Part shown: positions 1-52,405 of the stretch, piece by piece | Layout of the letters: each line of letters begins with the position of its first letter | How positions within the stretch are numbered: the stretch's first letter is position 1 | NCBI GenBank assembly: GCA_944391335.1 | Contig: CALXTF010000007.1 | Location: 1-52,405, forward strand | DNA: 52,405 nucleotides | Source: an uncultured Alphaproteobacteria bacterium | GTDB lineage: Bacteria; Pseudomonadota; Alphaproteobacteria; RF32; CAG-239 | Direction of reading: 5' to 3' | Position numbers and translations under genes: made by a program | Notes under the pieces: generated by a model | What the model saw: the letters and a program-made list of their open reading frames with translations, nothing else | Databases searched by the model: none | Told to the model about the DNA's origin: nothing

Positions 1-168
1 GGTTTAGGGAAAGTTAAAGCAGTTGATGACGGCACCTTTGGTCGGATAGAGATAGGCGGACATTATAGTTTGACGGAGAGTTTATCGGCTTATGGTTGGA
101 CGAATTACACCTTTGGCGATGATTATGATGGCTTGACTTTCGGTCTCGGTCTCAATTACGCTTTCTAG
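1..168 (+). CDS. C-terminal end of an outer-membrane beta-barrel (autotransporter-like) protein, partial
   Basis: Frame 1 is open from the window edge to TAG at 166-168 and gives 55 residues. They alternate polar and aromatic/hydrophobic positions with many Gly and Tyr (GHYSLTESLSAYGWTNYTF), and the protein ends in '-LGLNYAF'. A terminal Phe after alternating hydrophobic residues is the classic C-terminal signature recognised by the BAM machinery, and the pattern resembles the last strands of an autotransporter barrel. The start and any passenger domain lie outside the window. The exact family cannot be named from 55 residues; a porin-type barrel is the alternative. Confidence 0.7.
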   Translation, partial: GLGKVKAVDDGTFGRIEIGGHYSLTESLSAYGWTNYTFGDDYDGLTFGLGLNYAF

Positions 169-222
169 GCAGATAATTTAATATTTCTTGTTATCTTTTT
201 AAAGAAAGTCTGAAACTTATAA

Positions 223-258
223 CAAAAAAGGGAACTCTCAAATATTTGAGAGTCCCCT
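223..258 (-). terminator. Intrinsic terminator of the rpsB-tsf transcript
   Basis: The perfect 18-bp palindrome CTCTCAAATATTTGAGAG (235-252) is extended by GGGA/TCCC pairing. On the minus strand it is followed by a run of six T. It lies 18 bp beyond the tsf stop and also separates tsf from the converging barrel gene. Confidence 0.8.
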
Positions 259-275
259 CTAACTTTAGAGAAATT

Positions 276-1202
276 TTATTTTTTCAATTGTGCCGCAACT
301 TCTGCTGCAAAATCTTCTTCTTTTTTCTCTATACCTTCGCCTAACTTAAAGCAAACAAAATCTTTTATTTTAATATCTGCACCAAGTTTCTGGGCTTCAT
401 CTGCAACGATTTGTTTAATCTTTTTATCTGGATCCATAATATAAGCTTGTTCTTCAAGAACAACTTCATCATAATATTTACGAATACGCCCTTCTACCAT
501 TTTTTCAATAATATTTTCCGGTTTACCTGATGCTTTTGCCTGTTCGCTAAAAATAGATCTTTCGTGTTCAACTGCTGCCGGATCAACATTAGCAATATTT
601 AAAAACAATGGCTGAGAAGCAGCTATATGCATAGCTAAATGCTTACCTAATTCCATTAATTTATCTTTATCTGCTTTTGATTCCAAGGCAACTAGAACCC
701 CTATTTTACCCAAATTACCGCGAGCAACATTATGTACATAAGAGGCGACGACACCTTCATTAACTTGAAGTGTCTTAGCACGGCGCAAATTCATATTTTC
801 GCCAATTTTTGCAATCATATCCGTTAAACGCTCTGCAAAAGCTTTATTGACTTTAGGACATTGAAAATCTTTCATACGGCAAAGATCGCCATCACTCAAC
901 AAAGCCACTTTAGCGGCATCTTCAACATATTCTTGAAAAATATCATTTTTTGCGACAAAGTCTGTTTCAGAATTAACTTCTACAACAGCACCTTTATTCC
1001 CTTCGACCGCGACTGCGACCAAGCCTTCGGCAGCGATTCGCCCTGCCTTTTTAGCGGCGGAAGCTAGACCTTTTTTACGCAACCAGTCAACGGCTTGTTC
1101 CATATTTCCATTAGCTTCGACCAAAGCTTTTTTACAATCAAGCATTCCTGCACCGGTTGTTTCTCTTAATTCTTTTACCATAGAAGCATTTATTTCGCTC
1201 AT
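276..1202 (-). CDS. tsf: Elongation factor Ts
   Basis: 308 residues, typical EF-Ts length. It is the guanine-nucleotide exchange factor that releases GDP from EF-Tu during translation elongation in the cytoplasm. The N-terminal UBA-like three-helix part (about 1-55) includes the usual 'ELRETTGAGMLDCKKAL' helix, followed by the diagnostic TDFVAKN motif at 80-86 that contacts EF-Tu. The rest is the duplicated dimerisation core. It lies downstream of rpsB on the same strand, the conserved rpsB-tsf order, and both are probably cotranscribed into the terminator at 223-258. Confidence 0.97.
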   Translation of the reverse strand: MSEINASMVKELRETTGAGMLDCKKALVEANGNMEQAVDWLRKKGLASAAKKAGRIAAEGLVAVAVEGNKGAVVEVNSETDFVAKNDIFQEYVEDAAKVALLSDGDLCRMKDFQCPKVNKAFAERLTDMIAKIGENMNLRRAKTLQVNEGVVASYVHNVARGNLGKIGVLVALESKADKDKLMELGKHLAMHIAASQPLFLNIANVDPAAVEHERSIFSEQAKASGKPENIIEKMVEGRIRKYYDEVVLEEQAYIMDPDKKIKQIVADEAQKLGADIKIKDFVCFKLGEGIEKKEEDFAAEVAAQLKK

Positions 1203-1238
1203 TGTTGTATTTCCCTAATTTTATGATTTTAATTAATA

Positions 1239-1268
1239 CGGCGATATTTTAATCTTAAAATACCGCCG
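1239..1268 (-). other. Intercistronic hairpin between rpsB and tsf
   Basis: CGGCGATATTTTAA (1239-1252) pairs with TTAAAATACCGCCG (1255-1268): 14 consecutive pairs with one G-U on the minus-strand transcript. It is not followed by a T-run, so it looks more like an mRNA processing or stability element, or a weak attenuator that lowers tsf relative to rpsB, than a full terminator. Confidence 0.5.
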
Positions 1269-1296
1269 CCCTATTTTTAGATTTTTTTGATTAAGA

Positions 1297-2118
1297 TTAA
1301 TCAGCGGCCTTATCTTCTGATGATTCGGCTTCTTTTTTCTCTTCACTTTCTTTGACTTTAGATGTTTTTTTCTTAGCAGGTTTTGCTTCTGAAACGATTT
1401 CATCTACTTTAACGCCTTGAGCTGCAATTTCTGCTTGCATACCATCTAGAACGGCAGAAGATACTAATTCACAATAAAATTGTATTGCGCGGCTGGCGTC
1501 ATCGTTACCCGGAACAGGGAAATCGACTAAAGTCGGATCAGCGTTAGTATCCGCAATAGCGATAACCGGTATTCCCAGTTTTTTTGCTTCTTTAATTGCT
1601 AAATCTTCTTTAGGCATATCGACAACAAACAATAAATCCGGTTGTCCACCCATATTCATAACACCGCTTAATGCTTTATCTAATTTTTCTTGTTCTTTGC
1701 GCAAATTTAACAGTTCTTTTTTGGTATAACCTTCTGTTTTACCAGAATCAAACATTTCATTTAATTTTGCCAAGCGGGAAATAGATTTATAAACAGTTTT
1801 CCAGTTTGTCAACATACCGCCCAACCAACGGTAATTAACATAATATTGACCACATCTTTCTGCGTTTTCTTTAATAATATCCTGTGCCTGACGTTTTGTT
1901 CCAACAAATAAGACCTTACCCCCGTTTGCGGCAATTTCCCGTGCAGCATTTAGGGCTGTATAAAGCATAGGATAAGTTTGTTGTAAATCAATAATATGAA
2001 CATTATCTTTTTTGCCATAGATATAAGAAGCCATTTTTGGGTTCCAACGACGTGCGTGGTGACCAAAATGAACACCATTTTCAATCATCTGGCGAATTGT
2101 AAATTTAGGAAGTGACAT
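1297..2118 (-). CDS. rpsB: 30S ribosomal protein S2
   Basis: 273 residues from ATG at 2118, which has an AAAGGA Shine-Dalgarno; an in-frame TTG at 2151 would add 11 non-homologous residues. S2 binds late to the 30S subunit near S1. The conserved opening '[20 protein letters not shown]' and the later '[15 protein letters not shown]' and '[20 protein letters not shown]' segments are present. The last 35 or so residues are a Lys/Glu-rich low-complexity tail, common in alphaproteobacterial S2. First gene of the rpsB-tsf operon. Confidence 0.97.
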
Positions 2119-2309
2119 ATTTTTATCCTTTTTCCGGTTAATCCTCCGCAAGTTTACTGGCTTAAATTAAGCACCGGAGCGAAATTCAACTCTTTCCGCT
2201 TTACTTGCGTGTGTATTATTGTTAAAACATAAATGCTGTTTTTGCATTCGTTGTCTTTTTACACATACTTTTTCTTTTTTGCAAGGAAAAAAACAAACAT
2301 TTTTAACAA

Positions 2310-2840
2310 TTATTTATTTAGAAAATCATTAATAGCCCTAATGACGCGATCAACGGTATTATCAACGACTTCTTCTTTTGTTTCAACGACAATATCAGCT
2401 TGCGAATAATATGGATATTCTTCTTTTATATATTCTTCTAATTTATTCTTTAGATGTTCATCATTACCTTCAATAAAAGGACGATGTCGTCTACCGGCTG
2501 TTCGGTGATATAAGACATCTATATCGGCTTTAAGCCATATCGTAATAGCGTGTTCTTTAGCTAGTTGCCTAATTTGTTCTGGTATAAAAGATCCTCCCCC
2601 TGACGCCAATACACAAGGTTCGCCTTTTAGAAGACGTTTCATAACACGTTCTTCTCCGGCTCGATATTCTTCTTTACCAAAACATTTTAAAACATCAACT
2701 AAAGGAAGACCTGCCGCTTTTTCTATTTCTTGATCTCCATCAACAAAAGGCAAACCTATACGTTTGGCCAACCTCTTACCAACACTCGTCTTTCCGCTTC
2801 CCATTAAACCGACAAGTAAAATTATTTTATTTTTTTCCAT
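2310..2840 (-). CDS. aroK: Shikimate kinase
   Basis: 176 residues, normal size. It phosphorylates shikimate with ATP to shikimate 3-phosphate, the fifth step of chorismate synthesis. Visible are the P-loop GLMGSGKT at 11-18, D34 and D36 of the substrate-side 'FVDGDQEIE' motif, R60, the GGG loop at 81-83 that binds shikimate, and the lid with R120 ('RRHRPF'). In many alphaproteobacteria aroK is followed by aroB, with xerD divergent. Here xerD is divergent as expected, but rpsB follows instead of aroB. It is separated from rpsB by a 191-bp gap. Confidence 0.93.
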   Translation of the reverse strand: MEKNKIILLVGLMGSGKTSVGKRLAKRIGLPFVDGDQEIEKAAGLPLVDVLKCFGKEEYRAGEERVMKRLLKGEPCVLASGGGSFIPEQIRQLAKEHAITIWLKADIDVLYHRTAGRRHRPFIEGNDEHLKNKLEEYIKEEYPYYSQADIVVETKEEVVDNTVDRVIRAINDFLNK

Positions 2841-2924
2841 TTTATTAATCTTTATTTCAAATATTTAATGTCATAATATAAATAGTTTTCATTTTATCAA
2901 TATTTTTTTTATAGAAAGGAACAA

Positions 2925-3068
2925 ATGATGAATCAAAAAAGTGGAAAAAAATGGCTTTATATTATTTTAATCATCATCATTGCCATAATCTTATGGACAA
3001 TATCACAAGAAATTCCTTTTACTCCGGAAACGGTTCAACAACCAATTGAAAACACCTTCGCTAAATAA
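2925..3068 (+). CDS. Small single-span membrane protein, 47 residues
   Basis: ATG at 2925 (or 2928) follows an AGAAAGGA ribosome-binding site, and TAA is at 3066-3068. The product has a short basic N-terminus (NQKSGKKW), a hydrophobic helix at about residues 10-25 (LYIILIIIIAIILW) and a polar 20-residue tail. This predicts an inner-membrane peptide with its basic end in the cytoplasm. It starts only 12 bp before xerD and is probably cotranscribed with it. Function unknown; it is not a recognisable family. The strong RBS, sharp hydrophobic segment and tight spacing argue that it is translated. Confidence 0.65.
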   Translation: MMNQKSGKKWLYIILIIIIAIILWTISQEIPFTPETVQQPIENTFAK

Positions 3069-3080
3069 ACAAAACTACAT

Positions 3081-3986
3081 ATGTCAGAAAAACTTTTAAC
3101 AAATTTTTTAGAAATGATGTCTGCCGAAAAAGGTGCGGCAAATAATACTATTGAAGCTTATTACCGTGATATTTCTCAATTCTTGGATTTTCTTAATAAA
3201 GATTGCTCCTTAACTGAGGAAAAGGATATATCCGCTTTTTTACATAAACTAGCTCAGCAAAAATTGTCATCACGCACCGTGGCTCGAAAAATTTCAGCTC
3301 TTAAAGAATTTTATAAATTTCTTTTTTCAGAAGGGAAAATAAAAACAAACCCAACCGCCGAAATTTTAACACCACGGTTGCAAAAGTCCTTACCTAAATT
3401 TTTAACTCAGGAAGAAATACAAAAATTATTGCAAACAGCCGATCAAGAAAATGTTTTTGCTTATCGACGTCTATCTGCCATGTTTGCCCTTATGTATGCT
3501 TCAGGATTGCGTGTTTCAGAATTAGTTGCGCTTCCATATAATTGTATAAATTTTTCTAAAAAACAACTGCTCGTTTTGGGCAAAGGAGCTAAAGAACGTT
3601 TTGTTCCAATAGCTCAAACAGCTCTTGACAGAATCGATAATTATCTTATATGGCGCGAAAAATACTTAAACGGACGCTATTCGCCGTGGTTGTTCCCTTC
3701 AAATACTTCTCTTAGCGGACATATAACTCGGGATAATTTCTCTAAAAATTTAAAAAATTTAGCTCTTAAAGCCGGAATTTCTCCCTTAAAAATATCTCCC
3801 CACGTCCTTAGACACTCTTTTGCAACTCATCTCTTAAACAAACACGTCGATTTACGAAGCGTGCAAAAACTTCTTGGACACGAAGATATTTCCACAACAG
3901 AAATTTACACTCATATTGTTTCCGAACAACTCATCGAAACCTTACAAACTAAACATCCTTTAGCAACAAATAAATCTGATTGCTAA
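3081..3986 (+). CDS. xerD: Tyrosine recombinase XerD/XerC
   Basis: 301 residues. An N-terminal SAM-like core-binding domain (about 1-95) is followed by the catalytic domain. The full catalytic set is visible: R144 (ASGLRVSEL), K168 (GKGAKERF), H241 and R244 (HVLRHSFATH), H267 (LLGHEDIST) and nucleophile Y276 (TTEIYTHI). The family resolves chromosome dimers at dif with FtsK. The position opposite aroK matches xerD in other alphaproteobacteria, which is why D is preferred over C. Its stop codon overlaps the rsmA stop on the other strand (3983-3986). Confidence 0.88.
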   Translation: MSEKLLTNFLEMMSAEKGAANNTIEAYYRDISQFLDFLNKDCSLTEEKDISAFLHKLAQQKLSSRTVARKISALKEFYKFLFSEGKIKTNPTAEILTPRLQKSLPKFLTQEEIQKLLQTADQENVFAYRRLSAMFALMYASGLRVSELVALPYNCINFSKKQLLVLGKGAKERFVPIAQTALDRIDNYLIWREKYLNGRYSPWLFPSNTSLSGHITRDNFSKNLKNLALKAGISPLKISPHVLRHSFATHLLNKHVDLRSVQKLLGHEDISTTEIYTHIVSEQLIETLQTKHPLATNKSDC

Positions 3987-4813
3987 AGAGCTTGTGCCAA
4001 CATTAAATAATCTTGCGGGGATAATTCTTCCGCTCTCGCTGTCAAAGGTATGTTCATATTTTCGCATTGTTCTAAAACCCTTGGACAACTTTTTAGGCTT
4101 TGACGCAGCATTTTCCTTCTTTGACCAAAAGAAAAAGTGGTTATTTTTTCTATATTTGTTAAAACGTCTTTTGATGGGAGTTCCGCTTTAGGTCTAAACA
4201 GTAAAACTGTCGAATGAATTTTCGGAGCGGGCGTAAAACACTCAGGCGGCAATTCCATTAATTTATCAATATTGCAAGTAAGTTGAGCTATCACGGAAAG
4301 ACGACCATAATCCTTACAACAAACAGGCGCATTAATACGCATTGCTACTTCTCTTTGAAACATTAAAGTCATAGCTTCAAAAGCTGCGATTTGATGCAGC
4401 CATCCTATCAATAAAGAAACAGAAATATTATATGGCAAATTACTGATTAATTGCCTTGGTGGTAAAATTTCTTTAGAAAAATCAAAATCTAAAGCATCAC
4501 CATTAATAATATTTAAAACAACATCTTCTGTTTGTGCTTTTAGTTCTTCCATAATCGCAATACAGCGAACATCCGCTTCCACAACTGTTAATGAAGATGG
4601 TTTAGCTGCCAATATGGATCTGGTTAAACCTCCCGGTCCAGGACCTATTTCCGCCACATGACACCCTGAAAAAGACGCTTTATTTTGCTGTTTTAAACTC
4701 AGACGAATAATTTTATCCGTAATATTCTGATCAAGTAAAAAATTTTGACCTAAAGCTTTAGAAGCCAATAAACCATATTGTCTGACTGTTTCACGAAGAG
4801 AAAGCAATGTCAT
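3983..4813 (-). CDS. rsmA: 16S rRNA (adenine1518-N6/adenine1519-N6)-dimethyltransferase
   Basis: 276 residues, usual KsgA length. It uses S-adenosylmethionine to dimethylate two adjacent adenines in helix 45 of 16S rRNA, a late 30S assembly check. GQNFL at 22-26 is the N-terminal RNA-side motif, EIGPGPGGLT at 55-64 the SAM loop, and NLPYNI at 125-130 the N-x-P-Y catalytic motif. It lies one base after surA, so the two are translationally close; pdxA, often between them in proteobacteria, is absent. Confidence 0.96.
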   Translation of the reverse strand: MTLLSLRETVRQYGLLASKALGQNFLLDQNITDKIIRLSLKQQNKASFSGCHVAEIGPGPGGLTRSILAAKPSSLTVVEADVRCIAIMEELKAQTEDVVLNIINGDALDFDFSKEILPPRQLISNLPYNISVSLLIGWLHQIAAFEAMTLMFQREVAMRINAPVCCKDYGRLSVIAQLTCNIDKLMELPPECFTPAPKIHSTVLLFRPKAELPSKDVLTNIEKITTFSFGQRRKMLRQSLKSCPRVLEQCENMNIPLTARAEELSPQDYLMLAQAL

Positions 4814-4814
4814 T

Positions 4815-5864
4815 TTATTCTTTCAATTCAATTACGGCACGTTGGCGCAATTGTTGCATACGATCTTCCGCAAAACGTTCATTTTTCTCATTTTGCAGCA
4901 TTGTTTCCACTTCTTCCGATGAAGGTAATGTCATTTCTTCCACTTGCGGATTAAATTTCTTTTCAACTCTATAAATATAATAATTACCATTATATAAAAT
5001 TGGATCACTAATTTGTCCGGCAGAAAGTTTCTTAACCTCATTATTTAGAACCTCCGGCAACTGTCCTTCATTTACCCAACCCAAATTTCCTCCGGAAGAA
5101 GAACTCGGACTTTGAGAAAATTGTGCGGCATAAAGTTCAAAACGGGGATCATGGCGAAGATTATCAACCAACTCGGAAATATGTTTACCATCTTTAACGG
5201 GAATAACAATTTCCGCCAACATAAATTTAGGCTTTTTCATATCACGTTTAGCCATTGCCAATGCCTCTTGAATTTCCGGCTCTGTTACCGGTGAATTTGC
5301 CGTTTGACGATGAACAACTCTTATCCAACCTAAATCTGTTTTTAATTGTTCACGAAATACATCTTGACTAACGCCAAATTTTTTTAACCTTCGGTTAAGT
5401 TCCTCTCGACTGATGTTATTATTTTTACAAAACACATCTATTGCTATATCAATATCTTTTTCACTAATTTCTACTTGATTACGCGCTGCTTCCTGTAATT
5501 TCAATTTTTCATCAATTGTATTTTGCATAACTTTATTAATGATTAACAACTTTGTTTGTTGATTATAGGGAATACCTGTTGTCATACAAAAAGCGCGAAC
5601 GCGATGATTTATGTCTTCTGTTGTTATAATATCACCATTAACCAACGCTAAAATTCGAATAGCCCCTGTATAAGGTGTTGGTTTTTGAATATTAACCGGT
5701 TCTTTAGGACGTTCGGGTTCCTGCCGAGCTTCCGGTCGAGGATTTGAACGAAAAACAGATGAAGCATTTTCTGCTCTTTCCGCCGGCGCATAGCCCGGAG
5801 CAAATTGAGCTTGCGCGGAAAATGAAAAAACAACACATAAAACCGTTAATATTTTTATTATCAT
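4815..5864 (-). CDS. surA: Periplasmic peptidyl-prolyl isomerase/chaperone SurA
   Basis: 349 residues with a signal peptide (cleavage likely after A19, 'FSAQA'). A Pro/Glu-rich linker follows, then the SurA N-terminal chaperone core ('ALVNGDIITTEDINHRVRAF'). Only one parvulin domain is visible, at about 210-310 ('GGNLGWVNEGQLPEV'), where E. coli SurA has two. The protein escorts unfolded barrel proteins across the periplasm to BAM. The setting between lptD and rsmA is the classic one, and LptD is the best-known SurA client. Confidence 0.92.
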   Translation of the reverse strand: MIIKILTVLCVVFSFSAQAQFAPGYAPAERAENASSVFRSNPRPEARQEPERPKEPVNIQKPTPYTGAIRILALVNGDIITTEDINHRVRAFCMTTGIPYNQQTKLLIINKVMQNTIDEKLKLQEAARNQVEISEKDIDIAIDVFCKNNNISREELNRRLKKFGVSQDVFREQLKTDLGWIRVVHRQTANSPVTEPEIQEALAMAKRDMKKPKFMLAEIVIPVKDGKHISELVDNLRHDPRFELYAAQFSQSPSSSSGGNLGWVNEGQLPEVLNNEVKKLSAGQISDPILYNGNYYIYRVEKKFNPQVEEMTLPSSEEVETMLQNEKNERFAEDRMQQLRQRAVIELKE

Positions 5865-5881
5865 CCAAGTACTCCTTTATT

Positions 5882-8092
5882 TTAATCTGAGCCAACACCA
5901 CCAAGAGTTTTTAATAAAAAGGTTATAGAATATTCATAACTATCATCATAATCAGGGTCGCTCGAATTGTATTTTTGAACATCAAACATCAACTCGAAAC
6001 ATTCATCTTCATAAATAAGCCTACCGCCGTGTTCCAAGGATCCTAAAGAACCTTTGGTTAAATCTTGACGATTATATGCCGATATTCGCCAATTACGGGA
6101 AATCTTGGCTTGAACAGAAGTATAGAGTTCCTTTTTTTCCCTATAATCGTCAAAAAAGTAAAGACCACTGTCGCCCCGATGATCTTCCCGTCCTTTAATT
6201 GACGTAAAGCCTATATAAAAAGATAAGATATCAGAACCTATACGAGCCGTCAATTCATTAAATTTCAATTCATAATTTGTCCGATCAATGCGAAAACGAT
6301 AATTAAAATCCAAATAAGATGTCGGAGCCGCATAAATACGACCGACATAATCGCTAAAACGACTGTCATCACCTAAACTTTCGGCAAAACTTTCATTTTT
6401 ATCAAAATAATAACTTTGAGCAATAAACATAGAAGTTCGACCTATAATATTACCATAAGAACTCCAATTAAGACCATAACTGATACGACTTCCGGTATCA
6501 TTACGATCATAGCCGTTATAACGATCAAGATTTAAAATATTTGTATCATCGAGTTGCGCATTTAAACTATCTTCATTAGGAATTTTATTATTTTTATTTC
6601 CCCCATTAGGTGCTGCTACAGCAACAATAATTGGTTCAATAATATGTCGAGAAGTTTCTGTTGCTTTAACAAAGGGCAAACGCCATTCAAGTCCTGCTTG
6701 TGGGAAGATACGTCCAACTGCTCCGGTATAAGAATCATCATCTTCATTAAGATAATTTTCAACATAATAAAGATCTGATTTAACGGAAGCAACGAACTTA
6801 TATTTTTCACCATAAGGACTGGTATAAGGAAGGTTCCATGAATTAATCATTGTTGCACGTTGTGTTGTCGTTTCATCATGTTCGCGATAAACGGAAGCGG
6901 TACTGATTGTATTTTTAAAATAAGCTCCATAACGATTGGTATCACTAATATTTTCATAAGTAATTAAAGGTAAGATATAAGGTTTTCCATATTCACGTTC
7001 TTCATATTCTGATTCGTGATATTCACGCAAGGAATAACTAACTAATTTATATGAATAGGCTTCAATAGCCGCATAATCGCGATTTTCGAAACGTTCGAAA
7101 GCGATTCTTGAAGTCAGCCATGTTTCTGTTTTTCCGAGTAAAGACATATCTTTTAGATAAGAACCATCCGACGCATAATTAATATCTGCACTTGCCAACC
7201 AAAAATCATTTATTTCCTGTCGAGCTTTTAAGAAAATATTATAACGTGCGTCATTGGTATCTTTATCTTTCATATAACTTCCAGAAACAGATATATCCCC
7301 ATCATACCATATTTTTCGATAAGAACCTGCGGGAATAAATCCTTGATCTGTACTTAGAATTGGTGCAAACAATAAATCTTCATGATCGGAAATACTCCAA
7401 AAATAAGGTATTTCAATAGCACTACCGAGATAAGACGTCGACCGAATTGAAGGCGGCAATAAACCGGAACGACGTTTAACGGATGGATCAGGATGAGACA
7501 TAAAAGGTGTATAAAAAACGGGAATATCTTTAATTTGAATAAAAGCATCTTGATAATAGACATTTTTAGCTTGATTATCGTGAGTAATTTTACGAGCTTT
7601 TATTTGCCATAGAGGAGATTGGTCTTCTCCACAAATATCGCATGGAGAATAAACCCCATAGAAAAAATATTTATTTTTATTAGGAGATTGTTTTATTCTC
7701 TGAGCAGCGACTCTGCTTTTATCAGCGAGTAGCATTTTAACATCATGAACCGTTCCTTTTGACATTTTATCTTCAAGTTGTGCGGTTTGAGCATAAGCTG
7801 TCGTTCCATCCGGTTGAGAAACAACAACATTGCCATCTGCCGTAATCACATCATTTTTTCGATCATATGTGATTTTATCTGCTGTTAATTTTGTGCCATT
7901 TCGAATAATAACGACATGTCCCGTAGCGGTAATAACTTTAGTATGGGAATTTTCTTCCACTTGATCCGCGCTAAAATGGATTTCGGAAGATTTTTTTTCG
8001 GAAGATATTTCATTTTTAGCCAAAGACCAAACAGGACATAAAATACAACAAAGAGCTAAAACAAGGATACATTTTGATGAAAAAGATGACAT
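5882..8092 (-). CDS. lptD: LPS-assembly protein LptD
   Basis: 736 residues from ATG at 8092, preceded by GGAGAG; upstream in-frame extension to 8167 runs into lptF and lacks a signal sequence. The chosen start gives a clean signal peptide (MSSFSSKCILVLALCCILC...). Residues 40-130 form the LptA/OstA-like jellyroll ('VITATGHVVIIRNGTKLTAD', 'YDRKNDVITADGNVVV'), which receives LPS from the periplasmic bridge. A CDIC pair lies near residue 150. The remainder is a Tyr-rich outer-membrane barrel. It inserts LPS into the outer leaflet with LptE. The lptF stop is one base upstream, so the genes are coupled. Confidence 0.95.
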   Translation of the reverse strand: MSSFSSKCILVLALCCILCPVWSLAKNEISSEKKSSEIHFSADQVEENSHTKVITATGHVVIIRNGTKLTADKITYDRKNDVITADGNVVVSQPDGTTAYAQTAQLEDKMSKGTVHDVKMLLADKSRVAAQRIKQSPNKNKYFFYGVYSPCDICGEDQSPLWQIKARKITHDNQAKNVYYQDAFIQIKDIPVFYTPFMSHPDPSVKRRSGLLPPSIRSTSYLGSAIEIPYFWSISDHEDLLFAPILSTDQGFIPAGSYRKIWYDGDISVSGSYMKDKDTNDARYNIFLKARQEINDFWLASADINYASDGSYLKDMSLLGKTETWLTSRIAFERFENRDYAAIEAYSYKLVSYSLREYHESEYEEREYGKPYILPLITYENISDTNRYGAYFKNTISTASVYREHDETTTQRATMINSWNLPYTSPYGEKYKFVASVKSDLYYVENYLNEDDDSYTGAVGRIFPQAGLEWRLPFVKATETSRHIIEPIIVAVAAPNGGNKNNKIPNEDSLNAQLDDTNILNLDRYNGYDRNDTGSRISYGLNWSSYGNIIGRTSMFIAQSYYFDKNESFAESLGDDSRFSDYVGRIYAAPTSYLDFNYRFRIDRTNYELKFNELTARIGSDILSFYIGFTSIKGREDHRGDSGLYFFDDYREKKELYTSVQAKISRNWRISAYNRQDLTKGSLGSLEHGGRLIYEDECFELMFDVQKYNSSDPDYDDSYEYSITFLLKTLGGVGSD

Positions 8093-8093
8093 A

Positions 8094-9212
8094 TCAAGCT
8101 CTCCACATCTGGCGTCGGCGAATAAACCATGCCGGATTATAAAACAACAATAAATAAATACAAACAATAAACGGCAGAATTAAATTAGCATAAAGCAAGA
8201 TTAAAAAATACAAACTTTTTCCACAAAGATTTGTAAAAGCAAGATCACACGCTTCAATAAGAACCATTGCCGCAATTGAAAAGGATATAATTTTACCTTG
8301 ACCCCGACGATTAAAATTACCAATTAACAATCCTGTACAGGCGACCAGAGCCAAAGTCAGATTAAAGAAAGGATTCATTAAACGTCGATGTCCTTCCAAT
8401 ATATAACGATTAATTTCAGATTTTTCGAGATTAGGATTATCTGCTGCATTAAGGAGTTCAGATAAGGTTTTAGAACGAACAGAATCATCTTTCTTTTTAT
8501 TAGATGATGGATTACCAAAATCTATTGAATATTGATCAAAAGAAAGAGAAGAGAACTGACCGCTTTGATTATCTATTTCTTGTCGAACACCATTAATCAT
8601 AATCAATCTGGGACCTTGTTCGGTATACATAATAATTCCATGTTCGGCAGTTACTGTTACTTTTTTTGGCCAATTACGTTCATCATTAATCAACACACCT
8701 CTAACGGCATCATCTTTTTCGTGGGCAGTAATAAAGACTGTCAAGCCGTTTTGTAATGTTGTAAATTCACCCTCACGGAACATTAAATGAGACACATCAT
8801 TTTTGACTTGCCATTCGAGTTCATCGAAGGCTTTTTCGGCATTTGGAATAGCAAAATTATTTACATAAAGGCCGAAGCAGGACATAAGCAAACCGACATA
8901 AACGGCAGGTTTAGCATTTTGCCAAGGGCTGATTCCAGCTGATTGCATAACGACAAGTTCGCGATCCGAGAGCATCCGGTTATAAACGAATAAAACAGCA
9001 ACGAACAAAGATATCGGAGACAATAAAGAAAAAAGTCTGGGCATAAGGCAAGAAGTCATCTTAATAAAGAGGCTTATAGGCAATCCTTTATTAGTGACCA
9101 TTTCGACGAAACGCAAAGACTGAGTGAGCCACAAAATCGATATAAGCGAGAAAGTGACCAATAAGAATCCGATAATTATTTGACGGACAATGTAAATATT
9201 TAATTTTTTCAT
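8094..9212 (-). CDS. lptF: LPS export permease LptF (YjgP/YjgQ family)
   Basis: 372 residues, six predicted membrane helices split 3+3 around a periplasmic jellyroll ('VFITAHEKDDAVRGVLIND'). It is the transmembrane half of the LptB2FG ABC exporter that lifts LPS from the inner membrane. 'ILWLTQSLRFVEMVTNKGLP' and 'RMLSDRELVVMQSAGIS' are the conserved coupling region; the first looks LptF-like rather than LptG-like. Usually lptF and lptG are adjacent, but here only one is present before lptD, so its partner must be elsewhere. Confidence 0.88.
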   Translation of the reverse strand: MKKLNIYIVRQIIIGFLLVTFSLISILWLTQSLRFVEMVTNKGLPISLFIKMTSCLMPRLFSLLSPISLFVAVLFVYNRMLSDRELVVMQSAGISPWQNAKPAVYVGLLMSCFGLYVNNFAIPNAEKAFDELEWQVKNDVSHLMFREGEFTTLQNGLTVFITAHEKDDAVRGVLINDERNWPKKVTVTAEHGIIMYTEQGPRLIMINGVRQEIDNQSGQFSSLSFDQYSIDFGNPSSNKKKDDSVRSKTLSELLNAADNPNLEKSEINRYILEGHRRLMNPFFNLTLALVACTGLLIGNFNRRGQGKIISFSIAAMVLIEACDLAFTNLCGKSLYFLILLYANLILPFIVCIYLLLFYNPAWFIRRRQMWRA

Positions 9213-9303
9213 TTTAGCTGATATTATAAGATATAAATTGAATATGCAATAAAATCCTCAAAATTATCAGCAATTTTGAGGATTTTATTATTTAAGGAAT
9301 ATT

Positions 9304-11730
9304 TTATTTTTCAGAACTGATTCGCATACGATAGAATGAACGCCATACGAAAATAAGTCCGATTAAAAAGAAAGTTACGCCAAATCCCAGAGACAAGCAC
9401 CGTGGTGCGGCGACAGCCATTTCCACAGCCAAGAGTCCAAATAGAGTTGTAAATTTAATAATAGGATTTAAGGCAACAGAAGATGTATCTTTATATGGAT
9501 CACCGACCGTATCACCGACAACAGCGGCATCATGCAAAGGTGTACCTTTTTCTTTTAAATCAACTTCGACTACTTTTTTAGCATTATCCCACGCACCACC
9601 TGCATTAGCCATATAAAGGGCTTGGAACAGACCGAAGATGGCTATTGAAATGAGGTAGCTGGCAAAGAGTTCCGGATTAAAGCAAGCAAAAGCTATTGTA
9701 AAGCAGAAAATAACCATAAAGATATTAAACATACCTTTTTGTGCATAAATTGTACAAATTTTAACGACTTTTTTTGAATCCTCAATAGATGCTGCTTTTT
9801 TGGTATTAAGTTTAATATGTTTTTTGATATAAGCGACAGCGCGATAAGCTCCCGTAGAAACAGCCTGCATTGAAGCTCCGGAGAACCAATAGATCACAGC
9901 ACCACCCAAGAGTAGTCCGAATAATACCATAGGGTTCATCAAATTAAGTTCTAATTTTAAGAGTAAGATAATTGAGAAGATCATGGTTGTTGCTCCGATA
10001 ACGGCAGTTCCAATAAGCACAGGTTTTGCCGTTGCTTTAAAAGTATTTCCGGCGGAATCATTTTTTTCTAATAATTCTTTACCGATTTTAAAATCCGGAT
10101 TAAAACCATAATCTTTTTCGATTTCTTTTTTAATTCCTTTAATTTGCTCTATCTGGGAAAGTTCAAAAACAGATTGAGCATTATCTGTAACCGGACCATA
10201 ACTGTCAACGGCAATTGTAACCGGCCCCATACCGAGCATACCAAAAGCGACTAATCCAAAGGCAAAGACTGTTGGATAAACCATATAAGTTTCAAGCCCG
10301 TTTACAGAAGTGAAATAAGCAATTGTCATTAAACCGACAATAACCAATCCTTTCCAAAAGGCGGAAAAATTACCGGCGACAATACCAGACACTATATTCA
10401 GGGACGCACCGGCTTCACGACTGGCATCGACTATTTCTTGCACATGTTTAGATTTTGAAGAAGTAAATATTTTTGTAAACTCAGGTATCAAAGCCGCGGC
10501 TAAAGTTCCACAACTAATAATAACAGAGAGTTTCCACCATAAATTTTCTCCCATTGTACCAATCATAATATATGAAATACCAAAAGTGGCGGCTATTGAT
10601 AAGAGAGAAGAGATCCAAACCAAAGATGTTAGAGGGGTTTCAAAATCAAAATCTTGTTTATTACCAAAACGAAATTTAGAGAACACATTATTAATGATAT
10701 AGGATAAGACAGATGTTACGACCATTAACAAGCGCATTGTAAAAATCCAAACGATTAAACGGGCTTGAATATCTATTCCATCAGCCATTAAAGATAATTC
10801 GCCATTTGGTGTATATCCCATACCTGCTGCCAACACAATAAAGCTGATAAGAGCAACACCGGTAACACCATATGTTTCAAAGCCATCAGCAGTTGGTCCG
10901 ACAGAATCACCGGCATTATCACCGGTACAATCCGCTATCACGCCGGGATTACGGGCATCATCTTCATCTATTTTAAAGATAATTTTCATCAAGTCTGCTC
11001 CGATATCGGCGATTTTAGTAAAGATACCGCCACAAATACGCAGAGCAGAAGCTCCCAAAGATTCGCCAATAGCAAAACCTATAAAGCAAGCACCTGCGTT
11101 TTCGCGAGGAATAAAGAGTAAAATGATAATCATCATAATCAATTCGACGCAAATTAACAAGACACCGATAGACATTCCGGAACGCAGGGGCAAGCTCATA
11201 ACCGGAAAAGCTTTACCTCTTAAGGAAGCAAATGCCGTACGAGCATTAGCATATGTGTTAATGCGCATACCGAACCAAGCGACAGAAAAAGAACCTAGAA
11301 TACCCAAAACAGACCAGAGTAAAATATTTATAACCATAGGCAAAGGTGTTTGGTTTAAGAAAAAGAAATAGTAGAAGATACAAACAGCAATAAAAGTTTC
11401 TAAAATGACAAGAAGTACTGCTTGCTGTTTCATATATGTTTTACAAGTTTCATAAATTAAGGAAGCTATATTTAACATTGATTTATGAGCGGGCATTTTT
11501 TTGATTTTACAAAATTCGTAGAAACCGAAAAGCATTCCCAACCCACAAATAATTAGACCGTAACCCAATATTTGTTCGCCAGTAAAAACAAGATTTCCGA
11601 ATTGATATTCGGCAATTCCCAGCAAAGGAATTTTCAAATCAATTTCCGAAGCACTTGCCGTCTGAGCCAAAAGGCATGAAAACAGTATGGTTACCAAAAA
11701 ACGCCAACTGTACTTTTTTAATAAATTCAT
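9304..11730 (-). CDS. hppA: Ion-pumping membrane pyrophosphatase
   Basis: 808 residues and about 16 membrane spans, longer than the usual ~700. It hydrolyses cytoplasmic pyrophosphate and pumps H+ (or Na+) across the inner membrane. Substrate-binding Asp clusters are present at 257-275 (DDARNPGVIADCTGDNAGD) and near the C-terminus (GDTVGDPYKDTSS). The usual 'DNVGDNVGD' is 'DCTGDNAGD' and 'ADLFETY' is 'ADGFETY', so it belongs to a divergent branch. K565 in 'AGNTFKATAKP' sits where K+-independent enzymes have Lys and K+-dependent ones Ala, so K+ independence is predicted. The N-terminus (1-28) is signal-like. Ion specificity cannot be read reliably. Confidence 0.93.
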   Translation of the reverse strand: MNLLKKYSWRFLVTILFSCLLAQTASASEIDLKIPLLGIAEYQFGNLVFTGEQILGYGLIICGLGMLFGFYEFCKIKKMPAHKSMLNIASLIYETCKTYMKQQAVLLVILETFIAVCIFYYFFFLNQTPLPMVINILLWSVLGILGSFSVAWFGMRINTYANARTAFASLRGKAFPVMSLPLRSGMSIGVLLICVELIMMIIILLFIPRENAGACFIGFAIGESLGASALRICGGIFTKIADIGADLMKIIFKIDEDDARNPGVIADCTGDNAGDSVGPTADGFETYGVTGVALISFIVLAAGMGYTPNGELSLMADGIDIQARLIVWIFTMRLLMVVTSVLSYIINNVFSKFRFGNKQDFDFETPLTSLVWISSLLSIAATFGISYIMIGTMGENLWWKLSVIISCGTLAAALIPEFTKIFTSSKSKHVQEIVDASREAGASLNIVSGIVAGNFSAFWKGLVIVGLMTIAYFTSVNGLETYMVYPTVFAFGLVAFGMLGMGPVTIAVDSYGPVTDNAQSVFELSQIEQIKGIKKEIEKDYGFNPDFKIGKELLEKNDSAGNTFKATAKPVLIGTAVIGATTMIFSIILLLKLELNLMNPMVLFGLLLGGAVIYWFSGASMQAVSTGAYRAVAYIKKHIKLNTKKAASIEDSKKVVKICTIYAQKGMFNIFMVIFCFTIAFACFNPELFASYLISIAIFGLFQALYMANAGGAWDNAKKVVEVDLKEKGTPLHDAAVVGDTVGDPYKDTSSVALNPIIKFTTLFGLLAVEMAVAAPRCLSLGFGVTFFLIGLIFVWRSFYRMRISSEK

Positions 11731-11776
11731 AATATAATCCTCATAATTGAATTAGATTTAATCACTTAATGTGGCT

Positions 11777-11805
11777 AGCCTATAACTTCTAAATCATGAT
11801 TGCAA
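11777..11805 (-). promoter_or_regulatory. Candidate sigma70 promoter for hppA
   Basis: On the minus strand TTGCAA (11800-11805) is followed after 17 bp by TAGGCT (11777-11782), about 35 bp upstream of the hppA start region. The -35 is good, the -10 weak. Confidence 0.35.
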
Positions 11806-11876
11806 GTCTAAAAATAATTTTACGATCAAAAGATCCATAAATTACATTTTTTTTAGAAAGCGCAATTATCTTAGTA

Positions 11877-11905
11877 TTGACAAAAAAGATATTTTTTGAT
11901 AAAAG
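11877..11905 (+). promoter_or_regulatory. Candidate sigma70 promoter for the small gene at 11929
   Basis: Perfect TTGACA (11877-11882), 17-bp spacer, TAAAAG (11900-11905). Transcription would start near 11912, which rules out the in-frame TTG at 11896 as start codon and leaves a short leader of about 17 nt. Confidence 0.5.
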
Positions 11906-11928
11906 GATATAAACTAAATTTATATATT

Positions 11929-12240
11929 ATGAAAATTATTAAGATTGAAGAAAAAGAAATACCCGTACCATATGGTAATGATTGTGGGTATGTGTATAAA
12001 CAAGAGCTGATATACTTATTATTCTTTGATAATAACAGAAGTATAATCGTTAATGATCTCTTTTGTGACGGTCAACCTTTGCAAGTAGGTGACGAAGTGT
12101 ATGTATATGGATATATTATATCCCGAAGGCCGCTTAGTAAAAAAGAAATCAAGAAGAGGAACGTATTTGATACGGCACCTTACATTATAACATTGTTAAT
12201 ATGCTTTATTGCATCGATATTGGTTCTTTTTTTGACATAG
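11929..12240 (+). CDS. Small C-terminally membrane-anchored protein, unknown function
   Basis: 103 residues from ATG at 11929; the upstream TTG (11896) lies within the predicted promoter. I do not recognise the family. The first 80 residues are soluble, with several short beta-like stretches (KEIPVPYGNDCGYVYKQELI, EVYVYGYIISRRP) and a basic stretch (KKEIKKR). A single C-terminal hydrophobic helix follows (about 83-103, YIITLLICFIASILVLF), so the protein is likely tail-anchored facing the cytoplasm. No Shine-Dalgarno is visible before the ATG. Not part of an operon: hppA is divergent and a terminator follows directly. Confidence 0.6.
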   Translation: MKIIKIEEKEIPVPYGNDCGYVYKQELIYLLFFDNNRSIIVNDLFCDGQPLQVGDEVYVYGYIISRRPLSKKEIKKRNVFDTAPYIITLLICFIASILVLFLT

Positions 12241-12260
12241 TTTTTTTATAGTTAAATTTA

Positions 12261-12288
12261 AAGCCGCTCTTTAATGGAGCGGCTTTTT
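12261..12288 (+). terminator. Terminator after the 103-residue gene, facing pnp
   Basis: AAGCCGCTC (12261-12269) pairs with GAGCGGCTT (12277-12285), followed by a T-run through 12288 on the plus strand. The minus-strand side is AT-rich and may also stop pnp transcription. Confidence 0.8.
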
Positions 12289-12295
12289 CATTAGC

Positions 12296-14419
12296 TTACT
12301 TACTTTCCAAATCTTCACCAGTTTCCTGATTTACTCTTTTAGCAGAAAGCTTATATTTGCCTCGATTATCCATACCCAAGCATTTAACCCAAATATAATC
12401 ACCTTCTTTATAAAAATCAGAAACAGAAGCTATTCTTTCATTTTTAACTTCAGAAATATGAACCAAGCCTTCTGTTGAACCGACGAATTTTACAAATGCG
12501 CCAAAATCCATAATTTTGGTAATAACGCCATGGTAGATTTTTCCTTCTTCAGGTTCGGCAACAATACTCATAATCCAATCCAAAGCGGCCTGTCCATCAG
12601 CACTATTGACCGTAGCAATACGAATAACACCATCATCACTAATATCAATTTTAGAGTTTGTTTTTTCAGTAATTTCACGGATAACCTTTCCACCGGAACC
12701 GATAACTTCACGAATTTTATCAACAGGAATTTTTAGAGCGATAATTCTTGGAGCATGTTCAGCGACGTGAGGACGAGGTTGAGCAATTGTTTTAGCCATT
12801 TCACCCAAGATATGGATACGTCCTTCATGAGCTTGAGCAAGTGCATTTTTCATAATTTCCTTAGTGATAGATGTAATTTTAATATCCATCTGCAAAGCCG
12901 TTACCCCATCTTTAGTACCTGCGACTTTGAAGTCCATATCGCCTAAATGATCTTCATCACCTAAGATATCGGTTAAAATAGCGACACGACCATCATCTTC
13001 TTTAATCAATCCCATAGCAATACCTGCGACCGGTTTTTGCATTGGAACGCCTGCAGCCATTAAGGATAAAGTTGATCCACAAACGGTTGCCATAGAAGAA
13101 GATCCGTTAGATTCTAAAATTTCAGAAACGACGCGAACTGTATAAGGGAAAACATCTTTATCTTTAGGCATCATGGGATGGACGGCCCGCCAAGCTAATT
13201 TACCATGGCCTATTTCGCGTCTTCCGGGACTTCCTATACGACCACATTCACCGACAGAGAAAGGAGGAAAATTATAATTAAGCATAAAATCTTCTTTATA
13301 CTCATTCATCAAACCATCTACGATTTGAGCGTCTTCACCGGTTCCCAATGTTGTAACGACTAAAGCTTGAGTTTCGCCACGGGTAAAAATAGCAGAACCA
13401 TGAGCTGTAGGCAAAACATCAACTTCGCACCAAATAGGACGAACAGTTTTTGTATCTCTGCCGTCGATTCTTTTTCCGGTTGTCAGGACTTTTTCTCGTA
13501 CGACGACATGCTTTAATTTTTCCAAAACATCGAGCAAATAACGATTTTCGATTTCATTTTCCGGATCGATACCTGCTTTAACTTCCTCATCGAGTTGGCC
13601 AATTAAAGTTCCGCGTTTAAGTTTATCTGTTTCGCAAAAAGCTTCTTCATAACGGGAACGAAAACTTTTAGCGATTCGATCGTACATTTCATCAAATTCT
13701 TTAGGGAAAGTTGGAACATCCCAAGCTTCTTTACCGGCTTCTTTAGCTAAATCGACAATTGCATCAATAACGGGTTGGAAACTATCAAAACCGAACATAA
13801 CAGCATTAAGCATTGTTTCCTCTGAGAGTTCATTTGCTTCGGATTCGACCATTAACACCCCTTCTTTGGTACCGGCGACAGTTAATTCCAATTCAGAAGT
13901 TTTTTGTTCTTCAATGGTTGGGTTTAAAATAAATTGACCATTTTTATAGCCGACCTTAGCGGCACCGATAGGTCCCATAAATGGAATACCGGATACGGCC
14001 AAAGCAGCAGATGCTGCAATCATTGAAACGACATCGGAAGTATTTTTCTGATCATGACATAAAGCCGTACAGATAATCTGAACTTCATTTTTAAAAGCAT
14101 CAGGGAACAAAGGGCGAATAGGACGATCGATTAACCGTGAGACGAGTACCTCATGTTCGGAAGGTTTGCCTTCTCTTTTCATAAAGCCGCCGGGTATTTT
14201 ACCTGTTGCATAATATTTTTCTTGATAATTCACCGTCAAAGGGAAAAAGTCTTGATCTGCTTTAACCTCTTTAGCGGCGCATACTGTTGCCAATACTTTA
14301 GTTTCACCATAAGTAACAACAACGGCACCGGTTGCTTGTTTTGCCACCTTACCTGTTTCAATAACGAGTTTTCGTCCTCCCCAATTCATTTCGCGGGTGG
14401 ACACTTTTAAATTATTCAT
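12296..14419 (-). CDS. pnp: Polyribonucleotide nucleotidyltransferase (PNPase)
   Basis: 707 residues, full length. It degrades RNA 3'-to-5' by phosphorolysis as a trimer and is a core degradosome enzyme. Order: RNase PH domain 1 ('[20 protein letters not shown]'), an all-alpha linker, RNase PH domain 2 with the active-site region '[19 protein letters not shown]', a KH domain at about 560-615 ('[15 protein letters not shown]') and an S1 domain at about 625-695 ('[17 protein letters not shown]'). It starts after an AAAGGT ribosome-binding site. The rpsO-pnp order with a structured leader between them matches the autoregulated arrangement in other proteobacteria. Confidence 0.97.
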
Positions 14420-14459
14420 ATTATCTACCTTTCTTTACATCTAACATCTTTAAACATCA

Positions 14460-14522
14460 CCTATCTGTTTTCTAAGATAGGATTTTATAAAGGTTTTGCG
14501 GAACGTTTTGTTCCGCAAAACC
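14460..14522 (-). promoter_or_regulatory. Double-hairpin pnp leader
   Basis: Between rpsO and pnp the minus-strand RNA forms two hairpins. The first has a perfect 13-bp stem (14492-14504 with 14510-14522, 5-nt loop). The second has a 7-bp stem (14460-14466 with 14475-14481, 8-nt loop). No strong T-run follows either. In E. coli a double-stranded pnp leader in the same place is cut by RNase III and controls PNPase autoregulation, so an equivalent role is inferred. Confidence 0.6.
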
Positions 14523-14530
14523 CTTTAGAC

Positions 14531-14800
14531 TTAACGACGAATATTAAGTTTTTTAATAATTTCCTGATATCTGTTCTCGTCTTTTTTCTTCAAGTAATCT
14601 AGGAGATGGCGGCGTTTACTGACCATCTTCATTAAGCCCAAACGAGAATGGAGATCCTTACGATGAACATTAAAATGTTCAATCAGGTTATTAATACGCG
14701 TTGTCCAAATTGCGATTTGGACTTCTGGAGAACCGGTATCTCCTTCACTTAAAGCGTAAGTTTTAACCAGTTCATTTTTAACTTGTTTAGTAATCGACAT
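14531..14800 (-). CDS. rpsO: 30S ribosomal protein S15
   Basis: 89 residues, exact family length. S15 binds the central domain of 16S rRNA (helices 20-22) early in 30S assembly. Conserved segments: '[20 protein letters not shown]', the HxxDxHSRxGL motif ('[19 protein letters not shown]') and the final '[12 protein letters not shown]'. Located between truB and pnp in the conserved order. Start has an AAGGAAAATAAG leader. Confidence 0.97.
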
Positions 14801-14817
14801 CTTATTTTCCTTAATTA

Positions 14818-15726
14818 TTATAAATTAAACACACGGATCGGAGAAATTTTTGTTTCTTCGATTCGCACCAATGCCACTAAACGCTTATCACAAACAGCAG
14901 CTACGATTGTTTGAAGCGGGAATAAATTTTCCCTTTCTTTCGGAGACAGAGCTTGTCCATGACAAAGTTTAGCAGCTTCCACTTCCGAAACAGCCATAAC
15001 CGCGATGCCGCGCAGAGAGGTTTCTGACGGAAGTAAAAATTTTCTACGTTCATCAACATACAACATATTTTGCAAAGTTTCCAGAGAAATTTCTGATTTT
15101 TCATCAAAAATTCCCGCTCGTGTGCGTCTTAACCGACATAGATAACCGCATGTACCAAGCATTTTTGCCATATCTCGTCCAAGACTTCTAATATATGTTC
15201 CTTTTGAACAACAAACTTTAAATGAAGTTTGATTATTAGGGAGATTTCCGCAATATTCCAATTTATAAATATTTACTGTTCGTTCTGCAATTATGACTTC
15301 TTGTCCTTGTCGAGCCAGATCATAAGCTCGTTTGCCATTAATTTTTACAGCACTAAATATCGGTGGTGTTTGTTTAATTTGTCCTATAAACAGAGGAATA
15401 ATTTGCAAAATTTCTTCTTTTTTAGGTATTTTATTACAAGTTTCTATAATTTGTCCTTCACTATCGGCACTATCGGTAGCTATTCCCCATTGTATGGTAA
15501 ATTCATATTCTTTAGTTTCATCATCCAAAAAATCTATCAATTTTGTTGTTTCGCCAAAGGCAATAGGGAGAACTCCTGATGCGAAAGGATCCAAAGTGCC
15601 GATATGTCCATTTTTTTTAGCATTAAGCAGGCGGCGGGTTAAATTAACGATATAAGTTGATCCCATTCCTGCGGGTTTATCAAGAATTAACCAACCATTA
15701 ACAGCATCGCCTTTACGATGTTTCAT
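14818..15726 (-). CDS. truB: tRNA pseudouridine(55) synthase
   Basis: 302 residues. It isomerises U55 to pseudouridine in the T-loop of almost all tRNAs. The catalytic Asp lies in '[20 protein letters not shown]'; '[14 protein letters not shown]' at the N-terminus and '[15 protein letters not shown]' in the middle are diagnostic for TruB. A small PUA-like C-terminal part follows. It is tightly spaced with rbfA upstream and rpsO downstream. Confidence 0.96.
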
Positions 15727-15747
15727 ATATTTTTCCTTAGATTATTG

Positions 15748-16128
15748 CTAATTTTTTTTAATATCCTGATAGACTTTAGGGTCATGCAACAATTTTTCTA
15801 TTTTATCGGCTTGGGCGAAACTTTCATCTATTCGAAAACGAATTTCAGGAACAAAGCGTAGTGCTGTTTTAGCCGCAACGACTTTACGAAAATGACCGGA
15901 AGCTAATTGTAAAGCTTCTAACACTTGTTCGTCTGTATTAGGATCAGAAGTAATAAAATAAACATCCGCATATTTTAAATCCGAAGAGACTTGAGCCTCG
16001 ACAACAGTAACTAAAGCGTTAATAACTTCCAAATTTCTCACTTTTCCTTGATTAATTTCGCCTGCGATAATTTTTTTTATTTCTTGACCGACGCGAAGTT
16101 GGCGTTGAGATTGTTCTTTAATTGTCAT
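15748..16128 (-). CDS. rbfA: Ribosome-binding factor A
   Basis: 126 residues with the type II KH fold of RbfA: 'RQLRVGQEIKKIIAGEI', 'ALVTVVEAQVSSDLKYADVYF' and 'LRFVPEIRFRIDESFAQADKIEKLL'. It binds the 30S precursor and supports 16S 5'-end maturation, especially in the cold. Between infB and truB as expected. A terminator lies just upstream, so it may be expressed by read-through or its own weak promoter. Confidence 0.95.
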   Translation of the reverse strand: MTIKEQSQRQLRVGQEIKKIIAGEINQGKVRNLEVINALVTVVEAQVSSDLKYADVYFITSDPNTDEQVLEALQLASGHFRKVVAAKTALRFVPEIRFRIDESFAQADKIEKLLHDPKVYQDIKKN

Positions 16129-16145
16129 TTTTCTTTCCTATTGTT

Positions 16146-16186
16146 ATAAAAACAGTCGAAAATCTGTTTTAAACAGATTTTCGACT
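16146..16186 (-). terminator. Intrinsic terminator between infB and rbfA
   Basis: GTCGAAAATCTGTTT (16155-16169) pairs with AAACAGATTTTCGAC (16171-16185), followed on the minus strand by GTTTTTAT. It would end or attenuate the rimP-nusA-ylxR-infB transcript before rbfA. Confidence 0.75.
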
Positions 16187-16202
16187 TTAAAACATTATTT
16201 TA

Positions 16203-18680
16203 TTACGCTAATTTTGCTGCGATTGTTTCTATTTCGTAACATTCAATAAAATCACCGACTTGAATATCATTATAATTTTCGAAACTCATACCACATTCAT
16301 AACCTTCTTTAACTTCTTTAACATCATCTTTAAAACGTTTAAGTTGACCGAGATTTCCATCATGAATAACCACATTATCGCGAAGCAATCTAACTTTAGC
16401 ACCGCGTTTAACCAAACCTTCGGTTACCATACAACCGGCGACTTTACCAACTCCGGTAATATTAAAGACATTTCTGATTTCGGCATAGCCAAGCAATTTT
16501 TCTTTAATTTCGGGAGAAAGCAAACCTTCCAGACCTTTTTTAACATCATCGGCGACATCGTAAATTATGGAATAATAGCGAATATCCACACCATCACGAC
16601 GAGCCATATCACGAGCTTGTGCGATTGCGCGAACATTAAAACCAATGATTAAGGCATTTGAAGCTTTTGCCAAAGTGATATCTGATTCTGAAATTGGACC
16701 AACGGCGGAATGCAAGATTTGTACACTAACTTCATTATTAGATAATTTATTTAACGTACCTTCAATAGCTTCAACAGAACCTTGAACATCGGCTTTAATA
16801 ATAACCGGCAAATGTTTGGATTCGCCGGATTTAATTTTATCCAACATTTGTTCCATTGCCGATTTAGCACTTTTAACCAATTTGGCATCTCTTTCTTTTT
16901 GAATACGATAATTGGTAATTTCTTTGGCTTGAGCTTCACTTTCAACGGCATTAAAGTTATCACCGGCGGCTGGTGTTCCTTGCAAGCCAATAACTTCGAC
17001 CGGTGTTGCGGGACCTGCTTCAAAAATTTTATGGCCATTTTCATTAAACATTGCGCGAATATGTCCCCATTCTTTACCGGCAATAATAATTTCGCCCACT
17101 TTCAAGGTTCCCTTTTGCACGAGGAGAGTTGCTACTGAACCGCGTCCTTTTTCCATTTTAGCTTCAATAACCGTACCATTTGCTTTACATGACGGATCGG
17201 CTTTTAAATCCAGAATCTCTGCTTGTAGAAGGATTGCTTCAACCAATTTATCAATATTAATTCTTTTTTTAGCAGAAACCTCGGCACATAAACATTCTCC
17301 ACCCAATTCTTCAACGGCAATACCATGTTGTAAGAGGGTTGTTTTTACTTTCATGGGATCGGCACCGGGTAGATCAATTTTATTAATAGCCACGACAATA
17401 GGAACTTCTGCGGCTTGGGCATGACGAATAGCTTCTACTGTTTGCGGCATAATACCGTCATTGGCGGCGACAACTAGAACGACGATATCGGTGACTTTTG
17501 CTCCACGAGCGCGCATTTCTGAAAAGGCTTCATGTCCTGGAGTATCAATAAAAGTGATTTTCTGACCATCGTTAAGTGTAATTTGGTAAGCTCCTATATG
17601 TTGAGTAATACCACCGGCTTCTTTAGCTGCAACATTAGTTTCACGCAAAGCATCCAAAAGTGATGTTTTACCATGATCGACGTGTCCCATAACGGTAACG
17701 ACGGGGGCTCGCGGACGCATATTTTCGGGTAAGCTTTCTTCTTTATTAAGAACCATTTCCACATCGCTATCTGCCACACGTTTCCATTTATGGCCCATTT
17801 CTTCGACTACAATTTGCGCTGTATCGGCATCTATCGGTTGATTTATGGTAGCCATAACTCCGAGCGACATTAATTTTTTTATCACTTCCGCGCTTTTTTC
17901 GGCCATACGATTAGCTAATTCTTGCACAGTAATTACTTCAGGAATAATAACTTCTTTAATTATTTTTTCTTGAGGTTGATTATTAACCGGCGCAGATTTA
18001 GGTTGTTTTTTCTTGAAACGACGACGCGGTGCGCCATAGCCATAGAAGTCATCATCATCGTCATCACCGCCGTATGAATGGATATTAACTTTAGGGCTTC
18101 GTCTTTGCGGTTCGAAACTTCGTTTAGTGATTTTTTTTCTTTCCTGTTCAAAGACTTCTTCTTTAGTTCTTATTTTTTCGGTATTTCCTCGATTTTTACG
18201 AGAATATTCATTTTCATCGTCGTCATCATCAAAATCCTTTGCGCGGCGATCTTTATTTTTAACTGCATGTTCTTCAACTTGTGGTTTTGCTGCGGTTTGT
18301 TTTTTTTCTTCATTGATTTGACGTTTTTCTTGTTCTAAACGTTGTTTTTTTTCTTCTTCTTGTTGCAATTCTTTTTGCCGCAAGAGTTCTTCTTCCTCTT
18401 TTTGTTTTTGCCTCAAGGCTTCTTTTTGTTCTTCTTCTTGTTGACGGCGGGCTTCATGTTCTTTAGCTTCGGCGATCAATTTTAATTTTGCCGCGGTTGC
18501 TTCATCGATTTTCACTTCTTTTGTTGCCGGAACAGTTGGATTAATCACTCTTTTTTTGCGCACTTCCACTTGAACCACTTTTTTACCATCACCGGATGGT
18601 TTCGTATCCCCCATATTTTTAAGTGTGAGGGTTTTTTTTCCTGATAATGTTAATTTTTCTTTTGCATTATCTTCTGTCAT
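16203..18680 (-). CDS. infB: Translation initiation factor IF-2
   Basis: 825 residues from ATG at 18680 (GGAG 10 bases upstream); an in-frame start at 18728 would overlap the preceding ylxR gene and adds non-homologous residues. IF-2 is the GTPase that places fMet-tRNA on the 30S subunit and promotes subunit joining. A Lys/Glu/Gln-rich, low-complexity N-terminus (about 60-230) precedes the IF2_N helix bundle ('[20 protein letters not shown]') and the G domain starting near residue 330: G1 [10 protein letters not shown]3 DTPGHEAF, G4 NKIDLP. The C-terminal half carries domain II and the fMet-tRNA-binding domain. Confidence 0.97.
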
Positions 18681-18706
18681 ACTAAAATTTTCTCCATTTA
18701 TAATTT

Positions 18707-19273
18707 TCAGGAATTGAAAATTTGCCATTTTTTCAATTGCTTATATACTGTTTCCGCCATTTTCCCTTTTAGTAGTGCGGCATGCACTGTATTTGTTCGA
18801 TTTAAGGCTTGATCGATTTCATTTGTGGTAAACAGGCGTATAATTTCAACATTTCCGGCTGCTGCTTTAATTTTAGCGGCACCGTCATCACTAGCATCGA
18901 CTGTTTCCAGAATAAAAGCGATTCTGTTTTTTTGCAGGTTTTCCCTTACTTTTTCAAATCCGGTAATTAACTTACCTGCTTTTCTTGCCAAATTTATAGT
19001 CTCAAGCGTCCTATTTTTCAAGAGATTTTCGACTATATCCCCTAAATTCTCATTAACTTTGGCTTGTTTTGAGAATTTACGAAAGATATTTTTATGGATT
19101 GCCTGTTCCAGAACACTGCGGGAATTGATTAAATAAAAACCCTTTCCCGGCAGTTTTTTCTTAAAATCGGGAACAACTTGAAAATCTGGTGTAAGCGTAA
19201 ATCTCAGCAATTCATCAGCTGTTTTTGTTGTTCCCGTAAGGATACAAGTTCGTTGGGAATTATTTTCCTTCAT
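18707..19273 (-). CDS. YlxR (DUF448) and L7Ae-type RNA-binding fusion protein
   Basis: 188 residues. The N-terminal part (1-85) is YlxR-like: '[20 protein letters not shown]' and '[18 protein letters not shown]'. The C-terminal part (about 95-185) has an L7Ae/L30e-like fold ('[20 protein letters not shown]'), a family that binds kink-turn RNA. This fusion is common in alphaproteobacteria between nusA and infB. It overlaps nusA by 14 bp, so translation is coupled. A role in ribosome assembly or in transcription-translation coupling is inferred from the operon; the exact target is unknown. Confidence 0.88.
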
Positions 19274-20801
19274 TTCCTTCTTCTTGTTTTTCTGTAGTAA
19301 ACCAATGTTCTCTAGCGGCCATTATAATTTTATTAGCTTCAGCCTGAGACAAAGCATTTTCACCGACAATTTCTATTAATTCATCTGCGGCCAGATCTGC
19401 TAAATCATCTAAGGTTTTAACGCCTTTTTCCGCTAAGACCAAAATCATATCTTGATCTAGACCGGCTGCTGTTTTTAAAGTATCATCGATTCCCAAGGTT
19501 TTGCTTTTTGAAGCAAATTCGGCATCTCTTTTTGCGACATATTCCTTAGCGCGGTTTTGCAATTCAACGGCGATATCTTCATCGAAGCCTTCAATTTCAG
19601 ACAATTCTTCAAGAGGAACCATTGATATTTCATCGACTGTTGAAAAGCCTTCGGCAATTAATAAGTGAGCGATCATTTCATCAACATCCAAAGCCTCCAT
19701 AAAGCGTTGTGAACGAACTTTATTTTCATTTGAACGACGTTCTGTTTCTTGTTCTTCAGTTAGAACATCAATATCGCAGTTTAGCAGTTGAGAAGCCAAT
19801 TTTACGTTTTGACCGCGGCGTCCGATTGCAATTGAGAATTGTTCTTTAGGAACCACTGCTTCAATACGATTATTTTCTTCATCGATAACCACTTTTGTTA
19901 CTTCTGCGGGAGCCAAAGCACTGACAATATATTGAGCGCGATCTTCCGAATATGGAATAATATCGATTTTTTCGCCTTGTAATTCATTAACAACGGCTTG
20001 CACGCGAATACCTCTTAAACCGACGCAAGCACCGACGGGATCGATTGTTAGATCTTCTGCTTTTACAGATATTTTTGCTTTAGAACCGGGATCGCGCGAA
20101 ACACCCATAATTTTAACAATACCGTCATAAATTTCGGGAACTTCTTGTGTAAACAAGGCTGCCAAAAACTCCGGACAAGTGCGTGAAAGGAATATTTGCG
20201 GACCTTTAGTTTCGCGGCGGACATCAAGGACATAGGCGCGAATACGATCTCCGTTTTTAAATTTTTCCCGTGGGATAATTTCATCATGACGAAGAACGGC
20301 TTCTGTTTTACCTATATCGACGATAACATTACCAAATTCAATTCTTTTAACCGTACCATTAATAATTGTTCCCAATTTTTCTTTATATTCCTCATATTGG
20401 CGATTTCTTTCCGCATCACGGATTTTTTGCACGATAACTTGTTTTCCTGTTTGAGCGGCGACACGACCGAAATCAAGAGGAGGCAATGAATCGACTATAA
20501 AATCGCCGACAACTGCGCCGGGTTTATAAGCCTGTGCTTCTTTAACCGTTAATTGAGTAACATCATTTTCTATTTCGTCTACCACTTCGCGATAACGTTC
20601 CAAAGTAATTGCTCCGGTTTTACGATCTATTTTGGCGCGAATATCGTGTTCAAACCCGTAACGAGAACGAGCTGCTTTCTGTATTGCTATTTCCATAGCG
20701 ACAAAAACATCTTCTTTATCGATATTTTTTTCACGAGCGACAGTATCGGCTACGAGTACAATTTCTGGTCTTGGCATATTTTCGATATTTGAATTTGACA
20801 T
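19260..20801 (-). CDS. nusA: Transcription termination/antitermination protein NusA
   Basis: 513 residues. It binds RNA polymerase and nascent RNA, modulating pausing, termination and rRNA antitermination. Order: N-terminal polymerase-binding domain (1-130), S1 ('GTVKRIEFGNVIVDIGKTEA'), two KH domains ('VGACVGLRGIRVQAVVNEL' and 'FSIAIGRRGQNVKLASQL'), then helix-hairpin-helix acidic repeats at about 365-500 ('LIAEGFSTVDEISMVPLEEL', 'LAEKGVKTLDDLADL'). The two acidic repeats are typical of proteobacterial NusA. Located directly after rimP. Confidence 0.97.
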   Translation of the reverse strand: MSNSNIENMPRPEIVLVADTVAREKNIDKEDVFVAMEIAIQKAARSRYGFEHDIRAKIDRKTGAITLERYREVVDEIENDVTQLTVKEAQAYKPGAVVGDFIVDSLPPLDFGRVAAQTGKQVIVQKIRDAERNRQYEEYKEKLGTIINGTVKRIEFGNVIVDIGKTEAVLRHDEIIPREKFKNGDRIRAYVLDVRRETKGPQIFLSRTCPEFLAALFTQEVPEIYDGIVKIMGVSRDPGSKAKISVKAEDLTIDPVGACVGLRGIRVQAVVNELQGEKIDIIPYSEDRAQYIVSALAPAEVTKVVIDEENNRIEAVVPKEQFSIAIGRRGQNVKLASQLLNCDIDVLTEEQETERRSNENKVRSQRFMEALDVDEMIAHLLIAEGFSTVDEISMVPLEELSEIEGFDEDIAVELQNRAKEYVAKRDAEFASKSKTLGIDDTLKTAAGLDQDMILVLAEKGVKTLDDLADLAADELIEIVGENALSQAEANKIIMAAREHWFTTEKQEEGNEGK

Positions 20802-20828
20802 TTTTTCCTCATTTTTTATGATTTAGTT

Positions 20829-21329
20829 TTATTCTTCTATTTCTTGATTATTTTCGGCTGCCGCCAACAATTCATCTGTTAGAAGCAGTTTAGATTTAGT
20901 TATATTTTCAAAAGGAATGGCATATTCTTCATCGTTCATATTTATAATAATAGTATCATTATTATCGACACGAACAATTTTTCCTTTAAAGCGTTTTCTT
21001 TTATTTATTTCTATTTGTGTTTCGATCTTTGCTTCAAAACCGATAAAACGAATAAAATGATCTATTCTGGTTAAGGGCCGATCAAGTCCCGGAGAACTAA
21101 TTTCCAACGTGTAACGACCATCCATCGGATCATTTTCATCCAAAAAAGCGGACACGGCTCGACTAACACAAGCACAATCGTCAACCGTTATATTTTTACG
21201 ATCTTTACGTTCTATCATAATCTGCAATGTTGGATGCATATTACCTATTGTGATTATACGCACTATTTCATAATCCATATTTTCAACAATTGGCTGCAAT
21301 TGCCGTTGCAACGGGTGTTCTTTTAGCAT
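20829..21329 (-). CDS. rimP: Ribosome maturation factor RimP
   Basis: 166 residues, family length. RimP is needed for early 30S assembly with S12. Motifs: 'PTLQIMIERKDRKNITVDDC' and 'RYTLEISSPGLDRPLTRIDHF', followed by a C-terminal SH3-like barrel ('KGKIVRVDNNDTIIINMND'). First gene of the rimP-nusA-infB operon, with a good AAGGAGATGAA ribosome-binding site that lies immediately downstream of a terminator-like hairpin. Confidence 0.96.
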   Translation of the reverse strand: MLKEHPLQRQLQPIVENMDYEIVRIITIGNMHPTLQIMIERKDRKNITVDDCACVSRAVSAFLDENDPMDGRYTLEISSPGLDRPLTRIDHFIRFIGFEAKIETQIEINKRKRFKGKIVRVDNNDTIIINMNDEEYAIPFENITKSKLLLTDELLAAAENNQEIEE

Positions 21330-21348
21330 TTCATCTCCTTATTTTAAC

Positions 21349-21377
21349 AAAAAAGCGGGGCTTTTAGGCCCCACTTT
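21349..21377 (-). promoter_or_regulatory. Terminator-shaped attenuator in the rimP-nusA leader
   Basis: On the minus strand AAAGTGGGGC pairs with GCCCCGCTTT (21368-21377 with 21352-21361, one G-U, 6-nt loop), followed by six T (21349-21354). It ends about 20 bases before the rimP start codon. No minus-strand gene lies upstream within the window, since metG diverges, so this hairpin belongs to the operon leader and probably attenuates it. NusA itself stimulates hairpin termination, which would make a feedback loop. Confidence 0.6.
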
Positions 21378-21558
21378 CAATTTATTTTATGAAAGGATAG
21401 ATTTCATATAACATATAAAAAAACAAATTAAAAGTATTTTTTTTAATTTTTAGTATTTTTCAAAAAGATTTTAATTAAAAAAGTCGTTGATTTCAGAAAT
21501 AAGTTGTTATACTCTGCTGCAAGAATTGAAGCATTGTGCCAGTAAGGAGAAAATATCA

Positions 21559-23079
21559 ATGAAAAAATATATTACCACCCCTATTTATTACTTAAACGGA
21601 TTACCTCATATCGGACACGCTTATACATCTATTTTAGGCGATGTGATGAAAAAGTTTGAGCAAATGAACGGGAATGATGTTTATTATACAACCGGCACCG
21701 ATGAACATGGACAGAAAAATCAACACAGTATTGAAACAAGCGGCCTCAATGCGGATGAATTCTTAACCCGTCAAAGTGAAAATTTCCATAATTTATTTGT
21801 TGATTTAGGAATTGATTTTGATTATTTCGTACGAACTTCTAAACCCGAACATAAAAAGATTGTCCAAGAAATTTTGCAAAATATTTATGATAAAGGCCTT
21901 ATTGTTAAAAAATCTTATGAAGGTCTTTATTGTGAAGGGTGTGAACAATTTAAAAAACCGTCTGATCTTGATCAAAACGGATGTTGTCCAGACCATAAAG
22001 TTGCTCCTAAACCCATTAGTGAAGAAAATTACTTTTTTCGTTTAGAACCATATCGTCAATGGTTGATTGACTATATCAAAACACATCCCGATTGGATACA
22101 ACCAACAAAATATGCAAATGAAGTTCTTGGAATGTTAAAAGAACCGCTTGAAGATTTATGCATATCTCGTCCAAAATCAAGAGTATGGCTTGGTATTGAA
22201 CTTCCTTTTGATTCTAATTATGTTACCTATATATGGTTTGATGCTTTGGTTAATTACATTTCCACCTTAAACTACGGACATAATTCTGATTTTGATATCA
22301 TTTGGGCTAATTCTACTCATTTAATCGGCAAAGATATTCTCAAGCCTCATTGTATTTATTGGCCGATTATGCTTCACGCATTAGGCATAAATCCTGTTTC
22401 ACGATATTTTATTCACGGTTTTTGGATTGGTGAAGGCGGCGTTAAAATGTCAAAATCCCTTGGTAATGTTGTTGACCCGATTGAGGTTATTCGACTACTC
22501 GGTGTTGACGCTTTACGTTTTTACCTTATTCATAATATGACGCTTGGCGGCGATTCGCCGATTAGTCTATCCATGCTCAAACAAGGCTATAAAATGCTTG
22601 CCAACAATATTGGTAATTTACAAATGCGTGTTTTAAAAATGGTACAAAAAAATCTTAACAATAAAGTACCATCATCTGTTTCATTAAATAATGAAGATAA
22701 AAAATTGATTACAGATATTGCTGACCGATTCGCTCAAATCTATCATCAAGAAATATCTTTAGAAACCGTCAATAATCTGGCAAATGATGTTGTCAAAAGC
22801 GGAACAGAAGTAAACGCATATTTTGCGGCTCACGAACCATGGGTGCTTGCAAAAGATCCTAATCAAAAAGAACGCTTCAACGCGGTGATTTACACCACTC
22901 TTGAATGCCTAAGATTAATTGGATTGGCTATGTACCCTCTAACACCGGAAACAGCTTATAAAATTCTCGATTCGCTTGGTATAAAACCACAGCCGTTTAA
23001 AGCTGATTTTAAGCCTTTCATATTATCAGAAAATAATGAAATAAAGGTTGGTTCACCTTTGTTTCCGATAATTGAATAA
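21559..23079 (+). CDS. metG: Methionyl-tRNA synthetase
   Basis: 506 residues from ATG at 21559 with AAGGAG upstream; the open frame extends to 21487 without a ribosome-binding site or homology. It charges initiator and elongator tRNA-Met. 'PHIGH' (16-20) is the HIGH motif and KMSKS lies near residue 296. A Cys-containing knuckle ('CEGCEQFKK' near 126 and 'CCPDHK') is inserted in the connective peptide. It lacks the C-terminal Trbp111-like tRNA-binding domain, as in short alphaproteobacterial enzymes. Divergent from rimP. Confidence 0.96.
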   Translation: MKKYITTPIYYLNGLPHIGHAYTSILGDVMKKFEQMNGNDVYYTTGTDEHGQKNQHSIETSGLNADEFLTRQSENFHNLFVDLGIDFDYFVRTSKPEHKKIVQEILQNIYDKGLIVKKSYEGLYCEGCEQFKKPSDLDQNGCCPDHKVAPKPISEENYFFRLEPYRQWLIDYIKTHPDWIQPTKYANEVLGMLKEPLEDLCISRPKSRVWLGIELPFDSNYVTYIWFDALVNYISTLNYGHNSDFDIIWANSTHLIGKDILKPHCIYWPIMLHALGINPVSRYFIHGFWIGEGGVKMSKSLGNVVDPIEVIRLLGVDALRFYLIHNMTLGGDSPISLSMLKQGYKMLANNIGNLQMRVLKMVQKNLNNKVPSSVSLNNEDKKLITDIADRFAQIYHQEISLETVNNLANDVVKSGTEVNAYFAAHEPWVLAKDPNQKERFNAVIYTTLECLRLIGLAMYPLTPETAYKILDSLGIKPQPFKADFKPFILSENNEIKVGSPLFPIIE

Positions 23080-23097
23080 ATCAAAAGTTGATTTTTA

Positions 23098-23137
23098 TTA
23101 TACAAAGGGAAATCTTTTAATATTTTCCTTTGTATAA
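23098..23137. terminator. Hairpin between convergent metG and mltG
   Basis: TTATACAAAGG (23098-23108) pairs with CCTTTGTATAA (23127-23137), with further A-T pairs inside. No long T-run adjoins either side, so termination is likely but not strong; position between two converging genes supports it. Confidence 0.5.
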
Positions 23138-23147
23138 CACGATTCCA

Positions 23148-24110
23148 TTATTTTTTTCTTTTAGATTTTCGGTATGCAAAGACATTATCGTTATGCTCTT
23201 GAAGTGTTCGAGCAAAACGATGCCCCCCCTCTCCGGAAACGACAAAATAAAGATAATCAACCTGACTTGGATTAGCGGCGGCTAGCAAAGCTTCTCTTCC
23301 GGGATTACATATTGGTGTTGGCGGTAAACCGTAATATTTATAGGTATTATAAGGACTGTCAATTTTTAAATCTTTTAAATATAAAGGACGTCCGAGTTCT
23401 TTTTTTCCTTTTGTTATAGCATAAATAACCGTTGGATCTGTTTGTAATTTCATTCCCAAACGTAACCGATTAATAAAAACAGCGGCAACATCCGCACGTT
23501 CAGAAGCGACACCAGTTTCTTTTTCAATAATCGAAGCCAGCACTAATAATTGATATTTATTTTTTAACACATTTTGTTTATTTAATTTCCATGCCTCGTC
23601 TATTGTCTTTATCATTGCTTGTTGTGCGCGATGAACTATGCTGTTTCGGCTCTCTCCTTTAGAGAAACTGTAAGTTTCGGGTAACAATTCTCCTTCTTTA
23701 ACTTCAATTGTAATATTCCCCTCTAAATTAGGTTCTGCATTAATTAACTCTATCATACGGGCTGTTGTCAAACCTTCAGGCAAAGTCAACTGACGATAAT
23801 GCACCTGTCCTTTACTTATAATATCTAAGACCTCACGCATAGATATTTGAGGTAAAAAGACATATTCTCCGGCTTTTAATTTTTTATCCAAACCGGTTAT
23901 TCTGGCAGCAAGGCGAAATAGAAGCGGATGCGCAACGACACCCGCTTCTTTTAACTTGTTAGCCACTTGATGAGATCCTGTTCCTTTTTCAATAACAACA
24001 GTTGTTTCGTTAATACGTTTATCTGGTTGATTATATATAAACCACACAGATGAAACCAAAATTCCTATTGATATGGTTGTTATTATCAATATCAAAAAGA
24101 AACGGAACAT
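23148..24110 (-). CDS. mltG: Endolytic murein transglycosylase MltG
   Basis: 320 residues. One N-terminal membrane helix (MFRFFLILIITTISIGILV) anchors the YceG domain in the periplasm. The catalytic Glu lies in 'ASIIEKETGVASERADVAAV' near residue 194; 'LQTDPTVIYA' and the final 'SPYNTYKYYGLPPTPICNPG' are highly conserved. It cleaves nascent glycan strands inside the chain and sets their length. Starts three bases after the fabF stop, the usual fabF-mltG pairing in alphaproteobacteria. Confidence 0.95.
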   Translation of the reverse strand: MFRFFLILIITTISIGILVSSVWFIYNQPDKRINETTVVIEKGTGSHQVANKLKEAGVVAHPLLFRLAARITGLDKKLKAGEYVFLPQISMREVLDIISKGQVHYRQLTLPEGLTTARMIELINAEPNLEGNITIEVKEGELLPETYSFSKGESRNSIVHRAQQAMIKTIDEAWKLNKQNVLKNKYQLLVLASIIEKETGVASERADVAAVFINRLRLGMKLQTDPTVIYAITKGKKELGRPLYLKDLKIDSPYNTYKYYGLPPTPICNPGREALLAAANPSQVDYLYFVVSGEGGHRFARTLQEHNDNVFAYRKSKRKK

Positions 24111-24113
24111 TTT

Positions 24114-25388
24114 TTATTCATTAATTTTTTTAAAAATGATTGATGAATTTGTTCCACCGAAACCAAAAGAATTTGACATGGCGGCTTTAATTTCTTTTTT
24201 CTTGGCTTTAAGCGGAACCAGATCTAAATCAGCCACTTCATCTGCCGGATTTTCAAGGTTCAAAGTAGGAGGACAAACTTGTTCGCATAAAGCTTTAATT
24301 GTTAATACGGCTTCGACAGCCCCTGCCGCCCCCAATAAATGACCTATTGCCGATTTTGTAGACGACATTGAAACATTTGCCATATTATTATTAAACAAAC
24401 GTTTAACAGCTAAAGCTTCGCCGACATCTCCTGCCGGAGTTGATGTACCATGAGCGTTTATATATCCTATATCTTGAAGATTGACGCCATGTTCGGCTGC
24501 ATGTTTAACGGCCATTTTCATAGCACGATAAGCTCCATCACCTGAAGGAGCTGTAATATGATAAGCGTCACCGCTCATTCCATAACCGACGAGTTCGGCA
24601 TAAATTTTTGCACCTCTGTTTTTAGCGTGTTCATATTCTTCCAGAACAAGAGCTCCTGCACCTTCTCCCATAACGAAACCGCTACGATTTTTATCCCATG
24701 GGCGTGAAGCTTTTTCGGGACAATCATTAAAATCAGAAGTTATGGCTTTCATTCGAGAAAAACCGGCCAAACCAAGAATATTAACAGCCGATTCGGCACC
24801 ACCTGCCAACATTAAATCCGCATCACCTCGCGCAATCATGGCAGCGGCATCGCCAATAGCGTGTGTTCCTGTAGAACAAGCGGTAACACAAGCATGATTA
24901 GGTCCTTTAAGACCAAAGCGAATAGATAGATTACCCGAAATCATATTAATTAAACAAGAAGGAATAAAGAAAGGTGATACTTTATGAGTACTTTTATTTT
25001 CATTAATGATAACAGAATTTTCATAAATTGTCTGCAATCCACCTATTCCCGACCCCATCATGACACCGGCGCGGAATTGATCTTCTTCATTTTGAGGCGT
25101 CCATCCGCTATCTTCCATAGCATCAATACCAGCGGCCATACCGAATAGAATAAATTTATCCACACGACGTTGTTCCTTAGGAGGCAACACCGTATCCGGA
25201 TCAAATTGGTGTGGTTCTTTTCCCATAGGGACTTTACCGGCGATTTTCACCGGCACATCATAAAGTTCGACATCATCATTTATTTTTCTGATTCCCGATT
25301 TACCGGCAATAATATTTTCCCAGTTATAATCGACGCCACGTCCCAAAGGACTAAGGATACCCATTCCGGTTACAACAACTCTTTTCAT
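24114..25388 (-). CDS. fabF: Beta-ketoacyl-ACP synthase II
   Basis: 424 residues. It condenses malonyl-ACP with acyl-ACP in fatty acid elongation. The Cys-His-His triad is intact: C171 in 'ACVTACSTGTH', H313 in 'NAHGTSTPAGD' and H350 in 'KSAIGHLLGAAG', with K345. The acyl-carrier gene acpP is directly upstream, separated by a terminator, and mltG follows. The overall length and the 'FVMGEGAGALVLEE' segment fit FabF rather than FabB. Confidence 0.96.
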   Translation of the reverse strand: MKRVVVTGMGILSPLGRGVDYNWENIIAGKSGIRKINDDVELYDVPVKIAGKVPMGKEPHQFDPDTVLPPKEQRRVDKFILFGMAAGIDAMEDSGWTPQNEEDQFRAGVMMGSGIGGLQTIYENSVIINENKSTHKVSPFFIPSCLINMISGNLSIRFGLKGPNHACVTACSTGTHAIGDAAAMIARGDADLMLAGGAESAVNILGLAGFSRMKAITSDFNDCPEKASRPWDKNRSGFVMGEGAGALVLEEYEHAKNRGAKIYAELVGYGMSGDAYHITAPSGDGAYRAMKMAVKHAAEHGVNLQDIGYINAHGTSTPAGDVGEALAVKRLFNNNMANVSMSSTKSAIGHLLGAAGAVEAVLTIKALCEQVCPPTLNLENPADEVADLDLVPLKAKKKEIKAAMSNSFGFGGTNSSIIFKKINE

Positions 25389-25435
25389 TAAATTTCCTTA
25401 AATATAAATTTTTGTTTTAAGAATTTTTTTATATG

Positions 25436-25464
25436 AAAAAACTCGCTTTATGTCAAGCGAGTTT
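25436..25464 (-). terminator. Intrinsic terminator after acpP
   Basis: AAACTCGCTT (25439-25448) pairs with AAGCGAGTTT (25455-25464), 6-nt loop, followed by six T on the minus strand. It would make acpP a mostly monocistronic, abundant message with limited read-through into fabF. Confidence 0.85.
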
Positions 25465-25486
25465 AACCATCATCCTGTCTATTGAA

Positions 25487-25720
25487 TTAAGCGTTTTTAT
25501 TTAAATAATCAATAGCATCTTTAACGGTCAGGATTTTTTCAGCGGCTTCATCTGGAATTTCGCAACCGAATTCTTCTTCGAAAGCCATAACCAGTTCAAC
25601 GGTATCTAAGCTGTCTGCGCCTAAATCATCAATAAAACTGGCTGTATCTGTTACTTTTGATTCTTCTACGCCAAGGTGTTCTGCAACAATTTTCTTAACG
25701 CGATTAGCTGTATCAGTCAT
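25487..25720 (-). CDS. acpP: Acyl carrier protein
   Basis: 77 residues, acidic four-helix bundle. S37 in '[20 protein letters not shown]' is the 4'-phosphopantetheine attachment site. Carries growing acyl chains for FabF and the other FAS II enzymes and for lipid A synthesis. Upstream of fabF as in most proteobacteria. Confidence 0.97.
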
Positions 25721-26073
25721 TTGATAAACCTCAAAAAATATTAAAACAATAAAATTATTAGGGAAGATTTAACCACCCGTGTTGCTTTGTTAGCACAATT
25801 TTATATTAATTGACAAGTATTATTTTCAAAAAACGCTATCACTTTTAGTTTAAAATTAGCCATACACCTTGATTTTCTTATATTTTTTCTCAATTTTAAA
25901 AGTGCATAAATTATAAAAAAAATTACTTATTAATCTAAAAAAACAGAGAAATTTAATTCAAAACTTATGATATTTATTATTCTGACACTTGCTTTTAGAT
26001 CTATAAAGACCTACTTTAAAACACAGAAAACAATTTTGATATATATTATAATTTAAGTCTCAAGGAGAAAAAA
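25721..26073. other. 353-bp divergent intergenic region between acpP and ldh
   Basis: Very AT-rich with no convincing gene. It holds the acpP promoter near 25800-25829 and, at 26047-26052, a TATAAT box about 20 bases before the ldh start, without a good -35 at the right spacing. The ldh ribosome-binding site AAGGAG lies at 26063-26068. A 29-codon open frame from 25967 lacks a ribosome-binding site and is not called. Confidence 0.6.
25800..25829 (-). promoter_or_regulatory. Candidate sigma70 promoter for acpP
   Basis: Minus strand TTGAAA (25824-25829), 18-bp spacer, TATAAA (25800-25805). The predicted leader of about 70 nt reaches the acpP ATG at 25720. Confidence 0.45.
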
Positions 26074-27018
26074 ATGCTCAATATTGGAATTATTGGAGCC
26101 GGCGGTGTTGGCAGTACGGCAGCTTTTGCCTTAATGATGCGCGGAATTGCGCGCAATGTTGTTTTAATCGATCAGAATATTGATCGTGCGGCAGCCGAAG
26201 CGGAAGATATTGCCCACTCTACCCCATTTGCTTATGCCAATAAAATAAAAGCCGGAAATTATTCAGATTTAACAAACACCGATGTGATTATTATAACCGC
26301 CGGTGCAAATCAAAAACCGGGACAAACGCGTAATGATCTTTTAGCAACAAACGTCAAAATTTTTGAAGATATCATCCCGCAAATTAAAGAATACGCTCCT
26401 AATGCGATTTTGATTATTGCTTCCAATCCTGTTGATGTTATGACAAGTGTTGCCATTAGACTTTCTGGTTTTTCACCGGACAAGGTTTTTGGCAGCGGCA
26501 CGGTACTTGACACTTCACGCTTTCGTACATTATTAGGGTATCATCTCGGTGTTTCGCCTAAATCTTTACATGCAAACGTATTAGGGGAACATGGCGATAG
26601 TGAAGTTTTAATCTGGTCTAATGCTGTTGCCGGAACAATTCATATTGAACAATTGGCACAAGATCTAAATCGTCCTTTAACACAAGAAATCAAAAAAGAA
26701 ATTGATGATAAAGTTCGTAATGCCGCCTATAAGATTATTAATGGCAAAGGAGCAACGACTTTTGGTATTGCCGGAGCATTGTGTTATATTTGTCAGGCTA
26801 TTGACAGTAATGCATACACTATTTTAAATGTTTCCGCCTTTCATCATGAAATTGAAAATATCCAAGATATATGTATGTCCATGCCATGCGTAATTGGTAA
26901 AAGAGGAATACATAGCCGTCTCTACCCGAGTTTCAATCAAGAAGAACATATGAATTTAGCACAAAGCGCGCAAACAATTAAGGAATTTACGGAAGCGGCT
27001 TTAACTTGCATAAAATAA
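26074..27018 (+). CDS. ldh: L-lactate dehydrogenase
   Basis: 314 residues. It reduces pyruvate to L-lactate with NADH. The Rossmann loop GAGGVGS is at 9-15. The specificity loop reads 'AGANQKPGQTR': Gln80 at the site that is Arg in malate dehydrogenases indicates lactate/pyruvate specificity. R86 and R149 (DTSRFR) bind substrate and H173 (GEHGDSE) is the proton donor. Good AAGGAG site, single-gene unit ending in a strong terminator. A fermentative end-product enzyme, which supports a low-oxygen lifestyle. Confidence 0.93.
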   Translation: MLNIGIIGAGGVGSTAAFALMMRGIARNVVLIDQNIDRAAAEAEDIAHSTPFAYANKIKAGNYSDLTNTDVIIITAGANQKPGQTRNDLLATNVKIFEDIIPQIKEYAPNAILIIASNPVDVMTSVAIRLSGFSPDKVFGSGTVLDTSRFRTLLGYHLGVSPKSLHANVLGEHGDSEVLIWSNAVAGTIHIEQLAQDLNRPLTQEIKKEIDDKVRNAAYKIINGKGATTFGIAGALCYICQAIDSNAYTILNVSAFHHEIENIQDICMSMPCVIGKRGIHSRLYPSFNQEEHMNLAQSAQTIKEFTEAALTCIK

Positions 27019-27033
27019 TTTTTATCCAAACAC

Positions 27034-27063
27034 AAAAAGCATCATATGAATATGATGCTTTTT
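27034..27063. terminator. Bidirectional terminator between ldh and the 155-residue gene
   Basis: AAAAAGCATCATAT (27034-27047) pairs with ATATGATGCTTTTT (27050-27063). A run of T follows on both strands, so it serves both converging genes. Confidence 0.88.
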
Positions 27064-27073
27064 GTAGAAAGGG

Positions 27074-27541
27074 TTAACCGCAAATACGATCATAAACTGA
27101 TACAGCGGACTTTTGAGCATGGTTACGAAAAAAACTTTTTGCTTCTACGCAAAGCTCACGTTTAGGAGCGTATTTTAATGTGCTTTGAGCCTTTTTACAC
27201 CGAACCATTCTCATTTGAGAATTATTATTTAATTCATTGTACATAGCGTATATTGATAACACTTTAGGATAGACTACCAATGTGGCTATGACTGAAGGGT
27301 GACAACTATGGATAGAAAAATAAATATGACATAAATCCTTACGACCTAACTTAATTAATTTTCTTTCCACCTCTGGATCAAGTTGAAACAAATTAACATA
27401 ATAACGAAATTTTTCGGTATCTTTAAGAAAAAGAAAAGCTATTTGCGACTTTTTTTTCAGTTTCCCTTGATTCACCCTATTCTTAAATTCTTGCATACTA
27501 TGATACTTTACCATGGTATACTGTTCTTGAAGAGTTTCCAT
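27074..27541 (-). CDS. Unknown 155-residue soluble protein
   Basis: I do not recognise this protein. It is basic and mainly helical in appearance, with no signal peptide or membrane helix. It holds a run of hydrophobic residues around 85-95 (VIATLVVYPKVLSIYAMY), and five Cys, at 71, 79, 114, 131 and 154. Met10 and Met16 are other possible starts. No Shine-Dalgarno precedes the ATG. It lies between convergent ldh and a divergent secreted Cys-rich gene. Likely a lineage-specific accessory gene. Confidence 0.55.
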   Translation of the reverse strand: METLQEQYTMVKYHSMQEFKNRVNQGKLKKKSQIAFLFLKDTEKFRYYVNLFQLDPEVERKLIKLGRKDLCHIYFSIHSCHPSVIATLVVYPKVLSIYAMYNELNNNSQMRMVRCKKAQSTLKYAPKRELCVEAKSFFRNHAQKSAVSVYDRICG

Positions 27542-27571
27542 AATTTATAAAATAATTTGGTTAGCGTTTAT

Positions 27572-27601
27572 ATTTTGGTCTATTTTTATTTGCTTTGTCA
27601 A
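27572..27601 (-). promoter_or_regulatory. Candidate promoter for the 155-residue gene
   Basis: Minus strand perfect TTGACA (27596-27601), 18-bp spacer, CAAAAT (27572-27577). The implied leader is about 25 nt and has no Shine-Dalgarno sequence. Confidence 0.4.
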
Positions 27602-27618
27602 GTATTATTTTAAAATTA

Positions 27619-27646
27619 TTGATTTTTTTTTCATTTAGTATATAAT
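27619..27646 (+). promoter_or_regulatory. Candidate promoter for the secreted Cys-rich gene
   Basis: TTGATT (27619-27624), 16-bp spacer, perfect TATAAT (27641-27646), followed by AGAGGAG ahead of ATG 27674. Confidence 0.5.
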
Positions 27647-27673
27647 AAAAAAAACAAAGAGGAGTAATTACCA

Positions 27674-28021
27674 ATGAATAAAGTATGGATTATAATATTA
27701 ACAACACTAACAATAGTTTGTTTTTACGAAGAAGCAAAGGCAGGGGTTCGTTTTATTACAGATGTGCCGCAAAACACTATACATGATAAAAAATCATCTA
27801 ACTCTTATACATCCCCCAAAATAAAATGCTCTTCAGCGGGATATACCAAAACCATAGATTCTTGCGGAAAAGATAAAGTAGCTGTTTTACCCTGTCCTTA
27901 TAATCCAACTTATTATAAAGAATGCTGCGCACCGGAATATAAATATAGCAAAAATTTTTGTTATAAGAAAGGCAAAAAACCAAGTAAAAAATCATGTGCC
28001 GGTTTATATGCTTGCGAATAA
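27674..28021 (+). CDS. Small secreted cysteine-rich protein
   Basis: 115 residues with a clear signal peptide (cleavage likely after A23, 'EEAKA'). The mature 92 residues contain eight Cys (52, 64, 74, 84, 85, 96, 108, 114), enough for four disulfides. The core has the spacing C-x4-GYTKTIDSC-x9-CPYNPTYYKECC. I recall similar C/GYT/CPY-type modules in surface proteins of gut-associated AT-rich bacteria, but no named domain can be assigned. It is lysine-rich and would be periplasmic or exported. Good GAGGAG ribosome-binding site and its own promoter. Confidence 0.7.
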   Translation: MNKVWIIILTTLTIVCFYEEAKAGVRFITDVPQNTIHDKKSSNSYTSPKIKCSSAGYTKTIDSCGKDKVAVLPCPYNPTYYKECCAPEYKYSKNFCYKKGKKPSKKSCAGLYACE

Positions 28022-28086
28022 AGTAAAATTTTATTGATGAATTTAAATAAAAGGCTTTATTTTTATTTCAAGTGAATATTTAACCC

Positions 28087-28216
28087 ATAAACTTCCACTA
28101 GCTAACGCAAGTGGTATTACCTGTTCCGAACTACGTTCGCCCTGCCCAAAGGCTTCGCAAGCCATACGGCTGGGCAGGTATGTCTACATCTACCTGCTTA
28201 CGCAGGTAGTGTTACG
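28087..28216. repeat. Dispersed 130-bp palindromic repeat, copy 1
   Basis: This copy and the one at 52276-52405 have the same length and differ at only about 9 positions. It is clearly richer in G+C than its surroundings and contains nested hairpins: CCACT/AGTGG, CGAAC/GTTCG, an outer CTGCCCA/TGGGCAG enclosing GGCTT/AAGCC, and CTACCTGC/GCAGGTAG with loop TTAC. It carries no coding frame. It sits between the Cys-rich gene and the rpsU terminator. It resembles REP/MITE-like non-autonomous elements; the family is not one I can name. Confidence 0.85.
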
Positions 28217-28230
28217 TTCGAATCATAAAG

Positions 28231-28259
28231 AAACACCATCTCATCTGAGATGGTGTTTT
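28231..28259. terminator. Terminator after rpsU
   Basis: AAACACCATCTCA (28231-28243) pairs perfectly with TGAGATGGTGTTT (28246-28258). T-rich sequence follows on both strands, stronger for the minus-strand rpsU transcript ('TTTCTTTAT'). Confidence 0.8.
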
Positions 28260-28277
28260 AATTTCTAAATTTAACGA

Positions 28278-28484
28278 CTAGAATCCTTCTGTATCGAGGC
28301 GTTTACGCAGCTGTTTACGAGAACGTCGAATAGCTTCGGCCTGACGGCGAGCTTTTTTCTCGGAGTTTTTTTCATGATGACGGCGTAATTTCATTTCACG
28401 GAAAATTCCCTCTCTTTGCATTTTTTTCTTAAGAACTTTCAAAGATTGTCCGACATCATTACCGATAACAGTAACTTGAACCAC
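28278..28484 (-). CDS. rpsU: 30S ribosomal protein S21
   Basis: 68 residues, strongly basic. '[23 protein letters not shown]' followed by '[20 protein letters not shown]' is the S21 pattern; it helps the 30S subunit base-pair with mRNA. Preceded by GAGGTGATT. Monocistronic with its own terminator. Confidence 0.95.
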
Positions 28485-28573
28485 TTAAATCACCTCATTT
28501 CAACTTCAAAATATTAAAAATTTTTTGTTACATAACACACAAAAGAATGGATTGCAATACTTATTTTACATAC

Positions 28574-28786
28574 TTAAGCAATAATATTAGGAGATATTTG
28601 TGATTCAATTGAAGCTATTTTTTTCTTTACCCCATTACGCAGATCACTAAGTTGTCTGGCTTTAGCAAAATCAATCGTTGAATTGCGCGACACCAAATGC
28701 CTGATATCTGAACACACACGCCTTTCCTCCAACCGCAGCTCGCACAAACGGATTGAGAGTTTGTTTAAATTATCATTTTTAACCAT
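28574..28786 (-). CDS. Small helical protein, possibly DUF465/YdcH-like
   Basis: 70 residues, charged, with heptad-like leucines in 'NLNKLSIRLCELRLEERRVC' and 'ARQLSDLRNGVKKKIASIES', so a short antiparallel coiled coil is likely. The layout (L..L..E.R...I..L, then R.L..L....K..I) loosely resembles DUF465, a small alphaproteobacterial family of unknown role, but the match is weak. It reads towards rpsU with a ~90-bp gap. The start has AAGGATTAAC upstream. Confidence 0.6.
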   Translation of the reverse strand: MVKNDNLNKLSIRLCELRLEERRVCSDIRHLVSRNSTIDFAKARQLSDLRNGVKKKIASIESQISPNIIA

Positions 28787-28897
28787 TATCGAGTTAATCC
28801 TTAAAATTTTTGCATAGAGATTTTATAAAATTTGTATTGAAATATAACATATTTATGTTAAAAAAGCAACCAATAATTCAAAAAAGAGGAGTTTTAT

Positions 28898-29980
28898 ATG
28901 AACAAGATAAAAAGAATTGGTATTTTAACCAGTGGTGGAGATTGTGCCGGTTTAAATGCTGTTATTCGCGCTGTTGTTAACGCTGCAACACTTAAAGGTT
29001 GGGAAGTTTATGGAATCAAATTTGGTACAGACGGCTTAACAAATCGTCCTTTGGAATATGAAGTTTTAACAGTAACAAATTTTTCTGATTCTCCATGGCC
29101 TCGTCTTAGCGGTTCCTATCTTGGTTCACTAAACAGCGGTGTCAAATTAGAATCCATGGAAACACTTTCCCAAAAATTTGGCGAAGGCGCAAGACAACTG
29201 GGTCTTGACGCCCTTGTTGTTGTTGGCGGCGACGGAAGTATGAATATTGTTAGCAATTATTGCCATATGGCAGGTATAAAAATGGTTGGTATTCCTAAAA
29301 CTATTGATAATGATACCCCAATTACCGATGCTTCGGTAGGATTTGCCACCGCATGTCAAGTTTGTACAAATGCTCTCGATTCTCTTCAATTAACAGCCCG
29401 TTCACATAATCGCGCCCTTATTTTAGAAGTTATGGGTCGTGATGCCGGACATTTAGCCATACATGCTGCGCTTGCCGGTTTTGCCGACGTTTGTTTGGTT
29501 CCTGAAATTCCATATAAAATTGATTCGATTATTGCTAAATTAAAAAATATTAAAGCAAGCGGACGCAATCATGCTTTAATTGTTGTTTCTGAAGGCGTCA
29601 AACGTGAAGATGGTCAACATATGTCTGCTGCAACCAATAAAATCGGAGAAACTGTTTATGGTGGTATTGGGCAATATCTAAGTGCAGAAATAAATAAAAG
29701 ATACAAAGATTTTCAAACACGAGTAACAACATTGGGACACACGCAACGTTCCGGTGATCCAACGCCGACAGACAGAATACTTGCAACAATGTTTGGAGCC
29801 CGTGCTGTCAAGTTATTGGAAGAAGGGAAAACAAACCGAATGGTTGTTTGGAAAAATAATAAGATTAACGATTTTGACGTTGATGAAGTTGTTAAAGAAG
29901 GAACGACCTTATTAGATCCAAAGAGTGATTATGTTCAAGCTGCTCGTGAAGTTGGTATATATGTTGGAGAAGATAAATAA
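28898..29980 (+). CDS. pfkA: 6-phosphofructokinase (group III, mixed-substrate type)
   Basis: 360 residues. It phosphorylates fructose 6-phosphate to the 1,6-bisphosphate in glycolysis. GGDGS at 110-114 has Gly where PPi-dependent enzymes have Asp, so ATP is the likely donor. PKTIDND at 133-139, with Lys rather than the 'PGTIDND' of E. coli PfkA, marks the group III/PPi-type branch. Other signatures: 'TSGGDCAGLNAVIRAV', 'EVMGRDAGHLAIHAAL', 'LGHTQRSGDPTPTDR'. Good AGAGGAG site; single-gene unit with a terminator. Confidence 0.92.
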   Translation: MNKIKRIGILTSGGDCAGLNAVIRAVVNAATLKGWEVYGIKFGTDGLTNRPLEYEVLTVTNFSDSPWPRLSGSYLGSLNSGVKLESMETLSQKFGEGARQLGLDALVVVGGDGSMNIVSNYCHMAGIKMVGIPKTIDNDTPITDASVGFATACQVCTNALDSLQLTARSHNRALILEVMGRDAGHLAIHAALAGFADVCLVPEIPYKIDSIIAKLKNIKASGRNHALIVVSEGVKREDGQHMSAATNKIGETVYGGIGQYLSAEINKRYKDFQTRVTTLGHTQRSGDPTPTDRILATMFGARAVKLLEEGKTNRMVVWKNNKINDFDVDEVVKEGTTLLDPKSDYVQAAREVGIYVGEDK

Positions 29981-29998
29981 TCTTTATTTTTTAGCATA

Positions 29999-30034
29999 AA
30001 TAATCTCCCGAAATATGCATTTCGGGAGATTATT
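29999..30034. terminator. Terminator between pfkA and ettA
   Basis: AATAATCTCCCGAAAT (29999-30014) pairs perfectly with ATTTCGGGAGATTATT (30019-30034), loop ATGC: a 16-bp stem between the converging genes. T-runs are modest on both sides. Confidence 0.75.
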
Positions 30035-30047
30035 ATTATATCAACAA

Positions 30048-31727
30048 CTAACGAATTAACGGTTTATATTTGAAAGCATGAGGATTACAAGCATCTGCGC
30101 CTAATCGACGAATTTTATCTTTTTCATATTCCTCGAAATTACCTTCAAACCATTCGACATGACCGTTTCCTTCATATGCCAAAATATGTGTTGCCAGACG
30201 ATCCAAGAACCAACGATCGTGAGAAGTTACCAAGACGCACCCCGGATAATTCATAATTCCTTCTTCAAGAGAACGCAATGTATCTACATCCAAATCATTT
30301 GTCGGTTCATCGAGTAAAATGACATTTGCCCCCTTACGAAGCATTTTTGCCAAATGTACACGGTTACGTTCGCCACCGGAAAGTTGTCCTACTTTTTTTT
30401 GTTGATCGCTCCCTTTAAAATTAAATTGACCGACATAGGCACGAGATGGGAATTCTTTTTTTCCTAAAGTAATCATATCTAATCCATCAGAAATTTCTTC
30501 CCAAACATTTTTATCGGGATTAAGTTCATCTCGGCTTTGATCAACATAACCAAGATCCACCGTATCTCCGATTCGAATGATACCATTATCGGGTTTTTCC
30601 TGACCGGTAATCATACGAAAGAGGGTTGTTTTTCCCGCTCCGTTTGGACCAATAATACCGACAATTGCGCCCCGTGGTATTTTAAATGACAAATCATCTA
30701 TTAAGATACGATTTTCATAACTTTTGGTAAGATGCTCTGCTTCAATAACCAAATCCCCCAACCTTTCCGTCATGGGAATATTGATATTTGCGGTTGTAAT
30801 TTTTTCTTTTGCCGCTGTTTGCAACAATTCATCATAAGCGTTAATACGAGCTTTTGATTTAGCTTGACGAGCTTTAGGGTTTTTCTTAATCCATTCCAAT
30901 TCACTGGCCAAAGTTCGCTGACGAGCGGATTCTTCTTTTTCTTCTTGGGCGAGACGTTTTTGTTTTTGTTCCAACCAGGAAGAATAATTTCCTTCATAAG
31001 GGATTCCCTGTCCGCGATCAATTTCTAATATCCAACCGGTTACATTATCGAGAAAATAGCGATCATGAGTAACCATAACGACTGTACCTGTATAATTTTG
31101 CAGATGTTTTTCAAGCCAAGCTACGGATTCGGCATCAAGATGATTTGTCGGTTCATCTAAAAGCAACATATCCGGTTTTTGCAGAAGTAAGCGGCATAAA
31201 GCCACGCGACGTTTTTCGCCGCCGGAAAGTTTAGTAACATCGGCTTCTGCTGGCGGACAACGCAAAGCATCCATAGCGATTTCAATATTTCTCTCGAAAT
31301 CCCATCCATTACAAGCATCTATTTTTTCTTGTAATTCTGCTTGTTGTTCAATAAGGGCGTTCATTTCTTCATCGCTCATAGGTTCGGCAAAACGGGCGGA
31401 GATTTCTTCGAATTTTTTTAATAAATCACGAGTCTCTCCTAAGCCGTCCATAATATTTTCCATAACATTTTTTGCAGGATTGAGTTGAGGTTCTTGTTCC
31501 AAATAACCTATTTTAATTCCATCTGCCGCCCAAGCTTCACCATTAAATTCTTTATCCACGCCGGCCATTATTTTTAACAATGTTGATTTACCTGCGCCGT
31601 TAACACCTAAAACACCAATTTTTGCTCCAGGTAAAAAAGATAATGTAATGCCTTTAAATAGCTCCTTTCCCCCCGGAAATACTTTACTTAAATTCTGCAT
31701 AACAAAAACATATTGATAAGAAACCAT
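30048..31727 (-). CDS. ettA: Energy-dependent translational throttle protein EttA (ABC-F)
   Basis: 559 residues from ATG at 31727, seven bases after AGGAG; an in-frame ATG at 31745 lies upstream of that site. Two ABC domains without membrane spans: Walker [10 protein letters not shown], signature '[12 protein letters not shown]', Walker B '[15 protein letters not shown]', then a second set GPNGAGKTT, '[15 protein letters not shown]', '[15 protein letters not shown]'. The linker near residues 240-330 holds the P-site tRNA interaction motif. It gates the first elongation step on 70S ribosomes according to ATP/ADP. Confidence 0.95.
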
Positions 31728-31754
31728 TTTTTTACTCCTAAACATATAGTCATA

Positions 31755-32339
31755 TTAACGAGAAATATGACCGATAGTTGAACTTTTTTTATAATTTTGA
31801 TTAACAGTCGGCTGATTAGTGTTTTTTGTTTCAACAGAAGCATCTTGTATAGTTACTTTACCCACTTTTACCTTTTTACCGCGGTCATAAATTTTTTGAG
31901 CATTAGACCTATCATTGCGATCTTTATAAAGCAAAGTAGCATCATAAGGGTGGCGCGGCGTAAACAATTTACCATCCGGCATTTTAAGACTGCCATCGGC
32001 ATATAAGGTTATTTGATAAATCAATTGGTTATCAAAACGTCTGTTTATATTATCACAATCAAAAAATCCATCCACTTGTTTTGCATAATAACCATCAGCT
32101 TTTGCTCTATTATATGCATACATTCCTTTAGCCTGGACCTGATCTGTCGGAGCTTTTGTAATTAAGATAGCGCGTGCCAACATTTCAAAAGTCTGAAATT
32201 TAGAGGCACCACAAGCCATACCTTGACCTGCAATATATCCCAATGTTTCCACCTCTTCGATATAACCGATTTTTTGCGCATAAACCTCTTTGGAAAAGGT
32301 CAATTCTAAAATAAAAGCAATAATTAATATTATTTTCAT
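31755..32339 (-). CDS. Secreted protein of unknown function, 194 residues
   Basis: A signal peptide is visible (MKIILIIAFILELTFSKEVYA, cleavage near 21). The mature protein has two Cys, C43 ('GMACGASK') and C95 ('FFDCDN'), that could form one disulfide. Between them is a helical segment ('FEMLARAILITKAP', 'KGMYAYNRAKADGYYAKQ'). The last 60 residues are polar and low complexity. I do not recognise the family. It ends 28 bp before ettA on the same strand and may share its transcript; a link to ettA function is not evident. Confidence 0.6.
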   Translation of the reverse strand: MKIILIIAFILELTFSKEVYAQKIGYIEEVETLGYIAGQGMACGASKFQTFEMLARAILITKAPTDQVQAKGMYAYNRAKADGYYAKQVDGFFDCDNINRRFDNQLIYQITLYADGSLKMPDGKLFTPRHPYDATLLYKDRNDRSNAQKIYDRGKKVKVGKVTIQDASVETKNTNQPTVNQNYKKSSTIGHISR

Positions 32340-32430
32340 ACCTGCTCCTTAAACAAATTTATATAAGCCGATTATACGGAAAATATTTTGCTTTGCAAAA
32401 ATAATCTTTATTATTTTATGAAAAATATAG

Positions 32431-32459
32431 TTGACAAAAGGTTTATTTTAGCATAAGTT
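32431..32459 (+). promoter_or_regulatory. Candidate sigma70 promoter for rpmJ
   Basis: Perfect TTGACA (32431-32436); the -10 region is CATAAGTT (32452-32459), at 15-17 bp spacing. ATG follows at 32491. Confidence 0.5.
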
Positions 32460-32490
32460 GCAACAAAACATTTGATATGGGGAATATGTT

Positions 32491-32616
32491 ATGAAATTAT
32501 ATAGTTCTTTAAAAACAAAGAAAAACCGTGACAAGGACTGTAAAATTGTCCGCCGCAAAGGACGGATTTTCGTCATTAACAAAAAGAACCCGAAGTTTAA
32601 GGCTTGTCAGGGATAA
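32491..32616 (+). CDS. rpmJ: 50S ribosomal protein L36
   Basis: 41 residues, too short for most gene callers. '[20 protein letters not shown]' followed by '[21 protein letters not shown]' matches the alphaproteobacterial L36 type with a single Cys in 'RDxDCK'. It binds 23S rRNA in the 50S subunit. Own promoter with TTGACA and own terminator, as usual for stand-alone rpmJ. Confidence 0.95.
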
Positions 32617-32641
32617 ATAGTTAATAAAGTTTTTCAAATTC

Positions 32642-32670
32642 AGCTCTGTTTATTAAACGGAGCTTTTTTT
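32642..32670 (+). terminator. Terminator of rpmJ
   Basis: AGCTCTGTTTA (32642-32652) pairs with TAAACGGAGCT (32654-32664, one G-U), followed by seven T. Confidence 0.9.
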
Positions 32671-32685
32671 GTAATTTAATAAAAT

Positions 32686-32713
32686 AAAAAGCAGGTTTTT
32701 AAACCTGCTTTTT
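32686..32713. terminator. Terminator of tolB (bidirectional form)
   Basis: AAAAAGCAGGTTT (32686-32698) pairs with AAACCTGCTTTTT (32701-32713). The T-run on the minus strand ends the tolB message a few bases after its stop. Confidence 0.85.
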
Positions 32714-32716
32714 ATT

Positions 32717-34027
32717 TTATGGCAACAAGGGCGACCACGCCGGATCCGAAGCATCTGCAGGCGTGACGATTAATCTTTCATTATATCCTGTCAGATCAAT
32801 TGTATAAAGGCGCACCGGTGCGTTATGACGACTATTTCCTTCATCCTGACGAAAATACATCAATACCCGTCCATTAGGCGCCCAAACGGGAGCTTCGACC
32901 AAATATCCGCTTGTGATTAATCTTTCACCACTGCCGTCAGGATACATAACCCCTATATAAAATAAACCGCCAGCCATTTTGGTAAACGCGATATAATCCC
33001 CTCTTGGCGACCATACAGGTGTTGCATAACGCCCTTTACCATAACTGATACGACGGACATTACGACCATCGGCATCCATCACATAAAGTTGTTGATTTCC
33101 TCCGCGATCGGAATTAAAGACGATTTGTTTACCGTCCGGAGAATAACTTGGTGATGTATTAATTGATGTACCGGATGTAAGTTGCTTACTTTTACCTGTT
33201 TTTAAATCGAGTTCATAAATATCTGTTGCACTACCTTTGGCATAACTCAATAATAATTTTGAGCTATCCGGAGAAAAAACAGGAGCAAAAGTCATACCCT
33301 CAAATTCACCGACTAATTTTTGTTCACCGGTTTCTATATCCAACATATAAACTTTAGGAGTACTACCGGCATAAGAAAGATATGTGATTTTTTGCAGATT
33401 GGGAGAAAAACGGGGTGTTAGAGCCATTGAAGCGCCATTCGTTAGGAATTTATGATTTTCACCATCTTGATCCATGATTGCCAATCGTTTTATTCGTCTT
33501 GTTGCCGGACCGCTTTCAGATATATAAACAATACGCGTATCAAAATACCCTTTTTCACCGGTTAATCGTTCATAAATGGCATCAGCAATAACATGAGCGA
33601 CGCGGCGCCAATTATCTTTTGTTGATGTAAAGGATTGTCCTTTCATTTGTTCTTCGCTATAAACATCCCACAAGCGAAATTCAACGCGTAAATTATTTAT
33701 ATCAATTTGAGAAACGGCACTTTGAACCAAAGCAGCAGCGTTTAATATTTTCCAATCAGAAAAACGCGGCATATCATCTATGGAATTAAAATCTTGAATA
33801 TAACTATCTTCCGGAATAATACGAAACAGACCGGAACGTTCAAGATCTGCTATAACAACTTCACGAATTTTTTCACCATAATCAGCTGTTTCATCTGTTG
33901 AAGCCATTTTGGGAAAAGCAATAGGCATTGGTTCGCGCATAGCCCCATTAACATCAATTTTCAATTCGGCATGAACTGAAGATATAAGCAAACCGAACAC
34001 AACCGTAATATAACTTAAAATTTTCAT
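32717..34027 (-). CDS. tolB: Tol-Pal system protein TolB
   Basis: 436 residues from ATG at 34027, eight bases after AAGGTG; an in-frame GTG at 34036 overlaps that site. Signal peptide [20 protein letters not shown]. An N-terminal alpha/beta domain (about 25-165) precedes a six-bladed propeller with repeated 'SPDG/SPNG' blades ('[20 protein letters not shown]', '[16 protein letters not shown]'). It is periplasmic and links TolA to Pal for outer-membrane constriction at division. Pal and TolQRA are not adjacent; a terminator follows directly. Confidence 0.95.
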
Positions 34028-34105
34028 ATGACACACCTTGGAATTTAAATTTACTTATATGATTATATATGATAACATTCTTAAAATTTCATTAGCGGGT
34101 ATAAA

Positions 34106-34564
34106 ATGGATATAAAAGAATTTAAATTAAAACTACCGAATCAAAAAGCACTTATAGGTTTTGATTATGGCAGTAAAAGACTTGGTGTTGCTGTTTCTGA
34201 TATATCAAGGACAATTGCGACGCCTTACACAATTATCAATCGTCAGAACTGGCAAAAAGATTTAACCGCTATTTATAAGATTATAGAAGAAAAAGAAATA
34301 GGGGGAATTGTTTTTGGATTACCCTTGCAAATGAATGGTCAAGAAGGCCAAACCGCATCCCAGACAAGGGCTTTTGCTTTACGCATAGAAAAAGAATTTC
34401 ATTTACCGCTTACTTTTTGGGATGAAAGATTATCTTCTTTAGCAATAACTAATTTTTTCACTAAAGAAGCGGATTTATCACGAAAAAAACGTTCTCAAAA
34501 ATTGGATTCATCTGCTGCCGCCTATATTTTGCAAGGTTTTCTTGATGCGTTAAAGCAAATCTAA
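34106..34564 (+). CDS. ruvX: Putative pre-16S rRNA nuclease YqgF/RuvX
   Basis: 152 residues, RNase H-like fold. Motifs: 'LIGFDYGSKRLGVAVSD' with the first catalytic Asp, 'GIVFGLPLQMNGQEG', and 'LTFWDERLSS' with the second acidic pair, followed by 'KLDSSAAAYILQGFLD'. The family processes the 5' end of 16S rRNA. Divergent from tolB, converging on the suf operon. Confidence 0.93.
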   Translation: MDIKEFKLKLPNQKALIGFDYGSKRLGVAVSDISRTIATPYTIINRQNWQKDLTAIYKIIEEKEIGGIVFGLPLQMNGQEGQTASQTRAFALRIEKEFHLPLTFWDERLSSLAITNFFTKEADLSRKKRSQKLDSSAAAYILQGFLDALKQI

Positions 34565-34591
34565 ACAAATAAAATTTATAATCAAGAGAAA

Positions 34592-35023
34592 TTAGAATAT
34601 TTCTAGAATTGCTTTAGCCTCATCACTCATTTTATCAGGAGACCAAGCTGGTTCCCAGACGACTTTTACTGTAACCACGCCGACTCCGCATAATCTTGCA
34701 ACCGCTTCTGCCGCATGTTGGGGTAAAATTCCGGCGACGGGACAAGTTGGAGCGGTTAATGTCATATCAATTTCAATATCGCCATTTTCTATCTGTCGAA
34801 TATCATAGATAAATCCCATATCATAAATATTTATGGGAATTTCCGGATCAGAAACTGTTTTTAAGGCTTCAACAATATCTTCTTTAGATGCTAATTTTGA
34901 ACCTTTTGGCAATGATTCGCCGGCAGTGGCTTCATATTCTTCGACCGGTGCCTGCGCTGCCAGAGCTTGAAGCAGTTCGGCTTCTTGATTTTCATCAAGC
35001 ATATTGTCTTTATTTTCTTTCAT
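34592..35023 (-). CDS. sufT: SufT/DUF59 iron-sulfur cluster assembly protein
   Basis: 143 residues. A polar N-terminal tail of about 45 residues leads to a MIP18/DUF59 domain: 'DPEIPINIYDMGFIYDI' and 'MTLTAPTCPVAGILPQHAAE', with a conserved Cys in the TCP motif. This family helps deliver or mature Fe-S clusters. It overlaps sufS by 4 bp and closes the suf operon, which makes the assignment firm. Confidence 0.9.
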   Translation of the reverse strand: MKENKDNMLDENQEAELLQALAAQAPVEEYEATAGESLPKGSKLASKEDIVEALKTVSDPEIPINIYDMGFIYDIRQIENGDIEIDMTLTAPTCPVAGILPQHAAEAVARLCGVGVVTVKVVWEPAWSPDKMSDEAKAILEIF

Positions 35024-36252
35024 TTATTCATCTCCATTTTTTTAAAAAAATCTTTTACTTTATTTAAGGCTTTAATAAAAGCATCAATATCTTCCGGTGT
35101 TGTATATAAGCCGAATGAAGCGCGAGCTAATGAAGTATATCCCATTCGATTAACAATAGGTTGAGCGCAATGATGTCCGGTACGAATCGCCACACCTTCC
35201 TTATCCAAAATGAAAGCAATATCTTGTGGATGAATATTAGCTAAGTCAAAAGAAATGACTCCTCCTTTATCTGGTGCGGTTCCTATCATTTTAAAACCTT
35301 TTATATCATAGAGTTTTGGTAAAGCATAATTCATTAACATTTTTTCATGAGCGGCAATATTTTTCATTCCCAATTTTTGCATATAGCACAAAGCCTCACC
35401 TAATCCGACGGCTTGTGCAATTGCAGGAGTTCCTGCCTCGAATCGAGCCGGAGGTTCGGCAAAATCCGTATGTTCGTAGGTTACCTTTTTAACCATATCT
35501 CCCCCCATTTGATACGGCGGCATTTTTTCCAAATGCTCATATTTGCCATACAAAACACCGATACCTGTCGGGCCATAAACTTTATGTCCGGAAAAAGCAA
35601 GAAAATCACAATTAATATCTTTAACATCGGTTGGTTGATGGACAATTGATTGGCAGGCGTCAACCAAACACAAAGCACCGACTTGATGTGCCGCGGCAGT
35701 AATTTCTTTTATGGGAAAAACGGTTCCTAAAACATTAGACATACCGGTTATTCCTACTAATTTGGTTTTAGAAGTTAATTCTCGATAAAAACTTTCCGAA
35801 TTATAACTACCATCATCGTTTACTTTAAAAAATTTAAGTTTACATCCGGTTTTATTGCAAACAACTTGCCATGGCACCAGATTTGCATGATGTTCTGCTT
35901 GAGAGAGCAAAATTTCATCATTTTCATGCAAATTCTGCATTCCCCATGTTGCCGCCACCAAATTAATACTTTCGGTTGCCGAACGGGTAAAAACAATTTC
36001 TTTTTCCTTGGCGTTGATAAAAGCCGCCACTTGAGTTCTTGCCTGTTCAAAATCCATTGTTGCTTGTTCTGACAAATAATAAGAACCACGATGCACATTA
36101 GAATAATGGGTACAATAAAATTGCATCATTTTATCAAGTACGGCTTTGGGTTTTTGAGCAGAAGCCGCCGTATCTAAAAACACATTAGTTTTTCCATTGA
36201 CATTTAGCATCAATTCCGGAAAATCTTTTTTTATTTCATAAACATCATACAT
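35020..36252 (-). CDS. sufS: Cysteine desulfurase SufS
   Basis: 410 residues, PLP enzyme of the aspartate aminotransferase fold. It removes sulfur from L-cysteine as a persulfide for cluster assembly. PLP Lys is in 'FLAFSGHKVYGPTGIGVLYG'; the persulfide Cys is in 'IRTGHHCAQPI', the shorter SufS-type loop. 'VFTRSATESINLVAATWG' is characteristic. It overlaps the hydrolase upstream by 8 bp and sufT downstream by 4 bp. No sufE or sufU is visible here, so the sulfur acceptor must be elsewhere or the SufBCD complex itself. Confidence 0.95.
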   Translation of the reverse strand: MYDVYEIKKDFPELMLNVNGKTNVFLDTAASAQKPKAVLDKMMQFYCTHYSNVHRGSYYLSEQATMDFEQARTQVAAFINAKEKEIVFTRSATESINLVAATWGMQNLHENDEILLSQAEHHANLVPWQVVCNKTGCKLKFFKVNDDGSYNSESFYRELTSKTKLVGITGMSNVLGTVFPIKEITAAAHQVGALCLVDACQSIVHQPTDVKDINCDFLAFSGHKVYGPTGIGVLYGKYEHLEKMPPYQMGGDMVKKVTYEHTDFAEPPARFEAGTPAIAQAVGLGEALCYMQKLGMKNIAAHEKMLMNYALPKLYDIKGFKMIGTAPDKGGVISFDLANIHPQDIAFILDKEGVAIRTGHHCAQPIVNRMGYTSLARASFGLYTTPEDIDAFIKALNKVKDFFKKMEMNK

Positions 36253-37027
36253 TTTCTTTTACCCATTCAAAAACGGTTTGATACAAATCTTGAGCATTTT
36301 GCTTTGTTTCATATAAATGTCCGCATGTTTTTAGAATAACCAATTGTTTTGAACATTGCAAACTTTCATATAATTTATGATTATTATAAAGGGTTGATGA
36401 GATATCTTGATCACCGGTTATAAGCAAAGTTTTACTTTTAATTTTTGCGGCTGCACGCACCAAATCATACCTCAGCATATCTTTTACCACATCAAATGAG
36501 AGCCAACCGTTCAATTCGGGGTGATTTTTATTTTCGCGATAAATTTTACCGTTTTTTTTCCACTGTTGATAGATTTCATTTTCATTGAGCAGCCGCGAAC
36601 GAATAAAATATTTACCGCCAACCATTGCCGATACGGGAACCAATAAATTAACCTGTTGCGGATAATCCGCGGCATATTTCAAAACACTTCCGCCACCTAA
36701 AGAATGTCCGCTTAAAGCAAATGGTTCATGATAAAAACTCTCTTTTTTTGCCCAATTGACAACCGTATGCAAATCTTCAATAAAAGAAGTTAATGTTGCT
36801 AATTCAAGCCGACCGTCACTGGCTCCAAAAGAATGACGAGAATCAAAAGAAACCACGACAAAACCATTATCGACAAAAGCTTGTAGTGGTTTACGCACCA
36901 TAATCTGACCTTTATGACCGCTCAAACCATGTTGAACAAAAGCCAATTTTCCATAAGCGGCATTTTCAAGTCCATCAATGGCGATTTCTAATTTTTGATT
37001 TTGTTGATTATATATATTAAATTTCAT
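36245..37027 (-). CDS. Alpha/beta hydrolase inside the suf operon
   Basis: 260 residues from ATG at 37027, which overlaps the end of sufD by 11 bp; the open frame upstream lies within sufD. Serine hydrolase fold with nucleophile elbow 'ALSGHSLGGGSVLKYA', an oxyanion-type 'FVQHGLSGHKG' strand, acid in 'LLITGDQDISS' and His in 'LKTCGHLYET'. No signal peptide, so cytoplasmic. The family includes esterases, thioesterases and peptidases; the substrate cannot be read. Overlapping coupling to sufD and sufS makes cotranslation with Fe-S genes certain but not a shared pathway. Confidence 0.82.
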   Translation of the reverse strand: MKFNIYNQQNQKLEIAIDGLENAAYGKLAFVQHGLSGHKGQIMVRKPLQAFVDNGFVVVSFDSRHSFGASDGRLELATLTSFIEDLHTVVNWAKKESFYHEPFALSGHSLGGGSVLKYAADYPQQVNLLVPVSAMVGGKYFIRSRLLNENEIYQQWKKNGKIYRENKNHPELNGWLSFDVVKDMLRYDLVRAAAKIKSKTLLITGDQDISSTLYNNHKLYESLQCSKQLVILKTCGHLYETKQNAQDLYQTVFEWVKENV

Positions 37028-38366
37028 TTTGCAGCCATTCTTGAATTTTGATATTATGAATTCTCGCCATAACATCAGTAAAATAGGCATTAATCAGCAT
37101 TTGTTTAGCGTCTTTTTCGCCAATACCTCTTGAACGCATATAAAATAATTGTTCTTGATCTAATTCTCCACAAGCAGCTCCGTGAGAACATTTGACATCA
37201 TCGGCAAAAATTTCCAACTCTGGTTTAACATCAACTTCTGCCGTATCGCTTAACAGAAGAGCTTTATGTAATTGACGACCTTCAGTTTTTTGCGCATCTT
37301 GCGCAATATAAATTTTACCTTGAAAGACGCCTTTTGCTTCACCGCCGACAACCCCTTTTATCAATTGTGAAGAATAAGTTTCGGGTGATAAATGTTCTAT
37401 ATCGGTTGTTGTATCCAAAGTTGCCCAACCATTCATTAAATAAGCGGCATTAACTTCGGCTTTGGCGTTTTTTTCGAGCAAGCGGACTTGTGTTTCCGAA
37501 CGCCCTAAATCCGCTCCTTTTTGCAGACAAAAACCGTTATATATTCCTTGTGTTTTAATTCTGACCGAATTAAGAGCCAAATGAACCGCTTTATAAGCCT
37601 CGTTTTGATAACGGCAATGATCAAGTTCCGCTCCCGCCCCCAAATAAATTTCGTTGACGATATTATTAAAGTAACGAGATTTTGGTTCACCACTGTAATG
37701 ATAATATTCGACCAATTCCGCTTTTGCATCATCTTCCAAAACAATCAAATTGCGAATATTAACCAATAAATTTTCTTGTCCGCCATATGTATGATTTATC
37801 AGGGCCAAAGGTTTATCCAATTTCGCGCTCTTATGAATATGGATAAAAAGTCCTTCTTCTAAATAAGCGGTATTAAGAGCCGCAAACGGATATTTTGCAT
37901 AATCAATATATTTTCCAAGCAAATGATTTTCTTCACCGATTGCAAAAGCTTCCATTAAAGTCATAATTTCGACTCCGCTTGGTGTTGCCGGATAAATCGG
38001 CACGAATTTACCATTTTCAAAATGCAGTTCATAAGCTGCGAACGGCAAATGTTTTTTATTGCGACATTTACATTCATGTTTTTCTCTTTCCTCGTGGTGA
38101 TGACCGCAAGAACAACTTTCACCGTGTTGATGACAATTTTCACCGCAACAACAATGTTCTTCAATTTCTTTGCCTTCAATTTCCTCCAAAAACTTTGACG
38201 GTTCGACAACAAAATCATCAACTTTTAACGAATGTAATTTTGTATATTTCCATGCTTGGGTTTTAACTGTCGGCATCCAAAACGACGCACGAGCTTTTTC
38301 TCTCAAGCCTTCTATTCGCGGTATATTATAACCGAATAATTTCACCTCTTGTATTAAACCTGACAT
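37017..38366 (-). CDS. sufD: Fe-S cluster scaffold protein SufD with Cys/His-rich insert
   Basis: 449 residues. The SufD beta-helix core is clear: 'AYLMNGWATLDTTTDIEHLS', 'KGVFQGKIYIAQDAQKTEG', 'LLLSDTAEVDVKPELEIFAD' and 'CSHGAACGELDQEQLFYMRSRG'. It partners SufB and SufC in the SufBC2D assembly complex. Residues 71-101 hold an insert with 8 Cys and 7 His (C72, C73, C74, C78, C85, C87, C99, C101), right after the N-terminal helical part and before the core. Such a stretch is not part of classical SufD. Order sufC-sufD-hydrolase-sufS, one base from sufC. Confidence 0.93.
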   Translation of the reverse strand: MSGLIQEVKLFGYNIPRIEGLREKARASFWMPTVKTQAWKYTKLHSLKVDDFVVEPSKFLEEIEGKEIEEHCCCGENCHQHGESCSCGHHHEEREKHECKCRNKKHLPFAAYELHFENGKFVPIYPATPSGVEIMTLMEAFAIGEENHLLGKYIDYAKYPFAALNTAYLEEGLFIHIHKSAKLDKPLALINHTYGGQENLLVNIRNLIVLEDDAKAELVEYYHYSGEPKSRYFNNIVNEIYLGAGAELDHCRYQNEAYKAVHLALNSVRIKTQGIYNGFCLQKGADLGRSETQVRLLEKNAKAEVNAAYLMNGWATLDTTTDIEHLSPETYSSQLIKGVVGGEAKGVFQGKIYIAQDAQKTEGRQLHKALLLSDTAEVDVKPELEIFADDVKCSHGAACGELDQEQLFYMRSRGIGEKDAKQMLINAYFTDVMARIHNIKIQEWLQNEI

Positions 38367-38367
38367 T

Positions 38368-39126
38368 TTATTTGTCTTTCACAAATTCGGCATAGCCTTT
38401 TTCTTCCAGTTCTAAAGCCAGATTTTTATCGCCTGATTTAACGATACGGCCATCGGCAAAGACATGAACAAAATCGGGAACAATATAATTTAACAAGCGT
38501 TGATAATGAGTTATAACCAACAACGAACGTTTATTATCCCGAAGATTATTCACGCCTTCGGCTACGATTTTTAAGGCGTCAATATCGAGTCCCGAATCGG
38601 CTTCATCCAAAATTGCTAATTGAGGTTTTAAAACAGCCATTTGCAAAGTTTCCAAACGTTTTTTTTCTCCTCCGGAGAAGCCGACATTGACTGGTCTTTT
38701 AAGCATTTCCGCATCAATTCCCAATTTTCGTCCTTCTTCTCTGAGCATTTTAATAAATTCCATAGTATCGAGTTCAGGTTGATTATGATATTTACGTTGA
38801 GCATTAACGGCATATTTTAAGAAGCTGGTAACTGGAACCCCTGGAATTTCGACTGGATATTGCATAATAAGGAATATTCCTTCACAAGCTCTTTCTTCCA
38901 CGGACATTGTCATTAAATTTTTGCCGCGGAATTTAATAACGCCGGAAGTTATCTCATAGCCTGGTTTACCACACAACAGATAAGACAAAGTCGATTTTCC
39001 GGCTCCATTTGGTCCCATGATTGCATGAACCTCGCCTTCATTAATAGTCAAATTAAAACCTTTAATAATTTCTTTTCCGGCGACACCGGCATATAAATCT
39101 TCTATTTCGAGTAAAGGGGTATTCAT
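38368..39126 (-). CDS. sufC: Fe-S cluster assembly ATPase SufC
   Basis: 252 residues, ABC-type ATPase without membrane spans. Walker A '[15 protein letters not shown]', Q-loop, signature 'FSGGEKKRLETLQMAV', Walker B 'LAILDEADSGLDIDALK' and switch His in 'LLVITHYQRLL'. It drives conformational change in SufBD during cluster assembly. Starts one base after the MazG-like gene, ends one base before sufD. Confidence 0.96.
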   Translation of the reverse strand: MNTPLLEIEDLYAGVAGKEIIKGFNLTINEGEVHAIMGPNGAGKSTLSYLLCGKPGYEITSGVIKFRGKNLMTMSVEERACEGIFLIMQYPVEIPGVPVTSFLKYAVNAQRKYHNQPELDTMEFIKMLREEGRKLGIDAEMLKRPVNVGFSGGEKKRLETLQMAVLKPQLAILDEADSGLDIDALKIVAEGVNNLRDNKRSLLVITHYQRLLNYIVPDFVHVFADGRIVKSGDKNLALELEEKGYAEFVKDK

Positions 39127-39127
39127 T

Positions 39128-39430
39128 TTATTTTTCCTCTGTTTTGGGTTGTATTTTATCCCACTCGTTTAATCTGTTTTCTATCACTTTTATTTTATCG
39201 GCTTTATAAGCGGCGACTTTTTCTTCAATTTGATAATTTTCTTTTAATTGTTCAAGCATAATTTCGACATCGGCAGTTTCTTCAATAATCTCAGAGATAT
39301 TATTTTTTTTGCGATTGATGTTTTTTAATATTTCTTTCATCAATTCTGACATTTCTTCAACCACCATTAACATTTGCGCTTTTTCGCCCCAAGTTTTAAG
39401 GGCGCGTTTTAGAATAGGATTTATCATCAA
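39128..39430 (-). CDS. MazG-like all-alpha NTP pyrophosphohydrolase
   Basis: 100 residues. The metal-binding pattern of the all-alpha NTP-PPase superfamily is visible: '[16 protein letters not shown]' (EExxE) and '[16 protein letters not shown]' (ExxD) in two helices. These enzymes hydrolyse (d)NTPs to monophosphates and PPi, sometimes housecleaning damaged nucleotides. It sits between sufB and sufC, overlapping sufB by 4 bp, an unusual place. Small single-domain type, likely a dimer. MazG-like rather than full MazG because it has only one short domain; a phage-type origin is possible. Confidence 0.75.
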
Positions 39431-40878
39431 CCCACACTTCCTTCCAAACTAATATTGATAAGTTTTGCCGCCTCAATAGCAAATTCCATCGGCAGCTGTT
39501 GCATAACTTCTTTGCAAAAACCGTTAATAATTAAACTGACTGCGTTTTCTGCGGAAATTCCACGACTTTGACAATAAAAAAGTTGTTCATCGCTGATTTT
39601 GGATGTTGTTGCTTCATGTTCCAAAGTTGCCGTTCGACTTCTGTTTTCGACATAAGGCACGGTGTGCGAACCACAGGTTGAACCTATCAACAAACTATCA
39701 CATTGCGAATAGTTGCGGGCGTTATCGGCAGAAGATGCGACTTTGACTAAACCGCGATAGGTTTGATTGGAAAATCCGGCAGAAATACCTTTTGAGATAA
39801 TTTTTGAAGTTGTGTTTTTACCGATATGGATCATTTTAGTACCGGTATCTGCTTGTTGATAATTATTGGTTAACGCCACCGAATAAAATTCGCCGATTGA
39901 GTTATCTCCCTGCAACACGCAGGACGGGTATTTCCATGTAACAGCCGAACCTGTTTCGACCTGTGTCCATGACACTTTAGAATTAATTCCTCTGCAAGCC
40001 GCGCGTTTGGTTACAAAATTATAAACCCCGCCCTTACCGTTTTTATCTCCCGGATACCAGTTTTGCACAGTTGAATATTTAACTTCGGCGTTATCCAACA
40101 CCACAATTTCGACGATGGCTGCATGTAATTGATTTTCGTCTCTTTGGGGTGCTGTACAGCCTTCAAGATAAGACACATAACTCCCTTCTTCTGCCACAAT
40201 CAACGTCCGTTCGAACTGTCCGGTATTTTTAGCGTTGATACGAAAATAAGTTGATAATTCCATTGGGCAACGCACGCCTTTGGGAATATAAACAAAAGAA
40301 CCATCGGTAAACACCGCCGAATTAAGACAGGCAAAAAAATTGTCGGTATAAGGCACAACCGAGCCTAAATATTTTTTAACCAATTCGGGATGTTCTTTAA
40401 CTGCTTCGGAAATAGAACAAAAAACAACACCTTTTTCAGCCAGTTTGGCGCGGTAAGTCGTTGCTACCGACACACTATCAAACACGGCATCTACGGCGAC
40501 CACGCCTGCCAAGACTTCTTGCTCTTTTAAGGGGATTCCCAATTTATCATAAGTTGCCAAAATTTTTTTATCGACTTCATCCAAACTTTTGGGAGCGGTC
40601 TTGGTCTTGGGTGCTGAGTAATAATATAAATTTTGATAATCAATTTTATCATAAACCAGTTTAGCCCAAGTTGGCTCAGTCATCGTTTGCCAAAATTCAA
40701 AAGCTTTCAATCGTCTTTCCAACAGCCATTCAGGTTCACCCTTTTTAGCGGAAATCAAGCGGATAATATCCGGATTCAATCCCTTTGGAGCTGTTTCGCT
40801 TTGAATATCGGTTATGAAACCATATTTATATTTATCGCCGCTTTCATCAATAACTTCCAGTTTTTTACTTTCTGTCAT
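39427..40878 (-). CDS. sufB: Fe-S cluster assembly protein SufB
   Basis: 483 residues from ATG at 40878 with GGAAAAG ahead; an in-frame TTG at 40890 overlaps this site. Scaffold on which the cluster forms. Diagnostic segments: '[20 protein letters not shown]', '[20 protein letters not shown]', '[20 protein letters not shown]', '[17 protein letters not shown]' and '[18 protein letters not shown]'. First gene of a seven-gene suf operon; no iscR/sufR or sufA precedes it in the window. Confidence 0.96.
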
Positions 40879-40917
40879 TTTCTTTTCCAAGTAAAAATTG
40901 CACTTATTTTGAACGAC

Positions 40918-40946
40918 AATGTACTTTTTTTTCCCCTTAATTGCAA
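40918..40946 (-). promoter_or_regulatory. Candidate promoter of the suf operon
   Basis: Minus strand TTGCAA (40941-40946), 17-bp spacer, TACATT (40918-40923), about 40 bp upstream of the sufB start. The identical TTGCAA-17-TACATT pair precedes the gene at 44969. No obvious IscR- or Fur-like palindrome was seen around it. Confidence 0.45.
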
Positions 40947-41033
40947 GTTATATTTAAGCATAAAGGAAAAATTAAACATCTCACGATTACAATAGATTTT
41001 AATAAACATCGTTTAAGGAAGGTCGAACCGACA

Positions 41034-41879
41034 TTGCGAAAATTTTTAATTGGCATAATATTGTTTTGGCTTAGTGGGTGCGCCTCTTTATTTGGCACTC
41101 CGGAAACAATTATCGTTGAAAGAGGAGATACGCTATATAGTATATCTCGACGTTATGGTTTACCTTTGCGTGATGTTATTGATGCGAATAATCTTAAACC
41201 TCCTTATACTTTAAAAGTCGGACAAGTTCTTCGCCTTCCAATCAGCACTTATCATATTGTTTCCCGAGGAGACACTCTTTATGGAATTTCAAGACAATAC
41301 GGAGTTAACATAGAAACATTAAAACGAATTAATGGTCTTTCCTATCCTTATACATTAAATATCGGTCAAAAAATAGTACTACAAGGCAATTCAACAACAA
41401 CGTCCACCAAGAAAAGCATCCAAACCTCAAACAAACGCAACAATACCTCATATAAAAAATCCTCCTCAAACACCAAAAGCCAACGTGTTGTTTCGACCAA
41501 ACGTAAAAGTAAATTTTTATGGCCGGTTCAAGGAAAAATTGTATCAAAATTCGGAACAATTGGCAAAGGAAGGGCTAATGACGGTATAAATATTAAAGCC
41601 GTACGAGGCACAGCGGTTAAAGCGGCCGATGCCGGTACAGTTGCTTATGCCGGTAATGAACTTAAAGGCTTTGGCAATTTAATTTTAATACGCCACAATG
41701 ATGGTTGGATTACAGCTTATGCCCATAACGACCGTTTATTTGTAAAAAAAGGACAATATGTCAAACGAGGCGAAAAAATTGCAGCAGTTGGAACAACCGG
41801 TGGTGTCAACAGCCCACAACTGCATTTTGAAATTCGCGCAGGCACAAAAGCCGTTAATCCCATAAATTATTTACCTTAA
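41034..41879 (+). CDS. nlpD: NlpD-like LysM/degenerate M23 lipoprotein
   Basis: About 281 residues from TTG at 41034 (AAGGAAGG 11 bases upstream); the open frame to 40941 overlaps the suf promoter. A lipobox LSGC follows a short hydrophobic run, so it is an outer-membrane lipoprotein. Two LysM modules ('VERGDTLYSISRRYGLPLRD', 'VSRGDTLYGISRQYGVNIET') precede a Ser/Thr/Lys linker and an M23/LytM domain. The zinc ligands are partly lost: HxGID is 'NDGINI' and HLHFE is 'QLHFE', as in E. coli NlpD. It should activate an amidase rather than cut murein. Upstream of yajC as in other alphaproteobacteria. Confidence 0.9.
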   Translation: MRKFLIGIILFWLSGCASLFGTPETIIVERGDTLYSISRRYGLPLRDVIDANNLKPPYTLKVGQVLRLPISTYHIVSRGDTLYGISRQYGVNIETLKRINGLSYPYTLNIGQKIVLQGNSTTTSTKKSIQTSNKRNNTSYKKSSSNTKSQRVVSTKRKSKFLWPVQGKIVSKFGTIGKGRANDGINIKAVRGTAVKAADAGTVAYAGNELKGFGNLILIRHNDGWITAYAHNDRLFVKKGQYVKRGEKIAAVGTTGGVNSPQLHFEIRAGTKAVNPINYLP

Positions 41880-41893
41880 AAAACAAAAATTTG

Positions 41894-41922
41894 TTGAAGA
41901 TTTAATTTTTTATGGTTGTTAT
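41894..41922 (+). promoter_or_regulatory. Candidate promoter for yajC-secDF
   Basis: TTGAAG (41894-41899), 17-bp spacer, TGTTAT (41917-41922), about 55 bp ahead of yajC. Confidence 0.35.
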
Positions 41923-41976
41923 CCTAAGATAATGGTGTATATTCGTGTCCAGTTAATTTATTACAAGGAGAAAAAA

Positions 41977-42336
41977 ATGTTTATCAATGACGCTTTGGCA
42001 CAAACAACCACAGCCGTACCTCAAACTTCAATGATTAGCACGCTTATCCAACTGGCTCTAATCTTTCTTGTTTTTTATTTTATTCTTATTCGTCCGCAAC
42101 AGAAAAAAATTTCTCAACATCAAGCTATGCTCAATAGCATAAAAAAAGGTGATAAAATTATCACCGGCGGAGGAATTTATGGTATAGTCACCAAAGCTGA
42201 TGACATTGAATTGGAAGTGGAAATAGCTAAAGGGATTATCATTACTGTATGCCGCGCCACTGTTCGCGATATCATTGATGAAAAAAATATTGAACCTAAA
42301 GCTAAAAAAACAACAAAAAAACCAGAAAAAAAATAA
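41977..42336 (+). CDS. yajC: Sec translocon accessory subunit YajC
   Basis: 119 residues from ATG at 41977, preceded by AAGGAG; upstream in-frame ATG at 41932 lacks one. One membrane helix at about 20-40 ('LIQLALIFLVFYFILIRPQQ') is followed by the family signature 'RPQQKKISQHQAML' and 'IKKGDKIITGGGIYGIVTK'. Binds SecDF in the inner membrane. The end is Lys-rich. Ends 13 bp before secD. Confidence 0.94.
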   Translation: MFINDALAQTTTAVPQTSMISTLIQLALIFLVFYFILIRPQQKKISQHQAMLNSIKKGDKIITGGGIYGIVTKADDIELEVEIAKGIIITVCRATVRDIIDEKNIEPKAKKTTKKPEKK

Positions 42337-42349
42337 AAGGAACATTTTA

Positions 42350-43894
42350 ATGTATAAACTATCTAAATCCAGAATCTACATTATTCTTGTTATTTGTTTA
42401 GCTGGAATATTTTTTGCCATACCCAATTTTCTTGGTAGCAAAATCAACTTACCTTCATGGTGGCATCCCGTTAATCTCGGTCTTGATTTACAAGGCGGCT
42501 CAAACCTTCTTTTACAAGTCAAAATAGACGATGTTATTAAAGAAAGAATGGGACAAATCGAAGATGAAGTTCGTCAAGTACTAAGAGAAAACAGAATCCG
42601 CTATCAAAATTTAAAAACAAACCAAGATAATGTTAATGTTAAAATAGATAATCTTAATGCTCGTAATAAAGCAATTACGGCATTTAGAAAAATGAACCCG
42701 GATATTGAAGTTTCAGAAAATGCTGACGGTCTAATCACTATCCGCTACAAGGAACAAGCTCTAAATGAATTAAAATTAAAAATTATTGATCAATCAATAG
42801 AAATTGTTCGCCGCCGTGTTGATGAAACCGGAACATCAGAACCATCGATTCAAAGTCAAGGAACAGATCGTATAGCGGTTCAATTACCGGGAGAACAAAA
42901 TCCGGAACGAATTAAAGCTCTATTGGGTAAAACGGCAAAATTATCCTTCCATTTAGTAGATAGTAGAACATCTCCAGCAGATGCACGTCGTGGAAAATTA
43001 AGTAATACATCCCGATTAATCAATAGTGTCGAAGGTGAAACTTTAGTTATTGAAAGAAAACCCGTTGTCGGTGGTGAACATCTCATTGATGCGCGAGCTG
43101 CTTTTGACGGCGGTATGCCTATTGTCAGTTTTAAATTTGATAGTTATGGCGGTAAGAAATTCGGTGAAGCAACCCAAAATCATATAGGTGAGCGACTGGC
43201 TATCGTTTTAGATAATGAAGTTATTTCAGCTCCGAATATTCAATCAGCCATTCTCGGCGGTTCAGGACAAATCAGCGGAAACTTCACTGTTGAATCAGCT
43301 CAGGAATTGGCTTTATTACTCCGCTCAGGCGCATTACCCGCCCCCTTGGAAGTTTTAGAAGAAAGAACCGTCGGCGCAGGTCTTGGTTCTGATTCCATTC
43401 GTGAAGGATTAACCGCCTCCGTTATAGGGCTAATTGCGGTTGTTGCCTTCATGATTGCCGCATATGGTCTATTTGGCGTATTTACCACAATTGCCGTCTT
43501 CTTAAACTTATTCTTAATGCTCGGTATTTTAAGCCTTATAGGTGCAACATTAACCTTACCGGGAATAGCCGGTATCATTTTAACCATCGGTATGGCCGTT
43601 GATGCTAATGTTCTTATTTTTGAAAGAATGAGAGAAGAAGTTAAAGGCGGCCGCTCAACTCGTGATGCCGCTGAAGCCGGTTTTAATGAAGCTTGGGGAA
43701 CAATTGTCGATTCAAACCTAACCACTTTGGTAGCCGCTTTCGTTTTACTTTATTTCGGAACAGGACCGGTTAGAGGATTCGCTGTAACCTTGGCTATTGG
43801 TATTGCAACCTCAATGTTTACTTCGGTAACCGTCACCAGATTGATTATTACCGGTTGGTTGCAAAAATACAAACCAACAAAATTACCTATTTAA
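42350..43894 (+). CDS. secD: Protein translocase subunit SecD
   Basis: 514 residues from ATG at 42350 with AAAAGGAA upstream. It uses the proton gradient with SecF to pull proteins out on the periplasmic side. One N-terminal membrane helix, 'NLGLDLQGGSNLLLQV' of the first conserved region, a large periplasmic P1 domain and five C-terminal helices ('GLTASVIGLIAVVAFMIAAY', 'GIAGIILTIGMAVDANVLIF'). The D-x-N-V in 'AVDANVLIFERMRE' is the conserved charge. Followed by secF after 22 bp. Confidence 0.96.
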   Translation: MYKLSKSRIYIILVICLAGIFFAIPNFLGSKINLPSWWHPVNLGLDLQGGSNLLLQVKIDDVIKERMGQIEDEVRQVLRENRIRYQNLKTNQDNVNVKIDNLNARNKAITAFRKMNPDIEVSENADGLITIRYKEQALNELKLKIIDQSIEIVRRRVDETGTSEPSIQSQGTDRIAVQLPGEQNPERIKALLGKTAKLSFHLVDSRTSPADARRGKLSNTSRLINSVEGETLVIERKPVVGGEHLIDARAAFDGGMPIVSFKFDSYGGKKFGEATQNHIGERLAIVLDNEVISAPNIQSAILGGSGQISGNFTVESAQELALLLRSGALPAPLEVLEERTVGAGLGSDSIREGLTASVIGLIAVVAFMIAAYGLFGVFTTIAVFLNLFLMLGILSLIGATLTLPGIAGIILTIGMAVDANVLIFERMREEVKGGRSTRDAAEAGFNEAWGTIVDSNLTTLVAAFVLLYFGTGPVRGFAVTLAIGIATSMFTSVTVTRLIITGWLQKYKPTKLPI

Positions 43895-43916
43895 TTAAAC
43901 TATAAGGATCATAAAA

Positions 43917-44855
43917 ATGAAAATTTTTAGTTGGGTTACCAAAGATACAAATATCGACTTTATGAAATTCCGCAAAATTGGTTATACTTTGTCGATTGCA
44001 ATGGTGTTGTTATCTATTGTATGTATTGTTTTCAAAGGTTTTAATTACGGTATTGATTTTTCCGGCGGAATTCTTATCGAAATTAAAAGCCCTAATAAAA
44101 TAGATATGGAAGCCGTCCGCAAACAACTCTCCTCTGTTGATCTTGATGACATGAATTTACAATCTATTGGCGAAAACGGCGATGAAATGATGATTAGAGC
44201 TCAAACCAAAAGCCAAGATGAAAAAGCACAAATGAATGCAGTAAACGCAATAAAAACCATATTAGGCGATCAATATGAATACAGACGCGTCGAATTGGTT
44301 GGTCCTCAAGTCGGTAATGAGCTTAAAAAAGCCGGTGTTATTGCTTCTGTAATTGCTATTTTTGCCATTACTCTTTATATTTGGTTTCGTTTTGAATGGC
44401 AATTTGCTTTAGGGGCGATGGTCGGTCTTATTCATGACTTAATAACAACTATCGGCGTTTTATCCTTATTTAACTTTGATATAAGCTTAACCACAATTGC
44501 CGCAATTTTGACTTTAGCCGGTTATTCGGTAAATGATACCGTGGTTAATTATGATCGAATCAGAGAGAATTTACGCAAATATAAAAAAATGCCGCAATAT
44601 GATTTACTTAATAAAAGTACCAATGACATTTTTTCGCGTACAATTTTAACTGGTTTGACCACTTTATTAGCCTCAATCGCTCTATTCATATTTGGTGGAG
44701 ATACCTTAAGAAGTTTTTCCTTTACTATTGCTTGGGGTGTAATCATCGGAACTTATTCTTCAATTTATGTATCAACCACAATGTTAAATCTGTTTAATTT
44801 GAGAGCGAATCAAGAAACAGATAAAACCATTAATCCTTTTGGAAATATCGAATAA
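43917..44855 (+). CDS. secF: Protein translocase subunit SecF
   Basis: 312 residues with six membrane spans. 'GFNYGIDFSGGILIEIKSP' is the conserved SecF region, and 'LTLAGYSVNDTVVNYDRIRE' is the diagnostic helix 4 motif. Partner of SecD in the inner membrane. Last gene of the nlpD/yajC/secD/secF group; a strong terminator follows. Confidence 0.96.
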   Translation: MKIFSWVTKDTNIDFMKFRKIGYTLSIAMVLLSIVCIVFKGFNYGIDFSGGILIEIKSPNKIDMEAVRKQLSSVDLDDMNLQSIGENGDEMMIRAQTKSQDEKAQMNAVNAIKTILGDQYEYRRVELVGPQVGNELKKAGVIASVIAIFAITLYIWFRFEWQFALGAMVGLIHDLITTIGVLSLFNFDISLTTIAAILTLAGYSVNDTVVNYDRIRENLRKYKKMPQYDLLNKSTNDIFSRTILTGLTTLLASIALFIFGGDTLRSFSFTIAWGVIIGTYSSIYVSTTMLNLFNLRANQETDKTINPFGNIE

Positions 44856-44863
44856 GCAACTGT

Positions 44864-44894
44864 AAAAAACTCGTCTTTTTTAGACGAGTTTTTT
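44864..44894 (+). terminator. Terminator of the secDF operon
   Basis: AAAAAACTCGTCT (44864-44876) pairs with AGACGAGTTTTTT (44882-44894), loop of five T, six T at the end. Confidence 0.9.
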
Positions 44895-44910
44895 ACATAA
44901 TAAAAAATAT

Positions 44911-44939
44911 TTGCAATTTTCTCTTTTTTATGTTACATT
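44911..44939 (+). promoter_or_regulatory. Candidate promoter for the gene at 44969
   Basis: TTGCAA (44911-44916), 17-bp spacer, TACATT (44934-44939), directly after the secDF terminator. Confidence 0.45.
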
Positions 44940-44968
44940 TTTTCAAGTTATAACTTTGGACGAAGGTT

Positions 44969-45325
44969 ATGATTATAGACAGCAACAACACAAAACAAAG
45001 AAACATTTTAACCAATAAATGTTTTTACCAAACGACAGCTCAAATAATGCATGACTTTGAGCAAAAAGGGTACAAAAATTCTGCCGATGAAACCCTTAAA
45101 GTTATTGACGCCTATCATTCCTTAATCAAAAAGAAAACAAAAAATAATTTTAATGCCGATTATAACGCTGCTTTTGAAAAAATTGATCAAGCAATCAAAA
45201 TGCTTGCTAATAAAGTATTTTACGCTTACGATCGACGCTGTTATGACGAAGCGTACAAATCATTTGAAGAATTTGATCATGTGAACGCCATTATTGAACG
45301 TCAAAGAATAAAAAAATCAATATAA
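44969..45325 (+). CDS. Unknown 118-residue helical protein
   Basis: Not recognised. Soluble, highly charged, all-helical in appearance ('NFNADYNAAFEKIDQAIKML', 'YDEAYKSFEEFDHVNAIIER'), with two Cys (18, 91). A GAAGG site lies directly before ATG and a promoter 30 bp upstream. Stands alone between the secDF terminator and gpsA. Reads like a lineage-specific gene; a four-helix regulatory protein is possible but unproven. Confidence 0.55.
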   Translation: MIIDSNNTKQRNILTNKCFYQTTAQIMHDFEQKGYKNSADETLKVIDAYHSLIKKKTKNNFNADYNAAFEKIDQAIKMLANKVFYAYDRRCYDEAYKSFEEFDHVNAIIERQRIKKSI

Positions 45326-45431
45326 ATTTTCTGATGAATCTGCTTGAGGATAGTGCAAAGATAATATTTGCATTAGTTTTTTTTTGTTTTATGAATAGAA
45401 TATAATGGTTTTAACTTTATGGATGAAAATA

Positions 45432-46403
45432 ATGAAAGATATTTCTGTAATTGGCTGCGGTCGTTGGGGAACTTTTTTAGCTTGGTACACCGCCAACAAA
45501 TGCAAAGAAAAAATTCAAAATGTTTTAATGTATGATCTTAAAACATCTCCCAATTTTATTGAATTGCAAAATACGCGCAAAAATGAATATTTAAGCCTTT
45601 CAGATAATATGTATTTATATGACACTCTAGATAAAATACTCATCAACGATACGGTTATCATTTCCATAGGATGTCAACACTTACGTTCACTTGCTCAAGA
45701 ATTAAATAACTATAATTTAAAAAACAAAACATTTCTTTTAGCAATGAAAGGTCTGGAAGAACCATCGGCAAAAATTATGCATGATGTTTTTAAAGAAGAA
45801 ATTACACAAGCTATCCACATTGCCACCTTATCTGGTCCGGGGCATGTGCAGGACTATATGAAAAATGTTCCTTCTGCTGCTGTTATTGATAGTAAAGAAG
45901 AAGAAACAAAAGATTACTTAATAAAGCTCTTACAAAGTGATTTAATCCGATTCTATTACGGTTCAGATCTTATCGGCAACCAAATCGGCGCAGCCTTAAA
46001 AAATGTTATTGGCTTGGCTGCGGGAATTTTAGATGGTTTAAATTGGCATGGTTTAAAAGGAGCATTAATGGCTCGCGCGCCAATAGAAGTTGGTCGATTT
46101 ATTAAACATTTCGGTGGGAATCCCATGTCTGCTTATGGTTTAGCTCATCTAGGCGACTATGAAGCAACATTATTTTCAAAATACAGTCACAATCGTTCTT
46201 ATGGCGAGGCATTTGCAAAAGGTGAACGCTTTGCTAAACTTGCTGAAGGTGTTCCAACACTAAAAGCCGTTAAACTAATAGCGGATAAAGAAAAAATAGA
46301 TATGCCTATTTGTCAAGCTCTTTATAAAGCAATTTATGAAAATGCCGATATAAAAGAAACGATTCGTTATATGTTTGAAAGAAATTTAAAACGAGAATTT
46401 TAA
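45432..46403 (+). CDS. gpsA: NAD(P)-dependent glycerol-3-phosphate dehydrogenase, divergent
   Basis: 323 residues from ATG at 45432 (GGATG 11 bases upstream); ATG at 45423 and 45405 are alternatives. It reduces dihydroxyacetone phosphate to glycerol 3-phosphate for phospholipid synthesis. Rossmann motif 'VIGCGRWGTFLAWY', 'LLAMKGLEEPSAKIMHDVF', 'IATLSGPGHVQDYMKNVPSA' and the catalytic Lys in 'AALKNVIGLAAGILDGL' support it. It differs from typical GpsA in the C-terminal 'HLGDYEATLFSKYSHNRSYG' (usually GxGDLxxTCxSxxSRNxxxG), so substrate preference might vary. Confidence 0.82.
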   Translation: MKDISVIGCGRWGTFLAWYTANKCKEKIQNVLMYDLKTSPNFIELQNTRKNEYLSLSDNMYLYDTLDKILINDTVIISIGCQHLRSLAQELNNYNLKNKTFLLAMKGLEEPSAKIMHDVFKEEITQAIHIATLSGPGHVQDYMKNVPSAAVIDSKEEETKDYLIKLLQSDLIRFYYGSDLIGNQIGAALKNVIGLAAGILDGLNWHGLKGALMARAPIEVGRFIKHFGGNPMSAYGLAHLGDYEATLFSKYSHNRSYGEAFAKGERFAKLAEGVPTLKAVKLIADKEKIDMPICQALYKAIYENADIKETIRYMFERNLKREF

Positions 46404-46423
46404 ATAATCTTTATAAAAAAATA

Positions 46424-46452
46424 TTGACAAAAACATTTTGTTGGTTTATATA
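46424..46452 (+). promoter_or_regulatory. Candidate promoter for the gene at 46501
   Basis: Perfect TTGACA (46424-46429), 17-bp spacer, TATATA (46447-46452), about 50 bp before ATG. Confidence 0.5.
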
Positions 46453-46500
46453 TAAAATATTCTAAAAAATTATATTGTACATTATTTAAATTAAATCATT

Positions 46501-46743
46501 ATGGAAAACGAAATTAAATTTCAAAGTGCTGTAAATACAAGTAAAAATGCCGGTCAAGAAGGTGCCGAGGTTTTGAAAGACTTCATGTCAGGAAAAAGCG
46601 AACGGAAACCGGAAGAAATGAGTAGAAACGAAAAAAGAGGCATCCGCAAAATGGCAAAAATGTTACTTAAAAGCGGTGCCATTTCTCTCGAAAAGTATAA
46701 ACAAATCATTGAAGCTTTGAACGGAGGAAATAAAAGTAAATAA
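46501..46743 (+). CDS. Unknown 80-residue basic protein
   Basis: Not recognised. Polar, basic, predicted helical. The second half ('RNEKRGIRKMAKMLLKSGAI' followed by 'SLEKYKQIIEALNGG') looks like a small helical nucleic-acid-binding or adaptor domain, but no known fold can be assigned. No Shine-Dalgarno is visible before the ATG. It has its own TTGACA promoter, and a long structured 3' region with a terminator ends 182 bp further on. Confidence 0.5.
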   Translation: MENEIKFQSAVNTSKNAGQEGAEVLKDFMSGKSERKPEEMSRNEKRGIRKMAKMLLKSGAISLEKYKQIIEALNGGNKSK

Positions 46744-46760
46744 AACAAAGTTTCCGGAAA

Positions 46761-46789
46761 GTGACAAAACGTTTTTAATAAGCTAGCAT
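46761..46789 (+). promoter_or_regulatory. Candidate promoter of the small RNA
   Basis: GTGACA (46761-46766), 17-bp spacer, TAGCAT (46784-46789). The start would be at about 46796 in GGAGG. Confidence 0.4.
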
Positions 46790-46795
46790 TTTTTT

Positions 46796-46925
46796 GGAGG
46801 ACATGCAAATTACTAACGCTTTAAAAGGTTAAAAGCTAAGCACTTTAATAGTTACTAAATCGTTCTTGAGGCATTAAGCCTCCTTTTCAAAAAGACATCA
46901 ACCGCTAAAAGGTGATGTCTTTTTT
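46796..46925 (+). ncRNA. Candidate ~130-nt small RNA
   Basis: The predicted start GGAGG (46796-46800) can pair with CCTCC at 46878-46882, which alternatively belongs to a GAGGC/GCCTC hairpin around ATTAA. A GCTTT/AAAGC hairpin lies at 46818-46837. The heptamer TTACTAA occurs twice, at 46810 and 46852. The 3' end is a canonical terminator hairpin (AAAGACATCA at 46891-46900 with TGATGTCTTT, then T7). It could instead be the structured 3' UTR of the 80-residue gene. Confidence 0.4.
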
Positions 46926-46926
46926 T
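46888..46926 (+). terminator. Intrinsic terminator after the 46501 unit/small RNA
   Basis: AAAGACATCA (46891-46900) plus CC, with a bulged A, pairs with GGTGATGTCTTT (46911-46922), followed by T to 46926. Confidence 0.8.
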
Positions 46927-47059
46927 CATGGTTTAAACACAGTACGGATATAGATATGGCTGTGGCAGCCTCATATCATAAGACTGACAAACCTCTAAAT
47001 TGAACAAACGACAAATAAGCTGATAGAAATTTATAAATTATTATAATGATTCGTATAAA

Positions 47060-47911
47060 TTAGTAATTATTCATTATTTTTTTCTCTAAAAAAAACTGTA
47101 TTTTTTGAGCAATCTGTTGTTGTATTTCAATATTATAATTATATTCAGCCAAAAGAGATAACAGCATATCAAAATAACCTTGTTCCGCACAAATTTGGTA
47201 TGAAGCCAGATAGTTCAAATCATAAATCCATGACAAACAACATAAAATCCGATCACAATATGATGTTATTGTTGAAGTAAGAACGACTTGATAATTATTA
47301 AATTGTTCCAGAGCTTTCTCTGATAAAGGAGCATTTTTAAGCTCATCATCCATAGTTAAGAAGAAAGGATCTTTTTTTAAATTATTTTCATTTTTCTGAA
47401 TATAAAAATTAGCCAATTTATCGGCATCGCGAACCCATTTAAGGATAGCAGACATTTGTCTTTTAATTTCTATATTTTCAACTGATGCGAATTCCTCATC
47501 TTCATAAAATTTTTCCATCATATGTCCATGATGTTTTAATGCGGCTAGAATTCTAACATCCTCAAATCCTTTTTCATTCTTCATCATTTCATAACTTAAC
47601 AGGCCATGATCATATTTTTTAGAATACCAAGAAGCATGATGATTATAAAGATTATCTTGATATATTTTAGCAATTTCGCTAAAACGACCGACATCATGGA
47701 AAAGCAGGGCTTTTTCTCCTAATTCAAAGAATTTTTTATTTTCTTTCTGCAATTTCACATCGCGATCAGCTATTTCTCGACCAATATTCAAGACCTGAAT
47801 TGAGTGACGATATTTTTTTTCTATAAAATCACGACAAAATTTGTTTTGTTTTACTTTTTGATAAAAGGGAAGAAATTTTTGTTTAAACAAAAGGAAATTT
47901 TTATGTGACAT
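47060..47911 (-). CDS. HD-domain metal-dependent phosphohydrolase
   Basis: 283 residues. HD metal ligands are visible: H36 (KKYRHSIQV), H72-D73 (LLFHDVGRF) and a later Asp in 'WVRDADKL'; H102 (DHGLL) and H127/H128 (LKHHGH) are extra ligands, giving the fuller binuclear set of some HD hydrolases. The superfamily cleaves phosphomonoesters or nucleotide phosphates; the substrate cannot be named. No signal sequence, so cytoplasmic. It stands after the FHA gene on the same strand. Confidence 0.85.
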   Translation of the reverse strand: MSHKNFLLFKQKFLPFYQKVKQNKFCRDFIEKKYRHSIQVLNIGREIADRDVKLQKENKKFFELGEKALLFHDVGRFSEIAKIYQDNLYNHHASWYSKKYDHGLLSYEMMKNEKGFEDVRILAALKHHGHMMEKFYEDEEFASVENIEIKRQMSAILKWVRDADKLANFYIQKNENNLKKDPFFLTMDDELKNAPLSEKALEQFNNYQVVLTSTITSYCDRILCCLSWIYDLNYLASYQICAEQGYFDMLLSLLAEYNYNIEIQQQIAQKIQFFLEKKIMNNY

Positions 47912-47979
47912 AGTTTTTCTATCCTTACCCTATTTTCTCAATATAAAATATATATAAATATTCATTGATAAAAAACAAG

Positions 47980-48004
47980 AAAAAAAGCCGCGGAAACCGC
48001 GGCT
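47980..48004 (-). terminator. Terminator after the FHA gene
   Basis: AGCCGCGG (47986-47993) pairs with CCGCGGCT (47997-48004), loop AAA, with seven T on the minus strand. G+C-rich and strong. Confidence 0.9.
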
Positions 48005-48008
48005 CAAC

Positions 48009-48551
48009 TTAACAATTTTCGATTACTGATCCATTCCGAGACACGTCGTAAATAAGGAAATCATCACCTTTTTTGACAATATATGCATGGACGCGAGAAA
48101 TAACATTACAATGAGACACATGCAAGTCAGGATTGAGATAATCATTTGTTCTTCTTCCAATAATAAAAGCATCATTTGCAACCACTTTTTCTATATCAGC
48201 TTTATATCTTGCAAGAATAACCGAAAAAAGAGAACACCGAATATTAGGGAGTTCTTTTCCTTTGTAAAGAAGCTTTTTTTGACGTTTCATTGTTCTTACA
48301 TAATCATCAACATATTCCTTTTGAGATCGATGATATGTCGGAACTTCTTCAAATTGAGAGCCATCGAAGGGAATTTTTGGAAATTCTTTGAGTTCGATGA
48401 GAGTAAGATAAGGTTTCATCTCAATAACCTTATTAAAATGATAAACCTTATTTTTCAGCAATTTATCCGCATTAAAAGGATAAATACCTTCTCCTGGTCT
48501 GCAACAGAGAATTTTTCTTTTTCTGTTGTCAAAAATGTTTAATTTTTTCAT
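48009..48551 (-). CDS. Small FHA-domain protein
   Basis: 180 residues. The C-terminal 60 residues carry the forkhead-associated core, which binds phosphothreonine peptides: 'AFIIGRRTNDYLN' (GR), 'NVISRVHAYIVKKG' (SRxHA) and 'LIYDVSRNGSVIENC' (D.S.NG). The protein stops right after the NGSV motif, so the last FHA strands are missing or very short. The first 120 residues are unrecognised and Lys/Tyr-rich, with no signal peptide. No Ser/Thr kinase is adjacent. Promoter and Shine-Dalgarno are weak; the terminator is strong. Confidence 0.75.
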   Translation of the reverse strand: MKKLNIFDNRKRKILCCRPGEGIYPFNADKLLKNKVYHFNKVIEMKPYLTLIELKEFPKIPFDGSQFEEVPTYHRSQKEYVDDYVRTMKRQKKLLYKGKELPNIRCSLFSVILARYKADIEKVVANDAFIIGRRTNDYLNPDLHVSHCNVISRVHAYIVKKGDDFLIYDVSRNGSVIENC

Positions 48552-48714
48552 TTTTCATTATTTTAGGTTAATATTTAATATAAGCATAAGTGACATCAGA
48601 AGAAGCAATTTATAAAAGCTTTTTCTAGTTTTAATGATCTTCCAATAATAAACATAATACTTATACCATAAGGTATATTTATACACTATTTTTATATTAT
48701 TGCAAGCATAATTC

Positions 48715-49569
48715 TTACCATCTTAATTGAGAAATAACATAATCCGGATATACATTTATCATATTACCCAATTCCCGAGTTTTGGTTACATCTGGGATAT
48801 AGCCCTCACCTAAGGAATTTACATGAATTCCTTTACTAATCAAACAGCTGGAAAGATTTGCAACCGTTGCGGCTTTAATATCGACCGACATACTGTCTCC
48901 AATGATTAAGATTCTTTTAGAATCCTTTATATTCAAGGCCTCACAAACATAATTAATCACTTTATAATCAGGTTTACCGATTGTTATAATATTTCCTCCC
49001 AAAGCAGCATATTGTTCAGCCACTACCCCTGAGGCAATATAAACGTCATTATCGAATAAAATTGACGTATCATTACCACTACATACGAGAGGCAACCCAA
49101 GACTTACTGCTTGATTTAAATCTTCAAGATAAGATTCAATATTCTGTTTTATTGGTAATTTTCCAACATATAAGAAATCCGCTTGCGCCAAATCAGAAAC
49201 TTCAACATATTGTGTCTCGGCAAAGGCGGATACATCATTTTTTTCACCGAGATTATAATAATTATGTCCTAAAGAAGATGATGATTTTATTAAGTAATAA
49301 TGAAGTAATTCCCCTGCGGTTACGACTGTCGTAAATAAAAGGGGAGAAACTCCGGCGTGATGAAGTTTTCTAACTAAATCCTCTACACGACATGACATAT
49401 TGCTTAAAAGAGCGATTTTTTTACCACTTTGGTAAAGTTTAACCAAAACCTCTACTGCCTCTGGAAAAAAAATACGTCCATTATGGATAACACCATTAAA
49501 ACCACAAATAACAGCATCATAAGCATCAATGATTTTTGCAATATTAACAATAGGTTTAATCATTTTCAT
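48715..49569 (-). CDS. HAD class IIA family protein lacking the nucleophilic Asp
   Basis: 284 residues from ATG at 49569. It aligns to the alphaproteobacterial NagD/PGP-like HAD class IIA family: 'YDAVICGFNGVIHNG' at 17-31 stands where the family has 'YDAFLLDVWGVLHDG', 'ALLSNMSCRVEDL' is motif II, 'TIGKPDYKVINYV' motif III and 'ILIIGDSMSVDIKAA' motif IV. The motif I Asp is G23 (codon 49501-49503) and the +2 residue is N25. Phosphatase activity by the usual aspartyl-phosphate route is therefore unlikely; binding or another role is inferred. Confidence 0.85.
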   Translation of the reverse strand: MKMIKPIVNIAKIIDAYDAVICGFNGVIHNGRIFFPEAVEVLVKLYQSGKKIALLSNMSCRVEDLVRKLHHAGVSPLLFTTVVTAGELLHYYLIKSSSSLGHNYYNLGEKNDVSAFAETQYVEVSDLAQADFLYVGKLPIKQNIESYLEDLNQAVSLGLPLVCSGNDTSILFDNDVYIASGVVAEQYAALGGNIITIGKPDYKVINYVCEALNIKDSKRILIIGDSMSVDIKAATVANLSSCLISKGIHVNSLGEGYIPDVTKTRELGNMINVYPDYVISQLRW

Positions 49570-49663
49570 TATCAAACATACCTACATCTTGATTTTTATT
49601 AATATAAAATAAAAATGCCTTATTAAAATTAAAAAAGCCTTTAATTTTTCAAAAAATTTATAT

Positions 49664-50407
49664 TTATTTATAGCCGGAGAGACGAAGAATAACTTCATTT
49701 GCGATTGTTAAACCAAAAATAGCTGTAACAGTCGGCAATGATCCCATTGTATGTCTGCTACGTCCCCTTGAAGAATTATTGTTTTCAATAAACAGAGCAT
49801 TTTCAGAGACATGAACGATCTCATCGGAAGAGACGCAAATAATTTCTTTTAAATCACATCCCCGTCGTTTCAATCTTTTACGCACGAAACGAGCTAAAGG
49901 ACAATTTTGTGTTTTATCAAGAGGTTGAAGTTTTATTTTAGAGGGATCTGTTTTTAATGCGGCTCCCATTGATGAAATAAATGGAATTCTTTTTCTATAA
50001 AGAGTTTCAATTAACAAACATTTAGGATTAAGAGAATCAATTGCATCAACAACGAAATCTGTTTTTTCTATTGGCAATTGAGACAATGTATCCGCATTTA
50101 CAAAAAGATCAAAAATTTCAACATGACAATCCGGATTAATTTCTTGCACACGCTGAGCAGCTAATACAGATTTTTTATTTCCGATAGTAGAATCAAGGGC
50201 TAAAATCTGTCGATTAATATTACTTATTTCGACACAATCAAAATCGACCAGTATTAAATGATTTATACCGGCGCGGGCTAGGGCTTCTAATACATATCCC
50301 CCCACGGCCCCCAACCCTATAATCATAACCGTTGACATACGCAGACGGGAAAAATTTTCCTGTCCAAGCAACGATTCTGTGCGACTAAATCTATTATTAT
50401 TTTCCAT
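49664..50407 (-). CDS. tcdA: tRNA threonylcarbamoyladenosine dehydratase TcdA (ThiF/MoeB family)
   Basis: 247 residues from ATG at 50407; the frame runs further upstream inside tatD. E1-like adenylating fold: 'IGLGAVGGYVLEALARAGI' for ATP, 'DCVEISNINRQILA', and the conserved 'DAIDSLNPKCLLIETLY'. Family members activate t6A37 in tRNA to the cyclic ct6A form. No C-terminal rhodanese or CxxC zinc pair is evident, which matches TcdA rather than MoeB. It overlaps tatD by 11 bp, so the two are cotranslated. Confidence 0.87.
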   Translation of the reverse strand: MENNNRFSRTESLLGQENFSRLRMSTVMIIGLGAVGGYVLEALARAGINHLILVDFDCVEISNINRQILALDSTIGNKKSVLAAQRVQEINPDCHVEIFDLFVNADTLSQLPIEKTDFVVDAIDSLNPKCLLIETLYRKRIPFISSMGAALKTDPSKIKLQPLDKTQNCPLARFVRKRLKRRGCDLKEIICVSSDEIVHVSENALFIENNNSSRGRSRHTMGSLPTVTAIFGLTIANEVILRLSGYK

Positions 50408-51140
50408 TAATAAGGCACTCCGAATTAGCAAAAATTTGCGCTGACAATGACACAGGATTTTGATTTCGCCAAACAGCGATTTTTTCAAGCAGTATTGGCA
50501 AAAATTTGGGTTTTTGTTCTTCACCTTTAGAGATGCTTTGATATGGTCCATCTGTTTCAATCAACAAGCGATTTTCAGGTATAAAATTTACAATTTCTTT
50601 TGCTTGCGGATTCCTTAAAATTGAAGCGGAAAAAGAAACATATCCGCCTGCTTTCAGAATAGGAGGTAAATGTTGTATTTTTCCATTAAATGAATGAATA
50701 ATAAATTGCTTAGGCATAAACGGTAAAAATTCTTGCAACAAAGAAACAGCTTTAACCGCATGAACGATTACAGGTCTTGATATTTCTTTAGCCAAAGCTA
50801 TTTGAGAAGCAAAGACTTCTTTTTGTTGCGGCATATTTTCTTTCAAACCATCTAAACCACATTCCCCAACAAGAGCTTGCGGCCATTTCATAAAACATTG
50901 CCGCAATCTTTTTTGCCAACCTAAAGTTATTTTATCTACATACCACGGATGAATCCCGAAAGCCGGCACCACTATTTGAGGATATTGCTCGGCTATATAT
51001 TCCACTTGTTTCCAATCTTCTTCAACACTACAAACACAAAACATACGTTTTACAGAAATTTTAGCCGCCTCATTGACAATATCTTGCACAAGGTTTAATT
51101 TATAATCTTGTAAGTGAATATGTGTATCAACATAATCCAT
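50397..51140 (-). CDS. tatD: TatD-family metal-dependent DNase/hydrolase
   Basis: 247 residues, amidohydrolase-like barrel. Metal ligands: H7 and H9 in 'YVDTHIHLQ', E in 'VGECGLDG', H in 'IVHAVKA', H in 'FIIHSFNG' and D in 'RLLIETDGPY'. TatD proteins are 3'-5' exonucleases or D-aminoacyl-tRNA-like deacylases. Divergent from alr by a 50-bp gap; forms a two-gene unit with tcdA. Confidence 0.9.
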   Translation of the reverse strand: MDYVDTHIHLQDYKLNLVQDIVNEAAKISVKRMFCVCSVEEDWKQVEYIAEQYPQIVVPAFGIHPWYVDKITLGWQKRLRQCFMKWPQALVGECGLDGLKENMPQQKEVFASQIALAKEISRPVIVHAVKAVSLLQEFLPFMPKQFIIHSFNGKIQHLPPILKAGGYVSFSASILRNPQAKEIVNFIPENRLLIETDGPYQSISKGEEQKPKFLPILLEKIAVWRNQNPVSLSAQIFANSECLINGK

Positions 51141-51190
51141 ATATTAAATAACTTTCAAAAACATTTACGATATAAGGATAATACGCATCC

Positions 51191-52279
51191 ATGAGTATTT
51201 TGACAAGACCGATTTTAGAAATCAATTTAAACAATTTGGAACACAATTATCTTGATTTGAAAAAGTTAGCCTCCGGAGCAGAAGCAGCTGCGGTTATAAA
51301 AGATGACGCTTATGGATTAGGCGCGGAAATTATTGCTAAAAGACTTTATAAACAGGCCGGATGTCGAATCTTTTTTGTTGCTCATGGTATTGAAGGAGAA
51401 AGAATCAGACCTCATGTTCCTAATGCTAAAATCTATGTTCTACAAGGAATTGGCGAAGACAGCCTTTCTTCTTTTCAAAAAGCAGAATTAATTCCGGTTA
51501 TTGCCTCAAAAGAACAACTTTCTTTTTGGAAAGAACATAAAATTAACGGGATTAAACCTGCCATACAAATAGAAACAGGTCTCAATCGTTTAGGGTTTCG
51601 TGAACAAGATTTACAAGAAATGGCCATAGAAGATTATCAATTATTTTCATTAGTTTTATCTCATTTGGCCTGTGCTGATGAAAAAGACCACTTTATGAAT
51701 GAATATCAACTAAAAAATTTCATTCGCTTGCGAACAAGATTTTTTCCCAAATTACCGGCGTCGCTTTCGGCCTCTGATGGAACATTTCTTGGTTCAGAAT
51801 ATCACTTTGATATTATCCGTCTTGGGGCTGCAATATATGGTATCAACACTGCTCCTTACCGAGAAAATCAAATGCTTCCTGTTGTTCGCGTTTTTGCACC
51901 TATATTACAAATAGCAGAGCTTAACCGAGGCGATTTTGTTGGTTATTCGGCCACATACCGCGCGGCGGAACAGCGTAAAATTGCAATCATTTCCATTGGC
52001 TACGGCGATGGAATTCCACGTTCTTTATCCAACACCGGTAAAGTCTTTTTTTATAACGGAAGTAAGATTTCAGAAGCGCGAATCATTGGCAGAATTTCAA
52101 TGGATAATATCATTTGTGATATTACCGAAGTTGAAAATCCACATGTTGGTGATATGGGATTTATCATTAATGAGTTTTATACTTTAGATGACATTGGGCG
52201 TGACGCCGGAACAATTGGTTATGAAATACTCTCCAGAATTGGAAAAAATTCTCGTTTTATACGCAATTACACAGAATAA
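51191..52279 (+). CDS. alr: Alanine racemase
   Basis: 362 residues. PLP enzyme that makes D-Ala for peptidoglycan. PLP Lys is K37 in 'AAVIKDDAYGLGAE' (usual VKADAYGHG); the second base Tyr is in 'SIGYGDGIPRS' near residue 271. 'GLNRLGFR' and 'GRISMDNIICDITE' are also diagnostic. Full length. The palindromic repeat begins at its stop codon, 52277-52279, so the element abuts or overlaps the gene's end. Confidence 0.95.
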   Translation: MSILTRPILEINLNNLEHNYLDLKKLASGAEAAAVIKDDAYGLGAEIIAKRLYKQAGCRIFFVAHGIEGERIRPHVPNAKIYVLQGIGEDSLSSFQKAELIPVIASKEQLSFWKEHKINGIKPAIQIETGLNRLGFREQDLQEMAIEDYQLFSLVLSHLACADEKDHFMNEYQLKNFIRLRTRFFPKLPASLSASDGTFLGSEYHFDIIRLGAAIYGINTAPYRENQMLPVVRVFAPILQIAELNRGDFVGYSATYRAAEQRKIAIISIGYGDGIPRSLSNTGKVFFYNGSKISEARIIGRISMDNIICDITEVENPHVGDMGFIINEFYTLDDIGRDAGTIGYEILSRIGKNSRFIRNYTE

Positions 52280-52405
52280 ACTTCCACTAGCTAACGCAAG
52301 TGGTATTACCTGTTTTGAACTACGTTTTCCCTGCCCAAAGGCTTCGCAAGCCTAACGGCTGGGCAGGTATGTCTACATCTACCTTTTTTCGCAGGTAGTG
52401 TTACG
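52276..52405. repeat. Dispersed 130-bp palindromic repeat, copy 2 (cut by window edge)
   Basis: Same length and orientation as copy 1 at 28087-28216, with about 9 differences and no indel. All differences change at most two adjacent bases: TTCCGAAC to TTTTGAAC, GTTCGCCC to GTTTTCCC, CCATACGG to CCTAACGG, and CTGCTTACG to CTTTTTTCG. Several of the changes replace C or G with T and weaken hairpins intact in copy 1, while the outer CTGCCCA/TGGGCAG stem is kept. It directly follows alr. Confidence 0.85.

Follow-up and report, generated by a model that had tools for sequence, protein, structure and literature searches.

The suf operon described here raises the question of why a SufD protein should carry a run of 31 residues crowded with cysteine and histidine. 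SufD of E. coli is described as being without a known motif or cofactor (PMC6006206). We found the run in a stretch of DNA of 52,405 nucleotides (the window) from an uncultured alphaproteobacterium; the assembly that contains this sufD is a 1.33-Mb genome. In the window, sufD shares a locus with sufB, sufC and sufS, and the order of the operon is sufB, a 100-aa ORF, sufC, sufD, an alpha/beta hydrolase gene, sufS, and a sufT-like gene for a DUF59 protein (Table 1).

Table 1. Positions of the suf genes in the window and of the Cys/His-rich run and linker within sufD.
Feature	Positions	Strand	Description or basis
sufD	37017..38366	minus	449 aa; TIGR01981, SUFBD_core; normal apart from the insert
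Cys/His-rich run, SufD residues 71-101, including the CxC-H core CSCGHHH	38064..38156	minus	translation
SufD linker, N-domain to beta-helix, residues ~43-110	38037..38240	minus	family alignment and linker lengths
sufB, scaffold partner of SufD	39427..40890	minus	phmmer to 5awf_A, E 1.8e-208
100-aa ORF, between sufB and sufC	39128..39430	minus	operon comparison
sufC, ABC ATPase of the SUF scaffold	38368..39126	minus	Pfam ABC_tran and operon position
alpha/beta hydrolase gene, between sufD and sufS	36245..37042	minus	Pfam Hydrolase_4
sufS, cysteine desulfurase	35020..36252	minus	Pfam Aminotran_5, E 7.5e-143
sufT-like DUF59 protein (FeS_assembly_P)	34592..35023	minus	Pfam PF01883

A SufD with a long Cys/His-rich linker

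The protein in the window is recognizable as a SufD. It scored 269.5 bits against TIGR01981, above the NCBI cut-off of 222, and matched PF01458 (SUFBD_core) at 7.5e-71. Residues C393 and H395 were invariant in an alignment of 51 SufDs (alignment A1) and aligned with Cys358 and His360 of E. coli SufD. H395, the conserved interface histidine, is in a CSHGA context.

The run itself, HCCCGENCHQHGESCSCGHHHEEREKHECKC, makes up residues 71-101. A sequence-only reading of the window had counted 8 Cys and 7 His there, and a direct count in the translation gave the same numbers. That reading had also placed the run between the N-terminal helices and the beta-helix core and had taken the adjoining SufB and SufC to be normal. 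The position was borne out, and both neighbors look normal. We compared the run to the background of its own genome, using 445 kb (about one third of the genome) with 436 approximate genes, in which Cys and His make up 3.0% of residues. The run was the richest segment of 31 residues, with 15 Cys plus His; the next best had 10. The binomial probability of at least 15 Cys plus His in 31 residues is 2.5e-15 per segment.

The run lies in a linker that is longer than usual. With alignment-based boundaries, the linker spans 61-73 aa in the genus of the window. It is shorter in relatives that do not have the run (26-39 aa) and in outgroups (28-34 aa). Thus, the net extra length of the insert is ~30-40 aa.

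Structure prediction gave a normal SufD fold with a loop that is predicted to be disordered. An AlphaFold2 model of the window SufD, made from the alignment of 51 SufDs, had a mean pLDDT of 91, with values below 50 at residues 71-73, 75-86 and 88-98. A second AlphaFold2 model, of a relative from another genus with a shorter insert, had a mean pLDDT of 92, and residues 64-78 were below 50. The rest of the SufD fold is ordinary; in the model a short helix is followed by the loop and then by the first beta strand. The model of the window SufD matched the solved structures of E. coli SufD (5awf_B, 2zu0 and 1vh4) with TM scores of 0.77-0.79 (0.79 for 5awf_B). Both models are metal-free, and the loop may fold when metal binds. 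Overall, the window SufD has the same fold, core domain (TIGR01981), operon partners and interface residues as E. coli SufD, but its linker is ~30-40 residues longer and packed with Cys and His.

The other genes of the operon have features of their own. Among the operons compared, just two had the hydrolase gene between sufD and sufS, that of the window and that of a g13 genome (genera of the family are numbered g1-g16), and the gene had no tie to the insert. The 100-aa ORF had no Pfam match above the cut-off; relatives of it occupy the same position between sufB and sufC in several other genera.

E. coli SufB, a paralogue of SufD, likewise has clustered Cys in its N-terminal linker: a CxxCxxxC motif (CGNCDDTC, after YYSAP). 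In contrast to the SufD loop, this motif has three Cys and no His and is on SufB, and the two linkers are taken to be equivalent in position because the proteins are paralogues. The SufB in the window does not have CxxCxxxC. Therefore, in the window it is SufD, rather than SufB, that has the Cys cluster.

Distribution of the loop and selection on its ligands

The loop was widespread in the family to which the window belongs. A search of family genomes, with SufB counted too, gave a match in 123 of 126 genomes, and our family sample consisted of 95 SufDs covering all 16 genera. A Cys/His-rich linker was present in 67 of the 95, from 11 genera (g1-g10 and g14); these linkers had 2-12 Cys and at least 4 Cys plus His. 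In contrast, the 28 non-carriers (g11, g12, g13, g15 and g16) had at most 2 Cys plus His, leaving a clean gap between the two groups. Short linkers in g3, g4, g5 and g14 retain a mini-motif, e.g., CDGHCHCH or CSCGCNCCHH. The named relatives are MAGs of Alphaproteobacteria from rumen and gut, which would fit the GTDB order RF32. The sequence-only reading had made its case depend on close relatives, and these carry the insert, have kept the Cys, and show the CxC core again.

Two records need comment. Genome G050 has a second SufD at a contig end (L037, G050:C1:34152-35510) that is closely like the SufDs of genus g10; the contig is probably a contaminant. The public record JAISVX010000002.1 (L128) is titled Lactobacillaceae and encodes a SufD that is 47% identical to that of the window; the bin is probably mislabelled.

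We placed carriers and non-carriers on a SufD tree computed without the linker. All 28 non-carriers formed one nested clade (SH-aLRT 96). With three Cys as the threshold, presence and absence required 3 changes on this tree; if the two-Cys forms of g3 are counted as carriers, the number would fall to about 2, that is, approximately one gain and one loss. The tree thus suggests, roughly, a gain of the loop near the base of this one alphaproteobacterial family, followed by one loss. Support for the deeper branches is only 81-87, and so events near the root cannot be ordered with confidence.

Outside the family we found no SufD with the insert. We collected 60 SufD loci from other alphaproteobacterial families, along with outgroup loci, and a script could read the linker in 56 of them. 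In nearly all of the 56, the 35 residues that follow the WKYT motif include no more than one Cys, and the maximum was 2. Many of these linkers are rich in Ala and Pro. The insert was not present in SufD of the only genome from the same order but another family, nor in ~85 SufDs elsewhere in the class and phylum. We also searched 398 genomes of the phylum with a profile of carrier linkers. The window scored 79.7 bits, no other genome scored above 36 bits, and none of the 29 best SufDs from outside the family had a Cys cluster. A search with an exact DNA pattern of the insert matched the window genome only, but this pattern was too strict. As parallel cases we considered alphaproteobacteria outside the family that have no A-type carriers; none had the insert, and several of their SufD ORFs were N-terminally shortened. 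In five of these genomes (G147, G164, G198, G214 and G215; loci L222-L226) the SufD ORFs are 210-257 aa and the N-terminal part is missing. In the searched sample, the insert looks restricted to the family, judging from these comparisons. Ordinary SufDs do not have it, as the sequence-only reading had maintained. The insert alone had no match in Pfam, NCBIfam or PDB, and we found no relevant report of a Cys- or His-rich SufD in the open-access literature, which leaves out most subscription journals.

The loop varies in size while its ligands are retained. Cys number and linker length differ even among close relatives; near-identical SufDs from g10 have 4 to 9 linker Cys, through gain and loss of units like CHCHEEG. 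In 22 within-genus pairs, 87% of linker Cys were conserved, compared to ~60% of other linker residues (Fisher p 1.8e-10). Because aligners favor Cys matches, we repeated the comparison, with codons, on gap-free pairs (13 pairs of equal length). There were 15 synonymous and 6 nonsynonymous changes at Cys codons, and 18 synonymous and 11 nonsynonymous changes at His codons, where the neutral expectation is that 11-24% of changes are synonymous, and 12-24% for Cys codons. In addition, CxC occurred 158 times in the inserts, compared to 78 +/- 7 times after shuffling, and CC was rarer than in the shuffles; these counts are uncorrected for relatedness. Alignment A2, which contains 18 carriers of different genera, has invariant CxC columns and the consensus CxCGxxCxCxHH, and the CxC core often has a His after it. 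These results show that the Cys of the loop are under purifying selection, and the His less strongly so. The target of selection is ligand content and local spacing and not one exact sequence.

Fe-S assembly proteins of the family

We searched the 126 family genomes for other Fe-S assembly proteins. SufE was present in 120, and SufE of the window genome keeps its Cys (in a CQSQVW context). We found no genuine IscU or SufU in any of the 126, just 13 weak matches. A-type carriers (PF01521) were present in 0 of 126, whereas a search of the same type detected them in 125 of 140 other alphaproteobacteria; the window genome had no PF01521 match. Frataxin was detected in 0 of 126 genomes, but its absence is weak evidence because it was found in only 1 of 14 control genomes. 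Nfu was present in 116 of 126 genomes, both with and without the loop, and we saw no loss of Nfu in loop carriers.

The status of SufE, IscU/SufU, A-type carriers, frataxin and Nfu is alike in carriers and non-carriers, and therefore none of these explains the distribution of the loop. We rejected missing frataxin or A-type carriers as the cause of its presence or absence, as neither was detected in carriers or in non-carriers; at most, their absence was a background for the original gain. We also compared 20 neighborhoods for ORFs of 50 aa or longer, and the suf operons of non-carriers did not have a small Cys-rich gene that might compensate.

Candidate functions of the loop

We think that the selected property is probably metal binding. 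A loop rich in Cys, His and acidic residues would be expected to bind several thiophilic or borderline divalent metal ions, and a tethered multi-site metal binder on the SUF scaffold would be the most economical reading. Disordered Cys/His tails bind metals, and the C-terminal tail of SlyD and SmtA are examples of disordered Cys/His-rich metal tails and bacterial metallothioneins. The SufD loop shares with these mixed Cys, His and acidic residues, CxC units, flexibility and variable length. It differs from them in lying inside SufD and in having no sequence match to a described family. The metal binding proposed in the sequence-only reading is therefore plausible, and the evidence for selection now backs it. 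That reading had also called the run a fused metallochaperone-like segment. This was overstated: the loop has no recognizable metallochaperone domain. It is predicted to be disordered and is variable in length and Cys number, also among very close relatives, which would suit a multi-site buffer or a ligand-rich tether better than a defined chaperone site. The range of Cys number in g10 is as expected for a buffer.

Iron would be the metal of most relevance at a SUF scaffold, and metal might be transferred from the loop to the SufB-SufD site. According to a review, genetics tie SufD to iron acquisition, and deletion of sufD lowers scaffold iron; it adds that the iron donor of SUF is unknown and that iron binding by any SufD is undemonstrated (PMC6006206). 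Our preferred reading, which we hold tentatively, is a clade-specific, selected, flexible multi-site metal-binding loop that most plausibly buffers Fe(II) locally for SufBC2D or donates it. That the bound metal is iron and serves cluster assembly is likewise a tentative suggestion. A more speculative possibility is that SufD is its own iron donor, with a tethered, selected, disordered Fe(II) loop feeding the SufB-SufD cluster site in a family in which frataxin and A-type carriers were undetected. Two comparisons bear on how much the loop could contribute. The CxxCxxxC of E. coli SufB was at first proposed to be a cluster site, but its deletion later showed that it is dispensable (PMC6006206), and so a Cys motif in the N-terminal linker need not serve assembly. 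The loop is also not essential to a SUF system of this kind because it was lost in a clade with a similar suf operon and in which frataxin was likewise undetected.

Other explanations have to be weighed against the local iron buffer or donor, and the nearest is that the loop binds or sequesters a metal other than iron (Zn, Cu or Ni). Like a small metallothionein, it would then buffer that metal or shield the assembly site from mismetallation. The composition of the loop does not single out iron; binding of Zn, Cu or Ni would be as good or better. Mixed Cys/His and CxC units resemble generic Zn-, Cu- or Ni-binding tails, a variable number of ligand units suits storage or shielding, and SufD may be an abundant carrier in cells that have only SUF. 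We nonetheless consider another metal rather doubtful, since any protein could carry a storage tail, yet the 445 kb had no other stretch as rich, and since the loop matched no known metallothionein or metal-tail family. It is improbable, and clearly more so, that the loop is a functionless, low-complexity expansion that arose by repeat slippage in a hypervariable linker and was tolerated. The units like CHCHEEG are repeat-like and change in copy number among close relatives, the linker is naturally variable across the Alphaproteobacteria, and the related SufB motif is dispensable. However, an expansion of this kind does not fit the synonymous excess at Cys and His codons, the retention of Cys over many genera as their neighbors change, the excess of CxC and deficit of CC relative to shuffles, or a single origin followed by long retention.

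Roles for the loop thiols in holding clusters or in thiol or persulfide chemistry are, taken together, improbable as well. In one version, the loop would hold or hand over a nascent Fe-S cluster, substituting for the missing SufA, IscA or ErpA. The absence of A-type carriers from the family fits this idea, as does the CxC core of the loop, which resembles the CxC ligand pair that these carriers (PF01521) use in Fe-S delivery. But the loop has no homology or common fold with them, is disordered, and had no match to the Fe-S_biosyn domain (PF01521) when the insert was compared to Pfam. Moreover, the clade without the loop also has no A-type carriers, Nfu is available as an alternative carrier with or without the loop, many bacterial lineages do without A-type carriers (PMC2682760), and a variable number of Cys is ill-suited to a defined cluster site. 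It is thus unlikely that the loop stands in for A-type carriers. Least probable of all is a persulfide acceptor or sulfur relay in place of SufE or SufU, which might be suggested by many Cys near the scaffold in a family with no genuine IscU or SufU. SufE is present in the window genome, where it keeps its Cys, and in nearly all of the others, which excludes replacement. In addition, a persulfide relay requires one or two Cys and no paired His, whereas the His of the loop are also conserved.

The Cys/His-rich SufD is plausibly a variant of the known SUF system, and we offer the iron-donor idea as a hypothesis. The gut bacteria that the insert marks are a poorly known group, and their Fe-S toolkit is unusually reduced, with IscU, frataxin and A-type carriers undetected. 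The combination of a natural, selected metal-ligand loop, carrier species, sister species that have lost it, and a single deletable loop makes the question of SufD and iron directly testable. If the hypothesis is true, an iron-donor loop on SufD would be a built-in answer to how the SUF scaffold obtains iron.
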